DNA of 64,000 bases, taken from Agrococcus casei LMG 22410. GTDB lineage: Bacteria > Actinomycetota > Actinomycetes > Actinomycetales > Microbacteriaceae. Positions 1-64,000 of this stretch are shown here, one piece after another. Location: contig NZ_FUHU01000004.1 in NCBI RefSeq assembly GCF_900163565.1, positions 1-64,000 on the forward strand, written 5' to 3'. The notes beneath the pieces were generated by a model. That model saw nothing but the letters and a program-made list of their open reading frames with translations, ran no database searches and was not told the origin of the DNA. The translations under genes were made by a program, and so were the position numbers. Positions within the stretch are counted from its first letter, which is position 1; every line of letters starts with the position of its first letter.

Positions 1-82
1 TCCTCTGCGAAGAGCCAGCAGCGACCATCGCAACAGCATCCCGCTTGAACTCATCGGAATAGATCTTCGGCACGATTGCCAT
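1..82 (-). CDS. IS3-family transposase OrfA, N-terminal part (partial)
   Basis: Reading leftward from an ATG at 82, the first 27 codons give MAIVPKIYSDEFKRDAVAMV followed by AAGSSQR. This is the usual beginning of the short OrfA of IS3/IS911-type elements, a helix-turn-helix protein that binds the insertion-sequence ends and is normally joined to OrfB by frameshifting. The gene runs off the left edge, so neither completeness nor the OrfB partner can be judged. Bases 83-175 have no gene and should hold the end of the insertion sequence; I could not define its inverted repeat with only one end visible. Confidence 0.75.
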   Translation of the reverse strand, partial: MAIVPKIYSDEFKRDAVAMVAAGSSQR

Positions 83-175
83 CCTTCCAGCACGACCCCA
101 GTCAGAAATCATGCGGTCATAGACTCAACCGAACCTTCAGCAGACCCCCCGGTATGGGGATCTGAGGCGACGAAC

Positions 176-739
176 ATGAGCGACTACAACATTGAACCTG
201 ACGAGATCGACGTTGGTGCTCTCGGGGAAGACAGTTTTGATGCTCCCTCAGAGCCCCCACACCCAGTGAACTGGAATCTCCTGAGTGCTGACGATCTGGA
301 GGCCGAGTGGCTTGAACTCAACCGATGGGTTGACTGGCTCCGTAAAACCTATGGGCTCCCGGCAAGCGTGATCCCGCCGTTCTGGCACCACCACCCCGAA
401 CTGGTGTGGGAACTGTCCGCACTACACCTGCACTGGCTCTGTGCCTACGACCCAGAACAAAACGGATCTGCACCACTGGGATGGCACCGTGATTTCGTGG
501 ACGCTCGACAACGCCTCCGCGACTGGGTCGCAGCCTCCGGCACACGCCTCGACCGAGACCGCCCGACACGGCAGACGACCTGGCCTGGTGAAGAACCGGC
601 ACCGCAAGTCGAAGACATTGTCATCGAAGATCGCGATGACGAGTTCACGGATTTTGTGCTGGCTGAAGTGAACGTTCGGCGTGCACAAGAGGATGAGTTC
701 TACCGAACCCTCGACGCTGAAACCGGGGAAGTATCATGA
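176..739 (+). CDS. DUF4913 family protein
   Basis: A 187-residue soluble protein. The core, roughly residues 42-120, has the DUF4913 pattern: a tryptophan-rich segment (WVDWLRKTYGLP), a proline turn (VIPPFWHHHPELVWELSALH), then HWLCAYDP, GSAPLGWHRDF and ARQRLRDW. Both tails are acidic. From memory of the family, these proteins occur mostly on actinobacterial plasmids and integrative elements next to relaxase or TraG-like genes; their biochemical role is unknown. The next gene starts inside its stop codon (ATGA), so the two are probably translated together. Its place beside an IS fragment and a site-specific recombinase fits a mobile-element gene. Confidence 0.75.
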   Translation: MSDYNIEPDEIDVGALGEDSFDAPSEPPHPVNWNLLSADDLEAEWLELNRWVDWLRKTYGLPASVIPPFWHHHPELVWELSALHLHWLCAYDPEQNGSAPLGWHRDFVDARQRLRDWVAASGTRLDRDRPTRQTTWPGEEPAPQVEDIVIEDRDDEFTDFVLAEVNVRRAQEDEFYRTLDAETGEVS

Positions 740-951
740 GTGCCCCCGATCCGCGCCTCCCTGCCCGAATGCGAGATTATGAAGTGCATGCCGAGCTTCG
801 GGAAACCCCGGACCTTCAACGCCTTGCCCAAGTCTTTATCGGAATGGCTCTCGCTCGCACCGAGCAACCCCGCACCGGTCACGAGGGTTCGGGCGGTGCA
901 CCTGGGGGCTGTCAGCCCGGTGAGATAGAATCTAGAGACGTAAGAAGCTAG
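736..951 (+). CDS. small hypothetical protein coupled to the DUF4913 gene
   Basis: A 71-residue ORF whose ATG overlaps the TGA of the preceding gene (ATGA at 736-739), a common sign of translational coupling. The first 45 residues (DPRLPARMRDYEVHAELRET, then PDLQRLAQVFIGMALART) look like a real helical domain and resemble small proteins often found next to DUF4913 genes. The last 25 residues are Gly/Ser-rich and look degenerate, so the gene may be truncated. A hairpin follows directly at 953-973. I do not know its function. Confidence 0.5.
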   Translation: MSAPDPRLPARMRDYEVHAELRETPDLQRLAQVFIGMALARTEQPRTGHEGSGGAPGGCQPGEIESRDVRS

Positions 952-952
952 C

Positions 953-973
953 GGTCAAGCCTTCGGCTTGGCC
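953..973 (+). terminator. hairpin after the DUF4913 unit
   Basis: Arms GGTCAAGCC and GGCTTGGCC around a TTC loop form a 9-bp stem with one G-T pair. There is no clear T-run, so termination is only a suggestion. The remaining leader to the recombinase start at 1124 also holds a 7-bp inverted repeat, CACGAGC (1066-1072) with GCTCGTG (1083-1089). Confidence 0.35.
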
Positions 974-1123
974 GCGGTGCGCAGTCCTGTTTGGCCCATC
1001 GTGGCTTACCTGGCTGGCTCCGCAGAGAGTCGTCCAGGTCTTGTTTCCTTTTAAGAGTCGCACCGCACGAGCGGTACAGGCTGCTCGTGTTGGCCCCACC
1101 TATGGGGAGAGGAAACACAACCC

Positions 1124-2833
1124 GTGAGCACCACACAGCAATCTGCCGCCACCGACTTCACGCACCTCGGTGCAACCACCGCCATCGCAGTCTCATACCT
1201 ACGAGTCTCAACGAAAGAGCAAGCTGAACGCGGAGGTCGTGACGAAGGCTTCTCTATTCCCGCTCAACGCGAAGCGAATCTGCGCAAAGCCCGCGACCTC
1301 GGCGCGATCGTGGTCGAAGAGTTCGTCGACGCCGGTGAATCAGCCCGGAAGGCCGACCGCCCTGAACTCATGCGCATGATCGAGTACGTCAAAACCAACC
1401 ATGTGGCCTACTGCATCGTGCACAAGGTTGACCGCCTCGCACGTAACCGAGCCGATGATGTCGCGATCCATGTCGCACTCAAAGACGCCGGGGTCATGCT
1501 GGTCTCGGCAACAGAGAACATTGACGAGACTCCCTCGGGGATGCTGCTCCACGGCATTATGTCCACCATCGCCGAGTTCTACTCCCGCAACCTCGCCAAC
1601 GAAGTCTCTAAGGGCATGAGCCAAAAAGCGATGACGGGTGGCACCAACGGAAAAGCGCCCATTGGATATCTCAACGTGACCACGCGCGATGAACTTGGCC
1701 GCGAGCTGCGCATCGTTGAACCTGACCCCACGCGTGCGGAGATCGTGAAGTGGGCATTCGAGGCATACGCGACGGGCAACTACTCAACTGCAATGCTCCG
1801 CGAAGCCCTCATCGACCGGGGCCTCACCACACCGCCCACGCCGAAACGACCAGCACGGCCACCCGCGCTATCGACGGTGCAGAAAATGCTCTCCAACCCG
1901 TACTACAAGGGCAGCGTGTCGTTTCGTGGTGCCACCTATGACGGCATCCACGAACCACTCGTCGGCCCCGAAGTCTGGTACCGAGTCCAATCAGTGCTCG
2001 GTGCGAAGCAAGTATCCGGTGAAAAAACCCAAACCCACGATCACTACCTCAAAGGCACCGTGTTCTGTGGCGAGTGCGGCTCCCGACTCATGGTCACCAA
2101 CGCCAAGAGCCGCCGTGGCGTCATCTACCCGTACTTCATCTGTGCCGGTCGTCACGCCAAACGCACCAACTGTGAACGCAAAGCAATGTATGTGCCTGAT
2201 GTTGAAGCCGCGGTCGAAGACTACTACCGGCGCATCCAAATCCCTGAACACACCATCCAGGCACTGCGTAACCTCATCACGGCGCAATTCTCACAGCTCC
2301 ACGCCACGGTGAAGCAGGAACGCAACGCTCACGTGCTAGAACGCGACGATCTCCAGGCAGAGCGTTCCAAACTTTTGCAAGCCCACTATGCAGGAGCGGT
2401 GCCGCTCGATCTGCTCAAGTCGGAGCAGGATCGCATCGGCAGACGGCTCGCGTTCCTCGAAGCACAGATCGAAGCCGGTGACATGGAGTACGAACTGGCA
2501 AGTGCCCACCTTGATGACTGTCTCGCACTGGCCAAGGACTGCCACAAGCTGTACATGAGCATCGATGACTCGCTGCGGCGTATCGCCAACCAGGCATTCT
2601 TCGACAAGCTCTACCTCAGTGAAGAAGGCACCGTCACCGGTGAACCGGGAGAACCGTTCAACGCGTTCTTCGACCCGGGAGTGCAGACGATAGCGGCCCG
2701 CCACGAGGGACGGGCCGCTGAGTCGAGGTCTCAAACCGGTAATGTCGCCGGTTTGAACAACGACCTTCTGGTGGGCCCTGCGGGGCTCGAACCCGCGACC
2801 AATGGATTAAAAGTCCACTGCTCTACCGACTGA
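1124..2833 (+). CDS. large serine recombinase (integrase)
   Basis: A 569-residue site-specific recombinase, probably the integrase of the element at the left edge. The N-terminal resolvase domain carries the nucleophile Ser29 in YLRVSTKEQ and the arginine segment KVDRLARNR. It is followed by a Recombinase domain (GKAPIGYLN to NPYYKG), a zinc-ribbon segment starting CGECGSRL with later cysteines in FICAGRH and TNCERK, and a long helical, probably coiled-coil region. The GTG start at 1124 follows GGGAGAGG. The last ~22 codons are the antisense of a tRNA-Lys gene (GPAGLEPATNGLKV), so the C-terminus was probably created, or replaced, by integration; the stop lies inside the tRNA. Length is usual for the family. 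Confidence 0.9.
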   Translation: MSTTQQSAATDFTHLGATTAIAVSYLRVSTKEQAERGGRDEGFSIPAQREANLRKARDLGAIVVEEFVDAGESARKADRPELMRMIEYVKTNHVAYCIVHKVDRLARNRADDVAIHVALKDAGVMLVSATENIDETPSGMLLHGIMSTIAEFYSRNLANEVSKGMSQKAMTGGTNGKAPIGYLNVTTRDELGRELRIVEPDPTRAEIVKWAFEAYATGNYSTAMLREALIDRGLTTPPTPKRPARPPALSTVQKMLSNPYYKGSVSFRGATYDGIHEPLVGPEVWYRVQSVLGAKQVSGEKTQTHDHYLKGTVFCGECGSRLMVTNAKSRRGVIYPYFICAGRHAKRTNCERKAMYVPDVEAAVEDYYRRIQIPEHTIQALRNLITAQFSQLHATVKQERNAHVLERDDLQAERSKLLQAHYAGAVPLDLLKSEQDRIGRRLAFLEAQIEAGDMEYELASAHLDDCLALAKDCHKLYMSIDDSLRRIANQAFFDKLYLSEEGTVTGEPGEPFNAFFDPGVQTIAARHEGRAAESRSQTGNVAGLNNDLLVGPAGLEPATNGLKVHCSTD

Positions 2834-2844
2834 GCTAAAGGCCC
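2769..2844 (-). tRNA. tRNA-Lys (anticodon UUU)
   Basis: On the minus strand the sequence starts GGGCCTTTAGCTCAG, has an anticodon loop CTTTTAA (anticodon TTT), a T-arm GCGGGTTCGAGCCCCGC, a 7-bp acceptor stem with one G-U pair, discriminator A and an encoded CCA (76 nt). It overlaps the antisense 3' end of the serine recombinase, which marks it as the likely insertion target; the gene was kept intact. Confidence 0.93.
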
Positions 2845-2886
2845 CAACTGGTCTAGCGTACCGAATCGAGCGGGTGTTCGAGAACG

Positions 2887-3777
2887 TCAGTCCTGCAGCG
2901 GACGCGCGCCGACCTGGCGCCGTTCCCAGAGCAGCAGCGCCGTTACTGCAACGAAGCCCGCGATCATCGCGACGATGACCCACAGAGGCGAGTCTGCTCC
3001 GCCGTTCTCGGTCGCGGCCGGACCCCAAGGCCAGAGCGCACGAAGCGACCCAGCCATGAGCCCGGTCAGCACCACGAGCGTCACGTGGCGGTGGTTCGTC
3101 AGCAGATGCTGCAGCATCTTCACGAACGACGCGAGCCCCACGGCGGCGCCGGCCATGAACGACGCGATGTAGACGAAGTCGAGCGACTTCACGGCTGAGA
3201 GCGTCGGCTCGTAGAGACCCAACGTGAGCAGGATGAACGAGCCTGAGAGTCCCGGAATCACCAGGGCACAGATCGCCACGGCTGCACCGAAGAACACCAC
3301 CCAGAGGTGCGGCTCGAACTGTGTCTGCGGGAGCCCCATCACGAAGAACGCGGCCGCCGCAGCGACGACTGCGAGACCGTAGTCGCGCATCCGCCATCGG
3401 CTCTTCGACTCCTGGTACGGCACCGGCAGACTGCCCAGCACGAGCCCGAAGAAGATCGCGTAGACGATCTGGGTGTGGCTGGTCACGATCGGCTCGATCA
3501 GCACGATCGCGATGCCGAGAAACACCGCCATGCCGATCAGCGCAGGCACCATCACGGGCCAGTTCACTTTGGCGAAGCGGGTCTGCGCGCGGGCTGTTCC
3601 GCGACCTCGAATGCCGTCTGCCACGGTCAGGCGGATGCCGCCGAAGACGTGCCCGGCCCCCTGGATCAGGTCGTCGTAGAGGCGAACGATGAGGGCGACG
3701 GTGCCGCCGCTGATGCCGGGAAGCGCTTCGGTCGTGCCGACCGCGCCTCCGCGAAGAAAGCTGGTGAACCAAGACAC
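2887..3777 (-). CDS. DUF368 family membrane protein
   Basis: From the GTG at 3777 this gives 296 residues. The opening FLRGGAVGTTEALPGISGGT is the hallmark of DUF368, a polytopic family whose members are linked in the literature to export or flipping of lipid-linked precursors; the role here is not shown by the sequence. About eight hydrophobic segments follow. An in-frame ATG upstream (near 3855) would add an Arg/Ser-rich tail with no family similarity, so I prefer the GTG, which has AGGA about 11 bases upstream. The gene converges on the recombinase and tRNA and is divergent from the gene at 3947. Confidence 0.75.
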   Translation of the reverse strand: MSWFTSFLRGGAVGTTEALPGISGGTVALIVRLYDDLIQGAGHVFGGIRLTVADGIRGRGTARAQTRFAKVNWPVMVPALIGMAVFLGIAIVLIEPIVTSHTQIVYAIFFGLVLGSLPVPYQESKSRWRMRDYGLAVVAAAAAFFVMGLPQTQFEPHLWVVFFGAAVAICALVIPGLSGSFILLTLGLYEPTLSAVKSLDFVYIASFMAGAAVGLASFVKMLQHLLTNHRHVTLVVLTGLMAGSLRALWPWGPAATENGGADSPLWVIVAMIAGFVAVTALLLWERRQVGARPLQD

Positions 3778-3946
3778 GGGCTGTGGAGTCCTGTCTGTCG
3801 AACGTCTGTCGAGTGGGAGCGAGTGCGAACTGCGACCTCGGCGTGCTGTGGCCATTCTACCCGTGTGCGGCCCGCTGCGAATGCGCGTACCCTCGGGTGC
3901 GAGCCGCGGCAGAGCGTCGCGGCGACCGGGTTTCTGAGGGGGCAAG

Positions 3947-4585
3947 ATGGCAGAGCACGCAAGGCCTGCTCGCTATGCCTCGGAGTGGTTCGACCAGTTC
4001 GTCGGCGACGTTGACCCGGCGCTCCGCACACAGCTCGCACACGACACGGCGGATGCGCTGCTGACGCGGGTGCGCGAGAGCGAGTCGAGCGCCGAGACAG
4101 AGCAGGTGCTCCTTCGCCTTCAGGCGCTCGCCCGCGAGGACGGCATCGACTCGGTCGCTGAGCTGTGGTCGCAGGCGCGGGCGCACACGCTGCCCGGTGC
4201 CCTCTGGCGGGTGCACCTCGTGCACACGATGGTCGTGCAGCGCGCCGACGAGACCGCGAGGCTCTTCGCCCTCGGTGCGGAGTCGCTGCAGACCTCTGCT
4301 CCCGTCATCGCCGGCGCCGCTCCGCCGACCGGCCCCGAGCAGATCCGCGACCTCAGCAACGCCATCCTCAGAGGCGTGTTCACCGGTGATTTCGCCATGG
4401 CGCTCGAGCGGGCGGCGGCATTCTGCAGAGTCGTGGCTGCAGGGTCTGTAGAGACGGCAGACGAGACGGATGCGCTCAGCGACGAGCGCGCATCCGCTCT
4501 GACCCGCAAGGCCTCGAGACTCGCAGCCATCGCGGTCGATCTCGAGCGCTGCGCTGTGCTGTGGCGCGCCGACGCGTTGGTGTGA
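3947..4585 (+). CDS. conserved hypothetical protein
   Basis: A 212-residue soluble, helix-rich protein with no recognised domain. It begins MAEHARPARYASEWFDQF and has conserved-looking stretches such as ELWSQARAHTLPGALWRVHL and ILRGVFTGDFAMALERAAAF. Similar proteins occur in many Microbacteriaceae, sometimes with a misleading RNA polymerase beta label. GAGGGGG lies just before the ATG. It reads alone toward the pst region and is probably terminated or followed by the hairpin-rich segment at 4614-4689. I propose no function. Confidence 0.65.
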   Translation: MAEHARPARYASEWFDQFVGDVDPALRTQLAHDTADALLTRVRESESSAETEQVLLRLQALAREDGIDSVAELWSQARAHTLPGALWRVHLVHTMVVQRADETARLFALGAESLQTSAPVIAGAAPPTGPEQIRDLSNAILRGVFTGDFAMALERAAAFCRVVAAGSVETADETDALSDERASALTRKASRLAAIAVDLERCAVLWRADALV

Positions 4586-4700
4586 AACCGGCGTCTGCTT
4601 TACAATTGTCGGTGCCTGGCCGCGAACCCCGGGCTCCAATATTCGCCGCTGCGAGCGGCCTTCCGCCGAGAGGCGTTCCGCGGCCAGGCTTCTCTCGTCT
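4577..4700 (+). ncRNA. candidate structured small RNA with its own promoter
   Basis: After the stop at 4585 lies a possible promoter, TTGGTG (4577-4582), 18 bases, TACAAT (4601-4606). A few bases later starts a long-range stem: GCCTGGCCGCGAAC (4614-4627) pairs with GTTCCGCGGCCAGGC (4675-4689) with one bulged G. Inside is a 6-bp hairpin, GCCGCT-GCG-AGCGGC (4645-4659). A closed outer stem with inner hairpins is typical of structured RNAs, but no known family fits, and it could instead be a complex terminator for the upstream gene. The rest of the 282-base gap contains the PHO box and the pstS leader. Confidence 0.35.
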
Positions 4701-4740
4701 TCGAGGCTTTTCGCGGGTTTGAGGACAACTGTCCATATGC

Positions 4741-4762
4741 GTTCACCTACCGTTCACCTAGG
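4741..4762 (+). promoter_or_regulatory. PHO box upstream of pstS
   Basis: Two adjacent 11-bp direct repeats, GTTCACCTACC and GTTCACCTAGG, match the tandem GTTCACC units bound by actinobacterial phosphate response regulators (PhoP in Streptomyces, RegX3 in mycobacteria). The site lies 106 bases before the pstS GTG and a regX3 homologue is encoded at 18904, so phosphate-starvation induction of pstSCAB is the natural reading. Confidence 0.85.
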
Positions 4763-4867
4763 GTGTGGAATCTGTCTACTCGGCACGCTTAACGTGTTCG
4801 TCGGTGCGTTCGTCGCGCCAGACAGATGGAGAGCCTTCTCCATAACCGAATTTCCGAAAGGAACACC

Positions 4868-5965
4868 GTGAAGTTCACGAAGCTTGGCCGTGTTGCAGCA
4901 CTCGCTGCAGCTGGCGCACTCCTGCTCAGCTCCTGCGCCTCGAACGAGGCACCCGCTGACGAATCCGAAGACACCACCGGCGGCGAGACCTCGTCGATCT
5001 CCGGCACGCTGAACGGCGTCGGCGCATCCTCGATGGGTGGCGCACAGACCGTCTGGATCGCTGGATTCCAGACCGCTAACCCCGATGTGACCGTCAACTA
5101 CGACCCGGCTGGCTCGGGCGCAGGTGTCGAGGCAATCACCGGCGGCGGCGCTGACTACGCAGGCTCCGACGCAGTCCTCGAAGCCGACGCGACCAGCCCT
5201 GTCTGCGCTGCAGACGGCTACCCCGTCAACCTCCCCGTCTACATCTCGCCGGTCGCAGTCGTCTTCAACCTCGAAGGCATCGACTCGCTCAACATGGACG
5301 CTGAGACGATCGCAAACATCTTCAAGGGTGAGATCACCAACTGGAACGACGAGGCAATCGCTTCGCAGAACGAGGGCGTCGAGCTGCCCGACCAGGCGAT
5401 CACCGCTGTGCACCGCTCAGACGAGTCGGGCACGACCGAGAACTTCGCCGAGTACCTGTCCGCAGTCGCTCCCGACACCTGGGACGCAGAGCCCGACAAG
5501 GTCTTCCCCTACGAGGGCGGCGAGGGCGCTCAGCAGACCTCGGGCGTCATCGACGCAGTGACTAACAACCAGGGCACCATCGGCTACGCTGACGCATCGC
5601 GTGCTGGCGAGCTCGGCACCGTTGCGCTCAAGGTCGGCGAAGAGTACGTAGAGTTCTCGGCTGACGCTGCAGCTGCAGTCGTCGAGACCGCAACCATCGA
5701 AGAGGGCCGCCAGGACGGCGACCTCGCATTCGAGATCGACCGCACCACGACCGAGTCGGGCGTCTACCCGCTCGTCCTGGTCTCGTACACCGTCGCTTGC
5801 TCGTCGTACGAAGATGCAGAGAAGGGCGCACTCGTTCACGCGTACCTGACGCACGTCATCAGCGAAGAGGGACAGCAGGCTGCAGCTGACGAGGCTGGCT
5901 CGGCACCCATCTCGGCTTCGATCCGTGACCAGATCACGGAGTCGATCGCCGGTATGGTCGAGTAG
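4868..5965 (+). CDS. pstS: phosphate ABC transporter substrate-binding lipoprotein PstS
   Basis: Periplasm-facing phosphate receptor of the high-affinity Pst importer, anchored as a lipoprotein. From the GTG at 4868 (AAAGGA 6 bases upstream) it has 365 residues; an upstream ATG would add an unlikely tail before the signal peptide. The signal is KLGRVAALAAAGALLLSSC with a lipobox cysteine. The mature part has PstS features: SSMGGAQTVWIAGF, GSGAGVEAITGG, YAGSDAVL, and HRSDESGTTENF, which contributes to phosphate binding. It heads the operon pstS-pstC-pstA-pstB under the PHO box. Confidence 0.95.
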   Translation: MKFTKLGRVAALAAAGALLLSSCASNEAPADESEDTTGGETSSISGTLNGVGASSMGGAQTVWIAGFQTANPDVTVNYDPAGSGAGVEAITGGGADYAGSDAVLEADATSPVCAADGYPVNLPVYISPVAVVFNLEGIDSLNMDAETIANIFKGEITNWNDEAIASQNEGVELPDQAITAVHRSDESGTTENFAEYLSAVAPDTWDAEPDKVFPYEGGEGAQQTSGVIDAVTNNQGTIGYADASRAGELGTVALKVGEEYVEFSADAAAAVVETATIEEGRQDGDLAFEIDRTTTESGVYPLVLVSYTVACSSYEDAEKGALVHAYLTHVISEEGQQAAADEAGSAPISASIRDQITESIAGMVE

Positions 5966-6050
5966 AACATTGTGAGATCTCTGGCCGGGGCGCGCTCCGC
6001 GTCCCGGCCAGAGTCACATAGCCCACACCACTCGAACCACGAAGGACGCC

Positions 6051-6995
6051 ATGTCTAGCGCACCAGCTGCTGCAAGTCCGAAGCTCCGGGCTAAGGGCCG
6101 CCCGGCCGACATCATCTTCCAGGGCATCTCAACTTTCGCCGGCATCAGCATCCTCGTCATGCTGGGGCTGGTCGCGATCTTCCTCGTCGTGCAGTCCATT
6201 CCGGCCTTCGGCCCCGACTTCGACGTCAAGGGCACCAGCAACTTCCTCGAGTACGTCGGCCCTCTCGCCTTCGGCACCGTCTGGGCATCGTTCCTCGCCA
6301 TGATCATGGCCGTGCCCGTCGCCATCGGCATCGCACTCTTCATCACACACTTCGCACCCCGCAAGCTGGCGTCGACGATCGGATTCGTCATCGACCTCCT
6401 GGCTGCGGTTCCCTCAGTGGTCTTCGGCCTCTGGGGCGCAAACGTGCTCGCAGGCTTCATGAAGCCCGCCTACGCCTGGCTGAGCGACAACCTCGGATTC
6501 ATCCCGCTCTTCGCCGGCACCGCATCCGGAACCGGCCGCACCATCCTCACCGCCTCGATCGTGCTCGCAGTGATGGTCCTGCCGATCATCACCGCACTCT
6601 CGCGCGAGGTCTTCCTGCAGACCCCGCGACTGCACGAAGAGGCGTCGCTCGCCCTCGGCGCCACGCGCTGGGAGATGATCAAGATGGCCGTGCTGCCGTT
6701 CGGCGCATCGGGCATCGTCTCGGCGTCGATCCTCGGCCTCGGTCGCGCGCTCGGCGAGACCATGGCCATCGCCATGGTGCTCTCGCCATCGCTGGTGGTC
6801 TCGTTCATCCTGACGTCAGGCACGAACCCGTCGACGATCGCCTCGAACATCGCGCTCTCGTTCCCCGAGGCACACGGCAATGAGGTCTCCGCGCTGATCG
6901 CCACCGGCCTCGTGCTGTTCATCATCACCATCCTTGTGAACGGTCTGGCCCGCTGGCTGCTCGGCCGCAACCCCCGTACGGGAGGCGCGAAGTAA
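6051..6995 (+). CDS. pstC: phosphate ABC transporter permease PstC
   Basis: Inner-membrane permease subunit of the Pst phosphate importer, 314 residues, with about six membrane segments. The cytoplasmic coupling (EAA) loop is visible as HEEASLALGATRWEMIKMAVLP. GAAGGA precedes the ATG by a few bases. The stop codon shares its last base with the pstA start (TAATG), so the two permease subunits are likely produced in equal amounts. It pairs with PstA and takes phosphate from PstS. Confidence 0.95.
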   Translation: MSSAPAAASPKLRAKGRPADIIFQGISTFAGISILVMLGLVAIFLVVQSIPAFGPDFDVKGTSNFLEYVGPLAFGTVWASFLAMIMAVPVAIGIALFITHFAPRKLASTIGFVIDLLAAVPSVVFGLWGANVLAGFMKPAYAWLSDNLGFIPLFAGTASGTGRTILTASIVLAVMVLPIITALSREVFLQTPRLHEEASLALGATRWEMIKMAVLPFGASGIVSASILGLGRALGETMAIAMVLSPSLVVSFILTSGTNPSTIASNIALSFPEAHGNEVSALIATGLVLFIITILVNGLARWLLGRNPRTGGAK

Positions 6996-8080
6996 TGACT
7001 ACCGCAACCGCTGCGACCGGCAGCAAGCGCAACACCCTGACTGCGGGTCAGCTCTCGAAGTGGGCCCCGTGGGTGACGCTCGCTGCATCGTTCGCGCTCG
7101 CCGCCGGCCTGTTCATGCTCGTGGCCGTCGCCTCGTCGACTGACTTCAGCTGGGCTGGCGTCGCAATCGTCGGCTACATCCTGTTCCTCATCATCCTCCC
7201 GGTCGTCTCTCGCATCGTCGAGGGCGGCCGCAAGGCGATGGACCGCTTCATGACGGGGCTGGTGACCGGCGCCTTCCTGCTCGCGTTCATCCCGCTGCTG
7301 TCGCTCATGTGGACCGTCGTCTCCGAAGGCGCGGCGCGATTCGACGTGCAGTACTTCACGGAGTCGATGCGCAACGTGGTCGGCGAGGGCGGCGGAGCAA
7401 TCCACGCGCTCGTCGGAACCCTGCTCGTCACGCTCGGTGCCACCGTGATCTCGGTTCCGGTCGGCATCTTCACCGCGATCTACCTGGTCGAGTACGGCCG
7501 CGGCTGGGTCGCGAAGGGCATCACGACGCTGGTCGACATCATGACCGGAATCCCGTCGATCGTCACGGGCCTGTTTGCGTTCGCCTTGTTCTCGCTGCTC
7601 TTCAGTGACCCCGGGTACCGTTCGGGCATCGGCGGCTCGGTCGCACTCAGCGTGCTCATGATCCCGACCGTCGTGCGCTCGACAGAAGAGATGCTGAAGC
7701 TTGTGCCCAACGAGCTTCGCGAGGCCTCATACGCACTCGGCGTGCCGAAGTGGCTCACGATCGTCAAGGTCGTGCTGCCGACGGCACTGGCAGGCATCGC
7801 AACCGGTGTCACGCTGGCAATCGCCCGTGTCATTGGCGAGACGGCCCCGCTGCTCATCATCGCCGGCTTCACCGCGTCGATGAACTACAACCTCTTCTCC
7901 GAGCGAATGATGACCCTTCCGGTGTACGTCTACAACCAGTACATTGCACCTGGAATGAATGTCTCAGCCGCCCACGAACGAGCCTGGACCGGCGCACTGA
8001 CGTTGATCCTGATCGTCGTCGTGCTCAACCTCATTGCCCGACTGGTTGCGAAGATCTTCGCTCCCAAGGCCGGCCGATAA
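6995..8080 (+). CDS. pstA: phosphate ABC transporter permease PstA
   Basis: Second Pst permease subunit, 361 residues. An extra N-terminal pair of hydrophobic segments (residues ~20-75) precedes the six-segment transporter core, as in other actinobacterial PstA proteins. The coupling loop is [22 protein letters not shown], and [12 protein letters not shown] near the end is typical of PstA. It starts inside the pstC stop codon with GGAGG upstream and is followed 16 bases later by pstB. Confidence 0.95.
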
Positions 8081-8096
8081 CGAAGGAAAGACACCA

Positions 8097-8876
8097 GTGT
8101 CAAAGCGAATCGAAGCCAAGGACCTCAACGTCTACTACGGCGACTTCCTCGCCGTCGAAGGCGTCACCATGAACATCGAGCCGCGCAGCGTCACCGCGCT
8201 GATCGGTCCTTCGGGCTGTGGCAAGTCGACATTCATCCGCACCCTCAACCGCATGCACGAGGTCATCCCCGGTGCGCACGTCAAGGGGCAGGTGCTGCTC
8301 GACGGCGACAACCTCTACGGCGACGGCGTCGACCCGGTGCTCGTTCGCCGTCAGGTCGGCATGGTGTTCCAGCGCCCCAACCCGTTCCCCACGATGTCGA
8401 TCCGCGACAACGTGCTCGCAGGCGTCAAGCTCAACAACCGCCGCATCGCGAAGAGCGACGCAGAGGCGCTGGTCGAGAAGAGCCTGCGCGGTGCGAACCT
8501 CTGGAACGAGGTCAAAGACCGACTCGAGCTACCCGGATCCGGCCTCTCAGGCGGCCAGCAGCAGCGTCTCTGCATCGCACGCGCGATCGCAGTGAGTCCC
8601 GAGGTGCTGCTGATGGACGAGCCCTGCTCGGCCCTCGACCCCATCTCGACGCTCGCCATCGAAGACCTCATCGGCGAGCTCAAGCAGGAGTACACGATCG
8701 TGATCGTGACGCACAACATGCAGCAGGCATCGCGTGTGAGCGACAGCACGGCGTTCTTCAACATCGCAGGCACCGGCAAGCCCGGCAAGCTCATCGAGTA
8801 CGACGAGACCACCAAGATGTTCTCGAACCCCAACGAGAAGTCGACGGAAGACTACGTCTCGGGTCGCTTCGGCTGA
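8097..8876 (+). CDS. pstB: phosphate ABC transporter ATPase PstB
   Basis: ATPase that powers the Pst importer, 259 residues from the GTG at 8097, which follows GAAGGAAAG; an upstream in-frame start would lie inside pstA. Walker A is [10 protein letters not shown], the signature is [16 protein letters not shown], Walker B is [13 protein letters not shown] and the switch histidine sits in IVTHNMQQA. The Cys in EPCSALDP is typical of PstB. The gene closes the operon and is followed by a strong hairpin terminator. Confidence 0.96.
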
Positions 8877-8893
8877 TTCCCACACCCCCGTTT

Positions 8894-8944
8894 GTTGCGA
8901 AAAACGCACCAGTTTGACTGTCAAACCGGTGCGTTTTTCGCAAC
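8894..8944. terminator. bidirectional terminator between pstB and mutT1
   Basis: A 25-base inverted repeat (8894-8918 and 8920-8944) with one mismatch. It begins GTTGCGAAAAACGCACC and ends GGTGCGTTTTTCGCAAC, so an A-tract lies on one side and a T-tract on the other. It sits exactly between two converging genes and can end transcription from both. Confidence 0.85.
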
Positions 8945-8945
8945 T

Positions 8946-9889
8946 TCAGTGTTCGGGGGGAGCGTGGGTCTCGAAAGCGACGAGTCGCGGATGCGCGCCC
9001 ACAGTCACGTGGAAGACAGAGAACTCTGCCGTGCTGAGGTGTGCCGAAAAACGCAGCTCCTGGTCGATCTGCGCATCCGTCTGCTCTGCGATTGACGCGA
9101 CGATCGCCGGAATCACAGGCGCATGCGAGCAGAACACCGTCGAGCGCTGCTTCTCGAGCGCTTTGGCGACCTTGCGGCCGATGCCGTCGTCGTCGCCCGT
9201 GAAGGAGTCCTGTGACAGGTGCTTCGACGAGTGCACCTCTGCGCCGAGGCGCTTGGCCAGCGGCGCCACCGTCTGCAGGCAGCGCTTCGCAGTCGATGCC
9301 TGCACACGAGTCACGCCGAAGGCTGCGAGGCCTCCGGCGATCTGCTTCGCCTGCGTCTTGCCGCGGTCGGTGAGCTCGCGGGTCGAGTCGGGGCCCTCCC
9401 AGCGGTAGGGGTCGGCGGCCTTGCCGTGACGCAGCGCGACAAGCGCGACGGTGTGCTGCTCGCCCGCCTTGATCATCGCTTCGAACGACTCGAGCAGCCG
9501 CACATCCTCTTGGTAGGTGCAGCTCACCTTCGCCTCGTCGACCGTGAGCCAGTGCACTGCCTTGACTTCGCCGTTCGGCGAGAAGTCGCTCGCGGCGATC
9601 GCAGCCGCGCTGGCCTCCGCGTGCCAGTAGCGCACGACCTTGCGTCGGCCGTCAGGAAGCGCGTACTGGATCGTGCGTAGCGGCGCACCCAGGCGCACGG
9701 CCAGGCCCGTCTCCTCGTTCATCTCGCGCACGGCGCACTCGGGCAGCGTCTCGCCCGGGTCGAGTTTGCCCTTGGGTACCGTCAGGTCACGGTGCTTGGT
9801 GCGCTCTACCAGCAGCACTTCGACCCCGGCGGGGGAAGTGCGCCAGATGACCGCGCCAGCTGCGAGCACTGCGGCTTCGCGGCTGCTGC

Positions 9890-9893
<4 letters not shown>
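8946..9893 (-). CDS. mutT1: MutT1-like Nudix hydrolase fused to a histidine phosphatase domain
   Basis: A 315-residue two-domain protein. The N-terminal Nudix domain carries the box GKLDPGETLPECAV-REMNEETGL (residues ~42-64); the C-terminal half is a histidine-phosphatase domain with VALRHGKA (catalytic His) and a later FCSHAPVI. This matches mycobacterial MutT1, which removes 8-oxo-dGTP and diadenosine polyphosphates. As in mycobacteria it lies directly downstream of ppk, here with a 4-base ATGA overlap, suggesting coupling of polyphosphate and nucleotide-pool upkeep. Substrate is inferred from the family. Confidence 0.88.
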
Positions 9894-12073
<2,180 letters not shown>

Positions 12074-12136
12074 GCAGTCAATGATGCCACCGGTGCATGA
12101 ACGAAAGGTTGCGAATCAGCTCGCCCAGGGCTCAGC

Positions 12137-12958
12137 TCAGACGCTGTACTGCACGTCGATCGCCCAGCGCTCGAACCCGCCGCGGCGGTAGAGCTCGAGC
12201 GCAGGCGTGTTGTCGCCCTCTACGTACAGGTGGGCGAGCTCGGCACCCAGCTCGCGCATCCGCCCGAATGTCGCGCGCATCATGAGCGATCCGAGACCGC
12301 GTCCCTGCGCCTCGGGAACCACGCCCACCGCATACAGCTCGACGTAGTCGGGCTGGGGCTTGAGCCAGGTGAACGCGTCGATCTCGCCACCCGTCGTGTG
12401 GAGCAGCAGGTTGTCGTCGCTGTGCCAAGACTCGCGGCGCCTGTCGGCGAGGTCGCCGAGCGTGAGCCGACCCTGCTCGGGGTGGCCGGCGAAGGCTCGC
12501 GAGTTGGCGTCGACCCATGCCTCTGCATCGCCGTCGGTGAACGGACGCACCTCTTCGGGCACCTCGGCGTCTGCCGGAACCGGCGCGCGCAGCTGCAGCA
12601 GCTCGCGGGTCTTGGTCATCGACATGCGCTCGGCGATGGCTCGCGCAGCCGGGTGATCGCCATGCGCCCACACGCTCCATGCCGTGACGCCCAGCGTCTC
12701 GAAGTGCTGCGCCACGAGCTTCGCGAGCTTGTGCCCGCCGCCTGCGCCGCGCGCGTTCGGCCAGACCGCGAGCTCTGCTTCGCCAGCGGGTGCGACGAGT
12801 GCGACGCCGCGTTCGGTCGTGAGCATCGTGCGCTCGCCTCGGCGAGCTTCGATCAGTGCCTGGTCGTTGAACGGAGGGGCGCCGTCATGGTCTGCGACGG
12901 CGGCATTCAGATCGAGCAGACGCTGCAGGTCTGCCTGGTGCGGAGCCTGTTCATTCAT
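12137..12958 (-). CDS. mshD: mycothiol synthase MshD
   Basis: Acetylates Cys-GlcN-inositol in the last step of mycothiol synthesis; 273 residues of two tandem GNAT folds. The C-terminal acetyltransferase half has the MshD stretch ANSRAFAGHPEQGRLTLGDL, the acetyl-CoA loop VVPEAQGRGLGSLM and the end LYVEGDNTPALELYRRGGF. The N-terminal half is a weaker GNAT fold. TAGGCT lies 7 bases before the ATG, a likely leaderless promoter. Together with mca at 26614 it shows the organism uses mycothiol. Confidence 0.88.
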   Translation of the reverse strand: MNEQAPHQADLQRLLDLNAAVADHDGAPPFNDQALIEARRGERTMLTTERGVALVAPAGEAELAVWPNARGAGGGHKLAKLVAQHFETLGVTAWSVWAHGDHPAARAIAERMSMTKTRELLQLRAPVPADAEVPEEVRPFTDGDAEAWVDANSRAFAGHPEQGRLTLGDLADRRRESWHSDDNLLLHTTGGEIDAFTWLKPQPDYVELYAVGVVPEAQGRGLGSLMMRATFGRMRELGAELAHLYVEGDNTPALELYRRGGFERWAIDVQYSV

Positions 12959-13014
12959 GCGTCTCAGCCTAGCCGCGACGAGCAGATCGGCCGCAGGGCT
13001 GACACAATGGAGCC

Positions 13015-13359
13015 GTGAGTGAATCGTTGCCGAAGCCCGAGAGCGGTGACCGCCCGTTCGACGTGGCGGGCGCCAGCGGTCCGCGCCGCGTGCTCTGGCA
13101 GACCGTCGTGCCGGTGTGGCTGTTCACGATCGCCCAGGTCGTTGTCATCCTCGTGTTCACGGCGGCGACGGCCGGCATCTGGCTGCCCATCGCGTTCGGC
13201 CTCGCGACGCTGCTGGCGTTCATGCTGCAGCTGGCCGTGCCCACGACCCCCGGTCACGTCGCCCGGCTCGGATGGGCCATTGGAGGGTCGTTCGTGGTGC
13301 TCGCGATTCCGACGGCTGCGGTGTTCCTGACCGTGCCGCAGGTGCAGATCGGCGGCTGA
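13015..13359 (+). CDS. small two-to-three-segment membrane protein of unknown function
   Basis: A 114-residue protein from the GTG at 13015. After a polar N-terminus it has hydrophobic segments at about 34-55, 60-80 and 90-108. No domain is recognised. CACAAT lies 6 bases before the GTG and there is no clear ribosome site, so a leaderless start is likely. It is divergent from mshD and followed by another small membrane gene. Similar proteins seem common in Microbacteriaceae. Confidence 0.6.
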   Translation: MSESLPKPESGDRPFDVAGASGPRRVLWQTVVPVWLFTIAQVVVILVFTAATAGIWLPIAFGLATLLAFMLQLAVPTTPGHVARLGWAIGGSFVVLAIPTAAVFLTVPQVQIGG

Positions 13360-13382
13360 CGCTCAGTTGCTAGACTGGTGTC

Positions 13383-13505
13383 ATGGATCAGATCCCCGTC
13401 ATCGCCTTTGAAATCTTCTTCCTCGGCCTGCTGGGCCTTGCCTCGCTCGCCATCCTCGGCAGCGCGGTCGTGGTGCTCCGCGGACTCTTCCGGGGGCAGC
13501 GCTAA
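13383..13505 (+). CDS. 40-residue single-segment membrane microprotein
   Basis: A short ORF, MDQIPVIAFEIFFLGLLGLA followed by SLAILGSAVVVLRGLFRGQR. It is one long hydrophobic helix with a basic C-terminal end, a topology typical of small membrane proteins. The ATG is preceded by TAGACT and 6 bases, the same leaderless-promoter arrangement as neighbouring real genes, and it ends 3 bases before the next gene. Function unknown. The promoter placement is the main reason to believe it is translated. Confidence 0.55.
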   Translation: MDQIPVIAFEIFFLGLLGLASLAILGSAVVVLRGLFRGQR

Positions 13506-13508
13506 GCC

Positions 13509-14144
13509 GTGCTGACAATCGACGCCTCGCTGCCCAGCGAACTCGCGCCGCTGGCCTGGCTTGTCGGCGAGTGGGAGGGCACGGGCGTCATCTCGTACCC
13601 GCTTCCCTCCAGCGACGCGAGCGCCAGCGCAGACCCGGTCGAGATCGAGTTCGGCCAGCGCATGTCGTTCTCGCACAACGGCCTGGGCTTCCTCAGTTAC
13701 ACGGCTGCCGCGTGGCGCCTCGACGACGAGTCGCCGATTGCCGCCGAATCAGGGTTCTGGCGCCTGTCGCGCGCGCAAGACCCGCGTGACCTCGGCCCCG
13801 GCATGCTGCCGGCAGACGGCACGCCCATCGGCTCTGCCGCCGACCTCGAGCCGCTGCGCCGCGAAGACGGCGGGTTCGACATCGAAGCCTCGATCGTGCA
13901 CCCGAACGGCGTGAGCGAGCTCTACCTCGGCACCGCCGCCGGCGCTCGCATCGACCTCGCGACCGACGCCGTGATGCGATCGCCGAACGCCAAAGAGCAC
14001 AGCGCCTCCACGCGCATGCTCGGCCTCGTCGAGGGGCACCTGCTCTGGGCGTGGGACATCGTCGCCCTCGGCACACCCCTCACCTCGCACGCCTCCGCAA
14101 GACTTGCGCGCGTTGCAGAAAGCGCATCCGATGACGACGCTTGA
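13509..14144 (+). CDS. nitrobindin-like heme-binding beta-barrel protein
   Basis: A 211-residue protein of the FABP/THAP4-like nitrobindin family, ferric-heme beta-barrels reported to bind NO and isomerise peroxynitrite. Family marks are APLAWLVGEWEGTGVISYP near the start, FSHNGLGFLSYTAAAWRLDD, then ESGFWRL and the end MLGLVEGHLLWAWDIVALG. The linker around residues 90-115 is longer than usual. It starts at GTG 13509, 3 bases after the microprotein, and overlaps ygfZ by 14 bases, so the two are probably one transcript. Enzyme activity is inferred from the family. Confidence 0.78.
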   Translation: MLTIDASLPSELAPLAWLVGEWEGTGVISYPLPSSDASASADPVEIEFGQRMSFSHNGLGFLSYTAAAWRLDDESPIAAESGFWRLSRAQDPRDLGPGMLPADGTPIGSAADLEPLRREDGGFDIEASIVHPNGVSELYLGTAAGARIDLATDAVMRSPNAKEHSASTRMLGLVEGHLLWAWDIVALGTPLTSHASARLARVAESASDDDA

Positions 14145-15186
14145 CTCGCTGCCGGGCGCCGTCGCCGATGAGCGCAGCGGCGTGCTGCACTACGGCCAGC
14201 CGATCCGCGAGCAGCGCACCTTCGACCGGGGTGCACTCGTGCCCGTGGCGCGCGAAGTGCTGCAGCTGACGGGCCCCGATCGCCTCACCTGGCTCGACTC
14301 GATCACGACCCAGCAGCTGAATCTGAAGCCCGGAGACAGCACAGAAGACCTCGTGCTCAGCCCGAACGGCAAGATCGAGCACGCGATGAAGCTCGTTGAC
14401 GACGGCGAATCGCTCTGGATCATCGTCGATCCCGGTGCCCGCGCGAGCCTGGCCGAGTTTCTGCTGCGCATGCGCTTCATGCGCCAGGTCGAGATCTTCG
14501 AGCGCGACGACCTCGTCGTCGTCGGGGTCTCCGGTGCGCTTGAGGCGCCCGATGGCCCCGCCTGGCGCGATGGCTGGCCCGAAGCCGCGCCCGGAGGCGT
14601 GCGCTACGGCTCGTACCTGCCCGACACAGCGTGGTCGTGGCGCGAGGTCATCGTTCCCGCTGGCGCTGAACTGCCGACGGATGCCGTGGCCGGCTCGGTC
14701 GCGTACGATGCGGCGCGCATCGCGGCGGGGCGTCCGTCTGCGGCCGACGCCGACGACCGTGCGATCCCGCACGAGCTCGACTGGCTGACGACCGCCGTGC
14801 ACCTCACGAAGGGCTGCTACCGCGGTCAGGAGACCGTTGCGAAGGTGCACAATCTCGGTGCGCCCCCGCGTCGGCTGACGCTGCTGCACCTCGACGGCTC
14901 TGACTCGGTCATGCCGGTCTCTGGCGCAGAGGTTCGGGTCGGCGACAAGGCCGCCGGTCACGTGACATCGGCCGCCTATCACCACGAGCTCGGCCCCATC
15001 GCGCTCGCGCTGCTCAAGCGATCGGTCGCACCCGACGCCCAGCTGACGGTGCTCGCGGGCGACGACGCGACGCACGAGATCTCGGCTGCGCAAGAGGTGC
15101 TGGTGCCGCCTGAGGCGGGCCACGCCAACCGGCCGCCGCGCCTGCCGCGGCTCGGCGCGGTCAAGCGTCCGCCGAATCGCCCCTAG
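14131..15186 (+). CDS. ygfZ: YgfZ/GcvT-like folate-binding protein
   Basis: A 351-residue protein of the YgfZ family, tetrahydrofolate-dependent helpers in repair or assembly of iron-sulfur enzymes. The family signature KGCYRGQETVAKVHN (with the conserved Cys) is present, as are LTWLDSITTQQL and LSPNGKIEHAM of the GcvT-type fold. I chose ATG 14131; an upstream TTG at 14104 is possible. It overlaps the nitrobindin-like gene by 14 bases, a pairing also seen in other actinobacteria, hinting at a shared role in stress or heme/iron-sulfur biology. Confidence 0.85.
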   Translation: MTTLDSLPGAVADERSGVLHYGQPIREQRTFDRGALVPVAREVLQLTGPDRLTWLDSITTQQLNLKPGDSTEDLVLSPNGKIEHAMKLVDDGESLWIIVDPGARASLAEFLLRMRFMRQVEIFERDDLVVVGVSGALEAPDGPAWRDGWPEAAPGGVRYGSYLPDTAWSWREVIVPAGAELPTDAVAGSVAYDAARIAAGRPSAADADDRAIPHELDWLTTAVHLTKGCYRGQETVAKVHNLGAPPRRLTLLHLDGSDSVMPVSGAEVRVGDKAAGHVTSAAYHHELGPIALALLKRSVAPDAQLTVLAGDDATHEISAAQEVLVPPEAGHANRPPRLPRLGAVKRPPNRP

Positions 15187-16044
15187 TCACTGCTTCGGGC
15201 TGACCGCGCTCCACGGCAGCGTCAGCTCGCCCAGTCGCGTGCGCTCGCGCCAGTGCAGCACCGGCCAGCCGCCCGAGCGCATGCCGGCAACGGTCTGCGC
15301 CCAGCGCTGCGCCGCACCGAACGACGCATAGCCTGCAGACGCCTCCCAGGCGGCGTCGAGGTCGGCCAGTGCGGCATGAATGCGCTCGCCGGGCACATTG
15401 CGGTGGATCAGCGCCTTCGGCAGCCGCTCGGCCACGACCGAAGGCGCGGGCATCGGGTCGGTGCCGAGCTCGTCGACCTTGAGCGCGATCGTGAAGGTCT
15501 CGGGCCCCGCCGCAGACAGCGTGATCCAGCTGGCGACACGGCCGATCTCGTTCGACGTGCCTTCGACGAGCATGCCCCCTGGAGCCAGTCGCCCGCAGAG
15601 CTGACGCCAGACATCGGCGACCTCGCCCTCGTCGTACTGGCGCAGCACGTTCATCGCCCTGACGACCGCCGGCTTTCGCGGCGTCGCAAGCTCGAAGCCG
15701 CCGACCTCGAACCGCACGCGCTCTCGCAGCCCGTCTGCGGTTGCCGCGCCGACGTCGCGACCCAGCACCCGCGCATCCGCCTCGAGTGCCGCCAGAAACT
15801 CTGCCCGGGCCAGCTCGACGCGCTCGGGGTTGATCTCGAGGCCCAGAACAGAGGCGGTCGGGTTCACCTCGTTCAGGCGGCTGAAGAGTTCGAGCGTCGT
15901 CGTGGCGGATGCGCCGAATCCGAGATCGACGACGAGCGCGTCTGCGAGGCGGGCGGCAGGCAGCGAGCAGATCCAGCGGTCTGCGCGCCGGAGCCTGTTG
16001 ACGCCGGTGGTTCCGCGCGTGATTCTGCCGACAGGTCTCACCAT
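15187..16044 (-). CDS. class I SAM-dependent methyltransferase
   Basis: 285 residues from the ATG at 16044; any longer reading would overlap gpmA. A Rossmann-type SAM-binding motif is seen as ALVVDLGFGASATTTLELF, followed by VLGLEINPERVELARAEF (acidic residue after beta-2) and VRAMNVLRQYDEGEV. The substrate cannot be told from the sequence. It meets ygfZ tail to tail with stop codons touching, and is divergent from gpmA across 52 bases. Confidence 0.75.
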   Translation of the reverse strand: MVRPVGRITRGTTGVNRLRRADRWICSLPAARLADALVVDLGFGASATTTLELFSRLNEVNPTASVLGLEINPERVELARAEFLAALEADARVLGRDVGAATADGLRERVRFEVGGFELATPRKPAVVRAMNVLRQYDEGEVADVWRQLCGRLAPGGMLVEGTSNEIGRVASWITLSAAGPETFTIALKVDELGTDPMPAPSVVAERLPKALIHRNVPGERIHAALADLDAAWEASAGYASFGAAQRWAQTVAGMRSGGWPVLHWRERTRLGELTLPWSAVSPKQ

Positions 16045-16096
16045 GCTCTCATCATCGCATCGGCGAAAGCGGCTCGTGCGCAGGTAGGCTGAGGTC

Positions 16097-16852
16097 ATGA
16101 CTGAACGCACGCTCATCCTGCTACGCCATGGCCAGTCCGAGTGGAATGCGCTCAACCTCTTCACCGGTTGGGTCGACGTCCGCCTCACGAACCTCGGCGC
16201 TCTCGAAGCCGAGCGGGGAGGTGCGCTGCTTCGCGAGAAGGGGCTCCTGCCCGACGTGCTGCACACATCGCTGCTCACTCGCGCGATCCAGACCGCCAAC
16301 ATCGCGCTCGACGCCGCCGACCGCGCCTGGATTCCGGTGCACCGCGACTGGCGCCTCAACGAGCGCCACTACGGCGACCTGCAGGGCAAGAACAAGGCCG
16401 AGACGCAGGAGCAGTACGGCGAGGAGCAGTTCATGGAGTGGCGTCGCTCGTTCGACGTGCCGCCGCCCGTGATCTCTGACGAGAACGAGTACTCGCAGGC
16501 GGGCGACCCCCGCTACGCAGGCATCGACGCCGAGATGCCCAAGACCGAGGCTCTGAAGAACGTCATCGACCGCCTCATGCCGTACTGGAACGGCCCCATC
16601 GCAGACGACCTCAACGCAGGCAAGACGGTGCTCGTCACTGCGCACGGCAACTCGCTGCGCGCACTGGTCAAGCACCTCGAGGGCATCGGCGACGACGAGA
16701 TCTCGTCGCTCAACATCCCCACGGGCATCCCGCTGGTGTACAAGCTCAACGACCAGCTCGAGGCCATCGGCAAGGGCGAGTACCTCGACCCAGAGGCAGC
16801 CGCAGCCGGCGCCGCAGCCGTTGCCAGCCAGGGCAGCAAAGAAGAGCAGTAG
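16097..16852 (+). CDS. gpmA: 2,3-bisphosphoglycerate-dependent phosphoglycerate mutase
   Basis: Glycolytic enzyme interconverting 3- and 2-phosphoglycerate; 251 residues. [20 protein letters not shown] carries the phosphorylated histidine, [12 protein letters not shown] the second phosphate-binding part and [16 protein letters not shown] the second catalytic histidine. The Ala-rich C-terminal tail is a common extra. The start lies 6 bases after TAGGCT (16085-16090), a leaderless promoter pattern. A strong terminator follows at 16868. Confidence 0.96.
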
Positions 16853-16867
16853 AAGCCAGAACACATG

Positions 16868-16901
16868 AAGAGAGGGGGCCGCAGAAGCGGCCCCCTCTCT
16901 T
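16868..16901. terminator. bidirectional terminator between gpmA and phoU
   Basis: A perfect 15-bp stem, AAGAGAGGGGGCCGC and its complement GCGGCCCCCTCTCTT, around an AGAA loop. It is centred between two converging genes and serves both strands. Confidence 0.9.
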
Positions 16902-16909
16902 GCATTGCC

Positions 16910-17572
16910 TTACTCGGCGTCGTCTTCTGCCTCGGTCCATTCGCCGGTCGCGAGGTAGTTCATCTTCTTCGCGATGCTGACGGCGTGGTCGGCGAAACGC
17001 TCGTGGTAGCGGCTGCCGAGCACCATGTCGACCGTCACGGTCGAGGGCTCGTTCCAGTCGTCTGAGAGCACGACGTCGAACACGCGCTGGTGCAGCGCGT
17101 CGACCTCGTCGTCGAGCTGGCGGATGCGGTCGCCGACGTCGACGCTCTCGGTCTTCAGCAGCTCGACCAGCAGGCCGGCGATCTGGATGTCGAGCTGGCC
17201 CATCTCGCGGAAGGTCTCGGCGAGCGTGCCTGGCACGACCTCTTCGGGGAATCGGTAGCGCGACAAGGTCGCGATGTGGCGAGCGAGGTCGCCCATGCGC
17301 TCGAGCGAGGCCGAGATGCGCAGCGACGACACGACGATGCGGAGGTCGCGAGCGACCGGCCCCTGCCGTGCCATGATGTCGATGCTGTACTCGTCGAGCG
17401 AGTCGACCTGCTCGTCGATGTTGACGTCGCTGGCGATGACCTTCTCGGCAAGCTGCACGTCGCTGCTGTGGAGCGCCTCGTGTGAGAGCTTGATTGCGGT
17501 CTCGACCGCTTCGCTGATGGAGACGAGCCGGGTCTGAACCTCGGCAAGCTCTTGCTGGAAGACTTCACGCAT
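16910..17572 (-). CDS. phoU: phosphate transport regulator PhoU
   Basis: A 220-residue all-helical protein with two PhoU repeats; each has the metal-binding type pattern, LERMGDLARHIA (near residue 92) and RYHERFADHAVSIA (near 190). PhoU links the Pst transporter to the SenX3-RegX3 type system, keeping it off when phosphate is sufficient. It is divergent from senX3 and a PHO box lies 62-83 bases upstream of its start, reading in its direction. Here phoU is apart from the pst operon. Confidence 0.95.
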   Translation of the reverse strand: MREVFQQELAEVQTRLVSISEAVETAIKLSHEALHSSDVQLAEKVIASDVNIDEQVDSLDEYSIDIMARQGPVARDLRIVVSSLRISASLERMGDLARHIATLSRYRFPEEVVPGTLAETFREMGQLDIQIAGLLVELLKTESVDVGDRIRQLDDEVDALHQRVFDVVLSDDWNEPSTVTVDMVLGSRYHERFADHAVSIAKKMNYLATGEWTEAEDDAE

Positions 17573-17599
17573 TACTTCGTCCGTCCTTAGTCTGGGGGC

Positions 17600-17614
17600 G
17601 TGCGATCATCGCAC
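17600..17614. promoter_or_regulatory. 15-bp palindrome in the phoU leader
   Basis: GTGCGAT-C-ATCGCAC is a perfect 7-bp inverted repeat 28 bases before the phoU ATG. It could be a protein site or a small RNA hairpin; no binding protein can be assigned. Confidence 0.35.
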
Positions 17615-17633
17615 ATTGACCCAGTGTTCCAAG

Positions 17634-17655
17634 CGCGGGTGAACACCAGGTGATG
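17634..17655 (-). promoter_or_regulatory. PHO box in the phoU/senX3 divergent region
   Basis: Read on the minus strand: CATCACCTGGT then GTTCACCCGCG, two 11-bp units. The second starts with a perfect GTTCACC and the first keeps TCACCT; both match the tandem repeats before pstS. Orientation favours phoU, but the site could also serve senX3, whose probable transcript start is 104 bases away. This suggests phosphate-dependent autoregulation. Confidence 0.7.
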
Positions 17656-17758
17656 AGAGGGTAACGACTGTGTGCCCCTCCGGCCTTCCAGGGTAGCCGC
17701 ACTGCTCTGAGAAGACCATTCGGGGCTCGTGCGCCGCACGCACCACTACGCTGGATGC

Positions 17759-18895
17759 GTGGATCATCCTGCCGCCCTCGTCCTCATTGCCTTCGGTTTC
17801 GGAGTCGCAGTGACGGCGGTCTTCTGCATTGTGATCTACAACGCCGTGAAGAGCAGCCGCTCGGTGCTGGCCATGAATGTCGAACGGATTCCCGAGGGAG
17901 TCGTCGACGTCGTCATGGCCCTCGATTCCGGCGGCATCATCCTCGACAGGTCGAACCGCGTGCTCGAGGCATCCTCCGGCGCGCTGCGCCTGGGGCTCGT
18001 GGCGGGGGAGGAGCTCTCGCACAAGAGCCTCATCACCATCGCCGAAGAGGCCCGAGAAGCAGGCGAGCCGCTCACGCGCATCCTCGAGGTCAGCCGCGGC
18101 CGATTCGCAGACGCGACGCAGATGCTGCTGCACGTGCGCGCGGCGCCGCTGGGCGTGCGCTACCTGCTGCTGCTGATCGACGACCGCACCGAAGAGGAGC
18201 GGCTGAACAGCGTGCGCCGCGACTTCATTGCGAACGTCTCGCACGAGCTGAAGACGCCGGTCGGCGCAATCTCTCTGCTGGCTGACGCGGTCGAGGCCGC
18301 CGGCGACGACCTCGAGCGGGTGCGGAGCTTCACGCGGCGCCTGCAGCACGAGTCGCACCGCCTCGGCGCCATGACCAAGGAGATCATCGATCTCACGCGC
18401 ATCCAGGCAGAAGACCCGCTGGCAAGGCCCGAGACCGTCGAGATCGGTGCCATCGTCGACGCCGCCATCGACGCGAACCGGGTGGCAGCGGATGCCAAGT
18501 CGATTCGCCTGTCGGGGCGAGTGGTCGATGACGTCGAGGTGCTCGGCGATCCGCACATGCTGACGATGGCGCTGAACAACCTCGTGACCAACGCGGTCAG
18601 CTACTCGCAGGAGCACACGCATGTCGGCGTGGGAGCACGGGTCGAAGGCGACCTGATCGAGATCGCAGTTACCGACAAGGGCATCGGCATCGACCCCGCT
18701 GACCAGCAGCGCGTGTTCGAGCGGTTCTATCGTGTCGACCAGGCCAGGAGCCGCCAGACTGGCGGAACCGGGCTCGGCCTCTCTATCGTGAAGCATGTGG
18801 TGAAGAGCCACGGCGGCACGGTCTCGCTGTGGTCGAGGCCCGGCCACGGTTCGACGTTCACCATGAGGCTTCCGTACGTGAAGCCGCAGGCATAA
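17759..18895 (+). CDS. senX3: phosphate-sensing histidine kinase SenX3
   Basis: 378 residues from GTG 17759. I chose this start because TACGCT lies 6 bases before it (leaderless pattern) and the membrane segment begins right after (ALVLIAFGFGVAVTAVFCIV). A PAS-like region (~40-150) precedes the HisKA box FIANVSHELKTPVGA with phospho-acceptor His162. The ATPase domain has NLVTNAVSYS, DKGIGIDP, FERFYRVDQARSR and GGTGLGLSIVKH. It acts with RegX3 (9 bases downstream) to control phosphate genes such as pst, with PhoU encoded divergently. Confidence 0.93.
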   Translation: MDHPAALVLIAFGFGVAVTAVFCIVIYNAVKSSRSVLAMNVERIPEGVVDVVMALDSGGIILDRSNRVLEASSGALRLGLVAGEELSHKSLITIAEEAREAGEPLTRILEVSRGRFADATQMLLHVRAAPLGVRYLLLLIDDRTEEERLNSVRRDFIANVSHELKTPVGAISLLADAVEAAGDDLERVRSFTRRLQHESHRLGAMTKEIIDLTRIQAEDPLARPETVEIGAIVDAAIDANRVAADAKSIRLSGRVVDDVEVLGDPHMLTMALNNLVTNAVSYSQEHTHVGVGARVEGDLIEIAVTDKGIGIDPADQQRVFERFYRVDQARSRQTGGTGLGLSIVKHVVKSHGGTVSLWSRPGHGSTFTMRLPYVKPQA

Positions 18896-18903
18896 GGAGA
18901 CCC

Positions 18904-19584
18904 ATGACGAAGATTCTGATTGTCGAAGACGAGGCGGCCCTTGCCGAGCCGCTGGCGTTCCTGCTCGAGCGCGAAGGCTACGAGGTCGTCACAGCAGAAG
19001 ACGGCATCACGGCGCTGACGCTCTTCGACTCTGAGAATCCAGACCTCGTGCTGCTCGACCTCATGCTGCCGGGGCGCAGCGGCACCGAGGTGTGCCGCGA
19101 GATCAGGGCCACGTCGACCGTGCCCGTCATCATGGTCACCGCGAAAGACACCGAGGTCGACAAGATCGTCGGCCTCGAGCTCGGCGCCGACGACTACGTC
19201 ACCAAGCCGTACTCGACTCGCGAGCTCGTGGCGCGCATCCGTGCGGTCCTGCGTCGCCGCGGCCCTGAAGAAGTCGAGTCGGATGCGGTGGTGGAGTGCG
19301 GTCGCGTGCGTCTCGACGCCGACCGTCACACCGTGGAGGTTGCGGGCGAGGAAGTCGCGATGCCGCTCAAGGAGTTCGAGCTGCTCGAGTACCTCATGCG
19401 CAACAGCGGCCGCGTGCTCACACGCGGTCAGCTGATCGACCGGGTTTGGGGCGTCGACTACTTCGGTGACACGAAGACGCTCGACGTGCACATCAAGCGC
19501 CTGCGCTCGAAGATCGAGAACGACCCGTCGATGCCCGCGCAGCTGCTGACAGTGCGCGGCGTCGGCTACCGCTTCGAGGAGTAG
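18904..19584 (+). CDS. regX3: phosphate response regulator RegX3
   Basis: 226-residue OmpR/PhoB-type regulator starting at ATG 18904 behind AAGGAG. The receiver domain has the acidic pocket VEDE, the phosphorylation site Asp52 in LLDLMLPGRSG and the lysine in YVTKPYSTREL. The C-terminal winged helix ends RVWGVDYFGDTKTLDVHIKR-LRSKIE and VRGVGYRFEE. It is the expected protein for the PHO boxes at 4741 and 17634. Confidence 0.95.
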   Translation: MTKILIVEDEAALAEPLAFLLEREGYEVVTAEDGITALTLFDSENPDLVLLDLMLPGRSGTEVCREIRATSTVPVIMVTAKDTEVDKIVGLELGADDYVTKPYSTRELVARIRAVLRRRGPEEVESDAVVECGRVRLDADRHTVEVAGEEVAMPLKEFELLEYLMRNSGRVLTRGQLIDRVWGVDYFGDTKTLDVHIKRLRSKIENDPSMPAQLLTVRGVGYRFEE

Positions 19585-19590
19585 CGGAGG

Positions 19591-20100
19591 CTACTCGGTC
19601 TCGGTGTCGTCGGTCGTGGGCTCAGGCGTCGGGCCGAGGTCTTCGTAGCCGACGACGTCGGTCGAGATCACCTGGAGCGGCAGCGAGAGCGCCTCGCCCT
19701 CGCCGGCCGTGAAGGTCGAATTGATCGTCTGGCCGGCGACTGCGTCGGCGAGCTGCACGATCAGCTGGTTGTCTGCCGAGCCGAAGATCGACATGCCCGG
19801 CTCGAGCTGCAGCTGCAGCTGCGTGCCGTCGACCGTGATGTCGATGGACTGGGCGCTGTCTGCGTTGTTGACGAAGGTGCCGCTGAGGCTCGCACGCGAT
19901 GTGTCGCTCGGGTCGACGACCAGCAGCACGTTGCGCACAGCGACCTCGCCGGTGTCGCCGTTGCGGCCGTCTGAGGGGTTGTACTCTTCTGTGGTCGCCT
20001 GCGGCGTGAGCATGTTGCAGCCGGTCATGCCGAGCGCGAGGCCCGTTGCGGCGAGTGCGGCGAGAGTGAGTCGGAGCTTCACGGTGGGCATTCCCTTCAC
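19591..20100 (-). CDS. secreted lipoprotein of unknown function
   Basis: 169 residues from a GTG at 20100. The signal peptide LTLAALAATGLALGMTGC has a lipobox cysteine; the mature part is acidic with beta-strand character (VRNVLLVVDPSDTSRASLSG, TFVNNADSAQSIDITVDG), similar to conserved actinobacterial lipoproteins that sit near the regX3 and carD genes and sometimes carry a false methylase label. The start region holds a tandem 18-base repeat that duplicates the ribosome site and GTG, so the original start may be the second GTG at 20082. Function unknown. Confidence 0.7.
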   Translation of the reverse strand: MKGMPTVKLRLTLAALAATGLALGMTGCNMLTPQATTEEYNPSDGRNGDTGEVAVRNVLLVVDPSDTSRASLSGTFVNNADSAQSIDITVDGTQLQLQLEPGMSIFGSADNQLIVQLADAVAGQTINSTFTAGEGEALSLPLQVISTDVVGYEDLGPTPEPTTDDTETE

Positions 20101-20113
20101 GGTGGGCCTTCCC
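20078..20113. repeat. 18-bp tandem repeat duplicating a start region
   Basis: TTCACGGTGGGCATTCCC (20078-20095) is followed at once by TTCACGGTGGGCCTTCCC (20096-20113), one mismatch. On the minus strand each copy is a GGGAA-type ribosome site plus CCCACC-GTG-AA, so the lipoprotein gene has two in-frame starts six codons apart. Confidence 0.9.
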
Positions 20114-20259
20114 TCGATTTCAGTGCGATGGCAGGGGACTCATCCATACTAGTGCCAGACGCGGTCGGGGATCGGTCGTTGCCGACAGCACCAAAATCGC
20201 GACACGCCGACTGTGGTAAACTGGCAATTGTTTACACATGTCTATAAGGAGCCTCTGCA

Positions 20260-20742
20260 ATGAACTTTGAGGTCGGCGAGACCGTTGTCTACCCCCACCA
20301 CGGCGCAGCAACCATCACCGAGGTGAAAGATCGAAAGGTCAAGGGAGAGCTCAAGAAATACCTCAAGCTCAATGTGACGCAGGGCGATCTCACGATCGAA
20401 GTTCCTGCTGAGAACGTAGAGCTTGTCGGCGTCCGTGACGTCATCGGCCAGGAAGGCCTCGACCAGGTCTACGAAGTCCTGCAGGCTGCCTTCACTGAAG
20501 AGCCCACCAACTGGAGCCGCCGCTACAAGTCGAACCTCGAGAAGCTCGCCTCCGGCGATGTCATCAAGGTGAGCGAGGTCGTCCGCGACCTGTGGCGTCG
20601 CGACCAGGACCGCGGCCTGTCGGCAGGCGAGAAGCGCATGCTCGCGAAGGCCCGCCAGATTCTCGTCTCCGAGCTGGCGCTTGCCAAGAAGGTCGACGAA
20701 GACAAGGCCAACGAGATCCTCGACGAGGCGCTGGCCCAGTAG
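20260..20742 (+). CDS. carD: CarD family transcription factor
   Basis: 160 residues, the length of mycobacterial CarD/CdnL. It binds RNA polymerase beta through its N-terminal Tudor-like domain ([18 protein letters not shown], residues 5-22) and stabilises open complexes, mainly at rRNA promoters; the C-terminal helices include [17 protein letters not shown] and a conserved Trp in [16 protein letters not shown] lies 8 bases before the ATG. The order carD-ispD-ispF is shared with mycobacteria. Confidence 0.95.
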
Positions 20743-20764
20743 GGCCCTCGCCAAGCGCGCACCC

Positions 20765-21925
20765 ATGGGTGTTGCTGTCATCGTCGTTGCCGCTGGCAGC
20801 GGCACGCGGCTGAAGGCTGACGCGCCGAAGGCATTCGTGCCGGTCGGCGCCCGATCGATGCTCGAGCGCGCGCTCGAGCCCATTGCACAATTGCCTGCTC
20901 TCGAGCAGGCAATTGTCGTCGTGCCAGCAGATCGCCTGCAGCAGGCAGAGCGGATGCTCGAAGCAGCCGGTCTCGCGGGCCGCGGCCGCGCAGTCATCGG
21001 CGGTGCCGAGCGGCAAGACAGTGTGCTTGCCGGGCTGGCGGTGCTGGCCGACGCAGCCGACACCGTGCTGGTGCACGACGCCGCGAGGCCGTTCACACCG
21101 GTCGAAGTTTTCGAGCGCGTCATCGAGCGCGTCGGGCGTCTCACAGACGGCGAAGGCGGCGCTGTTCCGGTGGTGCCCGTCGTCGACACCCTCAAGCAGG
21201 TCGATGGCGAGCAGATCGCGGCGACGGTCGACCGATCCGAAGTGCGAGCGGTGCAGACTCCGCAGGGATTTCCGCGGGCGGTCATCGAGGCGGCCAACCG
21301 AGAGCTCACGGGCATGCACACCGACGACGCCGGCATCGTGCAGCGCGCAGGACTCGCGGTCGTCACCGTCGAGGGGCATCCTCGCGCGTTCAAGATCACG
21401 ACGCAGGACGACCTGCTGAGGGGAATGGCCATGTACGCCGAGGATCCTGCACTGCCGCGCATCCGCGTCGGAACGGGCACGGACGTGCATGCCTTCGACG
21501 CAGCCAGCCCGTTGTGGCTCGCGGGCCTGCTCTGGCCGGATCAGCCGGGGCTCTCAGGGCACAGCGACGGCGACGCTGTCGCGCACGCGATCGTCGACGC
21601 GCTGCTCGGCGCCGCCGGCCTCGGCGACATCGGCGGCATGTTCGGCACTGACGACCCGCGCTTCGCAGGAGCCTCGGGCACAGTGTTCATCGAAGGCGCC
21701 ATCGAGCGGCTGCACGCCGCCGGCTGGAAGCCCGTCAACGTCTCGGTGCAGCTGATCGGCAATCGGCCCAAGCTTGGGCCCCGCCGCGACGAGGCGCAGC
21801 AGGCCATGAGCGAGGCGGTCGGTGCTCCTGTCAGCATCGCCGCCACCACGTCAGACGCACTCGGCTTCACCGGCCGGGGCGAAGGCGTCGCGGCGACCGC
21901 GACCGCACTCATCACGCGGCTGTAG
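20765..21925 (+). CDS. ispDF: bifunctional IspD/IspF enzyme of the MEP pathway
   Basis: 386 residues joining two isoprenoid-pathway enzymes. The N part (1-~220) is IspD, which makes CDP-methylerythritol: [16 protein letters not shown] and [12 protein letters not shown]. The C part (~225-386) is IspF, the cyclising synthase: GTGTDVHAF (metal ligands), [24 protein letters not shown] and the terminal [12 protein letters not shown] 20765 lies 22 bases after carD. Residues PALEQAI near position 40 are encoded by one arm of a perfect 14-bp inverted repeat (20887-20916). The stop overlaps the convergent ycaQ-like gene by 14 bases. Confidence 0.93.
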
Positions 21926-23111
21926 CGGCCCGCAGCGTATCCGTCCAAGTTCCTGGGCCGACCAGCCGCACGTCGCTCAGCCCGTGCCAGTCCGCGTTCT
22001 GGCGCAGCAGCCGCAGCATGCGCGGGGCAAGCTCAGCAGCCCTGCCGGCGTGCGACGGCTCGACGTGTGCGTGCTGCACGAGCAGCGCATCCGCCTTCGC
22101 ATCGCGCTTGAGGTCGACCCTGCCGACCAGCTCGCCGCCGATCATCACCGGCATGACGTAGTAGCCGTGCTCGCGCTGCGGCGCGGGCGTGTAGATCGAG
22201 ATGCGGTAGTGAAAGTCCCAGAGGCGCAGCGCCCGCGGCCTGTGCCACACCAGCGGGTCGAAGGGCGACAGGATCGCATCGACGTCACGCCTGCGGGACC
22301 GCGCCTGGTCGCGTGCGAGGTACGCGGGGCGATCCCAGCCCTCGACAGAGACCTCGGTGACGTCGCCGCACTCGAGCAGCACGCCGAGCGCACGCTTCGC
22401 ATCGGCGAGGTAGCCGAAGCGGTAGTAGTCGCGCAGATCGTCGAGCGTGGCGATGCCGAGGTGCACGGATGCGCGGCGCAGCAGCTCGTCGTGCGCGGTG
22501 TCGTAGTCGACGGGGTCGCCGATGTCGTGGCGGTCACGCACATCGAGCACCCGCTCGAACCGCTTGCGGCCGGTCACGACGAGGTCGCCCCCGCGAAAGA
22601 GCGCGCCGACTGCGCCGTGCACGGCGTTCTTGTGCCACCAGCCGCCGGGCATGCGCACATTGTCCTCATGCTCGATCTCGGTGATGGCCAGGGGGCCGCG
22701 ATCGCGGATCTGCGCGAGCAGCTCGCGATGCAGGTCGCCGTTGCTCTCGAAGTGCTGGGCAAACCGCTTGCGAAACGACTGCTGTCGAAACGCGAACAGC
22801 GGCAGGTCGTCGGTGCGGATCAGCGCGGCCTCGTGCGCCCACGCCTCGGTGACCGGACCGAGTGAGCGGATGCGCGAGTCGTGGTGCGTGTGCCGGTCGA
22901 CGTCTGCGGGTGCGATGCCGGCGGCGCGCGTGGCGGCGACGTTGTGATGGCTTCGCGCATAGACGTTGACGCTGTCGATCTGCAGCAGCCCAATGCGGTC
23001 GAGCGTGCTCTTCAGCCCTCGGATAGTGCCGGATGCGCGAGTCGCGACTCCCTGCGCGTCGAGGGCGATCGCACGGGCGGCGTTGAGTGTCAGCTGAGGA
23101 GCATGCGCCAT
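21912..23111 (-). CDS. YcaQ-type winged-helix DNA glycosylase (DUF1006)
   Basis: 399 residues from ATG 23111. The family contains E. coli YcaQ (AlkX) and Streptomyces AlkZ-like enzymes that unhook DNA interstrand crosslinks. Marks are [17 protein letters not shown] (holding the Q-x-D catalytic motif), [16 protein letters not shown], and [31 protein letters not shown] lies 6 bases before the start, a leaderless pattern, and the gene is divergent from the transporter at 23185. Activity on crosslinks is inferred from the family. Confidence 0.85.
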
Positions 23112-23184
23112 CTGCCCAGGGTAAGCCATCGCAACAGAGGGCAATATGCTCAGTCCAGCCGCGCAGCGGGCATACCATGGGGTA

Positions 23185-24369
23185 ATGCGATTCTTCCGCA
23201 ACCGGCTCGAGGGAGCCGAGGGGGCCGAGCCCAGAGACGCCGACGCGTATGTCTCGCTCGGCATGCGTGTCGCCGGGGCCTGGTCGTGGCGCATCATCGT
23301 GGTCGCCGGCGTGCTGGCGCTCTTCTGCTGGATCGTCGCGACCTTCAGCTTTCTGGTCATCCCGCTCATGGTGTCGGTGCTCATCGCAGCGCTGCTGTCG
23401 CCCGCGGTCGACGGACTCCAGCGGCTCAAGGTGCCTCGTGTGCTCGCTGTCGCGATCATGCTGCTCGGGCTCATCGCTGTCGTCACATCGCTCATGTGGG
23501 TCGCGGTCTCGCAGATTCGCGCCGGGTACTCCACCCTGCAGGAGAAGGCGGTCGCCTCCTGGGAAGACCTCAAGCAGTGGCTGCTCGAATCGCCTCTGCA
23601 TGTCACCGACGAAGACATCAACCGGTACCTCGGCGACGCAGCCGAGGCGCTGCAGTCTGACATCGGCACGATCTTCTCGAGCGCGCTGTCGTTCGGCACC
23701 AGCGTCGGCGGGTTCCTGACCGGAGTGCTGCTGGCGCTGTTCGCGTCGATCTTCGTGCTCTACGACGGCAAGGGCATCTGGCGCTGGCTGGTGGGCATCC
23801 TGCCGCTGCGAGCCCGCGTCGCGACCGACAAATCGGCCAGGCTCGGATGGGCGACGGTCGGCAACTTCGTGCGCGTGCAGGCGCTTGTCGCAGCCATCGA
23901 CGCCGTGGGCATCGGGCTGGGCATGTGGATCCTGTCGTTCGTCGTCGGCGAGATCCCGCTGATCATCCCCGTCGCCATCCTGGTGTTCCTCGGCTCGTTC
24001 ATCCCCGTGATCGGTGCCGTGCTGACCGGAGCCCTCGCAACCGTGATCGTGCTCGTCACCGTCGGGTTCTGGCCCGCTGTCGTGATGCTCGGCATCGTGA
24101 TCCTCGTGCAGCAGATCGAGTCGCACGTGCTGCAGCCGATCATCATGGGATCGGCCGTCAAGATCCACCCGCTTGCGGTCGTGTTCGCGGTCTCGGGCGG
24201 CTCGATCGTCTCCGGGCTCGCCGGAGCCGTGCTTGCCGTGCCGGTCGTCGCGTTCGTCAACGTGTTCATCAAGTCGCTGGCCAACGGCAACTGGAGGCGT
24301 GTTCCGGCAGACGGACTGCCTGTCATCCCGTCGCAGAAGCAGTCCGAGCAGGAGCAGAAACCAGAGTGA
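23185..24369 (+). CDS. AI-2E transporter family (PerM/UPF0118) membrane protein
   Basis: 394 residues with about seven to eight membrane helices: paired N-terminal segments (WRIIVVAGVLALFCWIV, FLVIPLMVSVLIAALLSPAV), a soluble middle region and a C-terminal cluster containing ILVFLGSFIPVIGAVLTGAL and LVQQIESHVLQPIIMG, which define the family. Substrates of these exporters vary and cannot be assigned here. TACCAT lies 6 bases before the ATG. Its TGA overlaps the GTG start of ilvA. Confidence 0.88.
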   Translation: MRFFRNRLEGAEGAEPRDADAYVSLGMRVAGAWSWRIIVVAGVLALFCWIVATFSFLVIPLMVSVLIAALLSPAVDGLQRLKVPRVLAVAIMLLGLIAVVTSLMWVAVSQIRAGYSTLQEKAVASWEDLKQWLLESPLHVTDEDINRYLGDAAEALQSDIGTIFSSALSFGTSVGGFLTGVLLALFASIFVLYDGKGIWRWLVGILPLRARVATDKSARLGWATVGNFVRVQALVAAIDAVGIGLGMWILSFVVGEIPLIIPVAILVFLGSFIPVIGAVLTGALATVIVLVTVGFWPAVVMLGIVILVQQIESHVLQPIIMGSAVKIHPLAVVFAVSGGSIVSGLAGAVLAVPVVAFVNVFIKSLANGNWRRVPADGLPVIPSQKQSEQEQKPE

Positions 24370-25607
24370 ACGCCATGAACAAGCCCACGCTTGAAGACAT
24401 CATCGCCGCCCGTGAGCGGATCTCGGGCGTCGTGCAGACCACGCCGATGGAGCTGTCGAGATTCCTGTCTGGCAAGCTCGGCGACACCGTGCACCTCAAG
24501 TGCGAGAACCTGCAGCGCACGGGCGCCTACAAGCTGCGCGGCGCACACAACCTGCTTGCCCAGCTGTCTGACGAAGCGCGCGCGAAGGGCGTCGTCGCCG
24601 CATCCGCCGGCAACCACGCCCAGGGCGTCGCCTACGCGGCTACGGCGCTCGGCGTGAAGTCGACCATCTTCATGCCCCGCGGCGCCGCACTGCCGAAGCT
24701 GCAGGCGACGCGCGACTACGGGGCAGACATCCGCCTGCGCGGATCGGTCTTCCAGGAGACGCTGGCAGCGGCCGTCGACTTCGTCGAGGAGACCGGAGCC
24801 ACCTTTGTTCCTCCGTACGACCACCCGCACATCATCGCGGGACAGGGCACCGTGGGCCTCGAGATCCTCGAGCAGCAGCCGGATGTCGACACGGTCGTCG
24901 TGCCGATCGGCGGGGGCGGGCTCATCTCCGGTGTCGCGATTGCGGTCAAGGAGCGCGCCAAACAGCTGGGACGCACCATTCGCGTGATCGGCGTGCAGGC
25001 GAGCGGCGCATCCGCGTTCGCACCCTCGCTCGACCAGGGCGAGCCCGTCACGATCGAGACCAAGCCGACCATCGCAGACGGCATTGCGGTGTCGCGCCCT
25101 GGCGACCTGACCTTCGAGATCGTGCGAGAGAGCGTCGACGAGATCGTCAGCGTGAGCGACGACGACATTGCGCGGGCCCTCATCGTGCTGCTCGAGCGTG
25201 CGAAGCAGGTCGTCGAGCCAGCAGGAGCCGCGGGAGTGGCGGGCATCCTCTCGGGCCAGATCCGGGGCACAGGCAACACCGTGGTGATGCTCTCGGGCGG
25301 CAACATCGACCTGATGTTCCTCGAGCGCGTCATCAGCCGCGGACTCACGGCCTCGCAGCGGTACCTCACCATGCGCCTGGCTCTGCCCGACCGGCCCGGC
25401 CAGCTGGCGATCATCTCGCAGATCGTCTCTGACGAGGGCGCCAACGTTGTCGAAGTGCTGCACACGCAACACGACGAGTGGACGGGCATCCTCGACGTCA
25501 CGCTTGACCTGTCGGTGACGACAAGAGGCGCAGAGCACTCGCAGCAGGTGCTGGAGGCTCTGCGCCGTGCGGGCTACAAGCCGCAGATCAAGCTTGCGGG
25601 ACGCTAG
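24366..25607 (+). CDS. ilvA: threonine ammonia-lyase (threonine dehydratase)
   Basis: Makes 2-oxobutanoate from threonine, the entry to isoleucine. The PLP lysine sits in NLQRTGAYKLRGAHN, the phosphate-binding loop is IGGGGLISG and a serine in SAGNHAQG helps bind substrate. A C-terminal ACT-like part (~330-413) begins ALPDRPGQLAIISQIV, as in actinobacterial catabolic-type enzymes, so it is shorter than E. coli IlvA. The GTG at 24366 overlaps the preceding stop (GTGA); an ATG at 24375 is an alternative. It lies apart from ilvDBNC at 47 kb. Confidence 0.9.
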   Translation: MNAMNKPTLEDIIAARERISGVVQTTPMELSRFLSGKLGDTVHLKCENLQRTGAYKLRGAHNLLAQLSDEARAKGVVAASAGNHAQGVAYAATALGVKSTIFMPRGAALPKLQATRDYGADIRLRGSVFQETLAAAVDFVEETGATFVPPYDHPHIIAGQGTVGLEILEQQPDVDTVVVPIGGGGLISGVAIAVKERAKQLGRTIRVIGVQASGASAFAPSLDQGEPVTIETKPTIADGIAVSRPGDLTFEIVRESVDEIVSVSDDDIARALIVLLERAKQVVEPAGAAGVAGILSGQIRGTGNTVVMLSGGNIDLMFLERVISRGLTASQRYLTMRLALPDRPGQLAIISQIVSDEGANVVEVLHTQHDEWTGILDVTLDLSVTTRGAEHSQQVLEALRRAGYKPQIKLAGR

Positions 25608-25618
25608 CCCCTGGGAAT

Positions 25619-26107
25619 CTAGCCCCGGTAGGTCTCGACGTCGAGGATCTCGACGGCGATCGTGGCGCCGTTGGGCGCCTGGTACTCGGTCTTGTCGCCG
25701 ATCTTGAGGTTCATGATGGCGGTTCCGAGGGGGCTCGATTCGCTGTAGACGTCGAGGTCGTCGCCCGGCTCCATGATCTCGCGGTTGCCGATCAGGAACG
25801 TCGACTTGTCGCCGGCGATCGTGGCGCGCACGACGGTGCCGGCCTCGACCTTGCCAGAAGCCTGGGGCGCTTCGCCGACCTTGGCCTTGCGCAGCAGCTG
25901 CGTGAGCTGCGAGATGCGGGCCTCGATCTGGGCCTGATCGTCTTTGGCTGCGTGGTAGCCGCCGTTCTCTTTGAGGTCGCCCTCTTCGCGCGCCTCTTCG
26001 ATGCGCCCGGCGATCTCTGCACGACCTTCAGTGGTGAGCTGCTCGAGCTCGGCAGCGAGTCGGTCGTATGCCTCCTGGCTCAGCCACGTTTCGGTGGTGT
26101 CAGTCAT
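25619..26107 (-). CDS. greA: transcription elongation factor GreA
   Basis: 162 residues. GreA enters the polymerase channel and triggers cleavage of backtracked RNA. The N-terminal coiled coil has IEEAREEGDLKENGGYHAAK, with the acidic tip residues and the family motif; the C-terminal FKBP-like domain ends YSESSPLGTAIMNLKIGD. It follows DUF4307 on the same strand, in the order also found in mycobacteria. The short gap upstream folds into a nested hairpin that reaches the start codon. Confidence 0.95.
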   Translation of the reverse strand: MTDTTETWLSQEAYDRLAAELEQLTTEGRAEIAGRIEEAREEGDLKENGGYHAAKDDQAQIEARISQLTQLLRKAKVGEAPQASGKVEAGTVVRATIAGDKSTFLIGNREIMEPGDDLDVYSESSPLGTAIMNLKIGDKTEYQAPNGATIAVEILDVETYRG

Positions 26108-26160
26108 AGTCGCTCCTGTAATAGAAGAACCGACCCCTCTGGGCCGGTCAGTAGCGACTA
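26107..26160 (-). promoter_or_regulatory. nested hairpin in the greA leader covering the start region
   Basis: On the minus strand the DUF4307-greA gap reads TAGTCGCT, 4 bases, ACCGGCCC-AGAG-GGGTCGGT, 14 bases including ACAGG, then AGCGACTA. The outer 8-bp arms (26160-26153 and 26114-26107) are perfectly complementary and the downstream arm includes the A of the greA ATG and the end of its ribosome site. The inner 8-bp stem has one G-U pair. It could hide the greA start or end the upstream transcript. Confidence 0.55.
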
Positions 26161-26162
26161 GC

Positions 26163-26555
26163 TTACGGTATCCAGCATCGATACACCATTCCGTTGTCAG
26201 GAAGCTCGCTGGTGTTGACGACGGTCGAGGCGACCTGCGTGCGGGCCTCGTCGGTGGGCACGTGGATGACCTTCCAGCCGACGACGGACTTCATCTCGTT
26301 CGTCGCCTGCACGGCGCAGTCGACCGCGACCTGGTCGTGCACCGAGACTTCGATCGTGATTCGCATCTGGTTCTCGTTGAGGGTCTCGCGGGCGACCGTG
26401 CGCGACTCGATGAGCGATGCGCTGCTGCCCGCGCCAGACCACAGGACCCACAGGAAGAAGGTCGCGGCGACGAGAGCGGCGGCAATGATGCCGAACAGCA
26501 GACCTCGGCGCTTGTCACGCGGAGTGCGTCCGTAGCGAACGTCTAGGGCAGTCAT
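26163..26555 (-). CDS. DUF4307 family membrane protein
   Basis: 130 residues: a basic cytoplasmic N-terminus with YGRTP, one membrane helix (~18-40, LLFGIIAAALVAATFFLWVL) and an external beta-type domain ending DNGMVYRCWIP with paired cysteines (VDCAVQA and YRCWIP). These are the DUF4307 features. Its function is unknown, but it lies between greA and mca in actinobacteria, including mycobacteria (Rv1081c), as here. Confidence 0.85.
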   Translation of the reverse strand: MTALDVRYGRTPRDKRRGLLFGIIAAALVAATFFLWVLWSGAGSSASLIESRTVARETLNENQMRITIEVSVHDQVAVDCAVQATNEMKSVVGWKVIHVPTDEARTQVASTVVNTSELPDNGMVYRCWIP

Positions 26556-26613
26556 CCTGGCCTTCGTGGAAAGATGGGGGAGTTGTACCGTTTCAGTCTA
26601 CCGGGGAGAACCC

Positions 26614-27519
26614 ATGCGGATGCTTGCAGTTCACGCCCATCCCGACGATGAGTCGAGCAAGGGCGCGGCCACGCTCGCGCGCTATGCGAGTGAGGGCCAC
26701 GAAGTCACCGTCGTGTCGTGCACCGGCGGTGAGGCCGGCGACGTGCTCAACGACCGCATCGCCCATATCCCGGCCGTGCAGCGCGACCTGACCGGCTACC
26801 GCCGCGGCGAGATGGCCGCTGCCCGAGACGCGCTCGGCATCGACCACATCTGGCTGGGCTATCACGACTCGGGGCTTCCCGGCGAAGGCGAAGACGTCGC
26901 GCCGAACTCCTTTGCCACGATTCCGGTCAGCATCTCGATGCAGCCGCTCGTGCGCATCATCCGACGCCTCAAGCCCCACGTGCTCGTGACCTACGACGAG
27001 AACGGCGGCTACCCGCATCCCGACCACATCCGCACCCACGAGATCTCGATGGCTGCCGTCGACGCAGCCGCCTCGGCCGCGCATCCGGAACTCGGCGAGC
27101 CGTGGCAGGTGCTGAAGGTCTACTACGACCGCGGGATGAACGGCGACCGCATGCACGCCTTGTTCGAAGACTACGAGCTGCACGACCCGACCTCTGACCG
27201 GCTCGAGATCATGCGCGAGTGGCGCGACCGCCGTGCGCCCAACGACGTGAGGCTCACGACCCGGGTCGACATCGGCGGCTTCCTCGAGGCACGCGACGCG
27301 GCGCTGAAGTCGCACGCATCGCAGATTCCCGATGACGCCTGGTTCTTCTTCTGGCCGCACGACGTGGTGCGCCGAGCATGGCCCACCGACGACTACGAGC
27401 TCGTGATGAGCAGGGTCGCCGACACGGTTCCAGAGAGCGAGCTCTTCGACGGCCTCGAGGCCTTCGACGACAGCGCCGAATCAGCCAGTGACGCACTTGC
27501 CAGAGGAGAATCATGCTGA
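26614..27519 (+). CDS. mca: mycothiol S-conjugate amidase Mca
   Basis: Cuts mycothiol conjugates of toxins so the mercapturic part can be exported; 301 residues from ATG 26614 behind GGGGAGA. The zinc ligands lie in LAVHAHPDDESSKGAAT (His-x-Asp-Asp) and GGYPHPDHIRTHEIS; LGYHDSGLPGEGED and the later WFFFWPHDVVR also fit Mca better than the related deacetylase MshB. It is divergent from DUF4307-greA and shares seven bases with the next gene. Confidence 0.93.
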   Translation: MRMLAVHAHPDDESSKGAATLARYASEGHEVTVVSCTGGEAGDVLNDRIAHIPAVQRDLTGYRRGEMAAARDALGIDHIWLGYHDSGLPGEGEDVAPNSFATIPVSISMQPLVRIIRRLKPHVLVTYDENGGYPHPDHIRTHEISMAAVDAAASAAHPELGEPWQVLKVYYDRGMNGDRMHALFEDYELHDPTSDRLEIMREWRDRRAPNDVRLTTRVDIGGFLEARDAALKSHASQIPDDAWFFFWPHDVVRRAWPTDDYELVMSRVADTVPESELFDGLEAFDDSAESASDALARGESC

Positions 27520-27839
27520 ACGAGATGCTGCTGTTCGCAGCGACCGCCTCCGAGTGGGATCCCGAACCGGGCTTCACGCCCGACCCCAACACCGTGACGC
27601 CTGGCGTCATCGGCTTTGCGGTCATGGCGCTGATCGCGGCGGCAGTCTTCGTGCTCGGATGGGACCTCAACCGTCGAGTGCGCCGGCTGCAGTTCCGTGA
27701 AGAGGCCCAGGAGAAGATCGCAGCAGAGGTCGCAGCCATGGAGGCCGAGCAGTCCGGCGCGGCAGAGTCAGGCGCGACAGCAGAGCCCGCGGCTGACCAG
27801 CCTGCCGCCGATCACGGAGCCTCAGAGCACGACAAGTGA
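27513..27839 (+). CDS. small membrane protein downstream of mca (Rv1083-like)
   Basis: 108 residues. A short external N-terminus with WDPEPGFTPDPNTVTPGVIG is followed by one membrane helix (FAVMALIAAAVFVLGWDLNR) and a charged coiled-coil and Ala/Glu-rich cytoplasmic tail. The ATG overlaps the end of mca by seven bases with GAGGAGA upstream. Mycobacteria carry a similar small protein (Rv1083) in the same place. Function unknown; a partner of Mca is only a guess from position. Confidence 0.72.
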   Translation: MLNEMLLFAATASEWDPEPGFTPDPNTVTPGVIGFAVMALIAAAVFVLGWDLNRRVRRLQFREEAQEKIAAEVAAMEAEQSGAAESGATAEPAADQPAADHGASEHDK

Positions 27840-28229
27840 TGTAGCCCGCAGGCGCGTGCCGACGGGCTCGAGCCGCATCGCGACAGCACGCCCGCGAGCC
27901 GAAGTCGTGATGATCGCGGTCGCCTCTATTGCGTCGCCGATTCGCGAGTGCCGCACGCGCTGCACGTGCAGGTCGAGTCTGGTCGGAGGGCGACGCTTGG
28001 TCGCCTGCCGCATGCGCTGGGCGCTCATGGTGCGGCTCAGCAGACTCGCGTACGTCGGCTCGTCGAGCCACCTTGCCAGCTGCTCCGGCGACCGGACGCC
28101 GAGGAGCACCTCGACGACGCATCTCGAGAGCCGCTCGACGAGGGGCCCCGGATCCGCGAATGGATCATGAGCGGGTGCGGATGACCGAGTCGGCCTTGCA
28201 ACGACTGCCTTGCGCTGTGCGGCTCCCAT
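27822..28229 (-). CDS. Rv3235 family protein
   Basis: 135 residues. After a basic, disordered N-terminus the region FADPGPLVERLSRCVVEVLL-GVRSPEQLARWLDEPTYASL matches the small Rv3235 family of actinobacteria; the rest is a short beta-rich segment (RLDLHVQRVRHSRIGDAIEA). Its function is not known. GAGAGG lies just before the ATG. The 3' end overlaps the convergent Rv1083-like gene by 18 bases. Confidence 0.75.
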   Translation of the reverse strand: MGAAQRKAVVARPTRSSAPAHDPFADPGPLVERLSRCVVEVLLGVRSPEQLARWLDEPTYASLLSRTMSAQRMRQATKRRPPTRLDLHVQRVRHSRIGDAIEATAIITTSARGRAVAMRLEPVGTRLRATSLVVL

Positions 28230-28353
28230 GCCGGCCTCTCGCTTTCCTGATGATCATTAAGTGCCAGAAGTGAATATAACGATCTTCTGAGAATGAGCAC
28301 AACCCCTGTGGATAACTCTGCGGCGAATCGTCTGATGCCTATACGGTCGCTGT

Positions 28354-28938
28354 GTGCGATTCGACCATCTCTTCGACGACCTCGAAAGCCAGCTCGAGTC
28401 TGAGCTGGGCGCTTCTGAGCGCGGCGTCGCAGAAGAGGAGGAGCGGTTTCGCATCGGCCGTCTCGAGTTGCGCGAACGCCTCCGAGAGGGGCCGCAGTCG
28501 ATCGACTTCATGCTCTCGGGCGGCCATCGGCTTCGGGCGCGTCGGGTCAGTGTCGGGCGCGACTGGTTCAGCGGCGAGGTGACCGACGGAGCAGCGGAGG
28601 GTGCCGGATGCGTGATCCCGTTCGCGTCCATCCTCGCGGTCCGCATGGACGAGGCGAGTGCGCTTGCCTCGACCGCGCCTGCGCCCGAGCGCGTGCGGCT
28701 GGCAGACCGCCTCAGCCTCGGCTTCGTGCTGCGAGACTTCGCCCGCCGTCGCGTGTGGCTGCAGGTGCACGGTGCTGTCGCGGGATCGCTGGCGCCTGGG
28801 GGCACGATCGATCGCGTCGCCCGTGACCACTTCGACCTCGCAGTGCACGAGCACGGCAGCATCCGCGCCCGTGGCAACGTCGCGCACATCGCACTCGTGC
28901 CGTTCTCGGCTGTCGACTGGATTCAGCTCGAGCCCTGA
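28354..28938 (+). CDS. conserved hypothetical protein
   Basis: 194 residues from GTG 28354, which lies 6 bases after TACGGT (leaderless pattern). The N-terminus is an acidic, probably coiled helix (FDDLESQLESELGASERGVA); the rest is beta-rich (LSGGHRLRARRVSVGRDWFS, IPFASILAVRMDE, VPFSAVDWIQLEP) and might form two Sm- or SH3-like barrels. No known domain. Comparable genes seem to sit beside HTH/SAF/CpaE-like genes in Microbacteriaceae. I do not know its role. Confidence 0.6.
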   Translation: MRFDHLFDDLESQLESELGASERGVAEEEERFRIGRLELRERLREGPQSIDFMLSGGHRLRARRVSVGRDWFSGEVTDGAAEGAGCVIPFASILAVRMDEASALASTAPAPERVRLADRLSLGFVLRDFARRRVWLQVHGAVAGSLAPGGTIDRVARDHFDLAVHEHGSIRARGNVAHIALVPFSAVDWIQLEP

Positions 28939-28943
28939 GAGTC

Positions 28944-29195
28944 CTACTTCGAGCGGGGCCCGAACAGGTCGATGACGCTTGCGGTCTGCGACCCCTGCCA
29001 GAGCGCCGAGCGGCGCTGCTGCTCGTGCTGGTCGGCCAGATACTCTTCGAGCGAGCTCTGCGTCACACGCTGCTGCCCGCCGACTCTGATGGCCGGCAGC
29101 TCGCCGTCGGCGATGAGCTGCGCGATGTCGCGAACGCTGACGTCGAGAGTGAGCGCAACGTCGGCCAGCGACAGGTAGGGCTCACGAATGGTCAT
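28944..29195 (-). CDS. helix-turn-helix (excisionase-type) DNA-binding protein
   Basis: 83 residues. The first 50 residues are a MerR/excisionase-type winged HTH (SLADVALTLDVSVRDIAQLI, ELPAIRVGGQQRV, SSLEEYL); the tail is short and Gln-rich. I chose the ATG at 29195, 6 bases after GACAAT on the minus strand; another ATG at 29213 is possible. It is divergent from the SAF/CpaE-like pair and may regulate it, but no operator is evident. Confidence 0.75.
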   Translation of the reverse strand: MTIREPYLSLADVALTLDVSVRDIAQLIADGELPAIRVGGQQRVTQSSLEEYLADQHEQQRRSALWQGSQTASVIDLFGPRSK

Positions 29196-29306
29196 ACCTC
29201 CATTGTCGTGCAATGCCAGCGAAATAGCGACAGCCGGCTCAGCCTGTGGATAACTTTCGCCGCCTCATGCGCGCTTGTGCGAGCGTTGCAGCGAAAGGGG
29301 AGTGGA

Positions 29307-29918
29307 ATGAAGACGAAGCGCTGGATCGACCCGAGGCTCATCATCGGAGCCGCACTGGTCGTGGTCTCGATCATCGGGGTCGCATTCGTGGTGACCTCGG
29401 CGAATCGAACCGTGGAGGTCTGGGTGGTCTCTGAACCGGTCGCAGCCGGCGAGGTGCTGGCAGCCGACGATGTGGCGCTGGCACGCGTGCAGCTCGAGCA
29501 GAGGTCGGAGCTCTACCACGTGCAGGATGACTCTCCTGTGGGTCTCGTGGTCACGCAGTCGCTCGCTGCCGGCGAGCTCATTCCGCGCAGCGGCGTGGTC
29601 GACGAGGCCATCGCGGCCTCTTCACGCATCGTGGTACCCGTCGACGCGAAGGCCGCAGTCGATCTCGGCAGGGGAGACGTGGTCGACATCTGGGCCGCCG
29701 CGCCCTCTGAAGAGCGCACGAGCGGCTTCGTCGAGCCGCGCATCCTGGTCGACGACGCCGTCGTCGTTGCGGTGCACGCCCCTGATGGCCTGCTGTCTGC
29801 GGCGAGCGTCGTGCAGGTCGAGCTGCTGATTCCCGACACCGAGACATCGCGTGCGCTCGATGCGATCTCGAACAAGCACGCGATCCACCTCGTGCCCGAC
29901 ACCGTTTCGGAGGGCTGA
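29307..29918 (+). CDS. SAF-domain membrane protein (CpaB/RcpC-like)
   Basis: 203 residues: one N-terminal membrane helix (RLIIGAALVVVSIIGVAFVV), then an external SAF domain (~42-105) with VVSEPVAAGEVLAADDVALA and VVTQSLAAGELIPRSGVV, and a C-terminal beta domain. This is the layout of CpaB/RcpC/FlgA-like proteins that help assemble pili or flagella at the cell surface. No pilin, CpaF or TadB/C gene is near. GGGGAGTG lies before the ATG, and the CpaE-like gene follows one base after the stop. Confidence 0.78.
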   Translation: MKTKRWIDPRLIIGAALVVVSIIGVAFVVTSANRTVEVWVVSEPVAAGEVLAADDVALARVQLEQRSELYHVQDDSPVGLVVTQSLAAGELIPRSGVVDEAIAASSRIVVPVDAKAAVDLGRGDVVDIWAAAPSEERTSGFVEPRILVDDAVVVAVHAPDGLLSAASVVQVELLIPDTETSRALDAISNKHAIHLVPDTVSEG

Positions 29919-29919
29919 G

Positions 29920-31155
29920 GTGCTCGTCGTAGCGCTCGCCCTTTCGCTCGACCTCGAGGACCGATTCGCTCAGGCGGCGGTGGCCCACGGGCACGACGTG
30001 GCGATCCGAGCCGGAACCGATGCCGAGCTCATCGCCCGATTCGCGAGCACGCGCGCCGACATCGCCATCGTCGGCGGCAGCCCGCGACTGCTCTCTGCAG
30101 CGCTGATCGCAGCGGCCGACGCGGCTGGCATCAGAGTCATCGCCCTCGCGGACTCTGCCGCCGAGCGAGACCGCGCGAAGACGCTGTCGGTGCAGTCGCT
30201 GCCGAGCGACACAGACCCTGTTGAGGTGTTCGAGGCCGCAACCGCTCCGATTCCGGCGGCCACCGCATCCGACCGCGGAACCGTCATCGCGGTCTGGGGT
30301 CCGCACGGGGCTCCGGGTCGCACGACAGCGGCGATCGGCATCGCGGCCGAACTCGCCTTCGCCGGCGCCCAGGTCGCGCTCATCGACGCCGACACGCATG
30401 CGGCGTCGGTTGCGCCCTCACTCGGCCTGCTTGACGAGGCTCCCGGGTTCGCGGCTGCCGCTCGGCTCGCGAAGCAGCGATCGCTCACCGACGAAGAGCT
30501 CGACCGGGTCGCTGCGACATACGAGTGCCCTGGCGGCGAGCTGCGCGTGCTGACGGGCATCGGCAGATCAGACCGCTGGCCCGAGCTGCAGGCAGACCGC
30601 GTCGCGAAGGTGCTCGACCAGTGCCGCTCCTGGAAGCAGTTCACGGTCGTCGACACCTCGGCCAGCCTCGAGAGCGACGACCTGGTCTCGAGCGACCTGC
30701 ATGCACCGCGGCGCAATGCGGCAACCCTTGCGGCGCTGCAGGCCTCAGACATCGTCTACGCCGTCACGGGCGCTGACCCGGTCAGCATGACGCGGTTCCT
30801 GCGCGTGCACGGCGACCTCACCGACCTCGTCGGAGCCGACCGCGTTCGCGTGATCGTCAACAAGGTGCGAACCGGTGCTGCGGGCCTCGCTCCCGGTGCG
30901 AGCGCTGCCGAGACCCTGCAGCGGTTCGCTGCGGTGACCCCCGCTGGGGTGTGGCCGGCGGATGCGGCAGCTGCGGGAGCCGCGCTGCTTGCGGGGCAGA
31001 CGCTGCGAGAGGCGGCGCCTCGCTCGGCCCTCCGCAAGCGCATCACCGACCTCGTGCAGCCGCTGCTGCCGGAGGAGCAGAGAGTGACGCGTCGCTCGCG
31101 TCGCGGCGCCAAGCACCGCAGCAAGCGACGATTCGGCCGTGCGTCGCTACACTGA
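29920..31155 (+). CDS. CpaE/ParA-like ATPase
   Basis: 411 residues from GTG 29920 behind GGAGGG. Residues 1-~115 resemble a degenerate receiver domain (IAIVGGSPRLLSAALIAAAD); residues ~128-370 are a ParA/MinD-type ATPase with the deviant Walker A GPHGAPGRTTAAIG, the switch LIDADTHAASVAPSLGLLD, and FTVVDTSASLE. CpaE proteins place Tad pili at the pole. The C-terminus is very basic (RRSRRGAKHRSKRRF), perhaps for binding nucleic acid or membrane. Paired with the SAF protein, it is an orphan of the Tad system or serves another surface process. Confidence 0.75.
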   Translation: MLVVALALSLDLEDRFAQAAVAHGHDVAIRAGTDAELIARFASTRADIAIVGGSPRLLSAALIAAADAAGIRVIALADSAAERDRAKTLSVQSLPSDTDPVEVFEAATAPIPAATASDRGTVIAVWGPHGAPGRTTAAIGIAAELAFAGAQVALIDADTHAASVAPSLGLLDEAPGFAAAARLAKQRSLTDEELDRVAATYECPGGELRVLTGIGRSDRWPELQADRVAKVLDQCRSWKQFTVVDTSASLESDDLVSSDLHAPRRNAATLAALQASDIVYAVTGADPVSMTRFLRVHGDLTDLVGADRVRVIVNKVRTGAAGLAPGASAAETLQRFAAVTPAGVWPADAAAAGAALLAGQTLREAAPRSALRKRITDLVQPLLPEEQRVTRRSRRGAKHRSKRRFGRASLH

Positions 31156-31159
31156 ACGG

Positions 31160-32668
31160 GTGTCGACACTCACCTCGATAGTCCGCCGAGAGACAGGCGC
31201 TTCCGAAGATGACATCGCCTGGCTGCATCGGCTCGTCGCCGACTGGCAGCTGCTGGCTGACATGTCGTTCTCCGACGTCGTGATGTGGGTGCGCACCCCG
31301 GGAGGCGAGTTTGTCGCGGCAGCGCACGTGCGGCCGTCGAGCTCGGGCACACTGTTCTATCGCGACATCGTCGGCCAGAGCATTCGCGACGACTGGCGCG
31401 CGGCCGTCAGCGACGCGTTCGACCGCAGATCGATTGTCGACTCTGTCGACTACGGGGGCAGCCCGATGCGCGAGACGCGCATCCGTGCTGTTCCTGTCAG
31501 GCGCCGTGCGAAGCCGGGCTCGCCCGACCTGCTCGACGCGCCGCTCGCCATCATCACGCGGCACTCGAACATGGGGCACGCGCGCATTCCGAGCCGGCAG
31601 GAGCTCGCCTTCAGAGAGCTCGCCAACGAAGTCTTCGAGATGATCCAGGGCGGAGACTTTCCTGACGAGACTGCGCCGATCGGACCCAGGCGAGGAGCAC
31701 CTCGTGCGGCTGACGGCCTGATCAGGCTCGACGAGGCCGGCACCGTGACCTTCGCCACGCCGAATGCCCTCAGCGCACTCAACCGCATGGGCTTCGCAGA
31801 CGAGCTCGAGGGCCGTTCGCTCGCGCAGGTGACGACCGACCTGCTCGACGAGGAGTCTGAGATCGACGATGCGATGCCGCTCGTCGTCATGGGGCGTGCG
31901 CCGTGGCGCACCGACATCGAGGCCAGGGGTGTCACGCTGACGCTGCGCACCATCGTGCTGCGGCGCGACGGCGAGCGAGTCGGAGCCATCGTCCTGTGCC
32001 GCGACGTGACCGAGATGCGCGTGCGCGAGCAGACGCTCATCACGAAAGACGCCACGATTCGCGAGATCCACCACCGCGTCAAGAACAACCTGCAGACCGT
32101 GGCGGCGCTGCTTCGCATTCAGGCCAGGCGCACGCACTCGCAGGAGGCCAAGGAGGCGCTCGTCAATGCCGAGCGCCGAGTCGCGTCGATCGCGGTCGTG
32201 CACGACACCCTCAGCACCGGACTGAGCCAGTCAGTCGACTTCGACGAGGTCTTCGACCGCACGATTCCGCTGACGAGCGAGGTCGCGTCCGTCAACAACG
32301 TGCGCGTGCGGACAGAGCGCATCGGATCGTTCGGCGTGCTGCCGAGCGGCTATGCGACGCCGCTCGCACTTGCCCTGACCGAGCTTGTGACGAATGCCGT
32401 CGAGCACGGACTGCCCGGCATAGAAGACGGACGCGTCACGATCGAGGCGATGCGCAGCAACGACGAGCTCGTCGTGCAGGTGGTCGACAACGGTAAGGGC
32501 CTCCCCGCGGGAACAGCGGGGTCGGGCCTCGGCACGCAGATCGTGAAGACGCTCATCACCGGCGAGCTCTCGGGGGCGATCGACTGGGCCGACGGCGACG
32601 AGGGCGGCACCGTCGTCACCGTCACGATTCCGCTGCAGTACCTCGACCGCGACGACAACGACGACTGA
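31160..32668 (+). CDS. pdtaS: PdtaS-type sensor histidine kinase
   Basis: 502 residues from GTG 31160, 6 bases after TACACT. It has no membrane segment. An N-terminal GAF-like domain (~1-145) and a PAS domain (~184-285) precede the HisKA_2 box IREIHHRVKNNLQTVAALLR (phosphorylated His304 or 305) and the ATPase domain (LTELVTNAVEHGLPG, DNGKGLPAG, GSGLGTQIVKTLI). PdtaS of mycobacteria signals to the RNA-binding antiterminator PdtaR and sits next to whiB1, as here. PdtaR is not in the window. Confidence 0.9.
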   Translation: MSTLTSIVRRETGASEDDIAWLHRLVADWQLLADMSFSDVVMWVRTPGGEFVAAAHVRPSSSGTLFYRDIVGQSIRDDWRAAVSDAFDRRSIVDSVDYGGSPMRETRIRAVPVRRRAKPGSPDLLDAPLAIITRHSNMGHARIPSRQELAFRELANEVFEMIQGGDFPDETAPIGPRRGAPRAADGLIRLDEAGTVTFATPNALSALNRMGFADELEGRSLAQVTTDLLDEESEIDDAMPLVVMGRAPWRTDIEARGVTLTLRTIVLRRDGERVGAIVLCRDVTEMRVREQTLITKDATIREIHHRVKNNLQTVAALLRIQARRTHSQEAKEALVNAERRVASIAVVHDTLSTGLSQSVDFDEVFDRTIPLTSEVASVNNVRVRTERIGSFGVLPSGYATPLALALTELVTNAVEHGLPGIEDGRVTIEAMRSNDELVVQVVDNGKGLPAGTAGSGLGTQIVKTLITGELSGAIDWADGDEGGTVVTVTIPLQYLDRDDNDD

Positions 32669-32724
32669 CGCACGAATCGGGGCCGACCACGATGGTCGAC
32701 CCCGATTGCGAAAGGCTTCTTGGC

Positions 32725-32973
32725 TCAGCCGGCGCGACGTGCGCGGGCTGCGCGGCGCTTGAGTGCGCGACGCTCGTCTTCAGAGAGGCCGCCCCACACG
32801 CCCGAGTCCTGGTTGGTCTCGAGTGCGTACTGCAGGCACTGCTCGGTCACCGTGCAACGACCGCAGACCGTCTTCGCTCGCTCGATCTGGTCGAGTGCGG
32901 GGCCTGTGTTGCCGACCGGGAAGAACAGCTCCGGGTCGACGGTGCGGCATGCGGCGTCATCGCGCCAATCCAT
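32725..32973 (-). CDS. whiB1: WhiB1-type iron-sulfur transcription factor
   Basis: 82 residues. Four cysteines (C9, C37, C40, C46) hold a 4Fe-4S cluster; GVWGGLSEDERRALKRR provides the turn and basic DNA-binding tail. The opening MDWRDDAACRTVDPELFFPVG and spacing match WhiB1, an NO-sensitive partner of the main sigma factor. AAGGAG lies before the ATG. It converges with pdtaS, as in mycobacteria, and a palindrome lies 27-43 bases upstream. Confidence 0.92.
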   Translation of the reverse strand: MDWRDDAACRTVDPELFFPVGNTGPALDQIERAKTVCGRCTVTEQCLQYALETNQDSGVWGGLSEDERRALKRRAARARRAG

Positions 32974-32999
32974 AGTGACTCCTTGTAGTCTGGGTGTGA

Positions 33000-33016
33000 T
33001 GTCGCCCTGGGCGACA
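33000..33016. promoter_or_regulatory. 17-bp palindrome upstream of whiB1
   Basis: TGTCGCC-CTG-GGCGACA is a perfect 7-bp inverted repeat, 27 bases before the whiB1 start and probably overlapping its promoter. The bound factor is unknown. Confidence 0.45.
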
Positions 33017-33183
33017 CTCCGCGTGCAAATGATTCACCCCGATTCGACCGGCTTCTTCAAGCCTGTGACTCGGCGGGCGTCGCATTCGCTGCGGATGATG
33101 GAAAGTCCTGCGGCAGCGGGGCATCGTGCGCGGCTACCGAAAGACTATTTTCGCATAGGCGCGTCTGAGAGGCAAGGGATTTC

Positions 33184-33606
33184 TTGAGTTCGTCAGTAGA
33201 GAACACGTCTGCGAGCAGGCCCATGGCGGCCACCTTCATCAGTGTGATCCTGATGATCGAGGCGGCCGCGGTCATCGGCGTCGGCGTCTACACGGCCATC
33301 GTCGCGTTCGGCGAAGAGGGCATGCACATCGTCGGCACGCTCTTCCTCGCAGCGGTCTGTCTCGGCCTCGGCGTCTTTCTCATTCAGGCCGCTCGCGGAA
33401 TGCGCTCCGGGCGACCGTGGTCCCGCGGAGCCGCGCTTGCGTGGCAGGTGCTGCAGATCGGTCTGGCCCTCGGATCATTCAACCCAGACAACCGCATCGT
33501 CTGGCTGGCGCTGCTGCTCGCGATCCCCGCGATCGTCGTGCTCGCACTCGTGTTCAGGCAGTCTGTGACCGACTGGCTCGCGCGCGGCGAGCGGCAGCAG
33601 GCCTGA
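33184..33606 (+). CDS. four-segment membrane protein of unknown function
   Basis: 140 residues beginning at a TTG (33184) behind GGCAAGGGA. Four hydrophobic helices are visible: ATFISVILMIEAAAVIGVGV, HIVGTLFLAAVCLGLGVFLI, ALAWQVLQIGLALG and IVWLALLLAIPAIVVLALVF. The loop GMRSGRPWSRGAALAWQVLQ is shared by similar small proteins in Microbacteriaceae. No known domain. It begins a short unit followed by an alpha/beta hydrolase 6 bases downstream. The 210 bases between it and whiB1 hold only the palindrome and promoters. Confidence 0.65.
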   Translation: MSSSVENTSASRPMAATFISVILMIEAAAVIGVGVYTAIVAFGEEGMHIVGTLFLAAVCLGLGVFLIQAARGMRSGRPWSRGAALAWQVLQIGLALGSFNPDNRIVWLALLLAIPAIVVLALVFRQSVTDWLARGERQQA

Positions 33607-33612
33607 TCAGTG

Positions 33613-34449
33613 ATGCCCCTCGTCGACATCGGGGGCAGGCGTCTGAGCGTCTTCGACAGTCCCGCCCAGGAGTCGGCGGGCGACGTGGTCGTATTCGAGT
33701 CGGGACTCGGTGCCAGCGGAGCCTTCTGGCGGCTTGTCGAGCGAGAGCTGCAAGGATGCGCACGCCTCGTGTCCTACGACCGCGCCGGTTACGGCATTTC
33801 TGATGCGGCACAGGGTGATCGCGGCCTCGAGGCGCTGGCCGACGACCTCGATGCGCTCCTCGAGACGCTGCATTCTCAGCGGCTGGTCCTCGTGGGCCAC
33901 AGCTGGGGCGGGCCCATCGTGCGTCTTGTCGCCAGGAGGCGCAGGGCGCGTGGGCAGGACGTCACGGGATTGGTGCTGGTCGATCCCAGTGACGAAGGCG
34001 CGAGCATGTTCTTCGGACGCGCGTTTGCCGTGTCTGACGCGATGCAGCGGGCGCTGAGCGTTCCGCTCGCTCGGACGGGGCTGCTGCGGCGGCTCTACGG
34101 CACTGTGCTCAAGCCGCTCACGGGCGAGCTGCTGGATGCAGTCGCCGAGGCGAGCGCAAGCGTAACCGCAGCGAGAGCGTCGAATGCCGAACTGCTCGGT
34201 GTGACGGCAGGTCTCGAAGGCCTGCTTGCCCACCCAGAAGCAGAGACGGATGCGCCAGTCACGGTGATCTCCGGCGCTCGGTCCGGCAGGAGCGACCGGC
34301 GGCAGCGGGCTGAGCTCATTCGCGCTCACCAGCGGCGCGCTGTGCAGGCTCGGAACGGCCGCCATGTGCTTGCTCCGCACTCCGGGCACATGGTGCCGCT
34401 GAGCGAGCCCGAGGTCGTCGCAGACGAGGTCAGGCGTCTGCTCGCGTGA
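33613..34449 (+). CDS. alpha/beta hydrolase
   Basis: 278 residues. It has the alpha/beta hydrolase core: VVVFESGLGASGAFW (oxyanion region), YDRAGYGISD, the nucleophile elbow LVGHSWGGPIVR and a late catalytic histidine in APHSGHMVPLSEP. The acid is probably in VLVDPSDEG or close by. The substrate cannot be predicted. The Ser nucleophile distinguishes it from OleB-type enzymes, which use Asp. I used ATG 33613; a GTG at 33610 is possible. Confidence 0.78.
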   Translation: MPLVDIGGRRLSVFDSPAQESAGDVVVFESGLGASGAFWRLVERELQGCARLVSYDRAGYGISDAAQGDRGLEALADDLDALLETLHSQRLVLVGHSWGGPIVRLVARRRRARGQDVTGLVLVDPSDEGASMFFGRAFAVSDAMQRALSVPLARTGLLRRLYGTVLKPLTGELLDAVAEASASVTAARASNAELLGVTAGLEGLLAHPEAETDAPVTVISGARSGRSDRRQRAELIRAHQRRAVQARNGRHVLAPHSGHMVPLSEPEVVADEVRRLLA

Positions 34450-34452
34450 GCG

Positions 34453-34923
34453 CTACTCGCCGAATGCGAGCCGCTTGTTGAGCATGGCCAGGTGGCCCTT
34501 CGCCTTCGTGTTGTAGAAGGTGTGGGTGATGACGCCGTGCTCGTCGAGCACGAACGTCGAGCGCTTCACGCCGATGACGGTGCGCCCGTACATGCTCTTC
34601 TCGCCCCAGGTGGCGTACTGCTCGTGCACCTCGTGGTCGGGGTCAGACAGCAGCGTGTACTGCAGGCCGTCAGTCTCTGCCGCGCTCGCGAGCTTCTCGA
34701 CCGAGTCGCGCGAGACTCCGACCACGGTGTAGCCGGCTGCTTCGAGCGGGCCGAAGCTGTCTCTGAAGTCGCATGCCTGGCTGCGGCAGGCCGAGGTCAT
34801 CGCCTCGGGGTAGAACCACAGAACGACCTTGCTGCCGCGCAGATCGCTGAGCGAAACGGCGTCGCCGTGCTGGTTCTTGAGAGTGAATTCAGGGGCCTGC
34901 TGACCGACTTCGAGTTGTGCCAT
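34453..34923 (-). CDS. bcp: thioredoxin-dependent peroxiredoxin, Bcp/PrxQ type
   Basis: 156 residues. Reduces peroxides with thiol help. The active site reads FYPEAMTSACRSQACDFRD: the peroxidatic Cys lies in T-S-A-C instead of the usual T-P-G-C, with the resolving Cys five residues later as in Bcp. APEFTLKNQHGDAVSLSDLR and STFVLDEHGVI complete the fold. The altered TSAC is worth noting but both cysteines remain. It converges with the hydrolase gene and is divergent from tRNA-Lys. Confidence 0.88.
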   Translation of the reverse strand: MAQLEVGQQAPEFTLKNQHGDAVSLSDLRGSKVVLWFYPEAMTSACRSQACDFRDSFGPLEAAGYTVVGVSRDSVEKLASAAETDGLQYTLLSDPDHEVHEQYATWGEKSMYGRTVIGVKRSTFVLDEHGVITHTFYNTKAKGHLAMLNKRLAFGE

Positions 34924-34998
34924 GGCTCCATCTCATCATGGGCGCAAGTGACCTCGGAGCTATGTTATAGTTGACAGTCGGTTCGGTCAGAGCCGTTT

Positions 34999-35070
<72 letters not shown>

Positions 35071-35158
35071 CTGTGCATTATTCACCATCGATGGCTGGTG
35101 GTAGCTTTTCCTGCAGGAAGAACAATGAGAATGACGAGCTGCTAGGGAGCCCTTGCTC

Positions 35159-36247
35159 ATGTCGAGCGCCAATGGTCACGAATCGGAAGAGCCTGCTGAA
35201 GGCCCCGTGAGCGTTGACGAGCGTTCGGCACGCTTCAAGATGCCGTGGTTCCTCAGCAAGACGGCCGTGATCTCTGGATCGGCTTTCATTGTCGCAGCCC
35301 TTGTGGCAGCAATCGTCATGCCTTCGATGCTCGACGCCGAGGCTGACCCGCCTGTCGCTGAAGAGCCCGCCCAGAGTCCAAGTGACCGCGGCATCGTCGA
35401 AGACTACAGAGCTGCTCAGGAAGCCCTCGCAATTGCGCAGTGTGAGGCTGAAGAGACATCCATTGCAGCCGGCACGCTCATGCAGCATCTCGGTTCGACG
35501 TTGGACGGAGCCGACGTGATCGGCACGGACGAAGCCCTGATCGGCGAGAACGAGCGTCTCAATCTGGCGAATGCACTCCAGCAAGTCGCGCTGCAGTTCG
35601 ACGAAGCTCCGTTCACCGCCGAACAGCAGCAGCTCGTGGAGGGCGCAGACGACCGCACGCCATGCGATCAGCTTGAGCTGGACGACGCCGCAGCCGCCAC
35701 AGGCGAAGCCCCCACGCGTGAAGACGTAGAGGCTCTGGAGGATCAGGCAGACAGCGTTGAAAGCATCGGCGTCGAAATGGCTGAGGTGACGGGCCTTGTC
35801 GATTCGCTCGCAGATCCCGTGCAGGCAGCGGTGCAGTCGATGCAGCCTGATTCGTATGTGACGGCGCTGTACTGGCGCGCGGACCCAGAAGTGCTCAATG
35901 CGCTTCCCGGCGCGACTGAGGAGATGTCGCAGTCGCTGAATGAGCAGAATGGCGGTGCCGAGTCGACTCTCGATCTGCTGGATGCTCTGGTGGTCAAGAC
36001 CACGGCGGTGTCAGATGTCGTTGCATCGCACTACGCGAACTACGAGAACACGGAGCAGGATCAGCCCGGAGTTCCGGATCCAACCGATCCGGTCAACCCT
36101 CCGCCCCCCGATGATCCGCCACCCCCGGATGATCCGACTGACCCGACCGACCCGACTGACCCAACGCAGCCGACTGAACCGCCGACGTCACCAGAGCCAC
36201 CGGACTTCGAGGAAGGCGAGCCCGTTCAGCTGACCCCTGCCGCTTGA
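35159..36247 (+). CDS. membrane-anchored surface protein with Pro/Asp-rich tail, unknown family
   Basis: 362 residues from ATG 35159. A cytoplasmic N-terminus is followed by one membrane helix (~34-53, VISGSAFIVAALVAAIVMPS), a helical acidic external region with two cysteines (AIAQCEAEET and TPCDQLEL) that may form a disulfide, and a C-terminal tail of DPTDP and PPPPDDP repeats typical of wall-spanning linkers. No domain is recognised. Base composition and codon use look less GC-biased than the neighbours, and it sits just after a tRNA, so recent acquisition is possible. Confidence 0.65.
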   Translation: MSSANGHESEEPAEGPVSVDERSARFKMPWFLSKTAVISGSAFIVAALVAAIVMPSMLDAEADPPVAEEPAQSPSDRGIVEDYRAAQEALAIAQCEAEETSIAAGTLMQHLGSTLDGADVIGTDEALIGENERLNLANALQQVALQFDEAPFTAEQQQLVEGADDRTPCDQLELDDAAAATGEAPTREDVEALEDQADSVESIGVEMAEVTGLVDSLADPVQAAVQSMQPDSYVTALYWRADPEVLNALPGATEEMSQSLNEQNGGAESTLDLLDALVVKTTAVSDVVASHYANYENTEQDQPGVPDPTDPVNPPPPDDPPPPDDPTDPTDPTDPTQPTEPPTSPEPPDFEEGEPVQLTPAA

Positions 36248-36519
36248 TCTGCAGGGGCGGCATGACGGAGGCTGCTTGATTGCTCGCGCGCACCCGTCTG
36301 CACGAACGATGCGCCGAAGAGCCCAGCGCCACACGCCATCGACGCGATCGCCGCGGCCTGCATTGCCCACACCAGCACAGAAGTGAGCAGATGCACAGTT
36401 GGCGAGCCATTCTCCTGTGACGCCACCAGCAGGTAGTGCGACGGCGTGAATGTATAGAAGAGGGCGGCGTAGGCGATCAGCACGATGCTGATCGTTCGAA
36501 GCTTCTTTGCTCGGTTCAT
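36226..36519 (-). CDS. small two-helix membrane protein
   Basis: 97 residues with two hydrophobic segments (TISIVLIAYAALFYTFTPS and LTSVLVWAMQAAAIASMACG) and a polar Ala-rich tail. No family is recognised. TATCCT lies 6 bases before the ATG, the leaderless pattern. Its 3' end overlaps the preceding convergent gene by 22 bases, and the aminotransferase gene ends 15 bases upstream of its start on the same strand. Confidence 0.55.
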   Translation of the reverse strand: MNRAKKLRTISIVLIAYAALFYTFTPSHYLLVASQENGSPTVHLLTSVLVWAMQAAAIASMACGAGLFGASFVQTGAREQSSSLRHAAPADQAAGVS

Positions 36520-36534
36520 ATAAACAGGATAGCG

Positions 36535-37761
36535 CTACTGACGATAGCTCGCCAAGAAGTTTCCGAGACGCTCGATGGCACGCTTCAGGTCGCGGCGGTG
36601 CGGCAGCGTGACGATGCGCAGGTGGTCGGGCGCGTCCCAGTTGAAGCCGGTGCCCTGCGTCAGCAGCACCTTCTCTTGCCGCAGGAAGTCGAGCACGAGC
36701 TTCTCGTCGTCGCGAATGTGGTGCACCTCGGGGTCGAGACGCGGAAATGCGTACAGGGCGCCCTTCGGTGTCACGACGCTGACGCCGGGAATGCTCTTCA
36801 GCGTCTCGACGGCGACGTCGCGCTGGTCGTGCAGGCGCCCGCCGGGTGCCGTGAGCTCGTCGATCGACTGGTTGCCGCCGAGCGCCGCCTGAATCGCATA
36901 CTGCGCCGGCACGTTGGGGCACAGGCGGGTGGAGGCGAGCAGATTCATCCCGTGGATGAAGCCCTTCGCGTGATCCTGCGGGCCCGAGACGACAACCCAT
37001 CCGGATCGGAATCCCGCGGCACGGTAGGTCTTCGACAGGCCGTTGTAGGTGAGCACGAGCAGGTCGGGCGCGAGCGTCGCGATCGAGATGTGCTCGGCGT
37101 CGTCGTACAGGATGCGGTCGTAGATCTCGTCGGCGAGGATCAGCAGCGAGTGGCGGCGTGCGACCTCGACGATTCTCTCGAGCACCTCACGCGAGTAGAC
37201 GGCTCCGGTGGGGTTGTTCGGGTTGATGACCACGATCGCCTTCGTGCGCTCGGTGATCTTCGACTCGATGTCTTCGATGCTGGGCTCCCAGCCGGCCTCT
37301 TCGTCGCAGCGATAGTGCACCGGCGTACCTGACGAAAGGCTTGTCATTGCCGTCCAGAGCGGGTAGTCGGGCATGGGGATCAGCACTTCGTCGCCTTCGT
37401 CGAGCAGCGCCTGCATCGTCATGGTGATGAGCTCTGAGACGCCGTTGCCGAGAAAGACGTCGTCGACCGAGATGCGCGGAAAGCCGGGCACCTGGTCGTA
37501 GCGGCTCACAATCGCGCGGCGAGCCGACAGGATGCCCTTCGAGTCGGAGTAGCCCTGGGCGTTGTGCAGATTGGCGATGACGTCCTGCACGATCACCTCG
37601 GGGGTATCGTGGCCGAATGGCGCCGGGTTGCCGATGTTCAGCTTGAGGATGCGATGGCCGTCTGCCTCGAGCCGCATCGCCTCGTCCTGTATGGGCCCTC
37701 GCAGCTCATAGAGCACGTTCTGGAGCTTGGTCGACTGGTTGAGAGAGCGAAGCGAAGCCAT
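36535..37761 (-). CDS. AlaT-like PLP-dependent aminotransferase
   Basis: 408 residues from ATG 37761. A fold-type I aminotransferase with INPNNPTGAVYSREVL, LADEIYDRILYDD and the PLP-lysine segment YNGLSKTYRAAGFRSGWVVV. The opening RSLNQSTKLQNVLYELRGPI and LKLNIGNPAPFG is typical of AlaT-type alanine transaminases of actinobacteria. TACCAT lies 6 bases before the start, inside the end of the upstream kinase gene, so it likely has its own leaderless promoter. Other amino-group donors are possible. Confidence 0.86.
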   Translation of the reverse strand: MASLRSLNQSTKLQNVLYELRGPIQDEAMRLEADGHRILKLNIGNPAPFGHDTPEVIVQDVIANLHNAQGYSDSKGILSARRAIVSRYDQVPGFPRISVDDVFLGNGVSELITMTMQALLDEGDEVLIPMPDYPLWTAMTSLSSGTPVHYRCDEEAGWEPSIEDIESKITERTKAIVVINPNNPTGAVYSREVLERIVEVARRHSLLILADEIYDRILYDDAEHISIATLAPDLLVLTYNGLSKTYRAAGFRSGWVVVSGPQDHAKGFIHGMNLLASTRLCPNVPAQYAIQAALGGNQSIDELTAPGGRLHDQRDVAVETLKSIPGVSVVTPKGALYAFPRLDPEVHHIRDDEKLVLDFLRQEKVLLTQGTGFNWDAPDHLRIVTLPHRRDLKRAIERLGNFLASYRQ

Positions 37762-37765
37762 GCAC

Positions 37766-38623
37766 TCATGGTAGTTGCAGTTCGCCTCCGGGGGCACGGC
37801 AGGTTGCGGCGGCGACCAGCATCGCGCGCTCCAGAGCTTCGCCCCACGGCTGCTCATCGAGCAAGGCAAGGGCGAGCGTCGCATTCGTCGCGTCGCCCGC
37901 GCCGATCGTGTCGACGATGGGCGCATCCATGTGCGCGATGGGGCGCTGCTCGTGCAGCGAAGCGGTGCGGATGCTCGCCCCGGCTGGGCCTTCGGTCACG
38001 AGTGCGACCTCGAGGCCTGCGGCAAGCAGCTGCTCGGCCGCATCGTGCGGCTCGAGTTCGAAGAGCAGCCGGGTGTCTTCATCGCTCAGCTTCAGCATCG
38101 TCGCAGCGGCTGCGAGCCGGCGCAGGTTTGCGGCGAACGCCGCGACGGTGGCGGGGTCGTTGTCGCGCAGGTATCCGGGCCGGGGATTCGCATCGAGCAC
38201 GAACGGAATCGGCATTCGCTGCAGCGCTTGCAGCGCCTCCGTCTGCGCGTCGCTCTCCAGCGGAACACAGGAGACCACGACGCAGTCGGCCTCGGCGATC
38301 ACCGCGGCCTTCGACGCGACGTCGAAGAATCGCTTGCGTCCGGCCTCGTTGAAGACGTACTCCATCGACTCGCCGACTCGGGTCGCCGTGGCTGTCGCGG
38401 TGCCGTGTGGCGCATCCGTCGCGTGCACTCGCACGCCGTGCTCGGCCGCGTGCCGCAGGAGGGCCCGACCCGGCTCGTCGTCGGCGAGCATCGTGATGAG
38501 GTCGACGTCTGCTCCGAGCTTCGCGAGTCCGACGGCGACGTTGAAGGCGGCTCCGCCGGGAATCTGGCGGCCGTCGACGATGTCGATCAGGGCGTCGCCG
38601 ATGACGGCAACGCGATGGGTCAC
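37766..38623 (-). CDS. PfkB-family carbohydrate kinase
   Basis: 285 residues from GTG 38623. Ribokinase-like fold: IPGGAAFNVAVGLAKLGADV near the start and the ATP/anion-hole motif DTIGAGDATNATLALALL with the catalytic Asp. It resembles fructokinases but the substrate is not certain. The GTG overlaps the stop of the small upstream gene (GTGA), indicating a coupled pair. Confidence 0.82.
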   Translation of the reverse strand: MTHRVAVIGDALIDIVDGRQIPGGAAFNVAVGLAKLGADVDLITMLADDEPGRALLRHAAEHGVRVHATDAPHGTATATATRVGESMEYVFNEAGRKRFFDVASKAAVIAEADCVVVSCVPLESDAQTEALQALQRMPIPFVLDANPRPGYLRDNDPATVAAFAANLRRLAAAATMLKLSDEDTRLLFELEPHDAAEQLLAAGLEVALVTEGPAGASIRTASLHEQRPIAHMDAPIVDTIGAGDATNATLALALLDEQPWGEALERAMLVAAATCRAPGGELQLP

Positions 38624-38835
38624 TTCGACAGCTCGCGCTCGAGCTCTTCGAGTCGAACCTGGCGATCCTGCTCGAGCACCGAGCCGATTGCGAGCGCGAC
38701 TCCGATGCCCCACGAGCCCCAGAGCAGAAGGCTTCGCCAGTTGACGGGCGCTTCTTTCGTGACCTTGTAGACGCCAACGGCGCCGGCAACGGCTGTCAGG
38801 ACACCTGGGTTCAGAAGAAACTTGCGCACATGCAT
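38620..38835 (-). CDS. small hydrophobic protein upstream of the PfkB kinase
   Basis: 71 residues starting at ATG 38835: a basic N-terminus, two weak membrane segments (PGVLTAVAGAVGVYKVTK and SLLLWGSWGIGVALAIGSVL) and a charged helical tail (DRQVRLEELERELSK). It ends within the GTG of the kinase gene. No family is recognised; a membrane adaptor is only a guess. Confidence 0.5.
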   Translation of the reverse strand: MHVRKFLLNPGVLTAVAGAVGVYKVTKEAPVNWRSLLLWGSWGIGVALAIGSVLEQDRQVRLEELERELSK

Positions 38836-38907
38836 ACGGTACCGAACGCCCAGCAGGCGCGACAACTGCCCTGCCAAAGCCCAGCCTGGTCGGGTTAGGC
38901 TCCCGAT

Positions 38908-39915
38908 GTGACCACTCCATCGCCGAACACGCGCATCGCCGCCATCAGAGTGAGCCTGCCCGAGACCGTGCGCACGGCTGACGAGACCGAATACATGCTG
39001 CGCACATCGAACCCGGGGCTGCGGCTTCCGACCGGTCTGATCAGCCGCATGACCGGTGTCAGGCGGGTGCATGTGCGGCATCCGGACCAGCAGGCCTCAG
39101 ACCTCGCGGCCGACGCTGCGCGGGCCGCGCTCGCGGATGTGACCGGCCCCGTCGACCACCTGATCTTCGCAAGCGCCAGCCAAGACCTGATCGAGCCGGC
39201 CACCAGCCACATCCTCGCCGACAAGCTCGGCCTCGACCTGCCGGTGTTCGACGTCAAGAACGCCTGCAACTCGCTCGTCAACGGCATGCAGACCGCCTAC
39301 GGCCTCATCGCCACGGGGCAGGCGAGCCGGGTGCTCGTGGCCAGCGGCGAGACGCCGACGAGCGCTGTGCGGTGGCAGCTGAGCTCGAAGCAGCAGTTTC
39401 TGCGGTCGTTCCCCGGCTACACGATGAGCGACGGGGGAGCAGCGGTCGTACTCGAGGCGGCGGATGCCCCGGGCATCGAGGGCATGTACTTCGCGTCGCA
39501 GTCGCGGCACTGGAGCATCGGCACACTGCCCACGGGCGGCTCGATGTTTCCGCGGGATCCCGAGGCGACCTACTTCGACATGGACGGCGCAGGGCTTGCC
39601 GAAGCGTTCATGGACCTGGGCCCGGGGCCCGTGTTCGAGCTGCTCGACCGGCTCGATACCAGCATCGAAGACTTCGATCTCATCGCGATGCATCAGGTGG
39701 CCGAGCCGCACCTGCCGCGCATCGCCGAGAGGCTGGGCGTGCCCGTCGACCGCATCGTGCAGACAATCGCAGAGCACGGCAACCTCGCGTCCGTCACCCT
39801 GCCGCTGCAGCTGCGCCTGGCCCTCGACTCGGGTCGCATCAGTGAAGGCTCGCGCGTGCTCATGGTGGGGCTGGCGGGCGGCATCAGCATCGGCCTCGTG
39901 GCGGTGACACTGTGA
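38908..39915 (+). CDS. OleA-like thiolase (3-oxoacyl-ACP synthase III fold)
   Basis: 335 residues from GTG 38908, 6 bases after TAGGCT. Thiolase-fold condensing enzyme with catalytic Cys120 (VKNACNSLVNG), His262 (IAMHQVAEPHL) and Asn292 (AEHGNLASV). The spacing of 142 and 30 residues equals that of Xanthomonas OleA (Cys143, His285, Asn315, from memory) and not FabH (132, 30). OleA joins two fatty acyl-CoAs head to head into a 2-alkyl-3-oxoacid. It opens a five-gene operon with GTGA/ATGA overlaps. A starter KAS III role is the alternative. Confidence 0.78.
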   Translation: MTTPSPNTRIAAIRVSLPETVRTADETEYMLRTSNPGLRLPTGLISRMTGVRRVHVRHPDQQASDLAADAARAALADVTGPVDHLIFASASQDLIEPATSHILADKLGLDLPVFDVKNACNSLVNGMQTAYGLIATGQASRVLVASGETPTSAVRWQLSSKQQFLRSFPGYTMSDGGAAVVLEAADAPGIEGMYFASQSRHWSIGTLPTGGSMFPRDPEATYFDMDGAGLAEAFMDLGPGPVFELLDRLDTSIEDFDLIAMHQVAEPHLPRIAERLGVPVDRIVQTIAEHGNLASVTLPLQLRLALDSGRISEGSRVLMVGLAGGISIGLVAVTL

Positions 39916-40694
39916 ATGCAAAGGTGAGCGACCTCGCCGTCATCGTGCCCGTCTACAACGAGTCGGCTCGGGTGCACGAGACGCTGCGGCAGCTGCACGC
40001 TCAGCGCGACGATGACTTTGACGCGTACTTCGTCGACAACAGCTCGACCGACGGCTCGGGCGATATCATCAGGGCGTTCGCGGCCGAGCACGGGCGTGAA
40101 CGTTGGCATGTGATCCACGAGCCGGTCAAGGGAACAGGCGCGGCCGCCGACACCGGCATGCGCGCTGCCATCGCGGCGGGCCACACGCTGCTGGCTCGCA
40201 CCGACGCAGACTGCATTCCGCGCCTCGACTGGACGTCGAACATCCGAAAGGCGCTGACACCGAAGTCTGCGGGCGGTGACGGCCTCGACTTTCTCGGCGG
40301 CCTGCTGGTCTCGCGCCGCGACGAGGGCGAGCCGCTCTGGCGCCGCAAGCTGATGGAGTCGGCCGTCACCCTGGCGGTCGTGTTCGGCAAGCTTCGCGCG
40401 AGCAACCGCGGCAGCCAGTACCTCGGCGGGTACATCATGGCGCCCGGCTGCAACCTCGCGATCAGGGCCGAGACCTACACAGCGGCGGGCGGGTTTCCGC
40501 GCACGAAGATCGAAGATCTGCACGAGGACCGCGCGCTCGTCAACGCCGTGCGCGAGATCACGTCGCACTACGCCGAGCGACGCGACATCGTCGTAGCCGG
40601 CTCATCGCGACGAGTGCAGGCGTGGGGGCTGAAGAACACCCTGCTCTGGTACAAGGATCACGCCTACCGACCCGACCACGTGGACATCCGGTGA
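39912..40694 (+). CDS. family 2 glycosyltransferase
   Basis: 260 residues. GT-A fold with DLAVIVPVYNESARVHETLR, DAYFVDNSSTDGSGDIIRAF, the metal motif RTDADCIP (D-x-D), and KIEDLHEDRALV holding the ED region. No membrane helix is clear, so it probably acts at the cytoplasmic face. The GTG start overlaps the oleA-like stop (GTGA), and its own stop overlaps the P450 start the same way. A sugar may thus be added to the lipid product; the sugar cannot be predicted. Confidence 0.82.
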   Translation: MNAKVSDLAVIVPVYNESARVHETLRQLHAQRDDDFDAYFVDNSSTDGSGDIIRAFAAEHGRERWHVIHEPVKGTGAAADTGMRAAIAAGHTLLARTDADCIPRLDWTSNIRKALTPKSAGGDGLDFLGGLLVSRRDEGEPLWRRKLMESAVTLAVVFGKLRASNRGSQYLGGYIMAPGCNLAIRAETYTAAGGFPRTKIEDLHEDRALVNAVREITSHYAERRDIVVAGSSRRVQAWGLKNTLLWYKDHAYRPDHVDIR

Positions 40695-41857
40695 CGAGCC
40701 AGGCAGACCGGTTCGCACGTGCGATGCGGGCGGATGCGCGGGTCGTCCGTGCCGCGCATCCGTTCGTCGCGTCGATGCTCGAGGCGGTGCGTCGCCCCGT
40801 CATGCGCCTGCCGCGAATAGGCCTGCTCGTGCAGCAGACAGACCTCGTGCGCGAGGTCATGAGCGACACCGACCGCTTCACGAAGAACGGGCCCGGCGCC
40901 TCAAGCGACCTCTGGACGCCCGTGCTCGGCGACCGCGTGCTGGTAAACATGCACGGGCCCGACCACCACGCGATGCGCCGCACGCTGCAGCCGATCTTCG
41001 CACCCGGGTTCGTGAACGAGCTGGTGCGCGAGATGGTCGAACCGCGATGGAAGCAGGCTGCGGCGTCATTGGCTGCGGGCGACAGGGTCGACATCGCGAA
41101 GGTCACGCGCGAAGGGGCGAGCGACGCGATCGCTGTGCTCGTCGGGCTCGACCGCGGCGCCGTCGACGACGCCATGTTCGAGTCGGTGACGCAGATCACC
41201 GGCATGGTGAAGCTCACCAGGCCCCGGCTGACTGACCAGCAGGCTCAGCGCGCTCGCGACCTGCTGGCCCAGCTCACCGAGCACGCCCACGCGGCGTACG
41301 CGGGCGACGAATCGACAGTGCCGGGGCGGATGCGCGCACTCGGTCTCAGCGAGCGCGAAGCACTCGGGGCGGTCGGGGCGTTCATCCTGACCGGAACCGA
41401 GACGCTCGCGGGCGCGATTCCGCGCATCACGGCGATGCTCGCCGACGCCGACTGGTTCTCGCAGCTGACCGATGACGCAGCCGCCGACCGCGCGATCGCC
41501 GAGTCGCTTCGCTGGACGACCCCGTCGCTCGCGACGCTCCGCTCAGCCCTGGTCGACACCGAGATCGGGGGAGCGAAGGTGCAGAAGGGCGACCGCATCG
41601 TGCTCGCCACCTACAAGGCGAACCGGCAGCGCGGGCCCTGGGATCCGACGAGCGACCGGGTCGCCGGGCTCAGGCAGCTCTGGTTCGGTGCCGGCGAGCA
41701 CTTCTGCATCGGAGCCCCGCTGGCCATGGCGCAGATCCGCACCGCCATCACGGCGCTGCGATCGGTCGAGGGGCGTCTGCAGGCGACAGACCGCACCCCG
41801 CTTCGGAATACCGTCATCCCCTCGTATCGTTCCCTCGTGATGGAGGCGCGGAGGTGA
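40691..41857 (+). CDS. cytochrome P450
   Basis: 388 residues from GTG 40691. The heme loop is LWFGAGEHFCIGAPLAMAQ with Cys339 as ligand. The K-helix ExxR is ESLRWTTPS. The I-helix reads AFILTGTETLAGAI, where the usual acid-Thr pair is T-E-T. It is soluble, lacking an N-terminal anchor, so it needs separate redox partners, none of which lie nearby. It may hydroxylate the acyl product of this operon. Confidence 0.9.
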   Translation: MTSQADRFARAMRADARVVRAAHPFVASMLEAVRRPVMRLPRIGLLVQQTDLVREVMSDTDRFTKNGPGASSDLWTPVLGDRVLVNMHGPDHHAMRRTLQPIFAPGFVNELVREMVEPRWKQAAASLAAGDRVDIAKVTREGASDAIAVLVGLDRGAVDDAMFESVTQITGMVKLTRPRLTDQQAQRARDLLAQLTEHAHAAYAGDESTVPGRMRALGLSEREALGAVGAFILTGTETLAGAIPRITAMLADADWFSQLTDDAAADRAIAESLRWTTPSLATLRSALVDTEIGGAKVQKGDRIVLATYKANRQRGPWDPTSDRVAGLRQLWFGAGEHFCIGAPLAMAQIRTAITALRSVEGRLQATDRTPLRNTVIPSYRSLVMEARR

Positions 41858-41864
41858 TGGCTCA

Positions 41865-43430
41865 GTGAACGCAAGAGCAGAGGGAGTCGACCTCGTGGCA
41901 GCGCTGTGGGCTGCGATGGAGTCTGAAGGCCCGGCGATCTCGTTCGCGGGCAAGACGATCACGTTCAGGCAGCTGCGCACCCGCATCCAGACCGTCGCCG
42001 CCAATCTGCAGCGCCGCGGAATGCAGCCGGGCGACCGCGTGCTCTTCTCGGTGCGCCCCGGCATCGACTCGATGGTGCTGGCGCTCGCGATGGTGACCGT
42101 CGGCGCGACCGTGGTATTCGCCGACCCGGGAGCCGGCCGCGCCCTGTTCGAGACCCGCGCCAAGCTCGCAGCGGCACGATGGGTCGCCGCCGAATCGGTG
42201 CTCTTCGCGGCCTCGACGCCGCTGGTGAGGCCCCTCGCCCGCGCTCGCGGCATCGACCTGCCCGACTACAGCCGCATCATCGAAGACCCGCAGGTCGTCT
42301 TCTCCGGGCCTTGGCTGCCGGGCGTGCCACGCGGTGCGCACTCGCTGCGGTCGCTCGAAAAGCCCCGCGGGGTGCCGACGCCGCTGACTGAGCAGCACGG
42401 CGACACGGATGCGCTCATCATCTTCACCAGCGGCACGACTTCCGTGCCGAAGGGGGTCGTGCACACGCGGCACACACTCGGCGCCGGGCTCGCCGACGTG
42501 AGCGAGGGGCTCGGCTTCAGGCCCGGCCAGCGCGTGCTCACCGACCAGCTGATGATCGGGGTGCCAGCGCTCATCGCCGGCGCCCACTGGATCATGCCGA
42601 AGTACGGCCTCGACCCGGGGGCTGCGCCAGAGGACTACCTGCCGCTGCTGGGAGACGCAGACGCGGCGTTCTTGACACCCGCATCCATGAACGCAGTGCT
42701 CGACGCTCTCGGCGACCGCACGCTGCCGGGCCTCGAGCTCGTGGCGATGGGAGGGGCTCCCGTGCTCTCACCGCTGCTCCGCCGCATCCGTACCACCATG
42801 CCGAATGCCAAGATCAGAGCGATCTACGGCATGACGGAGGCGCTGCCCGTCGCAATCGCCGACGGTCACGAGAAGCTGCGCCGCGACCCGGCAGACGGCG
42901 ACTGGGTCGGCCGCATCGTTTCGTCGGTCAGCGCCCGAATCGCAGCAGACGGCGAGCTGCTGATCGAAGGGCCCGGCATCGCCCGCGGCTACCTGCACGA
43001 GCTGCCGAACGAGCTCGTGACGCTGCCCTCGGGCGACCTCGCGCGCATCGACGACGGCGACCTGGGACCAGAGCTGACGATGCTCGCCCGCAAGAAGGAC
43101 ATGCTGATCCGCGACCGCACCAACATCTACCCCGCGCTCTACGAGCCGGTCATCGTGACGCTGCCGGGCGTCGCCGAGGCGTACATCGTGGGGGTTCCCG
43201 ACGAGATCGGCGACGACCGGGTCGTGCTCGCGCTCGTGCTCGCCGCCGATGCCGCGGCAGGCACACCGGCCGCGGTCGAGCGTGCGCTGCCGGGCCTCAT
43301 CGACCACGCGGCTCTGCCCGATGCGGTCGTTCGCATCGACGCCGTGCCGCGCTCGGGCAGGCAGTCGAAGCCCGACCGCGAGGCGCTGTCGAAGCTCGTG
43401 GCGCCGATGCTCGAGGAGTCGCAGCGATGA
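41865..43430 (+). CDS. OleC-like AMP-dependent ligase (acyl-adenylate enzyme)
   Basis: 521 residues from GTG 41865 behind GGAGG. ANL-superfamily enzyme: the P-loop LIIFTSGTTSVPKGVVHT, IYGMTEALPVAIADG, and the C-terminal catalytic Lys in SGRQSKPDREAL. In ole clusters OleC turns a 2-alkyl-3-hydroxyacid into a beta-lactone using ATP. The sequence alone cannot separate this from a fatty-acyl-CoA ligase, but the neighbours (OleA- and OleD-like) favour OleC. ATGA overlap with the next gene. Confidence 0.78.
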   Translation: MNARAEGVDLVAALWAAMESEGPAISFAGKTITFRQLRTRIQTVAANLQRRGMQPGDRVLFSVRPGIDSMVLALAMVTVGATVVFADPGAGRALFETRAKLAAARWVAAESVLFAASTPLVRPLARARGIDLPDYSRIIEDPQVVFSGPWLPGVPRGAHSLRSLEKPRGVPTPLTEQHGDTDALIIFTSGTTSVPKGVVHTRHTLGAGLADVSEGLGFRPGQRVLTDQLMIGVPALIAGAHWIMPKYGLDPGAAPEDYLPLLGDADAAFLTPASMNAVLDALGDRTLPGLELVAMGGAPVLSPLLRRIRTTMPNAKIRAIYGMTEALPVAIADGHEKLRRDPADGDWVGRIVSSVSARIAADGELLIEGPGIARGYLHELPNELVTLPSGDLARIDDGDLGPELTMLARKKDMLIRDRTNIYPALYEPVIVTLPGVAEAYIVGVPDEIGDDRVVLALVLAADAAAGTPAAVERALPGLIDHAALPDAVVRIDAVPRSGRQSKPDREALSKLVAPMLEESQR

Positions 43431-44347
43431 CGCTGCTGCGCATTGCCGTCACGGGCGCGAGCGGCTTCGTCGGAGGCGCGGTCGCCACGGCGCTGGCCTC
43501 TGCCGGACACGAGGTGCTGGGCTTCGGTCGCAGGCCGGGCGGCTGGTCGCACCCTCGCGGCACCTACCTGCAGCGCGACCTCGTGCACGACGCGATTCCC
43601 GAGATCAACGACGTCAACGTGATCGTGCACGCTGCAGCCCTCGCCGACGACTGGGCAGACTGGCACGAGGCGTTCGACGCCAACGTTCGCACGACGGGCC
43701 GCCTCGCAGGGCTCGCAGCCCACGCACGACTCGTGCACATCTCGTCGGCAAGCGTCTACGACCCCTTCGAGCCCAATGTGCTCGCGGCGGAGTCCGACTC
43801 TCTGCCCAAGCGCTACATGAACGCATACGGCGCGACGAAAGCGATCGCCGAGCGCATCGCAGCCCTGCACCCGAACGCGATCATGCTCAGGCCCCACGCC
43901 GTCTACGGCCCCGGAGACACAACCCTGCTGCCGCGAGTTGAGTCGCGCATCCGCCTCGGCACACTCGCCTTGCCGGGAGGCGGGCGGTCGCTGCACACCG
44001 TCACCCACATCGACACCATGGTCGAAGCGGTCGAGCTGTCGCTGCAGAGCACCGTGACCGGGCCGGTCAACGTGGGCGATGCCGAGCCTGTCGCGATCGG
44101 GGAGTTCATCGCGGATGCCCTGGCCGCCAAGGGCCGTGGCGTGCGGATCGCATCGGTTCCGGTGGGCGGTGCGCTCGCGGTTGCCTCACGTGCCGAGGGG
44201 CTGGCGAAGCTCACCGGCTCGACGCCATCGACGACTCGCTACGCAGTCGCGCAGATCGGTCGGGAGCGCACCCTCGACCTCACCCGCGCACACGACCTGC
44301 TCGGGCTCACGAGGCGTCAGCCGTCGCTGGCCTTTCTCGCTGCCTGA
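43427..44347 (+). CDS. OleD-like NAD(P)-dependent epimerase/reductase
   Basis: 306-residue extended short-chain dehydrogenase. The nucleotide loop is VTGASGFVGGAVATAL; the catalytic pair is Tyr134-x3-Lys138 (NAYGATKAIAE), with SSASVYDP before it. OleD reduces the OleA product to a 2-alkyl-3-hydroxyacid. It starts within the ligase stop codon and ends the operon, overlapping the convergent hydrolase gene by 31 bases. A sugar-epimerase role for the glycosyltransferase step is the main alternative. Confidence 0.78.
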   Translation: MTLLRIAVTGASGFVGGAVATALASAGHEVLGFGRRPGGWSHPRGTYLQRDLVHDAIPEINDVNVIVHAAALADDWADWHEAFDANVRTTGRLAGLAAHARLVHISSASVYDPFEPNVLAAESDSLPKRYMNAYGATKAIAERIAALHPNAIMLRPHAVYGPGDTTLLPRVESRIRLGTLALPGGGRSLHTVTHIDTMVEAVELSLQSTVTGPVNVGDAEPVAIGEFIADALAAKGRGVRIASVPVGGALAVASRAEGLAKLTGSTPSTTRYAVAQIGRERTLDLTRAHDLLGLTRRQPSLAFLAA

Positions 44348-44892
44348 TCCTGCTGCAGCACCTGAATCTGCGGCGAGTACAGCTCGCAGACTTGCAGTGC
44401 GGCAGCCGCGTTCTCGACGGTCGAGCCGGCGCAGGCGTCGGCCGCGATCCGCACGAACCGGCCTGCGTCGGCTGCGGCCAGAGCGGTCGAGATGACGCAG
44501 CAGTCGGTCGCGACTCCGCAGAGCATGAGCCGCTGCGCATCACCAGTCGCCTCGCGAAGCTCGTCGCCCCACTTGCCAAAGGTCGCAAGATCGATCGTCG
44601 GATGCACGCTCAAGTCGCGAGCATCGGGAACCAGGTCGAACAGCGGGTCGTCGGCAGGCCTGTCTGCGAACGGCCAGGCGTCGAAGTATGCGCCCCACGA
44701 GCCGGAGCGATCAGCAGTCGGCAGCCACCTCGTCACGATGACGCGGTCGCCGTAGTCTGCTGCGAGACTGCGGATGCGCGGCATCGCGTCAGCGAACAGG
44801 GGAGTGCCCCACTCAGACGCCTCGGGACTCGCGAAGACGTTCTGCGGATCGATGACGACCAGCCACTCTGCGCCTGCTGACTCAGTGCTCAC
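44317..44892 (-). CDS. isochorismatase-family cysteine hydrolase
   Basis: 191 residues from GTG 44892. The catalytic triad of the family is present: Asp15 (LVVIDPQNVFA), Lys107 (ATFGKWGDEL) and Cys132 (CGVATDCCVISTAL). Members hydrolyse amides or carbamoyl groups such as nicotinamide, ureidoacrylate or N-carbamoyl compounds. The GTGA overlap with the NCS1 permease suggests it acts on a nucleobase-like or hydantoin-like compound brought in by that transporter; this is inference. Confidence 0.82.
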   Translation of the reverse strand: MSTESAGAEWLVVIDPQNVFASPEASEWGTPLFADAMPRIRSLAADYGDRVIVTRWLPTADRSGSWGAYFDAWPFADRPADDPLFDLVPDARDLSVHPTIDLATFGKWGDELREATGDAQRLMLCGVATDCCVISTALAAADAGRFVRIAADACAGSTVENAAAALQVCELYSPQIQVLQQDQAARKASDG

Positions 44893-46361
44893 GCCGCACC
44901 CTGCTCCTGCTTGCGGATCGTGCCGCGGCGCGCGAACCAGGTCACGACGAACGAGAAGACCAGGGCGAAGAACACGCCGAGGTTCGCGTAGGCCCAGTCG
45001 CCTTCGCGGCCGCCCACGATGCCGAGCAGATAGCCCTGCCAGTTGTTCCAGGCCGCGGCGTCGGCGAACATGTTGACGACCAGGCCCCATCCGACTGCCG
45101 ATGCTGCGACCATGGTGCCGATCGACACCCAGTCCCACGAGCCGTAGCGGCCGCGTGCATCGAACAGCGCCTCTTCGTCGTAGTCGCGCCTGCGGGTGAG
45201 GATGTCGGCGATGAGGATGCCCGCCCACGACGCGAGCGGCACGCCGAGGGTGATCAGGAAGCTCTGGAACGGCCCCAGGAAGTCAGTGGCGAAGAACACC
45301 ACCCAGATGGTGCCTGCGGTCAGGATCAGGCCGTCGATCGCAGCGGCTGCCGGGCGGGGGATGCGGATGCCGAGGCTCAGCAGCGTGAGGCCCGACGAGT
45401 AGATGCCGAGCACGGCTCCTGAGACGAGCGCCAGCACTGCGGTGAGCAGGAACGGCACCAACACCCACACCGGGAGGATCGTTGCGAGGGCTCCGACGGG
45501 GTCGACCTCGATGGCTGCGCTCAACGCGGGGTCGGAACCGGCCAGCAGCAGTCCGAGCACGACCAGCACCACGGGTGCGACCGAGCCTCCGATCGTGTTC
45601 CAGAGCACGATGCGCGAGTCGGGCGTCGAGCGCTTCTGGTAGCGCGACCAGTCGGCCGCGATGTTGATCCAGCCGAGGCCGAAGCCCGTCATCACCATGA
45701 CGAGGGCGCCGATCACCTGGCCGGTGCTGCCGGTCTCGAGCGCCATGACTGCCGCGAAGTCGATGTGGGGAATGGCGAGCACCGCGTACAGCACCGTGAC
45801 GGCGCCGGTGATCCAGGTCAGGATCGACTGCATGCGCATGATCGTGTGATAGCCGAGCACCGACGCCACGACGATGAGGGCGGCCACCACGACGGTCGCG
45901 ATGATCATCAGCAACACGCCGCCGTCGAAGCCGAGCTGGGCGAGCACCGTCGACGTCGCGAGCACGGCCATGATCGCGAGGAATGTCTCCCAGCCGATCG
46001 AGGTCAGCCACGACACGATGCCCGGCACCTTCTGCCCGTGCACGCCGAACGCTGCTCTCGACAGCACCATCGTGGGGGCAGAGCCGCGCTTGCCGGCGAT
46101 GGCGATGAGGCCGCAGAGCAGAAACGACACGACGATGCCGACGACGGCGACCGCCGTGGCCTGCCAGAAGCTGATGCCGAAGCCCAGGATGAACGACCCG
46201 TATGACATGCCGAACACCGACACGTTGGCCGCGAACCAGGGCCAGAACAGGTCGCTCGGCTTCGCGGTTCTCTGTGACTCGGGCACGATCTCGATGCCGG
46301 TCTTCTCGATCAGTCTGGCGGTCGGCGTCACTGCCGAATCCGCGTGTTCAGAATTGGTCAT
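44889..46361 (-). CDS. NCS1 family (cytosine/purine) permease
   Basis: 490 residues with about 12 membrane segments. NCS1 features include FWPWFAANVSVFGMSYGSFI, VLSRAAFGVHGQKVPGIVSW and GWINIAADWSRYQKRSTPDS. It imports a nucleobase or a related ring compound by cation symport; the exact substrate is not set. TACCGT lies 6 bases before the ATG (leaderless pattern). The cysteine hydrolase downstream overlaps by four bases. Confidence 0.88.
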   Translation of the reverse strand: MTNSEHADSAVTPTARLIEKTGIEIVPESQRTAKPSDLFWPWFAANVSVFGMSYGSFILGFGISFWQATAVAVVGIVVSFLLCGLIAIAGKRGSAPTMVLSRAAFGVHGQKVPGIVSWLTSIGWETFLAIMAVLATSTVLAQLGFDGGVLLMIIATVVVAALIVVASVLGYHTIMRMQSILTWITGAVTVLYAVLAIPHIDFAAVMALETGSTGQVIGALVMVMTGFGLGWINIAADWSRYQKRSTPDSRIVLWNTIGGSVAPVVLVVLGLLLAGSDPALSAAIEVDPVGALATILPVWVLVPFLLTAVLALVSGAVLGIYSSGLTLLSLGIRIPRPAAAAIDGLILTAGTIWVVFFATDFLGPFQSFLITLGVPLASWAGILIADILTRRRDYDEEALFDARGRYGSWDWVSIGTMVAASAVGWGLVVNMFADAAAWNNWQGYLLGIVGGREGDWAYANLGVFFALVFSFVVTWFARRGTIRKQEQGAA

Positions 46362-46378
46362 GAAGCAACGGTAGCGGG

Positions 46379-47173
46379 CTAATCCTGTCCCAGGTTCTCG
46401 TGTGCGAAATCGAGCGTTTCGGCGAGCAGTCGCAGCCGGTCGCGATCGGTCTTCGCCTTGCCGGTCTTGATCTCTGCGATGACCTGGCCGTCCCACTCGT
46501 TCTCGGCCAGCCACTCCAGCACTTCAGCCACCGGCTCGTTGCCGTGACCGGGCAGCATGTGCTCGTCGAAGAGCTTCTTGTCGTCGGCCGCGACGCCGTC
46601 GGTGAGGTGGATGTGGCGCAGCTTCTCGAGCCCCAGGTCGTGCGCGAGCTCGAGCGAGTTGCGCCTGGCCAGCGCGCAGTGCGAGAAGTCGAGCGTCGCG
46701 TGCTCGACATCCATCTCGCTGGGGTCGATGCCCGGCAGGTACGCCCGCTGGTCGCGGTCGCCCGTGCGCCACGGAAACATGTTCTCTACCGCGACCGTCA
46801 CGCCGTATCGCTCGGCCACCTCGCCGACGACGCGTTCGAATCCGGTCGCGTACCGGCCCTGCCATCGGAACGGCGGATGCACGACCACGGTGGGCACGCC
46901 GAGTTCGGCTGCCAGCTCGGCCGACTTCTCGAGTTTGATCATGGGTCCGCGTCCCCAGACGAATGTCGTGAGCAGAAGCGTGGGCGCGTGCAGGGCCATG
47001 ATCGGCTGGTCATACTCTTTGGAGAACTCTGCAAGACGCGTCTTCGAACGGGTGCGCGCATCCGTCGTGACCATGACTTCGACACCGTCGAAGCCTGTCT
47101 CTGCGCTCAGTCGAAAGCCGTCTTCGACGCCTTTGGGGAACACGCTGATAGTCGAGAGTCCAACAGGGATCAT
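46379..47173 (-). CDS. TIM-barrel sugar phosphate isomerase/epimerase
   Basis: 264 residues. AP-endonuclease-2-type TIM barrel with likely metal ligands in VVVHPPFRWQG, VAVENMFPW, LDFSHCALARR, RHIHLTDGV and the late IAEIKTGK. The true reaction is unknown; relatives isomerise or dehydrate sugars and inositols. I chose the ATG at 47173, 7 bases after TAGCGT; a GTG at 47182 is the alternative. It is divergent from ilvD by 101 bases. Confidence 0.78.
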   Translation of the reverse strand: MIPVGLSTISVFPKGVEDGFRLSAETGFDGVEVMVTTDARTRSKTRLAEFSKEYDQPIMALHAPTLLLTTFVWGRGPMIKLEKSAELAAELGVPTVVVHPPFRWQGRYATGFERVVGEVAERYGVTVAVENMFPWRTGDRDQRAYLPGIDPSEMDVEHATLDFSHCALARRNSLELAHDLGLEKLRHIHLTDGVAADDKKLFDEHMLPGHGNEPVAEVLEWLAENEWDGQVIAEIKTGKAKTDRDRLRLLAETLDFAHENLGQD

Positions 47174-47274
47174 GCCGACCACGCTACGCCCGATTGATGA
47201 ACGGCGACTGACGCGATGGCAAAGCGTTACGCGCGACTGCGGGGTCGCATGGCAACAGGCATAGACTTGAGTGC

Positions 47275-48969
47275 ATGGCCGAAGTCGACATCAAACCGCG
47301 TTCAAGAGCCGTCACTGACGGCATCGAAGCCACCACGTCGCGAGGCATGCTTCGCGGCGTCGGCATGGGCGACGACGACTGGGACAAGCCCCAGATCGGC
47401 ATCGCATCGAGCTGGAACGAGATCACCCCGTGCAATCTCTCGCTCAACCGACTTGCGCAGGGCGCCAAGGAGGGCGTGCACGCAGGCGGCGGCTACCCGC
47501 TGCAGTTCGGCACGATCTCCGTCTCTGACGGCATCTCGATGGGCCACGAGGGCATGCACTTCTCGCTCGTCTCACGAGAGGTCATCGCCGACAGCGTCGA
47601 GACCGTCGTCATGGCCGAGCGCCTCGACGGCACAGTGCTGCTCGCCGGCTGCGACAAGTCGCTGCCCGGCATGCTGATGGCAGCGGCCAGGCTCGACCTC
47701 GCGAGCGTCTTCGTCTACGCCGGCTCGATCGCCCCGGGGCGCGTCACGCTCTCTGATGGCACCGAGCGTGAGATCACCATCATCGACTCGTTCGAGGCCG
47801 TCGGTGCCTGCAAGGCCGGCACCATGAGCGAAGAAGACCTCAAGAAGATCGAGTGCGGCTTCGCACCGACCGAGGGCGCGTGCGGCGGCATGTACACCGC
47901 CAACACGATGGCCTGCATCGCCGAGGCGCTCGGCATGAGCCTGCCGGGCTCGTCGACGCCGCTCTCGGCTGACCGCCGTCGCGACATGTACTCGCACCGC
48001 TCGGGCGAGGCAGTCGTCAACATGCTGCGCAAGGGCCTCACGACCAGCGACATCCTGACCAAGAAGGCGTTCGAGAACGCCGTCACGGTCGCGATGGTGC
48101 TCGGCGGATCCACCAACGCCGTGCTGCACCTGCTCGCCATCGCCAACGAGGCCGGCGTCGAGCTTACCCTCGACGACTTCACGCGCATCGGCCAGAAGTC
48201 GCCGCACCTGGCAGACGTCAAGCCGTTCGGCCAGTTCGTCGCCCAGGACTTCGACCGCGTCGGAGGCATGCCCGTCATCATGAAGGCGCTGCTCGACGCG
48301 GGCCTGCTGCACGGCGACGCCATGACGGTCACCGGCAAGACGCTCGCCGAGAACCTCGCAGACCTGAACCCGGCCGCGATCGACGGCAAGGTCGTGCGCG
48401 AGCTCGACGACCCCATCCACGCCACCGGCGGACTGACCATTCTCGACGGAACATTCGCGCCTGACGGCGCCGTGGTCAAGACGGCCGGCTTCGACGCCGA
48501 GCTGTTCGAGGGCCCGGCACGCGTGTTCGAGCGCGAGCGTGAGGCGATGGATGCGCTGACCCGCGGCGAGATCGCAGCCGGCGACGTCGTGGTCATCAGG
48601 TACGAGGGCCCCAAGGGCGGCCCTGGCATGCGCGAGATGCTCGCGATCACCGCGGCCATCAAGGGCGCTGGGCTCGGCAAAGATGTACTACTCTTGACAG
48701 ACGGAAGATTCTCGGGCGGCACAACCGGCCTGTGCATCGGACACATTGCACCGGAGGCAGTGGACGCTGGTCCTATTGCCTTCGTGCGCGATGGAGACAA
48801 GATTCGTGTTGACATCGCAGCTCGCACACTCGATTTACTCGTCGATGAAGCAGAGCTCGCCTCCCGGCGTGAAGGCTGGGAGCCGCTGCCGCCGCGATAC
48901 ACTCGCGGGGTCCTCGCCAAGTACTCCAAGCTGGTCAAGAGCGCCGCTCAGGGCGCCGTGACCGGCTGA
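47275..48969 (+). CDS. ilvD: dihydroxy-acid dehydratase
   Basis: 564 residues. Third common enzyme of valine, leucine and isoleucine synthesis, with an iron-sulfur cluster. Cluster cysteines lie in [12 protein letters not shown] and [12 protein letters not shown]; the end has [20 protein letters not shown] with the catalytic Ser. TAGACT lies 7 bases before the ATG. Codons in 48679-48880 are unusual for this genome (GTA, CTA, TTG, AGA, TTA), though the protein stays normal. ilvB follows 25 bases later. Confidence 0.95.
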
Positions 48970-48994
48970 TCTGCGGGAAGAGAAGGCATCCACG

Positions 48995-50776
48995 ATGACT
49001 CACCCACGCCCCGCACCGCCAGCTTCATCGCCCCAGGTGCTGACCGGATCCGGTGCGATACTCAAGTCGCTCGAGCTGCTCGGGGTGACCGACGTGTTCG
49101 GTCTGCCCGGCGGCGCTGTGATCCCCCTCTACGACGAGCTCATGCAGCAGGACGCCATCCGGCACATCCTGGTGCGCCACGAGCAGGGTGCAGGCCACGC
49201 CGCTGAGGGCTACGCCTCGGCGACCGGCAAGGTCGGCGTCGCGATCGCGACGAGCGGCCCCGGCGCCACCAACCTCGTCACGGCCATTGCCGACGCGTTC
49301 ATGGACTCCGTGCCATTCCTCGCGATCACCGGCCAGGTGTTCTCGACCCTCATGGGAACCGACGCGTTCCAGGAGGCCGACATCACCGGCATCACGATGC
49401 CGATCACGAAGCACTCGTTCCTCGTCACGAAGGCAGAAGACATCCCGCGCGTGCTGCAGGAGGCGTACCACATCGCCTCGACCGGCCGCCCGGGCCCCGT
49501 GCTCGTCGACATCACGAAGGACGCCCAGCAGAACTCGGCGCCGTTCGTGTGGCCCGACCGCATCGAGCTGCCCGGCTACCGTCCGGTGACCAAGGCGCAC
49601 GGCAAGCAGATCGCCGCAGCCGCTGATCTGCTCGCGGCTGCCGAACGACCCGTTCTGTACGTGGGAGGCGGCACGATCCGCGCCCGCGCATCCGAAGAGG
49701 TCATCGAACTCGCAGAGGCAACGGGTGCTCCTGTCGTCACGACGCTCATGGCTCGCGGCGCTGTTCCTGACTCGCATCCGCAGCACCTGGGCATGCCCGG
49801 CATGCACGGCAGCGTTCCGGCAGTGCTCGCGCTGCAGGAGAGCGACCTGATCCTCGCCCTCGGAGCACGCTTCGACGACCGCGTGACAGGCCGCGTCAGT
49901 GACTTCGCGCCCGGCGCCAAGGTCGTGCACGTCGACATCGACCCCGCCGAGATCTCGAAGATCCGCACGGCGGATGTTCCGATCGTCGGCGACGTCAAGG
50001 TTGTCGCAGCAGACCTCGTGACCGCATTCCGCGACCGCGCATCCGGCCCGCTCAGCGGCGAATCGCCGTGGTGGCAGCGGCTCAAGGAGCTGCGCGAGCG
50101 CTTCCCGCTCGGCTACGCGCCATCGAGCGACGGACACATCGTGCCGCAGCAGGTCATCGCCCGCATCGGCGAGCTGACCGGACCCGAAGCCACCTACGCG
50201 GCAGGCGTCGGGCAGCACCAGATGTGGACGGCGCAGTTCATCAAGTACGAGCGCCCCAATTCGTTCCTCAACTCCGGCGGCGCCGGAACGATGGGATACG
50301 GGGTGCCGGCGGCCATGGGCGCCAAGGTCGCAGAGCCCGAGCGCGTGGTCTGGGCGATTGACGGCGACGGCTGCTTCCAGATGACGAACCAGGAGCTGGC
50401 GACCTGCACGCTCAACAACATCCCCATCAAGGTCGCGATCATCAACAACTCGTCGCTCGGCATGGTGAAGCAGTGGCAGAACCTCTTCTATGAGGGCCGC
50501 TACTCGTTCACCGAGCTCGACACGGGCCACGGCCGCGCCATGGTGCCCGACTTCGTGAAGATGGGCGAGGCATACGGCGCTCTCGCCATTCGAGTGACGA
50601 AGGAGGAGGAGATCGACGACGCGATCAAGCTCGCGCTTGCGACCAACGACCGCCCCGTCGTCATCGACTTCGTCGTCTCGTCTGACTCGATGGTGTGGCC
50701 GATGGTGCCGCAGGGAGTCTCGAACTCGTTCGTGCAGTACGCCAAAGAACACAGCCCCGAGTGGGAGGAGGAGTAA
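48995..50776 (+). CDS. ilvB: acetolactate synthase large subunit
   Basis: 593 residues. ThDP-dependent condensation of pyruvate to acetolactate, or with 2-oxobutanoate to acetohydroxybutyrate. The catalytic Glu lies in [16 protein letters not shown], with [15 protein letters not shown] before it; the ThDP/Mg motif is [15 protein letters not shown] followed by [16 protein letters not shown]-region marks include GLPGGAV and [10 protein letters not shown]. The TAATG overlap with ilvN suggests a fixed subunit ratio. Confidence 0.96.
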
Positions 50777-51282
50777 TGTCACACGTTCTCTCACTGCTGG
50801 TGGAAGACAAGCCGGGTCTGCTGACCCGTGTCGCCGGGCTCTTCGCCCGTCGCGGCTTCAACATCGAATCACTCGCCGTCGGCAAGACCGAGGTGCCCGG
50901 ACTCTCGCGCATCACGGTCGTCGTCGACGTCGAAGACCAACCCCTGGAACAGGTGACGAAGCAGCTCAACAAGCTGATCAACGTCGTCAAGATCGTCGAG
51001 CTCGAACGCGACTCGTCGGTGCAGCGTGAGCACATGATGATCAAGGTGCGCGTCGACAACGCGTCGCGCGCCCAGGTGCTCGAAGTCATCAACCTGTTCC
51101 GTGCCCGTGCGATCGACGTGACGACCGATGCGCTCGTCATCGAGGTCACGGGCGACACCGCGAAATGCCAGGCGCTCGTGCGACTGCTCGAGCCCTTCGG
51201 CATCAAAGAGATCGTGCAGTCCGGACTGCTCGCGATCGGACGCGGTTCGAAATCAATCTCTGAGCGCGCGCTCAAGAACTGA
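50776..51282 (+). CDS. ilvN: acetolactate synthase regulatory small subunit
   Basis: 168 residues. N-terminal ACT domain (LSLLVEDKPGLLTRVAGLFA, RRGFNIESLAVG) senses valine; the C-terminal half ending FGIKEIVQSGLLAIGRGSKS activates the large subunit. The ATG shares a base with the ilvB stop and GGAGGAG lies before it. It is sometimes called ilvH. ilvC follows 27 bases later. Confidence 0.95.
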   Translation: MSHVLSLLVEDKPGLLTRVAGLFARRGFNIESLAVGKTEVPGLSRITVVVDVEDQPLEQVTKQLNKLINVVKIVELERDSSVQREHMMIKVRVDNASRAQVLEVINLFRARAIDVTTDALVIEVTGDTAKCQALVRLLEPFGIKEIVQSGLLAIGRGSKSISERALKN

Positions 51283-51309
51283 CAAGCTCTACTTAGGAGG
51301 AGAAACATC

Positions 51310-52335
51310 ATGGCAGAAGTTGTGTATGACGCCGATGCAGACCTGAGCATCATCCAGCAGAAGAAGGTTGCCGTCATCGGCTACGGATCGCAGGGCCACG
51401 CCCACGCTCTGAACCTTCGCGACTCGGGCGTCGACGTGCGCGTCGGCCTCAAGCCCGAGTCGAAGTCGCGCCAGAAGGCAGAAGAGGCCGGCTTCACCGT
51501 CGGCACGCCGCGCGAGGTCTCGGAGTGGGCTGACGTCATCGTCATCCTCGCACCCGACCAGCACCAGCGCACCGTCTACGCAGACGAGATCAAGCCCGTC
51601 CTCGCAGACGGCAAGGCGCTGCTGTTCAGCCACGGATTCAACATCCGCTTCGACTACATCCAGGCTCCCGAGGGCGTCGACGTGATTCTCGTCGCTCCCA
51701 AGGGCCCCGGTCACACCGTGCGCCGCGAGTACGAGGCAGGCCGTGGCGTTCCCGTCATCGCAGCTGTCGAGGTCGACGCATCGGGCAAGGCCTGGGACCT
51801 CGCATGGTCGTACGCATCGGCAATCGGCGGACTCCGCTCGGGCGGCATCAAGACCACGTTCACAGAAGAGACCGAGACCGACCTCTTCGGTGAGCAGGCA
51901 GTGCTCTGCGGCGGAATGTCCGCTCTCGTTCAGAACGGCTTCGAGGTGCTGACCGAGGCTGGCTACCAGCCCGAGATCGCCTACTTCGAGGTGCTGCACG
52001 AGCTCAAGCTCATCGTCGACCTCATGTGGGAGGGCGGCATCGCCAAGCAGCGCTGGTCGATCTCCGACACCGCTGAGTACGGCGACTACGTCTCGGGCCC
52101 GCGCGTCATCGACGAGCGCGTCAAGGAGAACATGCAGGGCGTGCTCGCTGACATCCAGTCGGGTGCATTCGCCAAGCGCTTCATCGAAGACCAGGACGCC
52201 GGCGCACCCGAGTTCAAGCAGCTCCGCGACAAGGCTCAGGGCCACTCGATCGAGGCAACGGGCAAGAACCTGCGCTCGATGTTCGCATGGACGCAGCCTG
52301 ACGCCGACTACACCGACGGCTCAGCTGCTCGCTGA
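51310..52335 (+). CDS. ilvC: ketol-acid reductoisomerase
   Basis: 341 residues, class I. The NADPH loop is [20 protein letters not shown]; Mg ligands lie in [20 protein letters not shown] and [19 protein letters not shown]. It turns acetolactate into dihydroxyisovalerate between IlvBN and IlvD. AGGAGGAG lies before the ATG. It ends the operon and is followed by a strong terminator. Confidence 0.96.
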
Positions 52336-52350
52336 TCCCAGCAGCACATG

Positions 52351-52382
52351 AAACAACCCCCGGAGAGATCCGGGGGTTGTTT
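52351..52382. terminator. bidirectional terminator between ilvC and gntR
   Basis: A perfect 14-bp stem: AAACAACCCCCGGA and TCCGGGGGTTGTTT around GAGA. It lies between converging genes and has A/T tracts on each side. Confidence 0.92.
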
Positions 52383-52405
52383 CGTCTGCTGGTGTTTGAG
52401 CTCTG

Positions 52406-53134
52406 CTACTTCGCGAAGACGTCAGCCACCTGGGTGAGGCTCGAGAGCAGATGCAGCTTCAGCAGCTCGAGAGCCTTGTCGACATCGTGAGCCTCCAGCG
52501 CCTCGGCGATGCCGGTGTGCTGATCGAGCGCCGATGCGCGGCGCTCTGGGATCGCCTCGAACATGGCGATGCCGAGTCGCATCTGCCGGTCGTGGAGGGT
52601 GTTGTAGAGCTGAGCGAACTCCGTGTTGCCTGTTGCCCGCACCAGCTCCCAGTGGAACTCCTTGTCGATCGAGACCATCTCGACCACCGCATCCGGCTCT
52701 GTGTCGAGCACGTGACGCTGCTGGGCGATGAGGCTCTTCAGGTCGTCGGCGATCTCGATCTCGTTCTCGCAGATCCATTCGACGCCGTGGCCCTCGAGCA
52801 CGTAACGGGTCTCGGCCTGCTCGCGGATGCCGCGCACCGTGATCTCGGGAACAACAGCGCCGCGCCTGGGCAGGATGTCGAGCAGCCGCTCGCTCGAGAG
52901 ACGGAAGAACGCCTCGCGCACGGGGGTGCGGGAGACGCCGGTCGCAGCTGCGACCTGCACTTCGGTCAGGATGGTGCCCGGGTGCAGGGCGAGTGTGACG
53001 ATGAGGTCTTTGAGATAGACGTAAGCGAACTCTGCCGCTTTCACGCCTTCCGGCCTCGACGCCGATGGCAGGTCTGGAGTCGTGCTCCAGCTGCTGAATC
53101 GACCCCGAGACCGGTCAGCCGCGAAAGATCTCAT
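52406..53134 (-). CDS. GntR-family regulator (FadR/FCD type)
   Basis: 242 residues. The N-terminal winged HTH (~35-100) has LHPGTILTEVQVAAATGVSR and TPVREAFFRLSSERLLDI; the C-terminal helical FCD domain has likely metal/ligand residues in SIDKEFHWELVRATGN and DQHTGIAEALEAHD. It likely binds the TGTATACA palindromes at 54720 and 54856 and releases them on binding the pathway compound. TAGCCT lies 6 bases before the ATG, overlapping the nitrilase stop, so it has its own leaderless promoter. Confidence 0.85.
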   Translation of the reverse strand: MRSFAADRSRGRFSSWSTTPDLPSASRPEGVKAAEFAYVYLKDLIVTLALHPGTILTEVQVAAATGVSRTPVREAFFRLSSERLLDILPRRGAVVPEITVRGIREQAETRYVLEGHGVEWICENEIEIADDLKSLIAQQRHVLDTEPDAVVEMVSIDKEFHWELVRATGNTEFAQLYNTLHDRQMRLGIAMFEAIPERRASALDQHTGIAEALEAHDVDKALELLKLHLLSSLTQVADVFAK

Positions 53135-53143
53135 CGCTACAGG

Positions 53144-53950
53144 CTATCCTGCTGCAATCTGAAAGCGACGATTGGTCAAGCTGGGATTTGCCTTTCGCAC
53201 CGCTGCGACACGCTCGGTGTCGATGACAGCGGTTGCCAGTGCTCCGCCAGCTTCTCCGGCGCTTGCAGCGATGACTCCCATGGGGTCGATGATCATGCTC
53301 TGTCCGGTGCATGAGGGACCGGTCTGGCCGCAGGCGGCGAAGTAGACCGTATTCTCAATTGCGCGAGCACGCACGAGCGTCTCCCAATGCAGCTCCTTCA
53401 TCGGGCCCACGGCCCAGGCTGCGGGCAGCACAATGGCTTCGGCGCCAGCATCGACAAGCCAGCGCATCATCTCGGGGAAGCGCACGTCGTAGCACGTGGC
53501 CGCACCGATCTTCACACCGCCCAGCTCGAACACGAGCGGCTTCGAGATCGGAGCCGCGGTCACGGTGTCGCTCTCGCGGTAGCCGAAGGCGTCATAGAGG
53601 TGGATCTTGCGGTAGACACCTTCGAGCACGCCCTCGGCCGAGATGTAGACGAGGGTGTTGAACGGTCGCACCGCGTCGTCGGGGTTGATCTCGGTGAAGC
53701 CGGCGATCACTGCGGTGCCGGCTGCCTTTGCGGCTTCCTTCACAGCGGTGACGTACGGTCCGTCGAGGTCTTCGGAGTGCTTGCTGTCGGGCCGCTCCTT
53801 GCCGGGGTCTGAGTACATGGCGTTCTCAGGCAGCACGACGAGGTCTGAGGAGTCGCCGGCGGCGGCGATCAGCTCTGTCGAGATGCGACGGTTCTCATCG
53901 ATGTCGAGACCTGCGCCGAACTGGGCAACGGTCAGTCTGATCTTGCTCAT
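53144..53950 (-). CDS. nitrilase-superfamily carbon-nitrogen hydrolase
   Basis: 268 residues. Complete triad: Glu42 (VVLPENAMY), Lys115 (VYRKIHLYDAFGYRESD) and Cys153 (GAATCYDVRFPEMM). The family splits amides, carbamoyl groups or nitriles; the sequence resembles omega-amidase/carbamoyl-type members. Its ATG overlaps the RraA-like stop (ATGA). Its gene neighbours (RraA-like protein, ABC importer) suggest use of an imported amide or N-carbamoyl compound. Confidence 0.86.
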   Translation of the reverse strand: MSKIRLTVAQFGAGLDIDENRRISTELIAAAGDSSDLVVLPENAMYSDPGKERPDSKHSEDLDGPYVTAVKEAAKAAGTAVIAGFTEINPDDAVRPFNTLVYISAEGVLEGVYRKIHLYDAFGYRESDTVTAAPISKPLVFELGGVKIGAATCYDVRFPEMMRWLVDAGAEAIVLPAAWAVGPMKELHWETLVRARAIENTVYFAACGQTGPSCTGQSMIIDPMGVIAASAGEAGGALATAVIDTERVAAVRKANPSLTNRRFQIAAG

Positions 53951-54624
53951 ACGGCTGCCACCGCCTGGGGAAGCTGCGAGGCGTCGAAGTGCTTGGATGC
54001 GCCGCTCCACTCTGAGAGCTTGGCGCCTGCGGCCACCTGCTCCTTCAGAGCCGGCTCTGCCTGCTCCTTCTTGCGGAGGATCTCGACGATGCCTTCGATT
54101 TCGTGCGGCTTGATCACTGCAATGCCGTCGCCGTCAGCGAAGACTGCGTCGCCGGGCTCGATGACTGCGCCGCCGACGGTGACGGAGACGTTGACTGCGC
54201 CCTCGATGCCGAGGATGCGGGTCGTGAGCGCCGAGACTGCCTTCGAGTAGACCGGCAGGCCGAGATCGCGGACCTCTTCGTAGTCATTGGTCGCACCCGA
54301 CAGCACGACGCCGACAGCGCCGCGGGTCTTGGCGGTGAATGCCACCATGCCGCCGAAGCTCGAGCGGTCGTCGCCCGACTGCTCGACGACGAGCACGTCG
54401 CCGGGGCGAACGTAGTCTGCCGCGACGTGGAGGGCGGTCGAGTCGAGGTGGGGGAGTCGCACCGTGACCGCTGTTCCGACAAACGCGACGGGGCGGATGT
54501 TCGGTGTCAGTCCGCGCACGAAGCCGTGGTCGCGCAGATGGCCGAGGGTGGATGTCTGCACAGATGCGAGTGCATCGGCAGCTGCAGCCGGAATCTGCTC
54601 CGGCATGCGGTTGAAGGTAAACAT
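53947..54624 (-). CDS. RraA-like protein (HMG/CHA aldolase family)
   Basis: 225 residues from ATG 54624 behind AGGAG. The RraA fold is seen in TSTLGHLRDHG, the DVLVVEQSGDDRSSFGGMVA metal/substrate loop, and GAVGVVLSGATNDYEEVRDL. Relatives are 4-hydroxy-4-methyl-2-oxoglutarate aldolases and oxaloacetate decarboxylases; some are RNase E inhibitors, but that role fits poorly in a catabolic-looking unit. It is divergent from the importer genes. Confidence 0.8.
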   Translation of the reverse strand: MFTFNRMPEQIPAAAADALASVQTSTLGHLRDHGFVRGLTPNIRPVAFVGTAVTVRLPHLDSTALHVAADYVRPGDVLVVEQSGDDRSSFGGMVAFTAKTRGAVGVVLSGATNDYEEVRDLGLPVYSKAVSALTTRILGIEGAVNVSVTVGGAVIEPGDAVFADGDGIAVIKPHEIEGIVEILRKKEQAEPALKEQVAAGAKLSEWSGASKHFDASQLPQAVAAV

Positions 54625-54719
54625 GTGCTCTCCTGCTTCCGGTTCGCGCATCGCTGGGCGAACCGATTGTGATGGAACTGAGGTACCAGGCTCAGAGCAT
54701 CGACATTCCGTGTACTGAA

Positions 54720-54727
54720 TGTATACA
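54720..54727. promoter_or_regulatory. operator candidate 1, TGTATACA
   Basis: TGTATACA, a perfect 8-bp palindrome, 96 bases before the RraA-like start. An identical copy lies at 54856. Six bases to its left is a related half site, GTGTAC. The most likely binder is the GntR regulator at 52406. Confidence 0.6.
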
Positions 54728-54855
54728 GGCAGAATGCACGTTACGTCCATTCAGAGTCGAACGCAAGCCCCGTTACCCATCTGAGACCGAAAGTTCAGGT
54801 CAGACGCTGATTCTCTCGATGTGCCTGCCGATTGCTTGACATTGGGAATACGACG

Positions 54856-54863
54856 TGTATACA
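54856..54863. promoter_or_regulatory. operator candidate 2, TGTATACA
   Basis: The second TGTATACA copy, 70 bases before the importer gene at 54933. The two copies sit near opposite ends of the 308-base shared promoter region, so one regulator could control both transcripts. I saw no other feature in the gap. Confidence 0.6.
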
Positions 54864-54932
54864 GTGACGCAACCAGGCTCACTGCATCGGGATACGGCTT
54901 CACAACCGTTCACTTCAAAGGAGAAGACCCCG

Positions 54933-56012
54933 ATGTCTACGAACAGACGACTCACCCGCAACAAGCGACTGCTGACGATCGGCGCATCCATCGTCGCAAT
55001 GGGAACACTGGCCTCGTGCGCCAGCTCTGGCGGCGGCGACGCCGACGGCCAGACCACCATCACCGTGCTCGGCTACACAGCCATCTTCGAAGACAACTTC
55101 ACGCAGGCTGTCATCGAGGGCTTCGAAGCCCAGCACCCCGAGTACAACGTCGAGTACGTACCTTCACAGAACAGCGCTGAGATGCTCGGCAAGCTGCGCA
55201 GCGAGGCATCGAACCCCACGGTCGACGTGGCGATCCTCGACCAGTCGGTGGCCAACACCGGCATCCAGGAGGGCGTGTTCGCGCAGCTCGACGAAGCTGC
55301 GGTGCCGAACCTCGCCAACGTGGTCGACATGGGGCTGAACGCCGAGGGCTATGGCCCCGCGATGACCTTCGACAACCTGGTGCTGCTCGTTAACCCTGAA
55401 GAGGCGCCCGAGGAGATCTCGTCGATTCAGGATCTCTGGGATGCGCCCGACAACTCGGTCGCAATCCCCGCCGCACCCGACATCCAGGGAATCGCGCTGA
55501 CCGCTCTGACGGCCAACAACCTCGGTGCTGACTACCAGGAGGACATCCAGCCGGCGATCGACGAGCTCGCGCTGCTGCAGCCGAAGGTCACCTCGTGGGA
55601 TCCCCAGCCGGACGTCTACCAGACCGTGACTTCAGGCTCGGCACAGTACGCAGTGGGCTGGAACGCACGAGGACAGGTCTTCAGCGACCAGTCTGACGGA
55701 CGCCTCCAGGTCGTGCAGCCCGACGACGGCATCGCCTTCCAGGTCAACACGATCAACATGGTCGAGGGAACCGAGAACGCTGAGGGCGCTCAGGCCTTCA
55801 TCGACTACACCCTCTCGAAGGAGTCGCAGGAGAGCTTCTCGTCGGCGATGTTCTACGCACCGACCGTGAAGAACGCCGAGCTTCCTGAAGAAGTGCAGGC
55901 TCGTGTCGCTGACCCGCAGGACCCCAACATCGTCGAGATCGACTGGATCTGGATGGCTGACCAGCGTGACGCATGGACTGACCTCTGGCGTCGCACCGTG
56001 ATTGGCGGCTAG
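54933..56012 (+). CDS. ABC transporter substrate-binding lipoprotein (polyamine type)
   Basis: 359 residues from ATG 54933 behind AAAGGAG. Signal peptide RLLTIGASIVAMGTLASC with lipobox Cys. The mature part is a family 1 solute-binding fold (TITVLGYTAIFEDNFTQAVI, DVAILDQSVANTG, GYGPAMTFDNLVLLVNPE), closest in layout to PotD/spermidine- or iron-type receptors. It heads an operon with an ATPase and two permeases under the putative GntR operator. The ligand is unknown. Confidence 0.88.
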   Translation: MSTNRRLTRNKRLLTIGASIVAMGTLASCASSGGGDADGQTTITVLGYTAIFEDNFTQAVIEGFEAQHPEYNVEYVPSQNSAEMLGKLRSEASNPTVDVAILDQSVANTGIQEGVFAQLDEAAVPNLANVVDMGLNAEGYGPAMTFDNLVLLVNPEEAPEEISSIQDLWDAPDNSVAIPAAPDIQGIALTALTANNLGADYQEDIQPAIDELALLQPKVTSWDPQPDVYQTVTSGSAQYAVGWNARGQVFSDQSDGRLQVVQPDDGIAFQVNTINMVEGTENAEGAQAFIDYTLSKESQESFSSAMFYAPTVKNAELPEEVQARVADPQDPNIVEIDWIWMADQRDAWTDLWRRTVIGG

Positions 56013-56015
56013 ACA

Positions 56016-57122
56016 ATGACAAGCACTGCAGAACAGATGCACCTGTCGGTGCAGAATCTGAACAAGACATACCCGCGCACCGAGGTGCCGGCCGTGTCTG
56101 ACATCAACCTCGACGTTCAGCAGGGCGACCTCGTCGCCCTGCTGGGCCCCTCGGGCTGCGGCAAGACCACGACGCTGCGCATGATCGCAGGACTCCTCGA
56201 GCCCTCGGCAGGCAGCATCCGCGTGAAGGGCAAGGAAGTCACCTCGACACCCGTGCACAAGCGCGGGATGGGCATGGTCTTCCAGTCGTACGCACTCTTT
56301 CCGCACATGAGCGTGCTCGACAACGTGTCGTTCGGGCTTGAGATGCGCGGGGGAGGTCGACGCGGCAACCGCAAGGCTGCCAAAGCGGCGCTTGACATGG
56401 TGCAGCTCGGTCATCTGGCCGAACGGCGCCCCGCTGCCCTCTCGGGCGGTCAGCAGCAGCGCATCGCTCTTGCCAGAGCGCTCGCCATCGAGCCTACGCT
56501 GCTGCTGCTTGACGAGCCGCTGTCGAACCTCGACGCGAAGCTGCGCGAGGCGATGCGGCACGAGATCCGCTCGATCCAGCAGCGCTCGGGCACCACGACC
56601 CTGCTCGTCACGCACGACCAGGATGAAGCACTCGACATGGCCGACAAGATCGCGATCATGGAGAACGGCATCATCCAGCAGTACGACGCGCCGCAGGAGA
56701 TCTACGAGCACCCCACGAACAAGTTCGTGGCCAACTTCGTGGGCAAGGCGAACTTCATCCCCTCCACGTCGGTTCGTCAGGTCGGCGAAGGCCGCTACAG
56801 CATCGAGGCGGGCGCCTTCGGCGACCTCACTGTGCCCGGCGTCGTCGGGATCAAGGGCGACCGAGCTGAGCTCGTGCTTCGTCCGCACCGCGTCAGGCTC
56901 ATGGCAGACGGTGAAGTCGCTGCAGACCGGCCGCGTGCGCGCGGACAGATCATCGCGAGCTCGTACACGGGCAATGTGGTGAGCTACGAGATGCAGTCAA
57001 GCGACAACGATCGCGTCATCCGCATCGACCAGCTCAGCCACCCGGCCGACCGACTCCCGGTGGGAGCAGAGATCACGGTCAGCTTCGATCCCGAAGATGC
57101 CTATCTCGTTGCGGAGGGCTGA
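56016..57122 (+). CDS. ABC transporter ATPase (PotA type)
   Basis: 368 residues. Walker A GPSGCGKTTTLR, signature [16 protein letters not shown], Walker B LLLLDEPLSNLDAK, switch His in LLVTHDQDEALDMA; a C-terminal TOBE domain (from ~residue 240) is typical of polyamine, iron and sugar importers. It starts 3 bases after the receptor gene and is 3 bases before the first permease. Confidence 0.93.
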   Translation: MTSTAEQMHLSVQNLNKTYPRTEVPAVSDINLDVQQGDLVALLGPSGCGKTTTLRMIAGLLEPSAGSIRVKGKEVTSTPVHKRGMGMVFQSYALFPHMSVLDNVSFGLEMRGGGRRGNRKAAKAALDMVQLGHLAERRPAALSGGQQQRIALARALAIEPTLLLLDEPLSNLDAKLREAMRHEIRSIQQRSGTTTLLVTHDQDEALDMADKIAIMENGIIQQYDAPQEIYEHPTNKFVANFVGKANFIPSTSVRQVGEGRYSIEAGAFGDLTVPGVVGIKGDRAELVLRPHRVRLMADGEVAADRPRARGQIIASSYTGNVVSYEMQSSDNDRVIRIDQLSHPADRLPVGAEITVSFDPEDAYLVAEG

Positions 57123-57125
57123 TCC

Positions 57126-58031
57126 ATGGTCACACTGCAGACGACACAGCTTCGAACCGGCGGCCTGCCCGTCAAGGAGAAGCGAAGTGCCAAGCAGCGA
57201 GCTGGCACGCTCGGACTGATCCTGCCCGGCTCGATCGGGCTGTTCGTGGGCTTCGTGCTGCCGCTGATCGTCATGATCCGCATGTCGTTCAACCAGCACG
57301 GCACGGGCGGCCAGCTCGTCGAGACGCTCACGTTCGAAAACTACGGCAGGGCGCTGTCTGATCCGTTCTACTGGCAGGTCATCGGCAACACGCTGTGGCT
57401 CGGGCTCCTCTGCGGAGGCCTCGCGGTCATCCTGGCGTACCCGATCGCGCTGTTCCTGACGCGCACGACATCGAAGTGGAAGGGCGTCCTGATCGCGCTT
57501 GCGATCGCACCCCTGTTGACTTCGGCTGTCGCTCGCACGTACGGCTGGATCGCGATTCTCGGTGACCAGGGCATCATCAACGGATTCCTCATGGACACCG
57601 GTCTGCTGTCAGGCCCCATCCGTCTGAACAACGACATGCCCGGCGTGATCATCGCACTGGTCGAGATCCTGATGCCCTATGCCATCCTGGCGATGATCTC
57701 GGGCTTCGGCAGACTGAACAACTCCCTCGAGGAGGCCGCCGGAACTCTGGGCGCATCCCGCTTCAAGGTGTTCATGCGCGTGACGCTGCCGCTGACGCTT
57801 CCCGGTGTGTTCACGGGCTTCCTGCTGGTGTTCGTGCTGTCGATCAGCTCGTTCGTCACGCCGCGCCTGATGGGCGGCGGTCGCGTGTTCATCCTCGCCA
57901 CCGAGGTCTACAACGAGGCGACCCAGACCCTCAACTGGCCGCTGGCAAGTGCCCTGTCGGTCATCCTGCTGATCCTGTTCGGACTCCTTGTGGCCGGCTA
58001 CCAGCAGCTGACGAAGCGATTCGAGGACTGA
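57126..58031 (+). CDS. ABC transporter permease (PotB type)
   Basis: 301 residues with six membrane segments. The coupling loop is LEEAAGTLGASRFKVFMRVT followed by LPLTLPGVFTG. The opening segment LGLILPGSIGLFVGFVLPLI and the periplasmic loop match PotB-type permeases. It pairs with the next gene product to form the channel. Confidence 0.92.
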   Translation: MVTLQTTQLRTGGLPVKEKRSAKQRAGTLGLILPGSIGLFVGFVLPLIVMIRMSFNQHGTGGQLVETLTFENYGRALSDPFYWQVIGNTLWLGLLCGGLAVILAYPIALFLTRTTSKWKGVLIALAIAPLLTSAVARTYGWIAILGDQGIINGFLMDTGLLSGPIRLNNDMPGVIIALVEILMPYAILAMISGFGRLNNSLEEAAGTLGASRFKVFMRVTLPLTLPGVFTGFLLVFVLSISSFVTPRLMGGGRVFILATEVYNEATQTLNWPLASALSVILLILFGLLVAGYQQLTKRFED

Positions 58032-58033
58032 TC

Positions 58034-58816
58034 ATGAGAAAAGCACTCAGTGGGACGGTCATCACCGTCATCTACCTGTTCCTTCTGGCGCCGATCATCG
58101 CGGTGTTCCTGATCTCGTTCAACTCGTCCTCTGCCCTGAAGATCGACCTCGGGTCGCCTTCGCTGCAGTGGTACCAGGAGATGCTGTCGAACTCGGCGTT
58201 CATCGAAGGCGCCAAGGTCAGCTTCATCACAGCGGCTGTCGTCTCGGTCGTCGTGCTGGTGCTCGGCGTTCCCGTGGCGCTTGCGATCGCAAGGCGTGAG
58301 TTTCCGGGCAAGAATGCGCTGTCTGCGTTCTTCCTGTCGCCGCTGCTGGTGCCGAGCGTGGTCATCGGTCTCGGCCTGCTGCTGGTGTTCCAGCCGCTTG
58401 CCCTGACCGGCACGTACCTCGGCATCATCATCGCTCACTTCGGCATCACCGTGCCGTATGTGATCAGGACGACGCTGATGAGCCTCAAGACGAACGATGT
58501 GAGCTGCGAAGAGGCCGCGCGCGTGCACGGAGCCGGACCGTTCACGACGTTCTTCCGCATCACGCTGCCGATCATCTCGCCCGGTCTCATCGCCGGAGCC
58601 GTCATGGCGTTCATCATCTCGTTCGACGAAGCGGTCATCTCGCTGTTCGTCGCGGGCTCCGGACGAACGACACTTCCCGTCGAGATGTTCCGGTACCTCC
58701 AGTACCGATCAGACCCAGCGATCGCCGCCCTTTCAGTGATCCTGATTCTGATCTCGGTGCTGCTGGTCGTTGTGATCGAGCGAGTCGTCGGACTCCGAAA
58801 GGTCATGAACAGCTAG
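58034..58816 (+). CDS. ABC transporter permease (PotC type)
   Basis: 260 residues, six membrane segments. The start VITVIYLFLLAPIIAVFLIS plus FNSSSALKIDLGSPSLQWY and the coupling loop CEEAARVHGAGPFTTFFRIT match PotC-type permeases. It begins 2 bases after the first permease and ends the operon; a hairpin terminator follows. Confidence 0.92.
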   Translation: MRKALSGTVITVIYLFLLAPIIAVFLISFNSSSALKIDLGSPSLQWYQEMLSNSAFIEGAKVSFITAAVVSVVVLVLGVPVALAIARREFPGKNALSAFFLSPLLVPSVVIGLGLLLVFQPLALTGTYLGIIIAHFGITVPYVIRTTLMSLKTNDVSCEEAARVHGAGPFTTFFRITLPIISPGLIAGAVMAFIISFDEAVISLFVAGSGRTTLPVEMFRYLQYRSDPAIAALSVILILISVLLVVVIERVVGLRKVMNS

Positions 58817-58838
58817 CGAAGCCTGCCCCAGGCACGAA

Positions 58839-58874
58839 CAGCGGCACCCTCGGACTCGATCGAGGGTGCCGCTG
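58839..58874. terminator. hairpin terminator after the importer operon
   Basis: Perfect 14-bp stem CAGCGGCACCCTCG and CGAGGGTGCCGCTG with an 8-base loop, between converging genes. There is no long T-run. Confidence 0.75.
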
Positions 58875-58880
58875 CTCTGC

Positions 58881-59459
58881 TCAGCGACGCTGCAGCAGAT
58901 AGACGTATCCGCCGCCCACGGGGTTGTCCCACAGCATCGTGTCTGCATCCCATGCGGTGACCGTGTAGCTGTACTGGCCGCCTGGAAGCTCTATCACCTG
59001 CCCGTTCAGCGTGACGTCGGCGGCGTTCTCCGCGAAGTCGGTCGCTCCCGGAACATGCTGGCAGTAGAGCATGCGATCTGGCGACGGGAAGACGTAGCGG
59101 TGATCGTTCGTGACCTCTTCGAAGCCGGCTCCCTCGTCGGTGTGGGTGTGCTGCCACTCGCCGATGAGCACGTCAGGCAGTTCGCCCTCCTGCCCGGCCG
59201 GCGCATCCGCGTCGCTCATGAGTTTCGGGGTGTCCCAGTCGCAGGTCTCCTCCTGCTGGGCGTCAGCAGGTTCAGCAGACTCAGCAGTCTCGACAGGGTC
59301 GGCAGGCTCGGCAGTCTCGACAGGCGCGCTTTCGACAGCCGAGCCTTCGTCAGCCGTGGGCGTGGAGCACCCGACAAGTGCGAACAGCACGGCAGTCGCC
59401 CCGGCGGCCACGGTCCATCGGATGCGGCCGAGCAGGGGCCGCCGGAGTGTGGTGTCCAT
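58881..59459 (-). CDS. secreted lipoprotein of unknown function
   Basis: 192 residues. Signal peptide WTVAAGATAVLFALVGC with lipobox Cys, an acidic linker of imperfect VETAEPADP repeats (~40-70), and a C-terminal domain with two cysteines (ETCDWDTP and MLYCQHVP) and several aromatic residues (LIGEWQHTHTDEG, YSYTVTAWDADTMLWDN) suggesting a small beta-barrel. No family is recognised. It converges with the importer operon. Confidence 0.65.
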   Translation of the reverse strand: MDTTLRRPLLGRIRWTVAAGATAVLFALVGCSTPTADEGSAVESAPVETAEPADPVETAESAEPADAQQEETCDWDTPKLMSDADAPAGQEGELPDVLIGEWQHTHTDEGAGFEEVTNDHRYVFPSPDRMLYCQHVPGATDFAENAADVTLNGQVIELPGGQYSYTVTAWDADTMLWDNPVGGGYVYLLQRR

Positions 59460-59493
59460 GAGCCCTGTCTACGTGGATGCCCTCACATCTGGC

Positions 59494-60084
59494 TCACACG
59501 GTGACCACAACGGCTCCCCGCAGCAGCGCCTCGAGCTGCCGCCGGGCATCTGCGACCGTCATCGAGCCCTGCATCGTGAGCAGCTGCACCGCGAGGCCGT
59601 CGACGATGGTGTGCAGCAGCGGCAGGGCCTCATCGACCGTCGCTCGCAAGTGTCCCTCTGACGCCAGCTGCTCGAGCCAGCCGCGCTGCTGCCGTTCGCT
59701 CTGCTCGACGAGATCGAAATACGCGGCGCGGATGGTCGGCTCGGCATCTGCCCCGAACGCCCGGCTGAGCGTGTCTATATACGGAACCATGAGCGCCATG
59801 GAGTCATCGTCGGGAGGCAGCATCTGCATGAGGCACTCTGTCAGTCGCGTCACCGGGTCGACGGATACGTCGTGGATGCGAAGATCGCTGGTGGCATCGC
59901 CCTGCATCCGCACCACGATCGCCTCGTAGAGGTCGCGCTGCGACGGAAAGTAGTGACGCAGCGTGCTGGCTCCTATGCCCGCCTCAGCGGCAACCGCGCG
60001 GACAGACGCGCCGCTCAGCCCGTGCTGATGCACGAGTCGCTCGGCGGCGTCGAGGATGGCAGACCGCCTGTCTGTCTGGCTCAT
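59494..60084 (-). CDS. TetR-family transcriptional regulator
   Basis: 196 residues from ATG 60084, 7 bases after TATGAT. The N-terminal HTH is RSAILDAAERLVHQHGLSGA, SVRAVAAEAGIGASTLRHYF, PSQRDLYEAIV. The C-terminal helical domain is for ligand and dimer contacts. It is divergent from a small exporter gene, and tandem 13-bp repeats lie between them, so it probably represses that gene and itself. Confidence 0.88.
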   Translation of the reverse strand: MSQTDRRSAILDAAERLVHQHGLSGASVRAVAAEAGIGASTLRHYFPSQRDLYEAIVVRMQGDATSDLRIHDVSVDPVTRLTECLMQMLPPDDDSMALMVPYIDTLSRAFGADAEPTIRAAYFDLVEQSERQQRGWLEQLASEGHLRATVDEALPLLHTIVDGLAVQLLTMQGSMTVADARRQLEALLRGAVVVTV

Positions 60085-60111
60085 GCATGCCATCATACTC
60101 CGGGCCCGCAC

Positions 60112-60137
60112 AGTGTGCTGGTACAGTGTGTTAGTAC
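60112..60137. promoter_or_regulatory. tandem 13-bp repeats between tetR and the exporter gene
   Basis: AGTGTGCTGGTAC (60112-60124) and AGTGTGTTAGTAC (60125-60137), two mismatches, with no gap. It is the only repeat in the divergent region and a candidate binding site of the TetR regulator. Confidence 0.55.
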
Positions 60138-60185
60138 GGCGTGCCAATAGGCACATCCGACCTACGAGAACACAGGAGAGCGCTC

Positions 60186-60653
60186 ATGATCGAAGCCCTG
60201 CAGGACTGGACCACCTCACTGCCCCCGGCACTGCAGTGGCTCGCTGTCATCGCGATCGCCGCAATCCCGTTCGTCGAGTCGTACGGAGGGGCAGCGATCG
60301 GTGTGATTGCCGGCATCCACCCCGCAGTCGCGATCGCCGCGGCAGTGATCGGCAACGTCATCTCGATGCTCGTCTTTGTGCTCAGCGCGCACGGCATCCG
60401 CGGCAAGGTCAAGAAGAGCGACCAAGAGCTTTCGCCCAAGCGACAGAAGCTCAAGCGCATGTTCGACCGCTTCGGCGTTCCCGGCGTCAGCCTGCTCGGG
60501 CAGCTCGTGCTTCCGAGCCAGATCACCTCAGCTGCCATGGTGTCGTTCGGCGCGTCCAAGAACGCAGTGATCTTCTGGCAGATCATCTCGATCATCATCT
60601 GGGGCCTCGTCTTCGGCGTCCTCGCCGCGCTCGGCATCTCGCTCCTGAGATAG
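60186..60653 (+). CDS. small multidrug export family membrane protein
   Basis: 155 residues from ATG 60186 behind AGGAGAG. Four hydrophobic segments; the stretches IPFVESYGGAAIGVIAGIHP, FDRFGVPGVSLLGQLVLPSQ and ITSAAMVSFGASKNAVIFWQ match the small multi-drug export family (Pfam Sm_multidrug_ex). The transported compound is unknown. The neighbouring TetR gene suggests drug- or metabolite-induced expression. Confidence 0.8.
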   Translation: MIEALQDWTTSLPPALQWLAVIAIAAIPFVESYGGAAIGVIAGIHPAVAIAAAVIGNVISMLVFVLSAHGIRGKVKKSDQELSPKRQKLKRMFDRFGVPGVSLLGQLVLPSQITSAAMVSFGASKNAVIFWQIISIIIWGLVFGVLAALGISLLR

Positions 60654-60680
60654 CGCTGCCACTGCCGTAGGGTTTCTCGC

Positions 60681-61670
60681 ATGGAACCTCTCAGCACCGC
60701 GCTCTCGTCGGCCGTCAGCACGAGCTACGAGCGCTGGGCGCACCACGAGGCAGATGCAGCATCACCGCTCTATGCGGGCTGGGCGAGGGGAATCGCGGCA
60801 GACGACGCGCTCGCGGCGCTTCTGGCCGAACTGCCGCAGCGCAAACGACAGCCGAACCTGGTGTTCGCCGCCGCTCGCACATCCGGGGTGCCGCTCGCGC
60901 CGTGGAGTGCGGTGCGTGACGCGTTCGCCTCGCAGTGGCCGCGCATCCGTGCGACCGTGCTGTCGCGGGTGACGCAGACGAACGAGGCGCGCAGGCTTGC
61001 GACGCTGGTGCCGGGGCTGCACGACATCCGCGGGCCGATCGCGCTGATCGAGGTCGGGGCGAGCGCCGGCCTCTGCCTCTACCCCGACAAGTGGCGGTAC
61101 CGATTCGGCCCCGGAAAGTACGTCGGCGAGGCGAATCGTCCGCTGCTCGAGACGGATGCGTCGCCGTCGGTGCCGCTGCCCGCTGAGGTTCCGCAGGTGG
61201 TCTGGCGCGGAGGCGTCGACCTGAATCCCCTCGACCCCGCCGACCCGGCGACGAAGGAGTGGCTCGAAGCCCTGATCTGGCCGAACGCCCACGGGGAGCC
61301 TGACGGCGAGCGCGTCGATGTGCTGCGCACGGGCCTCGCGATCGCCAGGCGTGACCCGGCGCATCTGGTCAAGGGCGATCTGCTCGAGGAGATCGAGGGA
61401 CTAGTGACCGAGGCGAAGCGGCACGCTCGTCGGGTGGTCGTGTGGCACAGCGCTGTGCTCGCCTACCTCGACGAGCGCGACCGCACGGCGTTTGCGGACT
61501 TCATGCGCGCATCCGGAGTCCGCTGGATCTCGAACGAGGGCAAGCTCGTCGACGTGGGCCCGGCGGCTCCGTGGGCAGACCCCGCCGACTTCGTGCTGCG
61601 CATCGACGGCCAGCCCGTGGCCCGCACCAACCCGCACGGCCGCAGCATCGACTGGGCTTCGGATCTCTAG
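60681..61670 (+). CDS. DUF2332 family protein
   Basis: 329 residues. DUF2332 marks: YAGWARGIAADDALAALLAE, QPNLVFAAAR near the start, IALIEVGASAGLCLYPDKWR in the middle and VVVWHSAVLAYLDERDR near the end. The middle part resembles a degenerate methyltransferase SAM loop. No activity is known. TAGGGT lies 7 bases before the ATG. Confidence 0.85.
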   Translation: MEPLSTALSSAVSTSYERWAHHEADAASPLYAGWARGIAADDALAALLAELPQRKRQPNLVFAAARTSGVPLAPWSAVRDAFASQWPRIRATVLSRVTQTNEARRLATLVPGLHDIRGPIALIEVGASAGLCLYPDKWRYRFGPGKYVGEANRPLLETDASPSVPLPAEVPQVVWRGGVDLNPLDPADPATKEWLEALIWPNAHGEPDGERVDVLRTGLAIARRDPAHLVKGDLLEEIEGLVTEAKRHARRVVVWHSAVLAYLDERDRTAFADFMRASGVRWISNEGKLVDVGPAAPWADPADFVLRIDGQPVARTNPHGRSIDWASDL

Positions 61671-61687
61671 CAGTACGCTGGGGAGTG

Positions 61688-62128
61688 ATGAACGACGACC
61701 AGAAGCCCGAGGCAGAGAGCGCCGACGACGCACTCAGCTGGGAGGGCGACGACGAGCTGCAGCGAGCCACGAGCCTCGACGAGCGCGCACCCGCAGACGA
61801 TGATGACGATCTGGCGCCGAGGCGCGGGGTCTTCGACGTCGTCCGCGAGATGACGCGAGGCGAGAAGGCAGTCGCCGCACTGTTCATGGTGCTCTCGCTC
61901 GCATCCGCTGCCGGCTGGATCGCCGTCGTCGCGACGAACCCCGTCACGCTAGAGGGAACCGCCCTGATGCTGATCTACGAGCTCGGCGAGTTCCTCTCGA
62001 TCGTGGGCGCGCCGCTGGCCGCCTTCACCGCAATCCAGGTCGCTCGCGGCCGCGCACGCACGATCTGGCTCGCCAGCCAGTTCGTCGTGACGCTGCCGTG
62101 GCCGCTGCTGCTGGGAGCCCTGATATGA
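61688..62128 (+). CDS. membrane protein of unknown function
   Basis: 146 residues from ATG 61688. Very acidic N-terminus (~1-50, including ADDDDDLAPRRG), then three membrane segments (AALFMVLSLASAAGWIAVVA, LIYELGEFLSIVGAPLAAF, WLASQFVVTLPWPLLLGALI). TACGCT lies 8 bases upstream; a GTG one codon earlier is also possible. The stop overlaps the next start (ATGA). No family recognised. Confidence 0.6.
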   Translation: MNDDQKPEAESADDALSWEGDDELQRATSLDERAPADDDDDLAPRRGVFDVVREMTRGEKAVAALFMVLSLASAAGWIAVVATNPVTLEGTALMLIYELGEFLSIVGAPLAAFTAIQVARGRARTIWLASQFVVTLPWPLLLGALI

Positions 62129-62481
62129 GCCGCTCTGAAGAAACCGCAGTCGCCCCCGAGACGCGATCGAGCGACGTCGCCATCGTCTACCTGGTGTTCG
62201 CGCTGCTGTTCGGCTTCTCGCTGTTCATGGCGTGGGGCAACTTCCAGGGGGTGCCCGAGTTTTACGCGTTCATGGGCATCGCAGGCGCCACTCCGTGGGT
62301 GCTGCTGGTGGCTGGCATCGTCGTACCGCCCGTGCTGTTCGTGACGGGCATGGCCATCGCTCGCGGCCGGTCGATGATGGCGCGTGCCGGCATCATGCTG
62401 GCGGCGCTCGCCGTCAATGCGCAGATCTCGCTGCTGCTCGAGCAGGCGGCGCGCAATGTGGCCGCAGGGGTTCTCGGTTAG
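62125..62481 (+). CDS. membrane protein coupled to the preceding gene
   Basis: 118 residues, three to four hydrophobic helices (VAIVYLVFALLFGFSLFMAW, GATPWVLLVAGIVVPPVLFV, AGIMLAALAVNAQISLLLEQ). It starts inside the stop codon of the preceding gene, so the two likely work together. No family recognised. Confidence 0.6.
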   Translation: MSRSEETAVAPETRSSDVAIVYLVFALLFGFSLFMAWGNFQGVPEFYAFMGIAGATPWVLLVAGIVVPPVLFVTGMAIARGRSMMARAGIMLAALAVNAQISLLLEQAARNVAAGVLG

Positions 62482-62527
62482 CCTCCTGGCGTAAGGTGGT
62501 CACGCCAACGATGGAGAGAAGGTGCGC

Positions 62528-64000
<1,473 letters not shown>

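Follow-up and report, generated by a model that had tools for sequence, protein, structure and literature searches.

What does a bacterium make with an OleA-like thiolase (A), a family 2 glycosyltransferase (GT2, here GT), a P450, an ANL adenylate-forming ligase, and an OleD-like reductase (D) that are encoded together without OleB? We address this question in Agrococcus casei LMG 22410, using a window of 64,000 nucleotides (the whole stretch of DNA that was analysed) and related loci from other actinobacteria. The compact operon is common to Streptomyces, Actinomadura, Catellatospora, Agrococcus, and others. From sequence comparison, we consider it rather probable that the operon specifies a divergent Ole-type pathway, the second in this cell, which would run beside the ordinary olefin pathway and yield a hydroxylated, sugar-bearing lipid.

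The forward strand carries five intact open reading frames between positions 38908 and 44347, in the order A-GT-P450-ANL-D (ORF analysis of the window). The series starts with the GTG-initiated gene for A (38908..39915, 335 aa), a thiolase of KASIII fold. The genes for GT (39912..40694, 260 aa) and P450 (40691..41857, 388 aa) each overlap the preceding gene in a GTGA; the ligase gene (41865..43430, 521 aa) follows after 7 bases (41858-41864), and the gene for D (43427..44347, 306 aa) overlaps it in an ATGA. The earlier note had described these genes and overlaps correctly, and had counted 8 bases in the gap. It had also proposed a leaderless promoter, which we recover: a -10-like box, TAGGCT, occupies 38896..38901 on the same strand, 6 bases 5' of the GTG start, and recurs in relatives. 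A TAnnnT box lies just 5' of the start in 13 of the 15 upstream stretches examined, the window counted (9/10 and 4/5, partly by eye). Both misses come from a single genome (G007, locus L031), where the start is possibly misplaced. A two-hexamer sigma-70 scan of 38400-44800 found no promoter. Among the 80 actinobacterial loci compared, out of 214 that are related, 66 have the five genes in this order and on one strand. The grouping is thus not a matter of chance: the five-gene operon is real.

We read the pathway as follows. A would condense two fatty acyl-CoAs head to head in a non-decarboxylating reaction that gives a 2-alkyl-3-oxo acid, a role suggested by its conserved catalytic residues and by a sister lineage found in oleB-oleC-oleD context. 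D would reduce this compound to the 2-alkyl-3-hydroxy acid; OleD is its best family, and its loss where an ordinary OleD exists provides a hint in the same direction. The P450 would hydroxylate an alkyl chain, and GT2 would place a sugar on the hydroxyl so formed, as their shared operon, fusion, and co-conservation suggest. The ANL enzyme would adenylate the carboxylate in a late step tied to glycosylation, and may then close a beta-lactone in the manner of OleC or form a different ester or lactone. No olefin is expected from the operon itself. On our best reading, the pathway would end in a 2-alkyl-3-hydroxy acid that is hydroxylated and glycosylated, with its carboxylate activated by the ANL enzyme, perhaps to a beta-lactone.

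The last step depends on the ligase, a distant relative of OleC with a putative OleC role only. If it is a true beta-lactone synthetase, the product would be a hydroxylated, glycosylated beta-lactone; this is one of the two products proposed in the earlier note, and we regard it as a serious though tentative possibility. The idea is not new, since a paper of 2020 predicts such a product, in the passage drawn on here, for a cluster of like composition (Smith et al. 2020, PMC7064751). Aligned by profile with canonical OleC, the ligase matches over 470 columns, nearly its full length (probability 100, 25% identity), and the motif YxxTExLP is common to both groups (59/70 operon ligases, 9/19 canonical OleC). 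NF006754/PRK09274 is the best NCBIfam match of the window ligase and of canonical OleBC alike; the ligase scores 138.5 bits with PRK09274, 130.8 with PRK06187, and 96.2 with the OleC model NF045786, all far below cut-off. In addition, some clusters keep A and have no ANL gene, which argues against the ANL enzyme as the feeder of A.

Motifs and trees point the other way. Of 70 operon ligases, 64 have the hinge RKKDM, which none of the 19 OleC has, whereas GRxxHV (16/19 OleC) and the end motif RHNSK (13/19 OleC) are absent from all 70 operon ligases. General models of long-chain acyl-CoA ligases match 22/22 aligned ligases, and their best E-values surpass that of the OleC model. In a quick tree, OleC falls into a group (support 92) with four further ANL enzymes from this genome, apart from the operon ligases. 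A more careful tree took in 18/71 ligases, 12/19 OleC, and six other ANL enzymes, these being the usable rows from eight tried of the nine genome ANL matches (11 in total) that remain beside the window's and the ole one; there too the two are unjoined, and a tree forced to unite them is worse by 6.5 lnL, although the AU test does not reject it at 0.05 (p 0.07). Fold comparison of the ANL model did not discriminate. Judged by sequence, the ligase is an ANL enzyme, as had been claimed, and is not demonstrably OleC: the alignment over nearly the full length allows only a loose relationship. Because the canonical motifs are missing and the trees do not join the ligase to OleC, the beta-lactone step is weaker than had been assumed, and doubt falls on the beta-lactone predicted for such a cluster.

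Alternatively, the enzyme would be an acyl-CoA or acyl-AMP ligase of the ordinary kind, feeding A or loading a side chain, and the product would be a glycosylated hydroxy acid or ketone with no lactone. The hinge is that of an ordinary ANL enzyme (97% or more of the operon ligases keep K411 and D412), Lys502 is invariant, and acyl-CoA ligase families are among the best matches. We nevertheless find this somewhat unlikely, since clusters of A-P450-D without an ANL gene occur, so that A appears independent of the ligase, and ANL tracks GT rather than A. In 96 loci, GT and ANL are found together in 85 and are both missing in 10; GT stands alone in 1, at a contig end, and ANL alone in 0. This count takes two genomes, G590 and G274, as A-P450-D, though they have a D-like gene upstream of A. 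A search at E 1e-15 for a GT orthologue elsewhere in 9 GT-less genomes found none, and both positive controls matched.

GT and P450 were claimed as members of the pathway, and their conserved operon together with three one-frame fusions bears this out. The two are fused in L032, L034, and L035 (3/63 adjacent pairs); no fusion of any other neighboring pair was seen in the operon loci. L032 and L034 are close relatives. The GT motif DAD (D98-D100) is kept in 73/73 proteins. In the P450, the heme cysteine (Cys339) and the I-helix residues G235/E237/T238 are kept in 80/80, and the ExxR motif in nearly as many (Glu271 77/80, Arg274 79/80). Many gene families recur as neighbors, called with an ORF finder that missed or put in the wrong frame some genes; ten representatives comprised a P450, a thiolase, a metallo-beta-lactamase fold, GT4, Clp_N, a methyltransferase, a hydrolase, AIRS, LytR, and one without a match; a scan of the ten gave no arguable additional pathway gene. 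A more speculative extension, which we think unlikely, is this: the ligase would not be a beta-lactone synthetase, and GT and ANL would form a module that is acquired or dropped as a whole, next to an A-P450-D core. The ANL enzyme might then esterify the carboxylate of the glycosylated 2-alkyl-3-hydroxy acid, perhaps with the sugar of the same molecule, to yield an undescribed mycolate-like glycolipid or macrolactone in several actinobacterial families. Natural variants make single steps separately testable: A-P450-D clusters without GT and ANL, including a Nonomuraea type, GT-P450 fusions, and an NACNS-type OleA ahead of oleB-oleC-oleD.

A further question is how the operon relates to the ordinary olefin pathway. 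The absence of OleB, as put in the earlier note, is true of the operon and not of the cell. The genome-wide search for OleB that it had suggested went halfway toward its own refutation, an oleB elsewhere together with olefins: contig C46 holds a complete ordinary ole cluster, consisting of oleA, an oleBC fusion, and oleD, and this OleBC is the sole OleB found in the genome. In the stretches around the 80 operon loci, no OleB was found at E 1e-3, and the positive control matched. In 10 loci, represented by L059 of Actinomadura, an alpha/beta hydrolase is encoded close to the cluster; it was not taken as OleB, because it has GLGVGG (by eye) instead of the OleB motif GHDWGG. With a complete cluster in the same genome, the operon could hand its intermediates to the OleBC and OleD of C46 for functionalised olefins; six congeners without D in the operon, all with canonical OleA, are consistent with this. 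Such a supply role is improbable, however. Of the 10 congeners having operon-type A, 3 have no canonical OleA (one of them, G015, being 86% complete), and among 12 other genomes of the order, 8 carry operon-type A but no OleB, which suggests that the operon is able to work alone.

The reductase D had been called an extended, OleD-like SDR, and this is upheld: NF042422 (OleD) is its best curated family by a wide margin, at 104.5 bits against 52.6 for the next non-Ole family, although both D and the genome's canonical D (274 bits) fall below the OleD cut-off of 580. The OleD model matches 26/26 aligned D members, the window's included, and the SDR pair Tyr-x3-Lys (Y134/K138) is present in 75/75 D proteins. 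A quick tree places relatives of D beside four further SDRs from the genome and not with canonical OleD; its branches are very long and its outgroup rows poor, one of them only 13% filled. D is absent in 7/11 genomes with canonical ole and in 0/11 without it, an association that comes down to two loss events and, with kinship taken into account, lacks significance. The Fisher p is 0.08 when G590 and G274 are counted as D-less; in both, the sole D-like gene lies upstream of A and scores slightly better on canonical OleD. The pattern is suggestive at most.

In the thiolase, the claimed triad Cys120, His262, and Asn292 is in place, and the alignment keeps it in 81/81 operon-type A; FabH (KASIII) has the same fold and triad (21/21). 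The separating residues are E96 and the Asn of the Asn-Ala-Cys motif. Glu at this position, that of XcOleA E117, which we take to be OleA's catalytic Glu, is found in 81/81 operon-type A and 21/21 canonical OleA, and in 0/21 FabH, where Thr, Ala, Ile, or Tyr replaces it. Asn-Ala-Cys is likewise present in 81/81; its Asn (Asn118 of A) occurs in 0/21 FabH, which have Ala or Ile. These FabH counts cover all 21 loci with no motif filter. The 17 FabH rows in the tree were selected from them with a motif in which the residue before Cys must be Ala, which makes this set no fair test of that residue. Operon-type A (38/81), OleA, and FabH form three separate clades in the unrooted tree; the grouping of A with FabH that would have told against the earlier note is not seen. 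A thus has catalytic residues of the OleA type and yet forms a clade of its own, as far as sequence allows us to judge.

Its distance from OleA is considerable. A scores 149.2 bits with PRK09258 (cut-off 285; 431 for the genome's canonical OleA) and shares only 26-28% identity with the OleA proteins of X. campestris and of its own genome. The published OleA pattern EPxx[AS]x(14,18)DxxNACL matches 0/81 operon-type A and, without the final L, 79/81; a survey by this pattern would miss all 81, because they have NACNS where it has NACL. An NACNS lineage lies directly 5' of canonical oleB-oleC-oleD in 6/6 genomes examined, all of one genus, and is probably sister to operon-type A, which it joins with moderate support (93/74; 21/81 A in the tree, with a long-branch warning). 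Among single solved structures, FabHs match A best, with OleA close behind (phmmer; Foldseek E-value), and fold comparison did not discriminate between OleA and FabH. E117 mutants are among the solved OleA structures in that comparison. Despite these top matches, we reject A as a FabH-like ketosynthase making an unrelated, decarboxylatively condensed product as highly improbable, given its catalytic residues, its clade apart from FabH, its OleD-like partner, and its sister lineage in oleB-oleC-oleD context.

Several known systems resemble the operon. The beta-lactone clusters for nocardiolactone (nltABCD) and lipstatin (lst), compared here by description, have OleA/C/D-like genes and no OleB, as this operon does; they differ in having two thiolases and, to our knowledge, contain no GT2-P450 pair. 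Both are mentioned in PMC7064751. In the open-licence literature we found no identified product for such an operon and nothing on glycosylated beta-lactones as a topic; the antiSMASH betalactone regions reported in Agrococcus are given no product in the relevant passages (PMC9323897, PMC12089952). With oleABCD of the Micrococcales type, which has an oleBC fusion (PMC7158056, in the part used here), the operon shares an OleA-like thiolase with the catalytic Glu, an OleD-like reductase, and an ANL enzyme; unlike it, the operon is without OleB, adds GT and P450, and has NACNS for NACL and other ANL motifs. The closest parallel, as described in the passages drawn on from PMC7064751, is the cluster of Actinoplanes atraurantiacus, which encodes the same five kinds of protein (OleA, GT, OleC, P450, and OleD) without oleB and has the same predicted product class, a hydroxylated, glycosylated beta-lactone. 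From this make-up, we infer that the two clusters may share common descent. They differ in their surroundings: the A. atraurantiacus genome is reportedly without any oleB, whereas that of A. casei has a complete ole cluster elsewhere.

The five-gene operon proposed in the earlier note proved real: its genes are intact, share the plus strand (38908-44347), and keep the same order and strand (A-GT-P450-C-D, C being the ANL ligase) in 66 of the 80 best loci among 214 related ones. Those 80 are spread over Streptomyces, Actinomadura, Catellatospora, Nonomuraea, Agrococcus, and others, and Agrococcus supplies the closest named relatives of the window locus. The products are a KASIII/thiolase (A, 335 aa), a family 2 glycosyltransferase (GT, 260 aa), a P450 (388 aa), the ANL ligase (521 aa), and an extended SDR (D, 306 aa). 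Successive genes are joined by GTGA, GTGA, a 7-base gap, and ATGA; the overlaps are as first read, and the gap is not the 8 bases originally counted. TAGGCT lies 6 bases 5' of the GTG start of A, and similar boxes directly precede the start in 13 of the 15 upstream stretches printed. Downstream of the operon (44320-48969) are minus-strand isochorismatase and permease genes, followed by a sugar-isomerase-like gene and ilvD; by eye, look-alikes of the last two follow soon 3' of the ligase in loci L031 and L037.

The description of the first gene as OleA-like holds. In a quick tree, relatives of A (operon-type A), canonical OleA of the ordinary olefin pathway (including the X. campestris enzyme), and FabH form three clean groups. 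The catalytic triad is complete in all members compared. E96, at the position of E117 in X. campestris OleA, and Asn118 are each present in 81/81 operon-type and 21/21 canonical sequences and in 0/21 FabH, a control redone on FabH rows free of the initial selection by a motif bearing on Asn118. The top curated match of A, PRK09258, scores 149 bits versus a cut-off of 285; the genome's canonical OleA scores 431. By E-value, FabH structures lead the phmmer and Foldseek rankings, and X. campestris OleA follows closely. The operon-type signature is NACNS versus NACL in canonical OleA, and for this reason none of the 81 matches EPxx[AS]x(14,18)DxxNACL, the pattern of a published survey (PMC7158056).

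The best evidence on function comes from gene context. In six genomes that share a genus (loci L237-L242 of genomes G157, G237, G171, G213, G143, and G101), a NACNS-type A lies directly before oleB, oleC, and oleD of canonical kind. These A proteins are 34-36% identical to the window's A and 27-29% to canonical OleA, and their lineage groups with operon-type A in the tree (support 93/74), which suggests that the operon-type lineage does OleA chemistry.

The ligase looks active, because A3, the A5 Glu, the A7 Gly-Asp, and Lys502 are conserved in 71/71 sequences. Profile comparison with canonical OleC aligned 470 columns at 25% identity. The hinge RKKDM occurs in 64/70 operon ligases versus 0/19 OleC; the hinge residue probably matters for thioester formation. 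The OleC motifs GRxxHV and RHNSK occur in 16/19 and 13/19 OleC, respectively, versus 0/70 operon ligases, and YxxTExLP in 59/70 operon ligases and 9/19 OleC. General acyl-CoA ligase models fit the operon ligase as well as or better than the OleC model. A quick tree places OleC beside four further ANL enzymes encoded in the genome, not the operon ligase; in a careful tree, forcing the two together costs 6.5 lnL (AU p 0.07). For D, the best family is OleD (104.5 bits; next non-Ole family, 52.6; canonical D, 274), whose model matches 26/26 aligned members, the window's included. A quick tree sets D relatives beside four other SDRs of the genome, not canonical OleD, on very long branches.

The argument from a missing OleB fails at the genome level. 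The 2.79-Mb genome, in which the window lies on contig C29, carries a complete canonical cluster on contig C46 (57008-61761; L129:7009-11762) with oleA, an oleBC fusion (898 aa, GHDWGG motif), and oleD; this OleB is the only one found there at E 0.001. The genus was surveyed in 24 genomes (some incomplete), the window's among them: 10 have operon-type A and 17 have canonical OleA (both 7, operon type only 3, canonical only 10, neither 4). Three genomes thus have operon-type A without canonical OleA, and the operon is therefore independent of the olefin pathway. Of 12 more genomes from the order that carry operon-type A, four have OleB and eight have none.

Six congeners (G002, G004, G007, G011, G018, and G019), all with canonical OleA, lack D, and so does G044, whose genome carries a canonical cluster. 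The three congeners without canonical OleA keep D, as does the window's genome. Over 22 genomes, D is missing from 7/11 with canonical ole versus 0/11 without (Fisher p 0.004); counting as D-less G590 and G274, whose D-like gene lies only upstream, gives 7/11 versus 2/11 (p 0.08). The tree requires only two losses, and kinship-corrected pairs cannot reach significance. Canonical OleD may serve both pathways; if this is right, the same kind of substrate is implied.

Over 96 loci (those 80 plus 16), GT and ligase are both present in 85 and both absent in 10, with GT alone in one, at a contig end, and ligase alone in none. No GT orthologue was found elsewhere in nine GT-less genomes at E 1e-15, and both positive controls matched. 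GT and P450 share one open frame in 3/63 adjacent pairs (L032, 10999-12981; L034; L035, 10996-12945), L032 and L034 being close relatives; no fusion of any other neighbouring gene pair was found. We infer that P450 and GT work on a single substrate, one after the other. The ligase probably works alongside GT at a late step of the pathway, and not as a feeder of A, since A-P450-D clusters without GT and ligase exist (L068, L071, L077, L081, L088, and L227; five Nonomuraea loci and genome G265). At L069:8697-11005, reading by eye puts A next to a divergent P450, and the neighbourhood contains further P450 genes together with thiolase and acyl-CoA-type genes; this may be a different pathway.

The operon is thus real, conserved, orphan, and Ole-type, and its best-supported product reading is hydroxylation and glycosylation of a head-to-head lipid, with a beta-lactone step possible; no identified product of such an operon was found in the open-licence literature. 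Its kind is already published, and so is the earlier note's proposal of a hydroxylated, glycosylated beta-lactone. In that publication, an Actinoplanes atraurantiacus cluster comprises OleA, glycosyltransferase, OleC, P450, and OleD without oleB, its OleA is active in a p-nitrophenyl ester assay, and a hydroxylated, glycosylated beta-lactone is the predicted product (PMC7064751). Judged from this make-up, the A. atraurantiacus cluster probably belongs to the present operon family.
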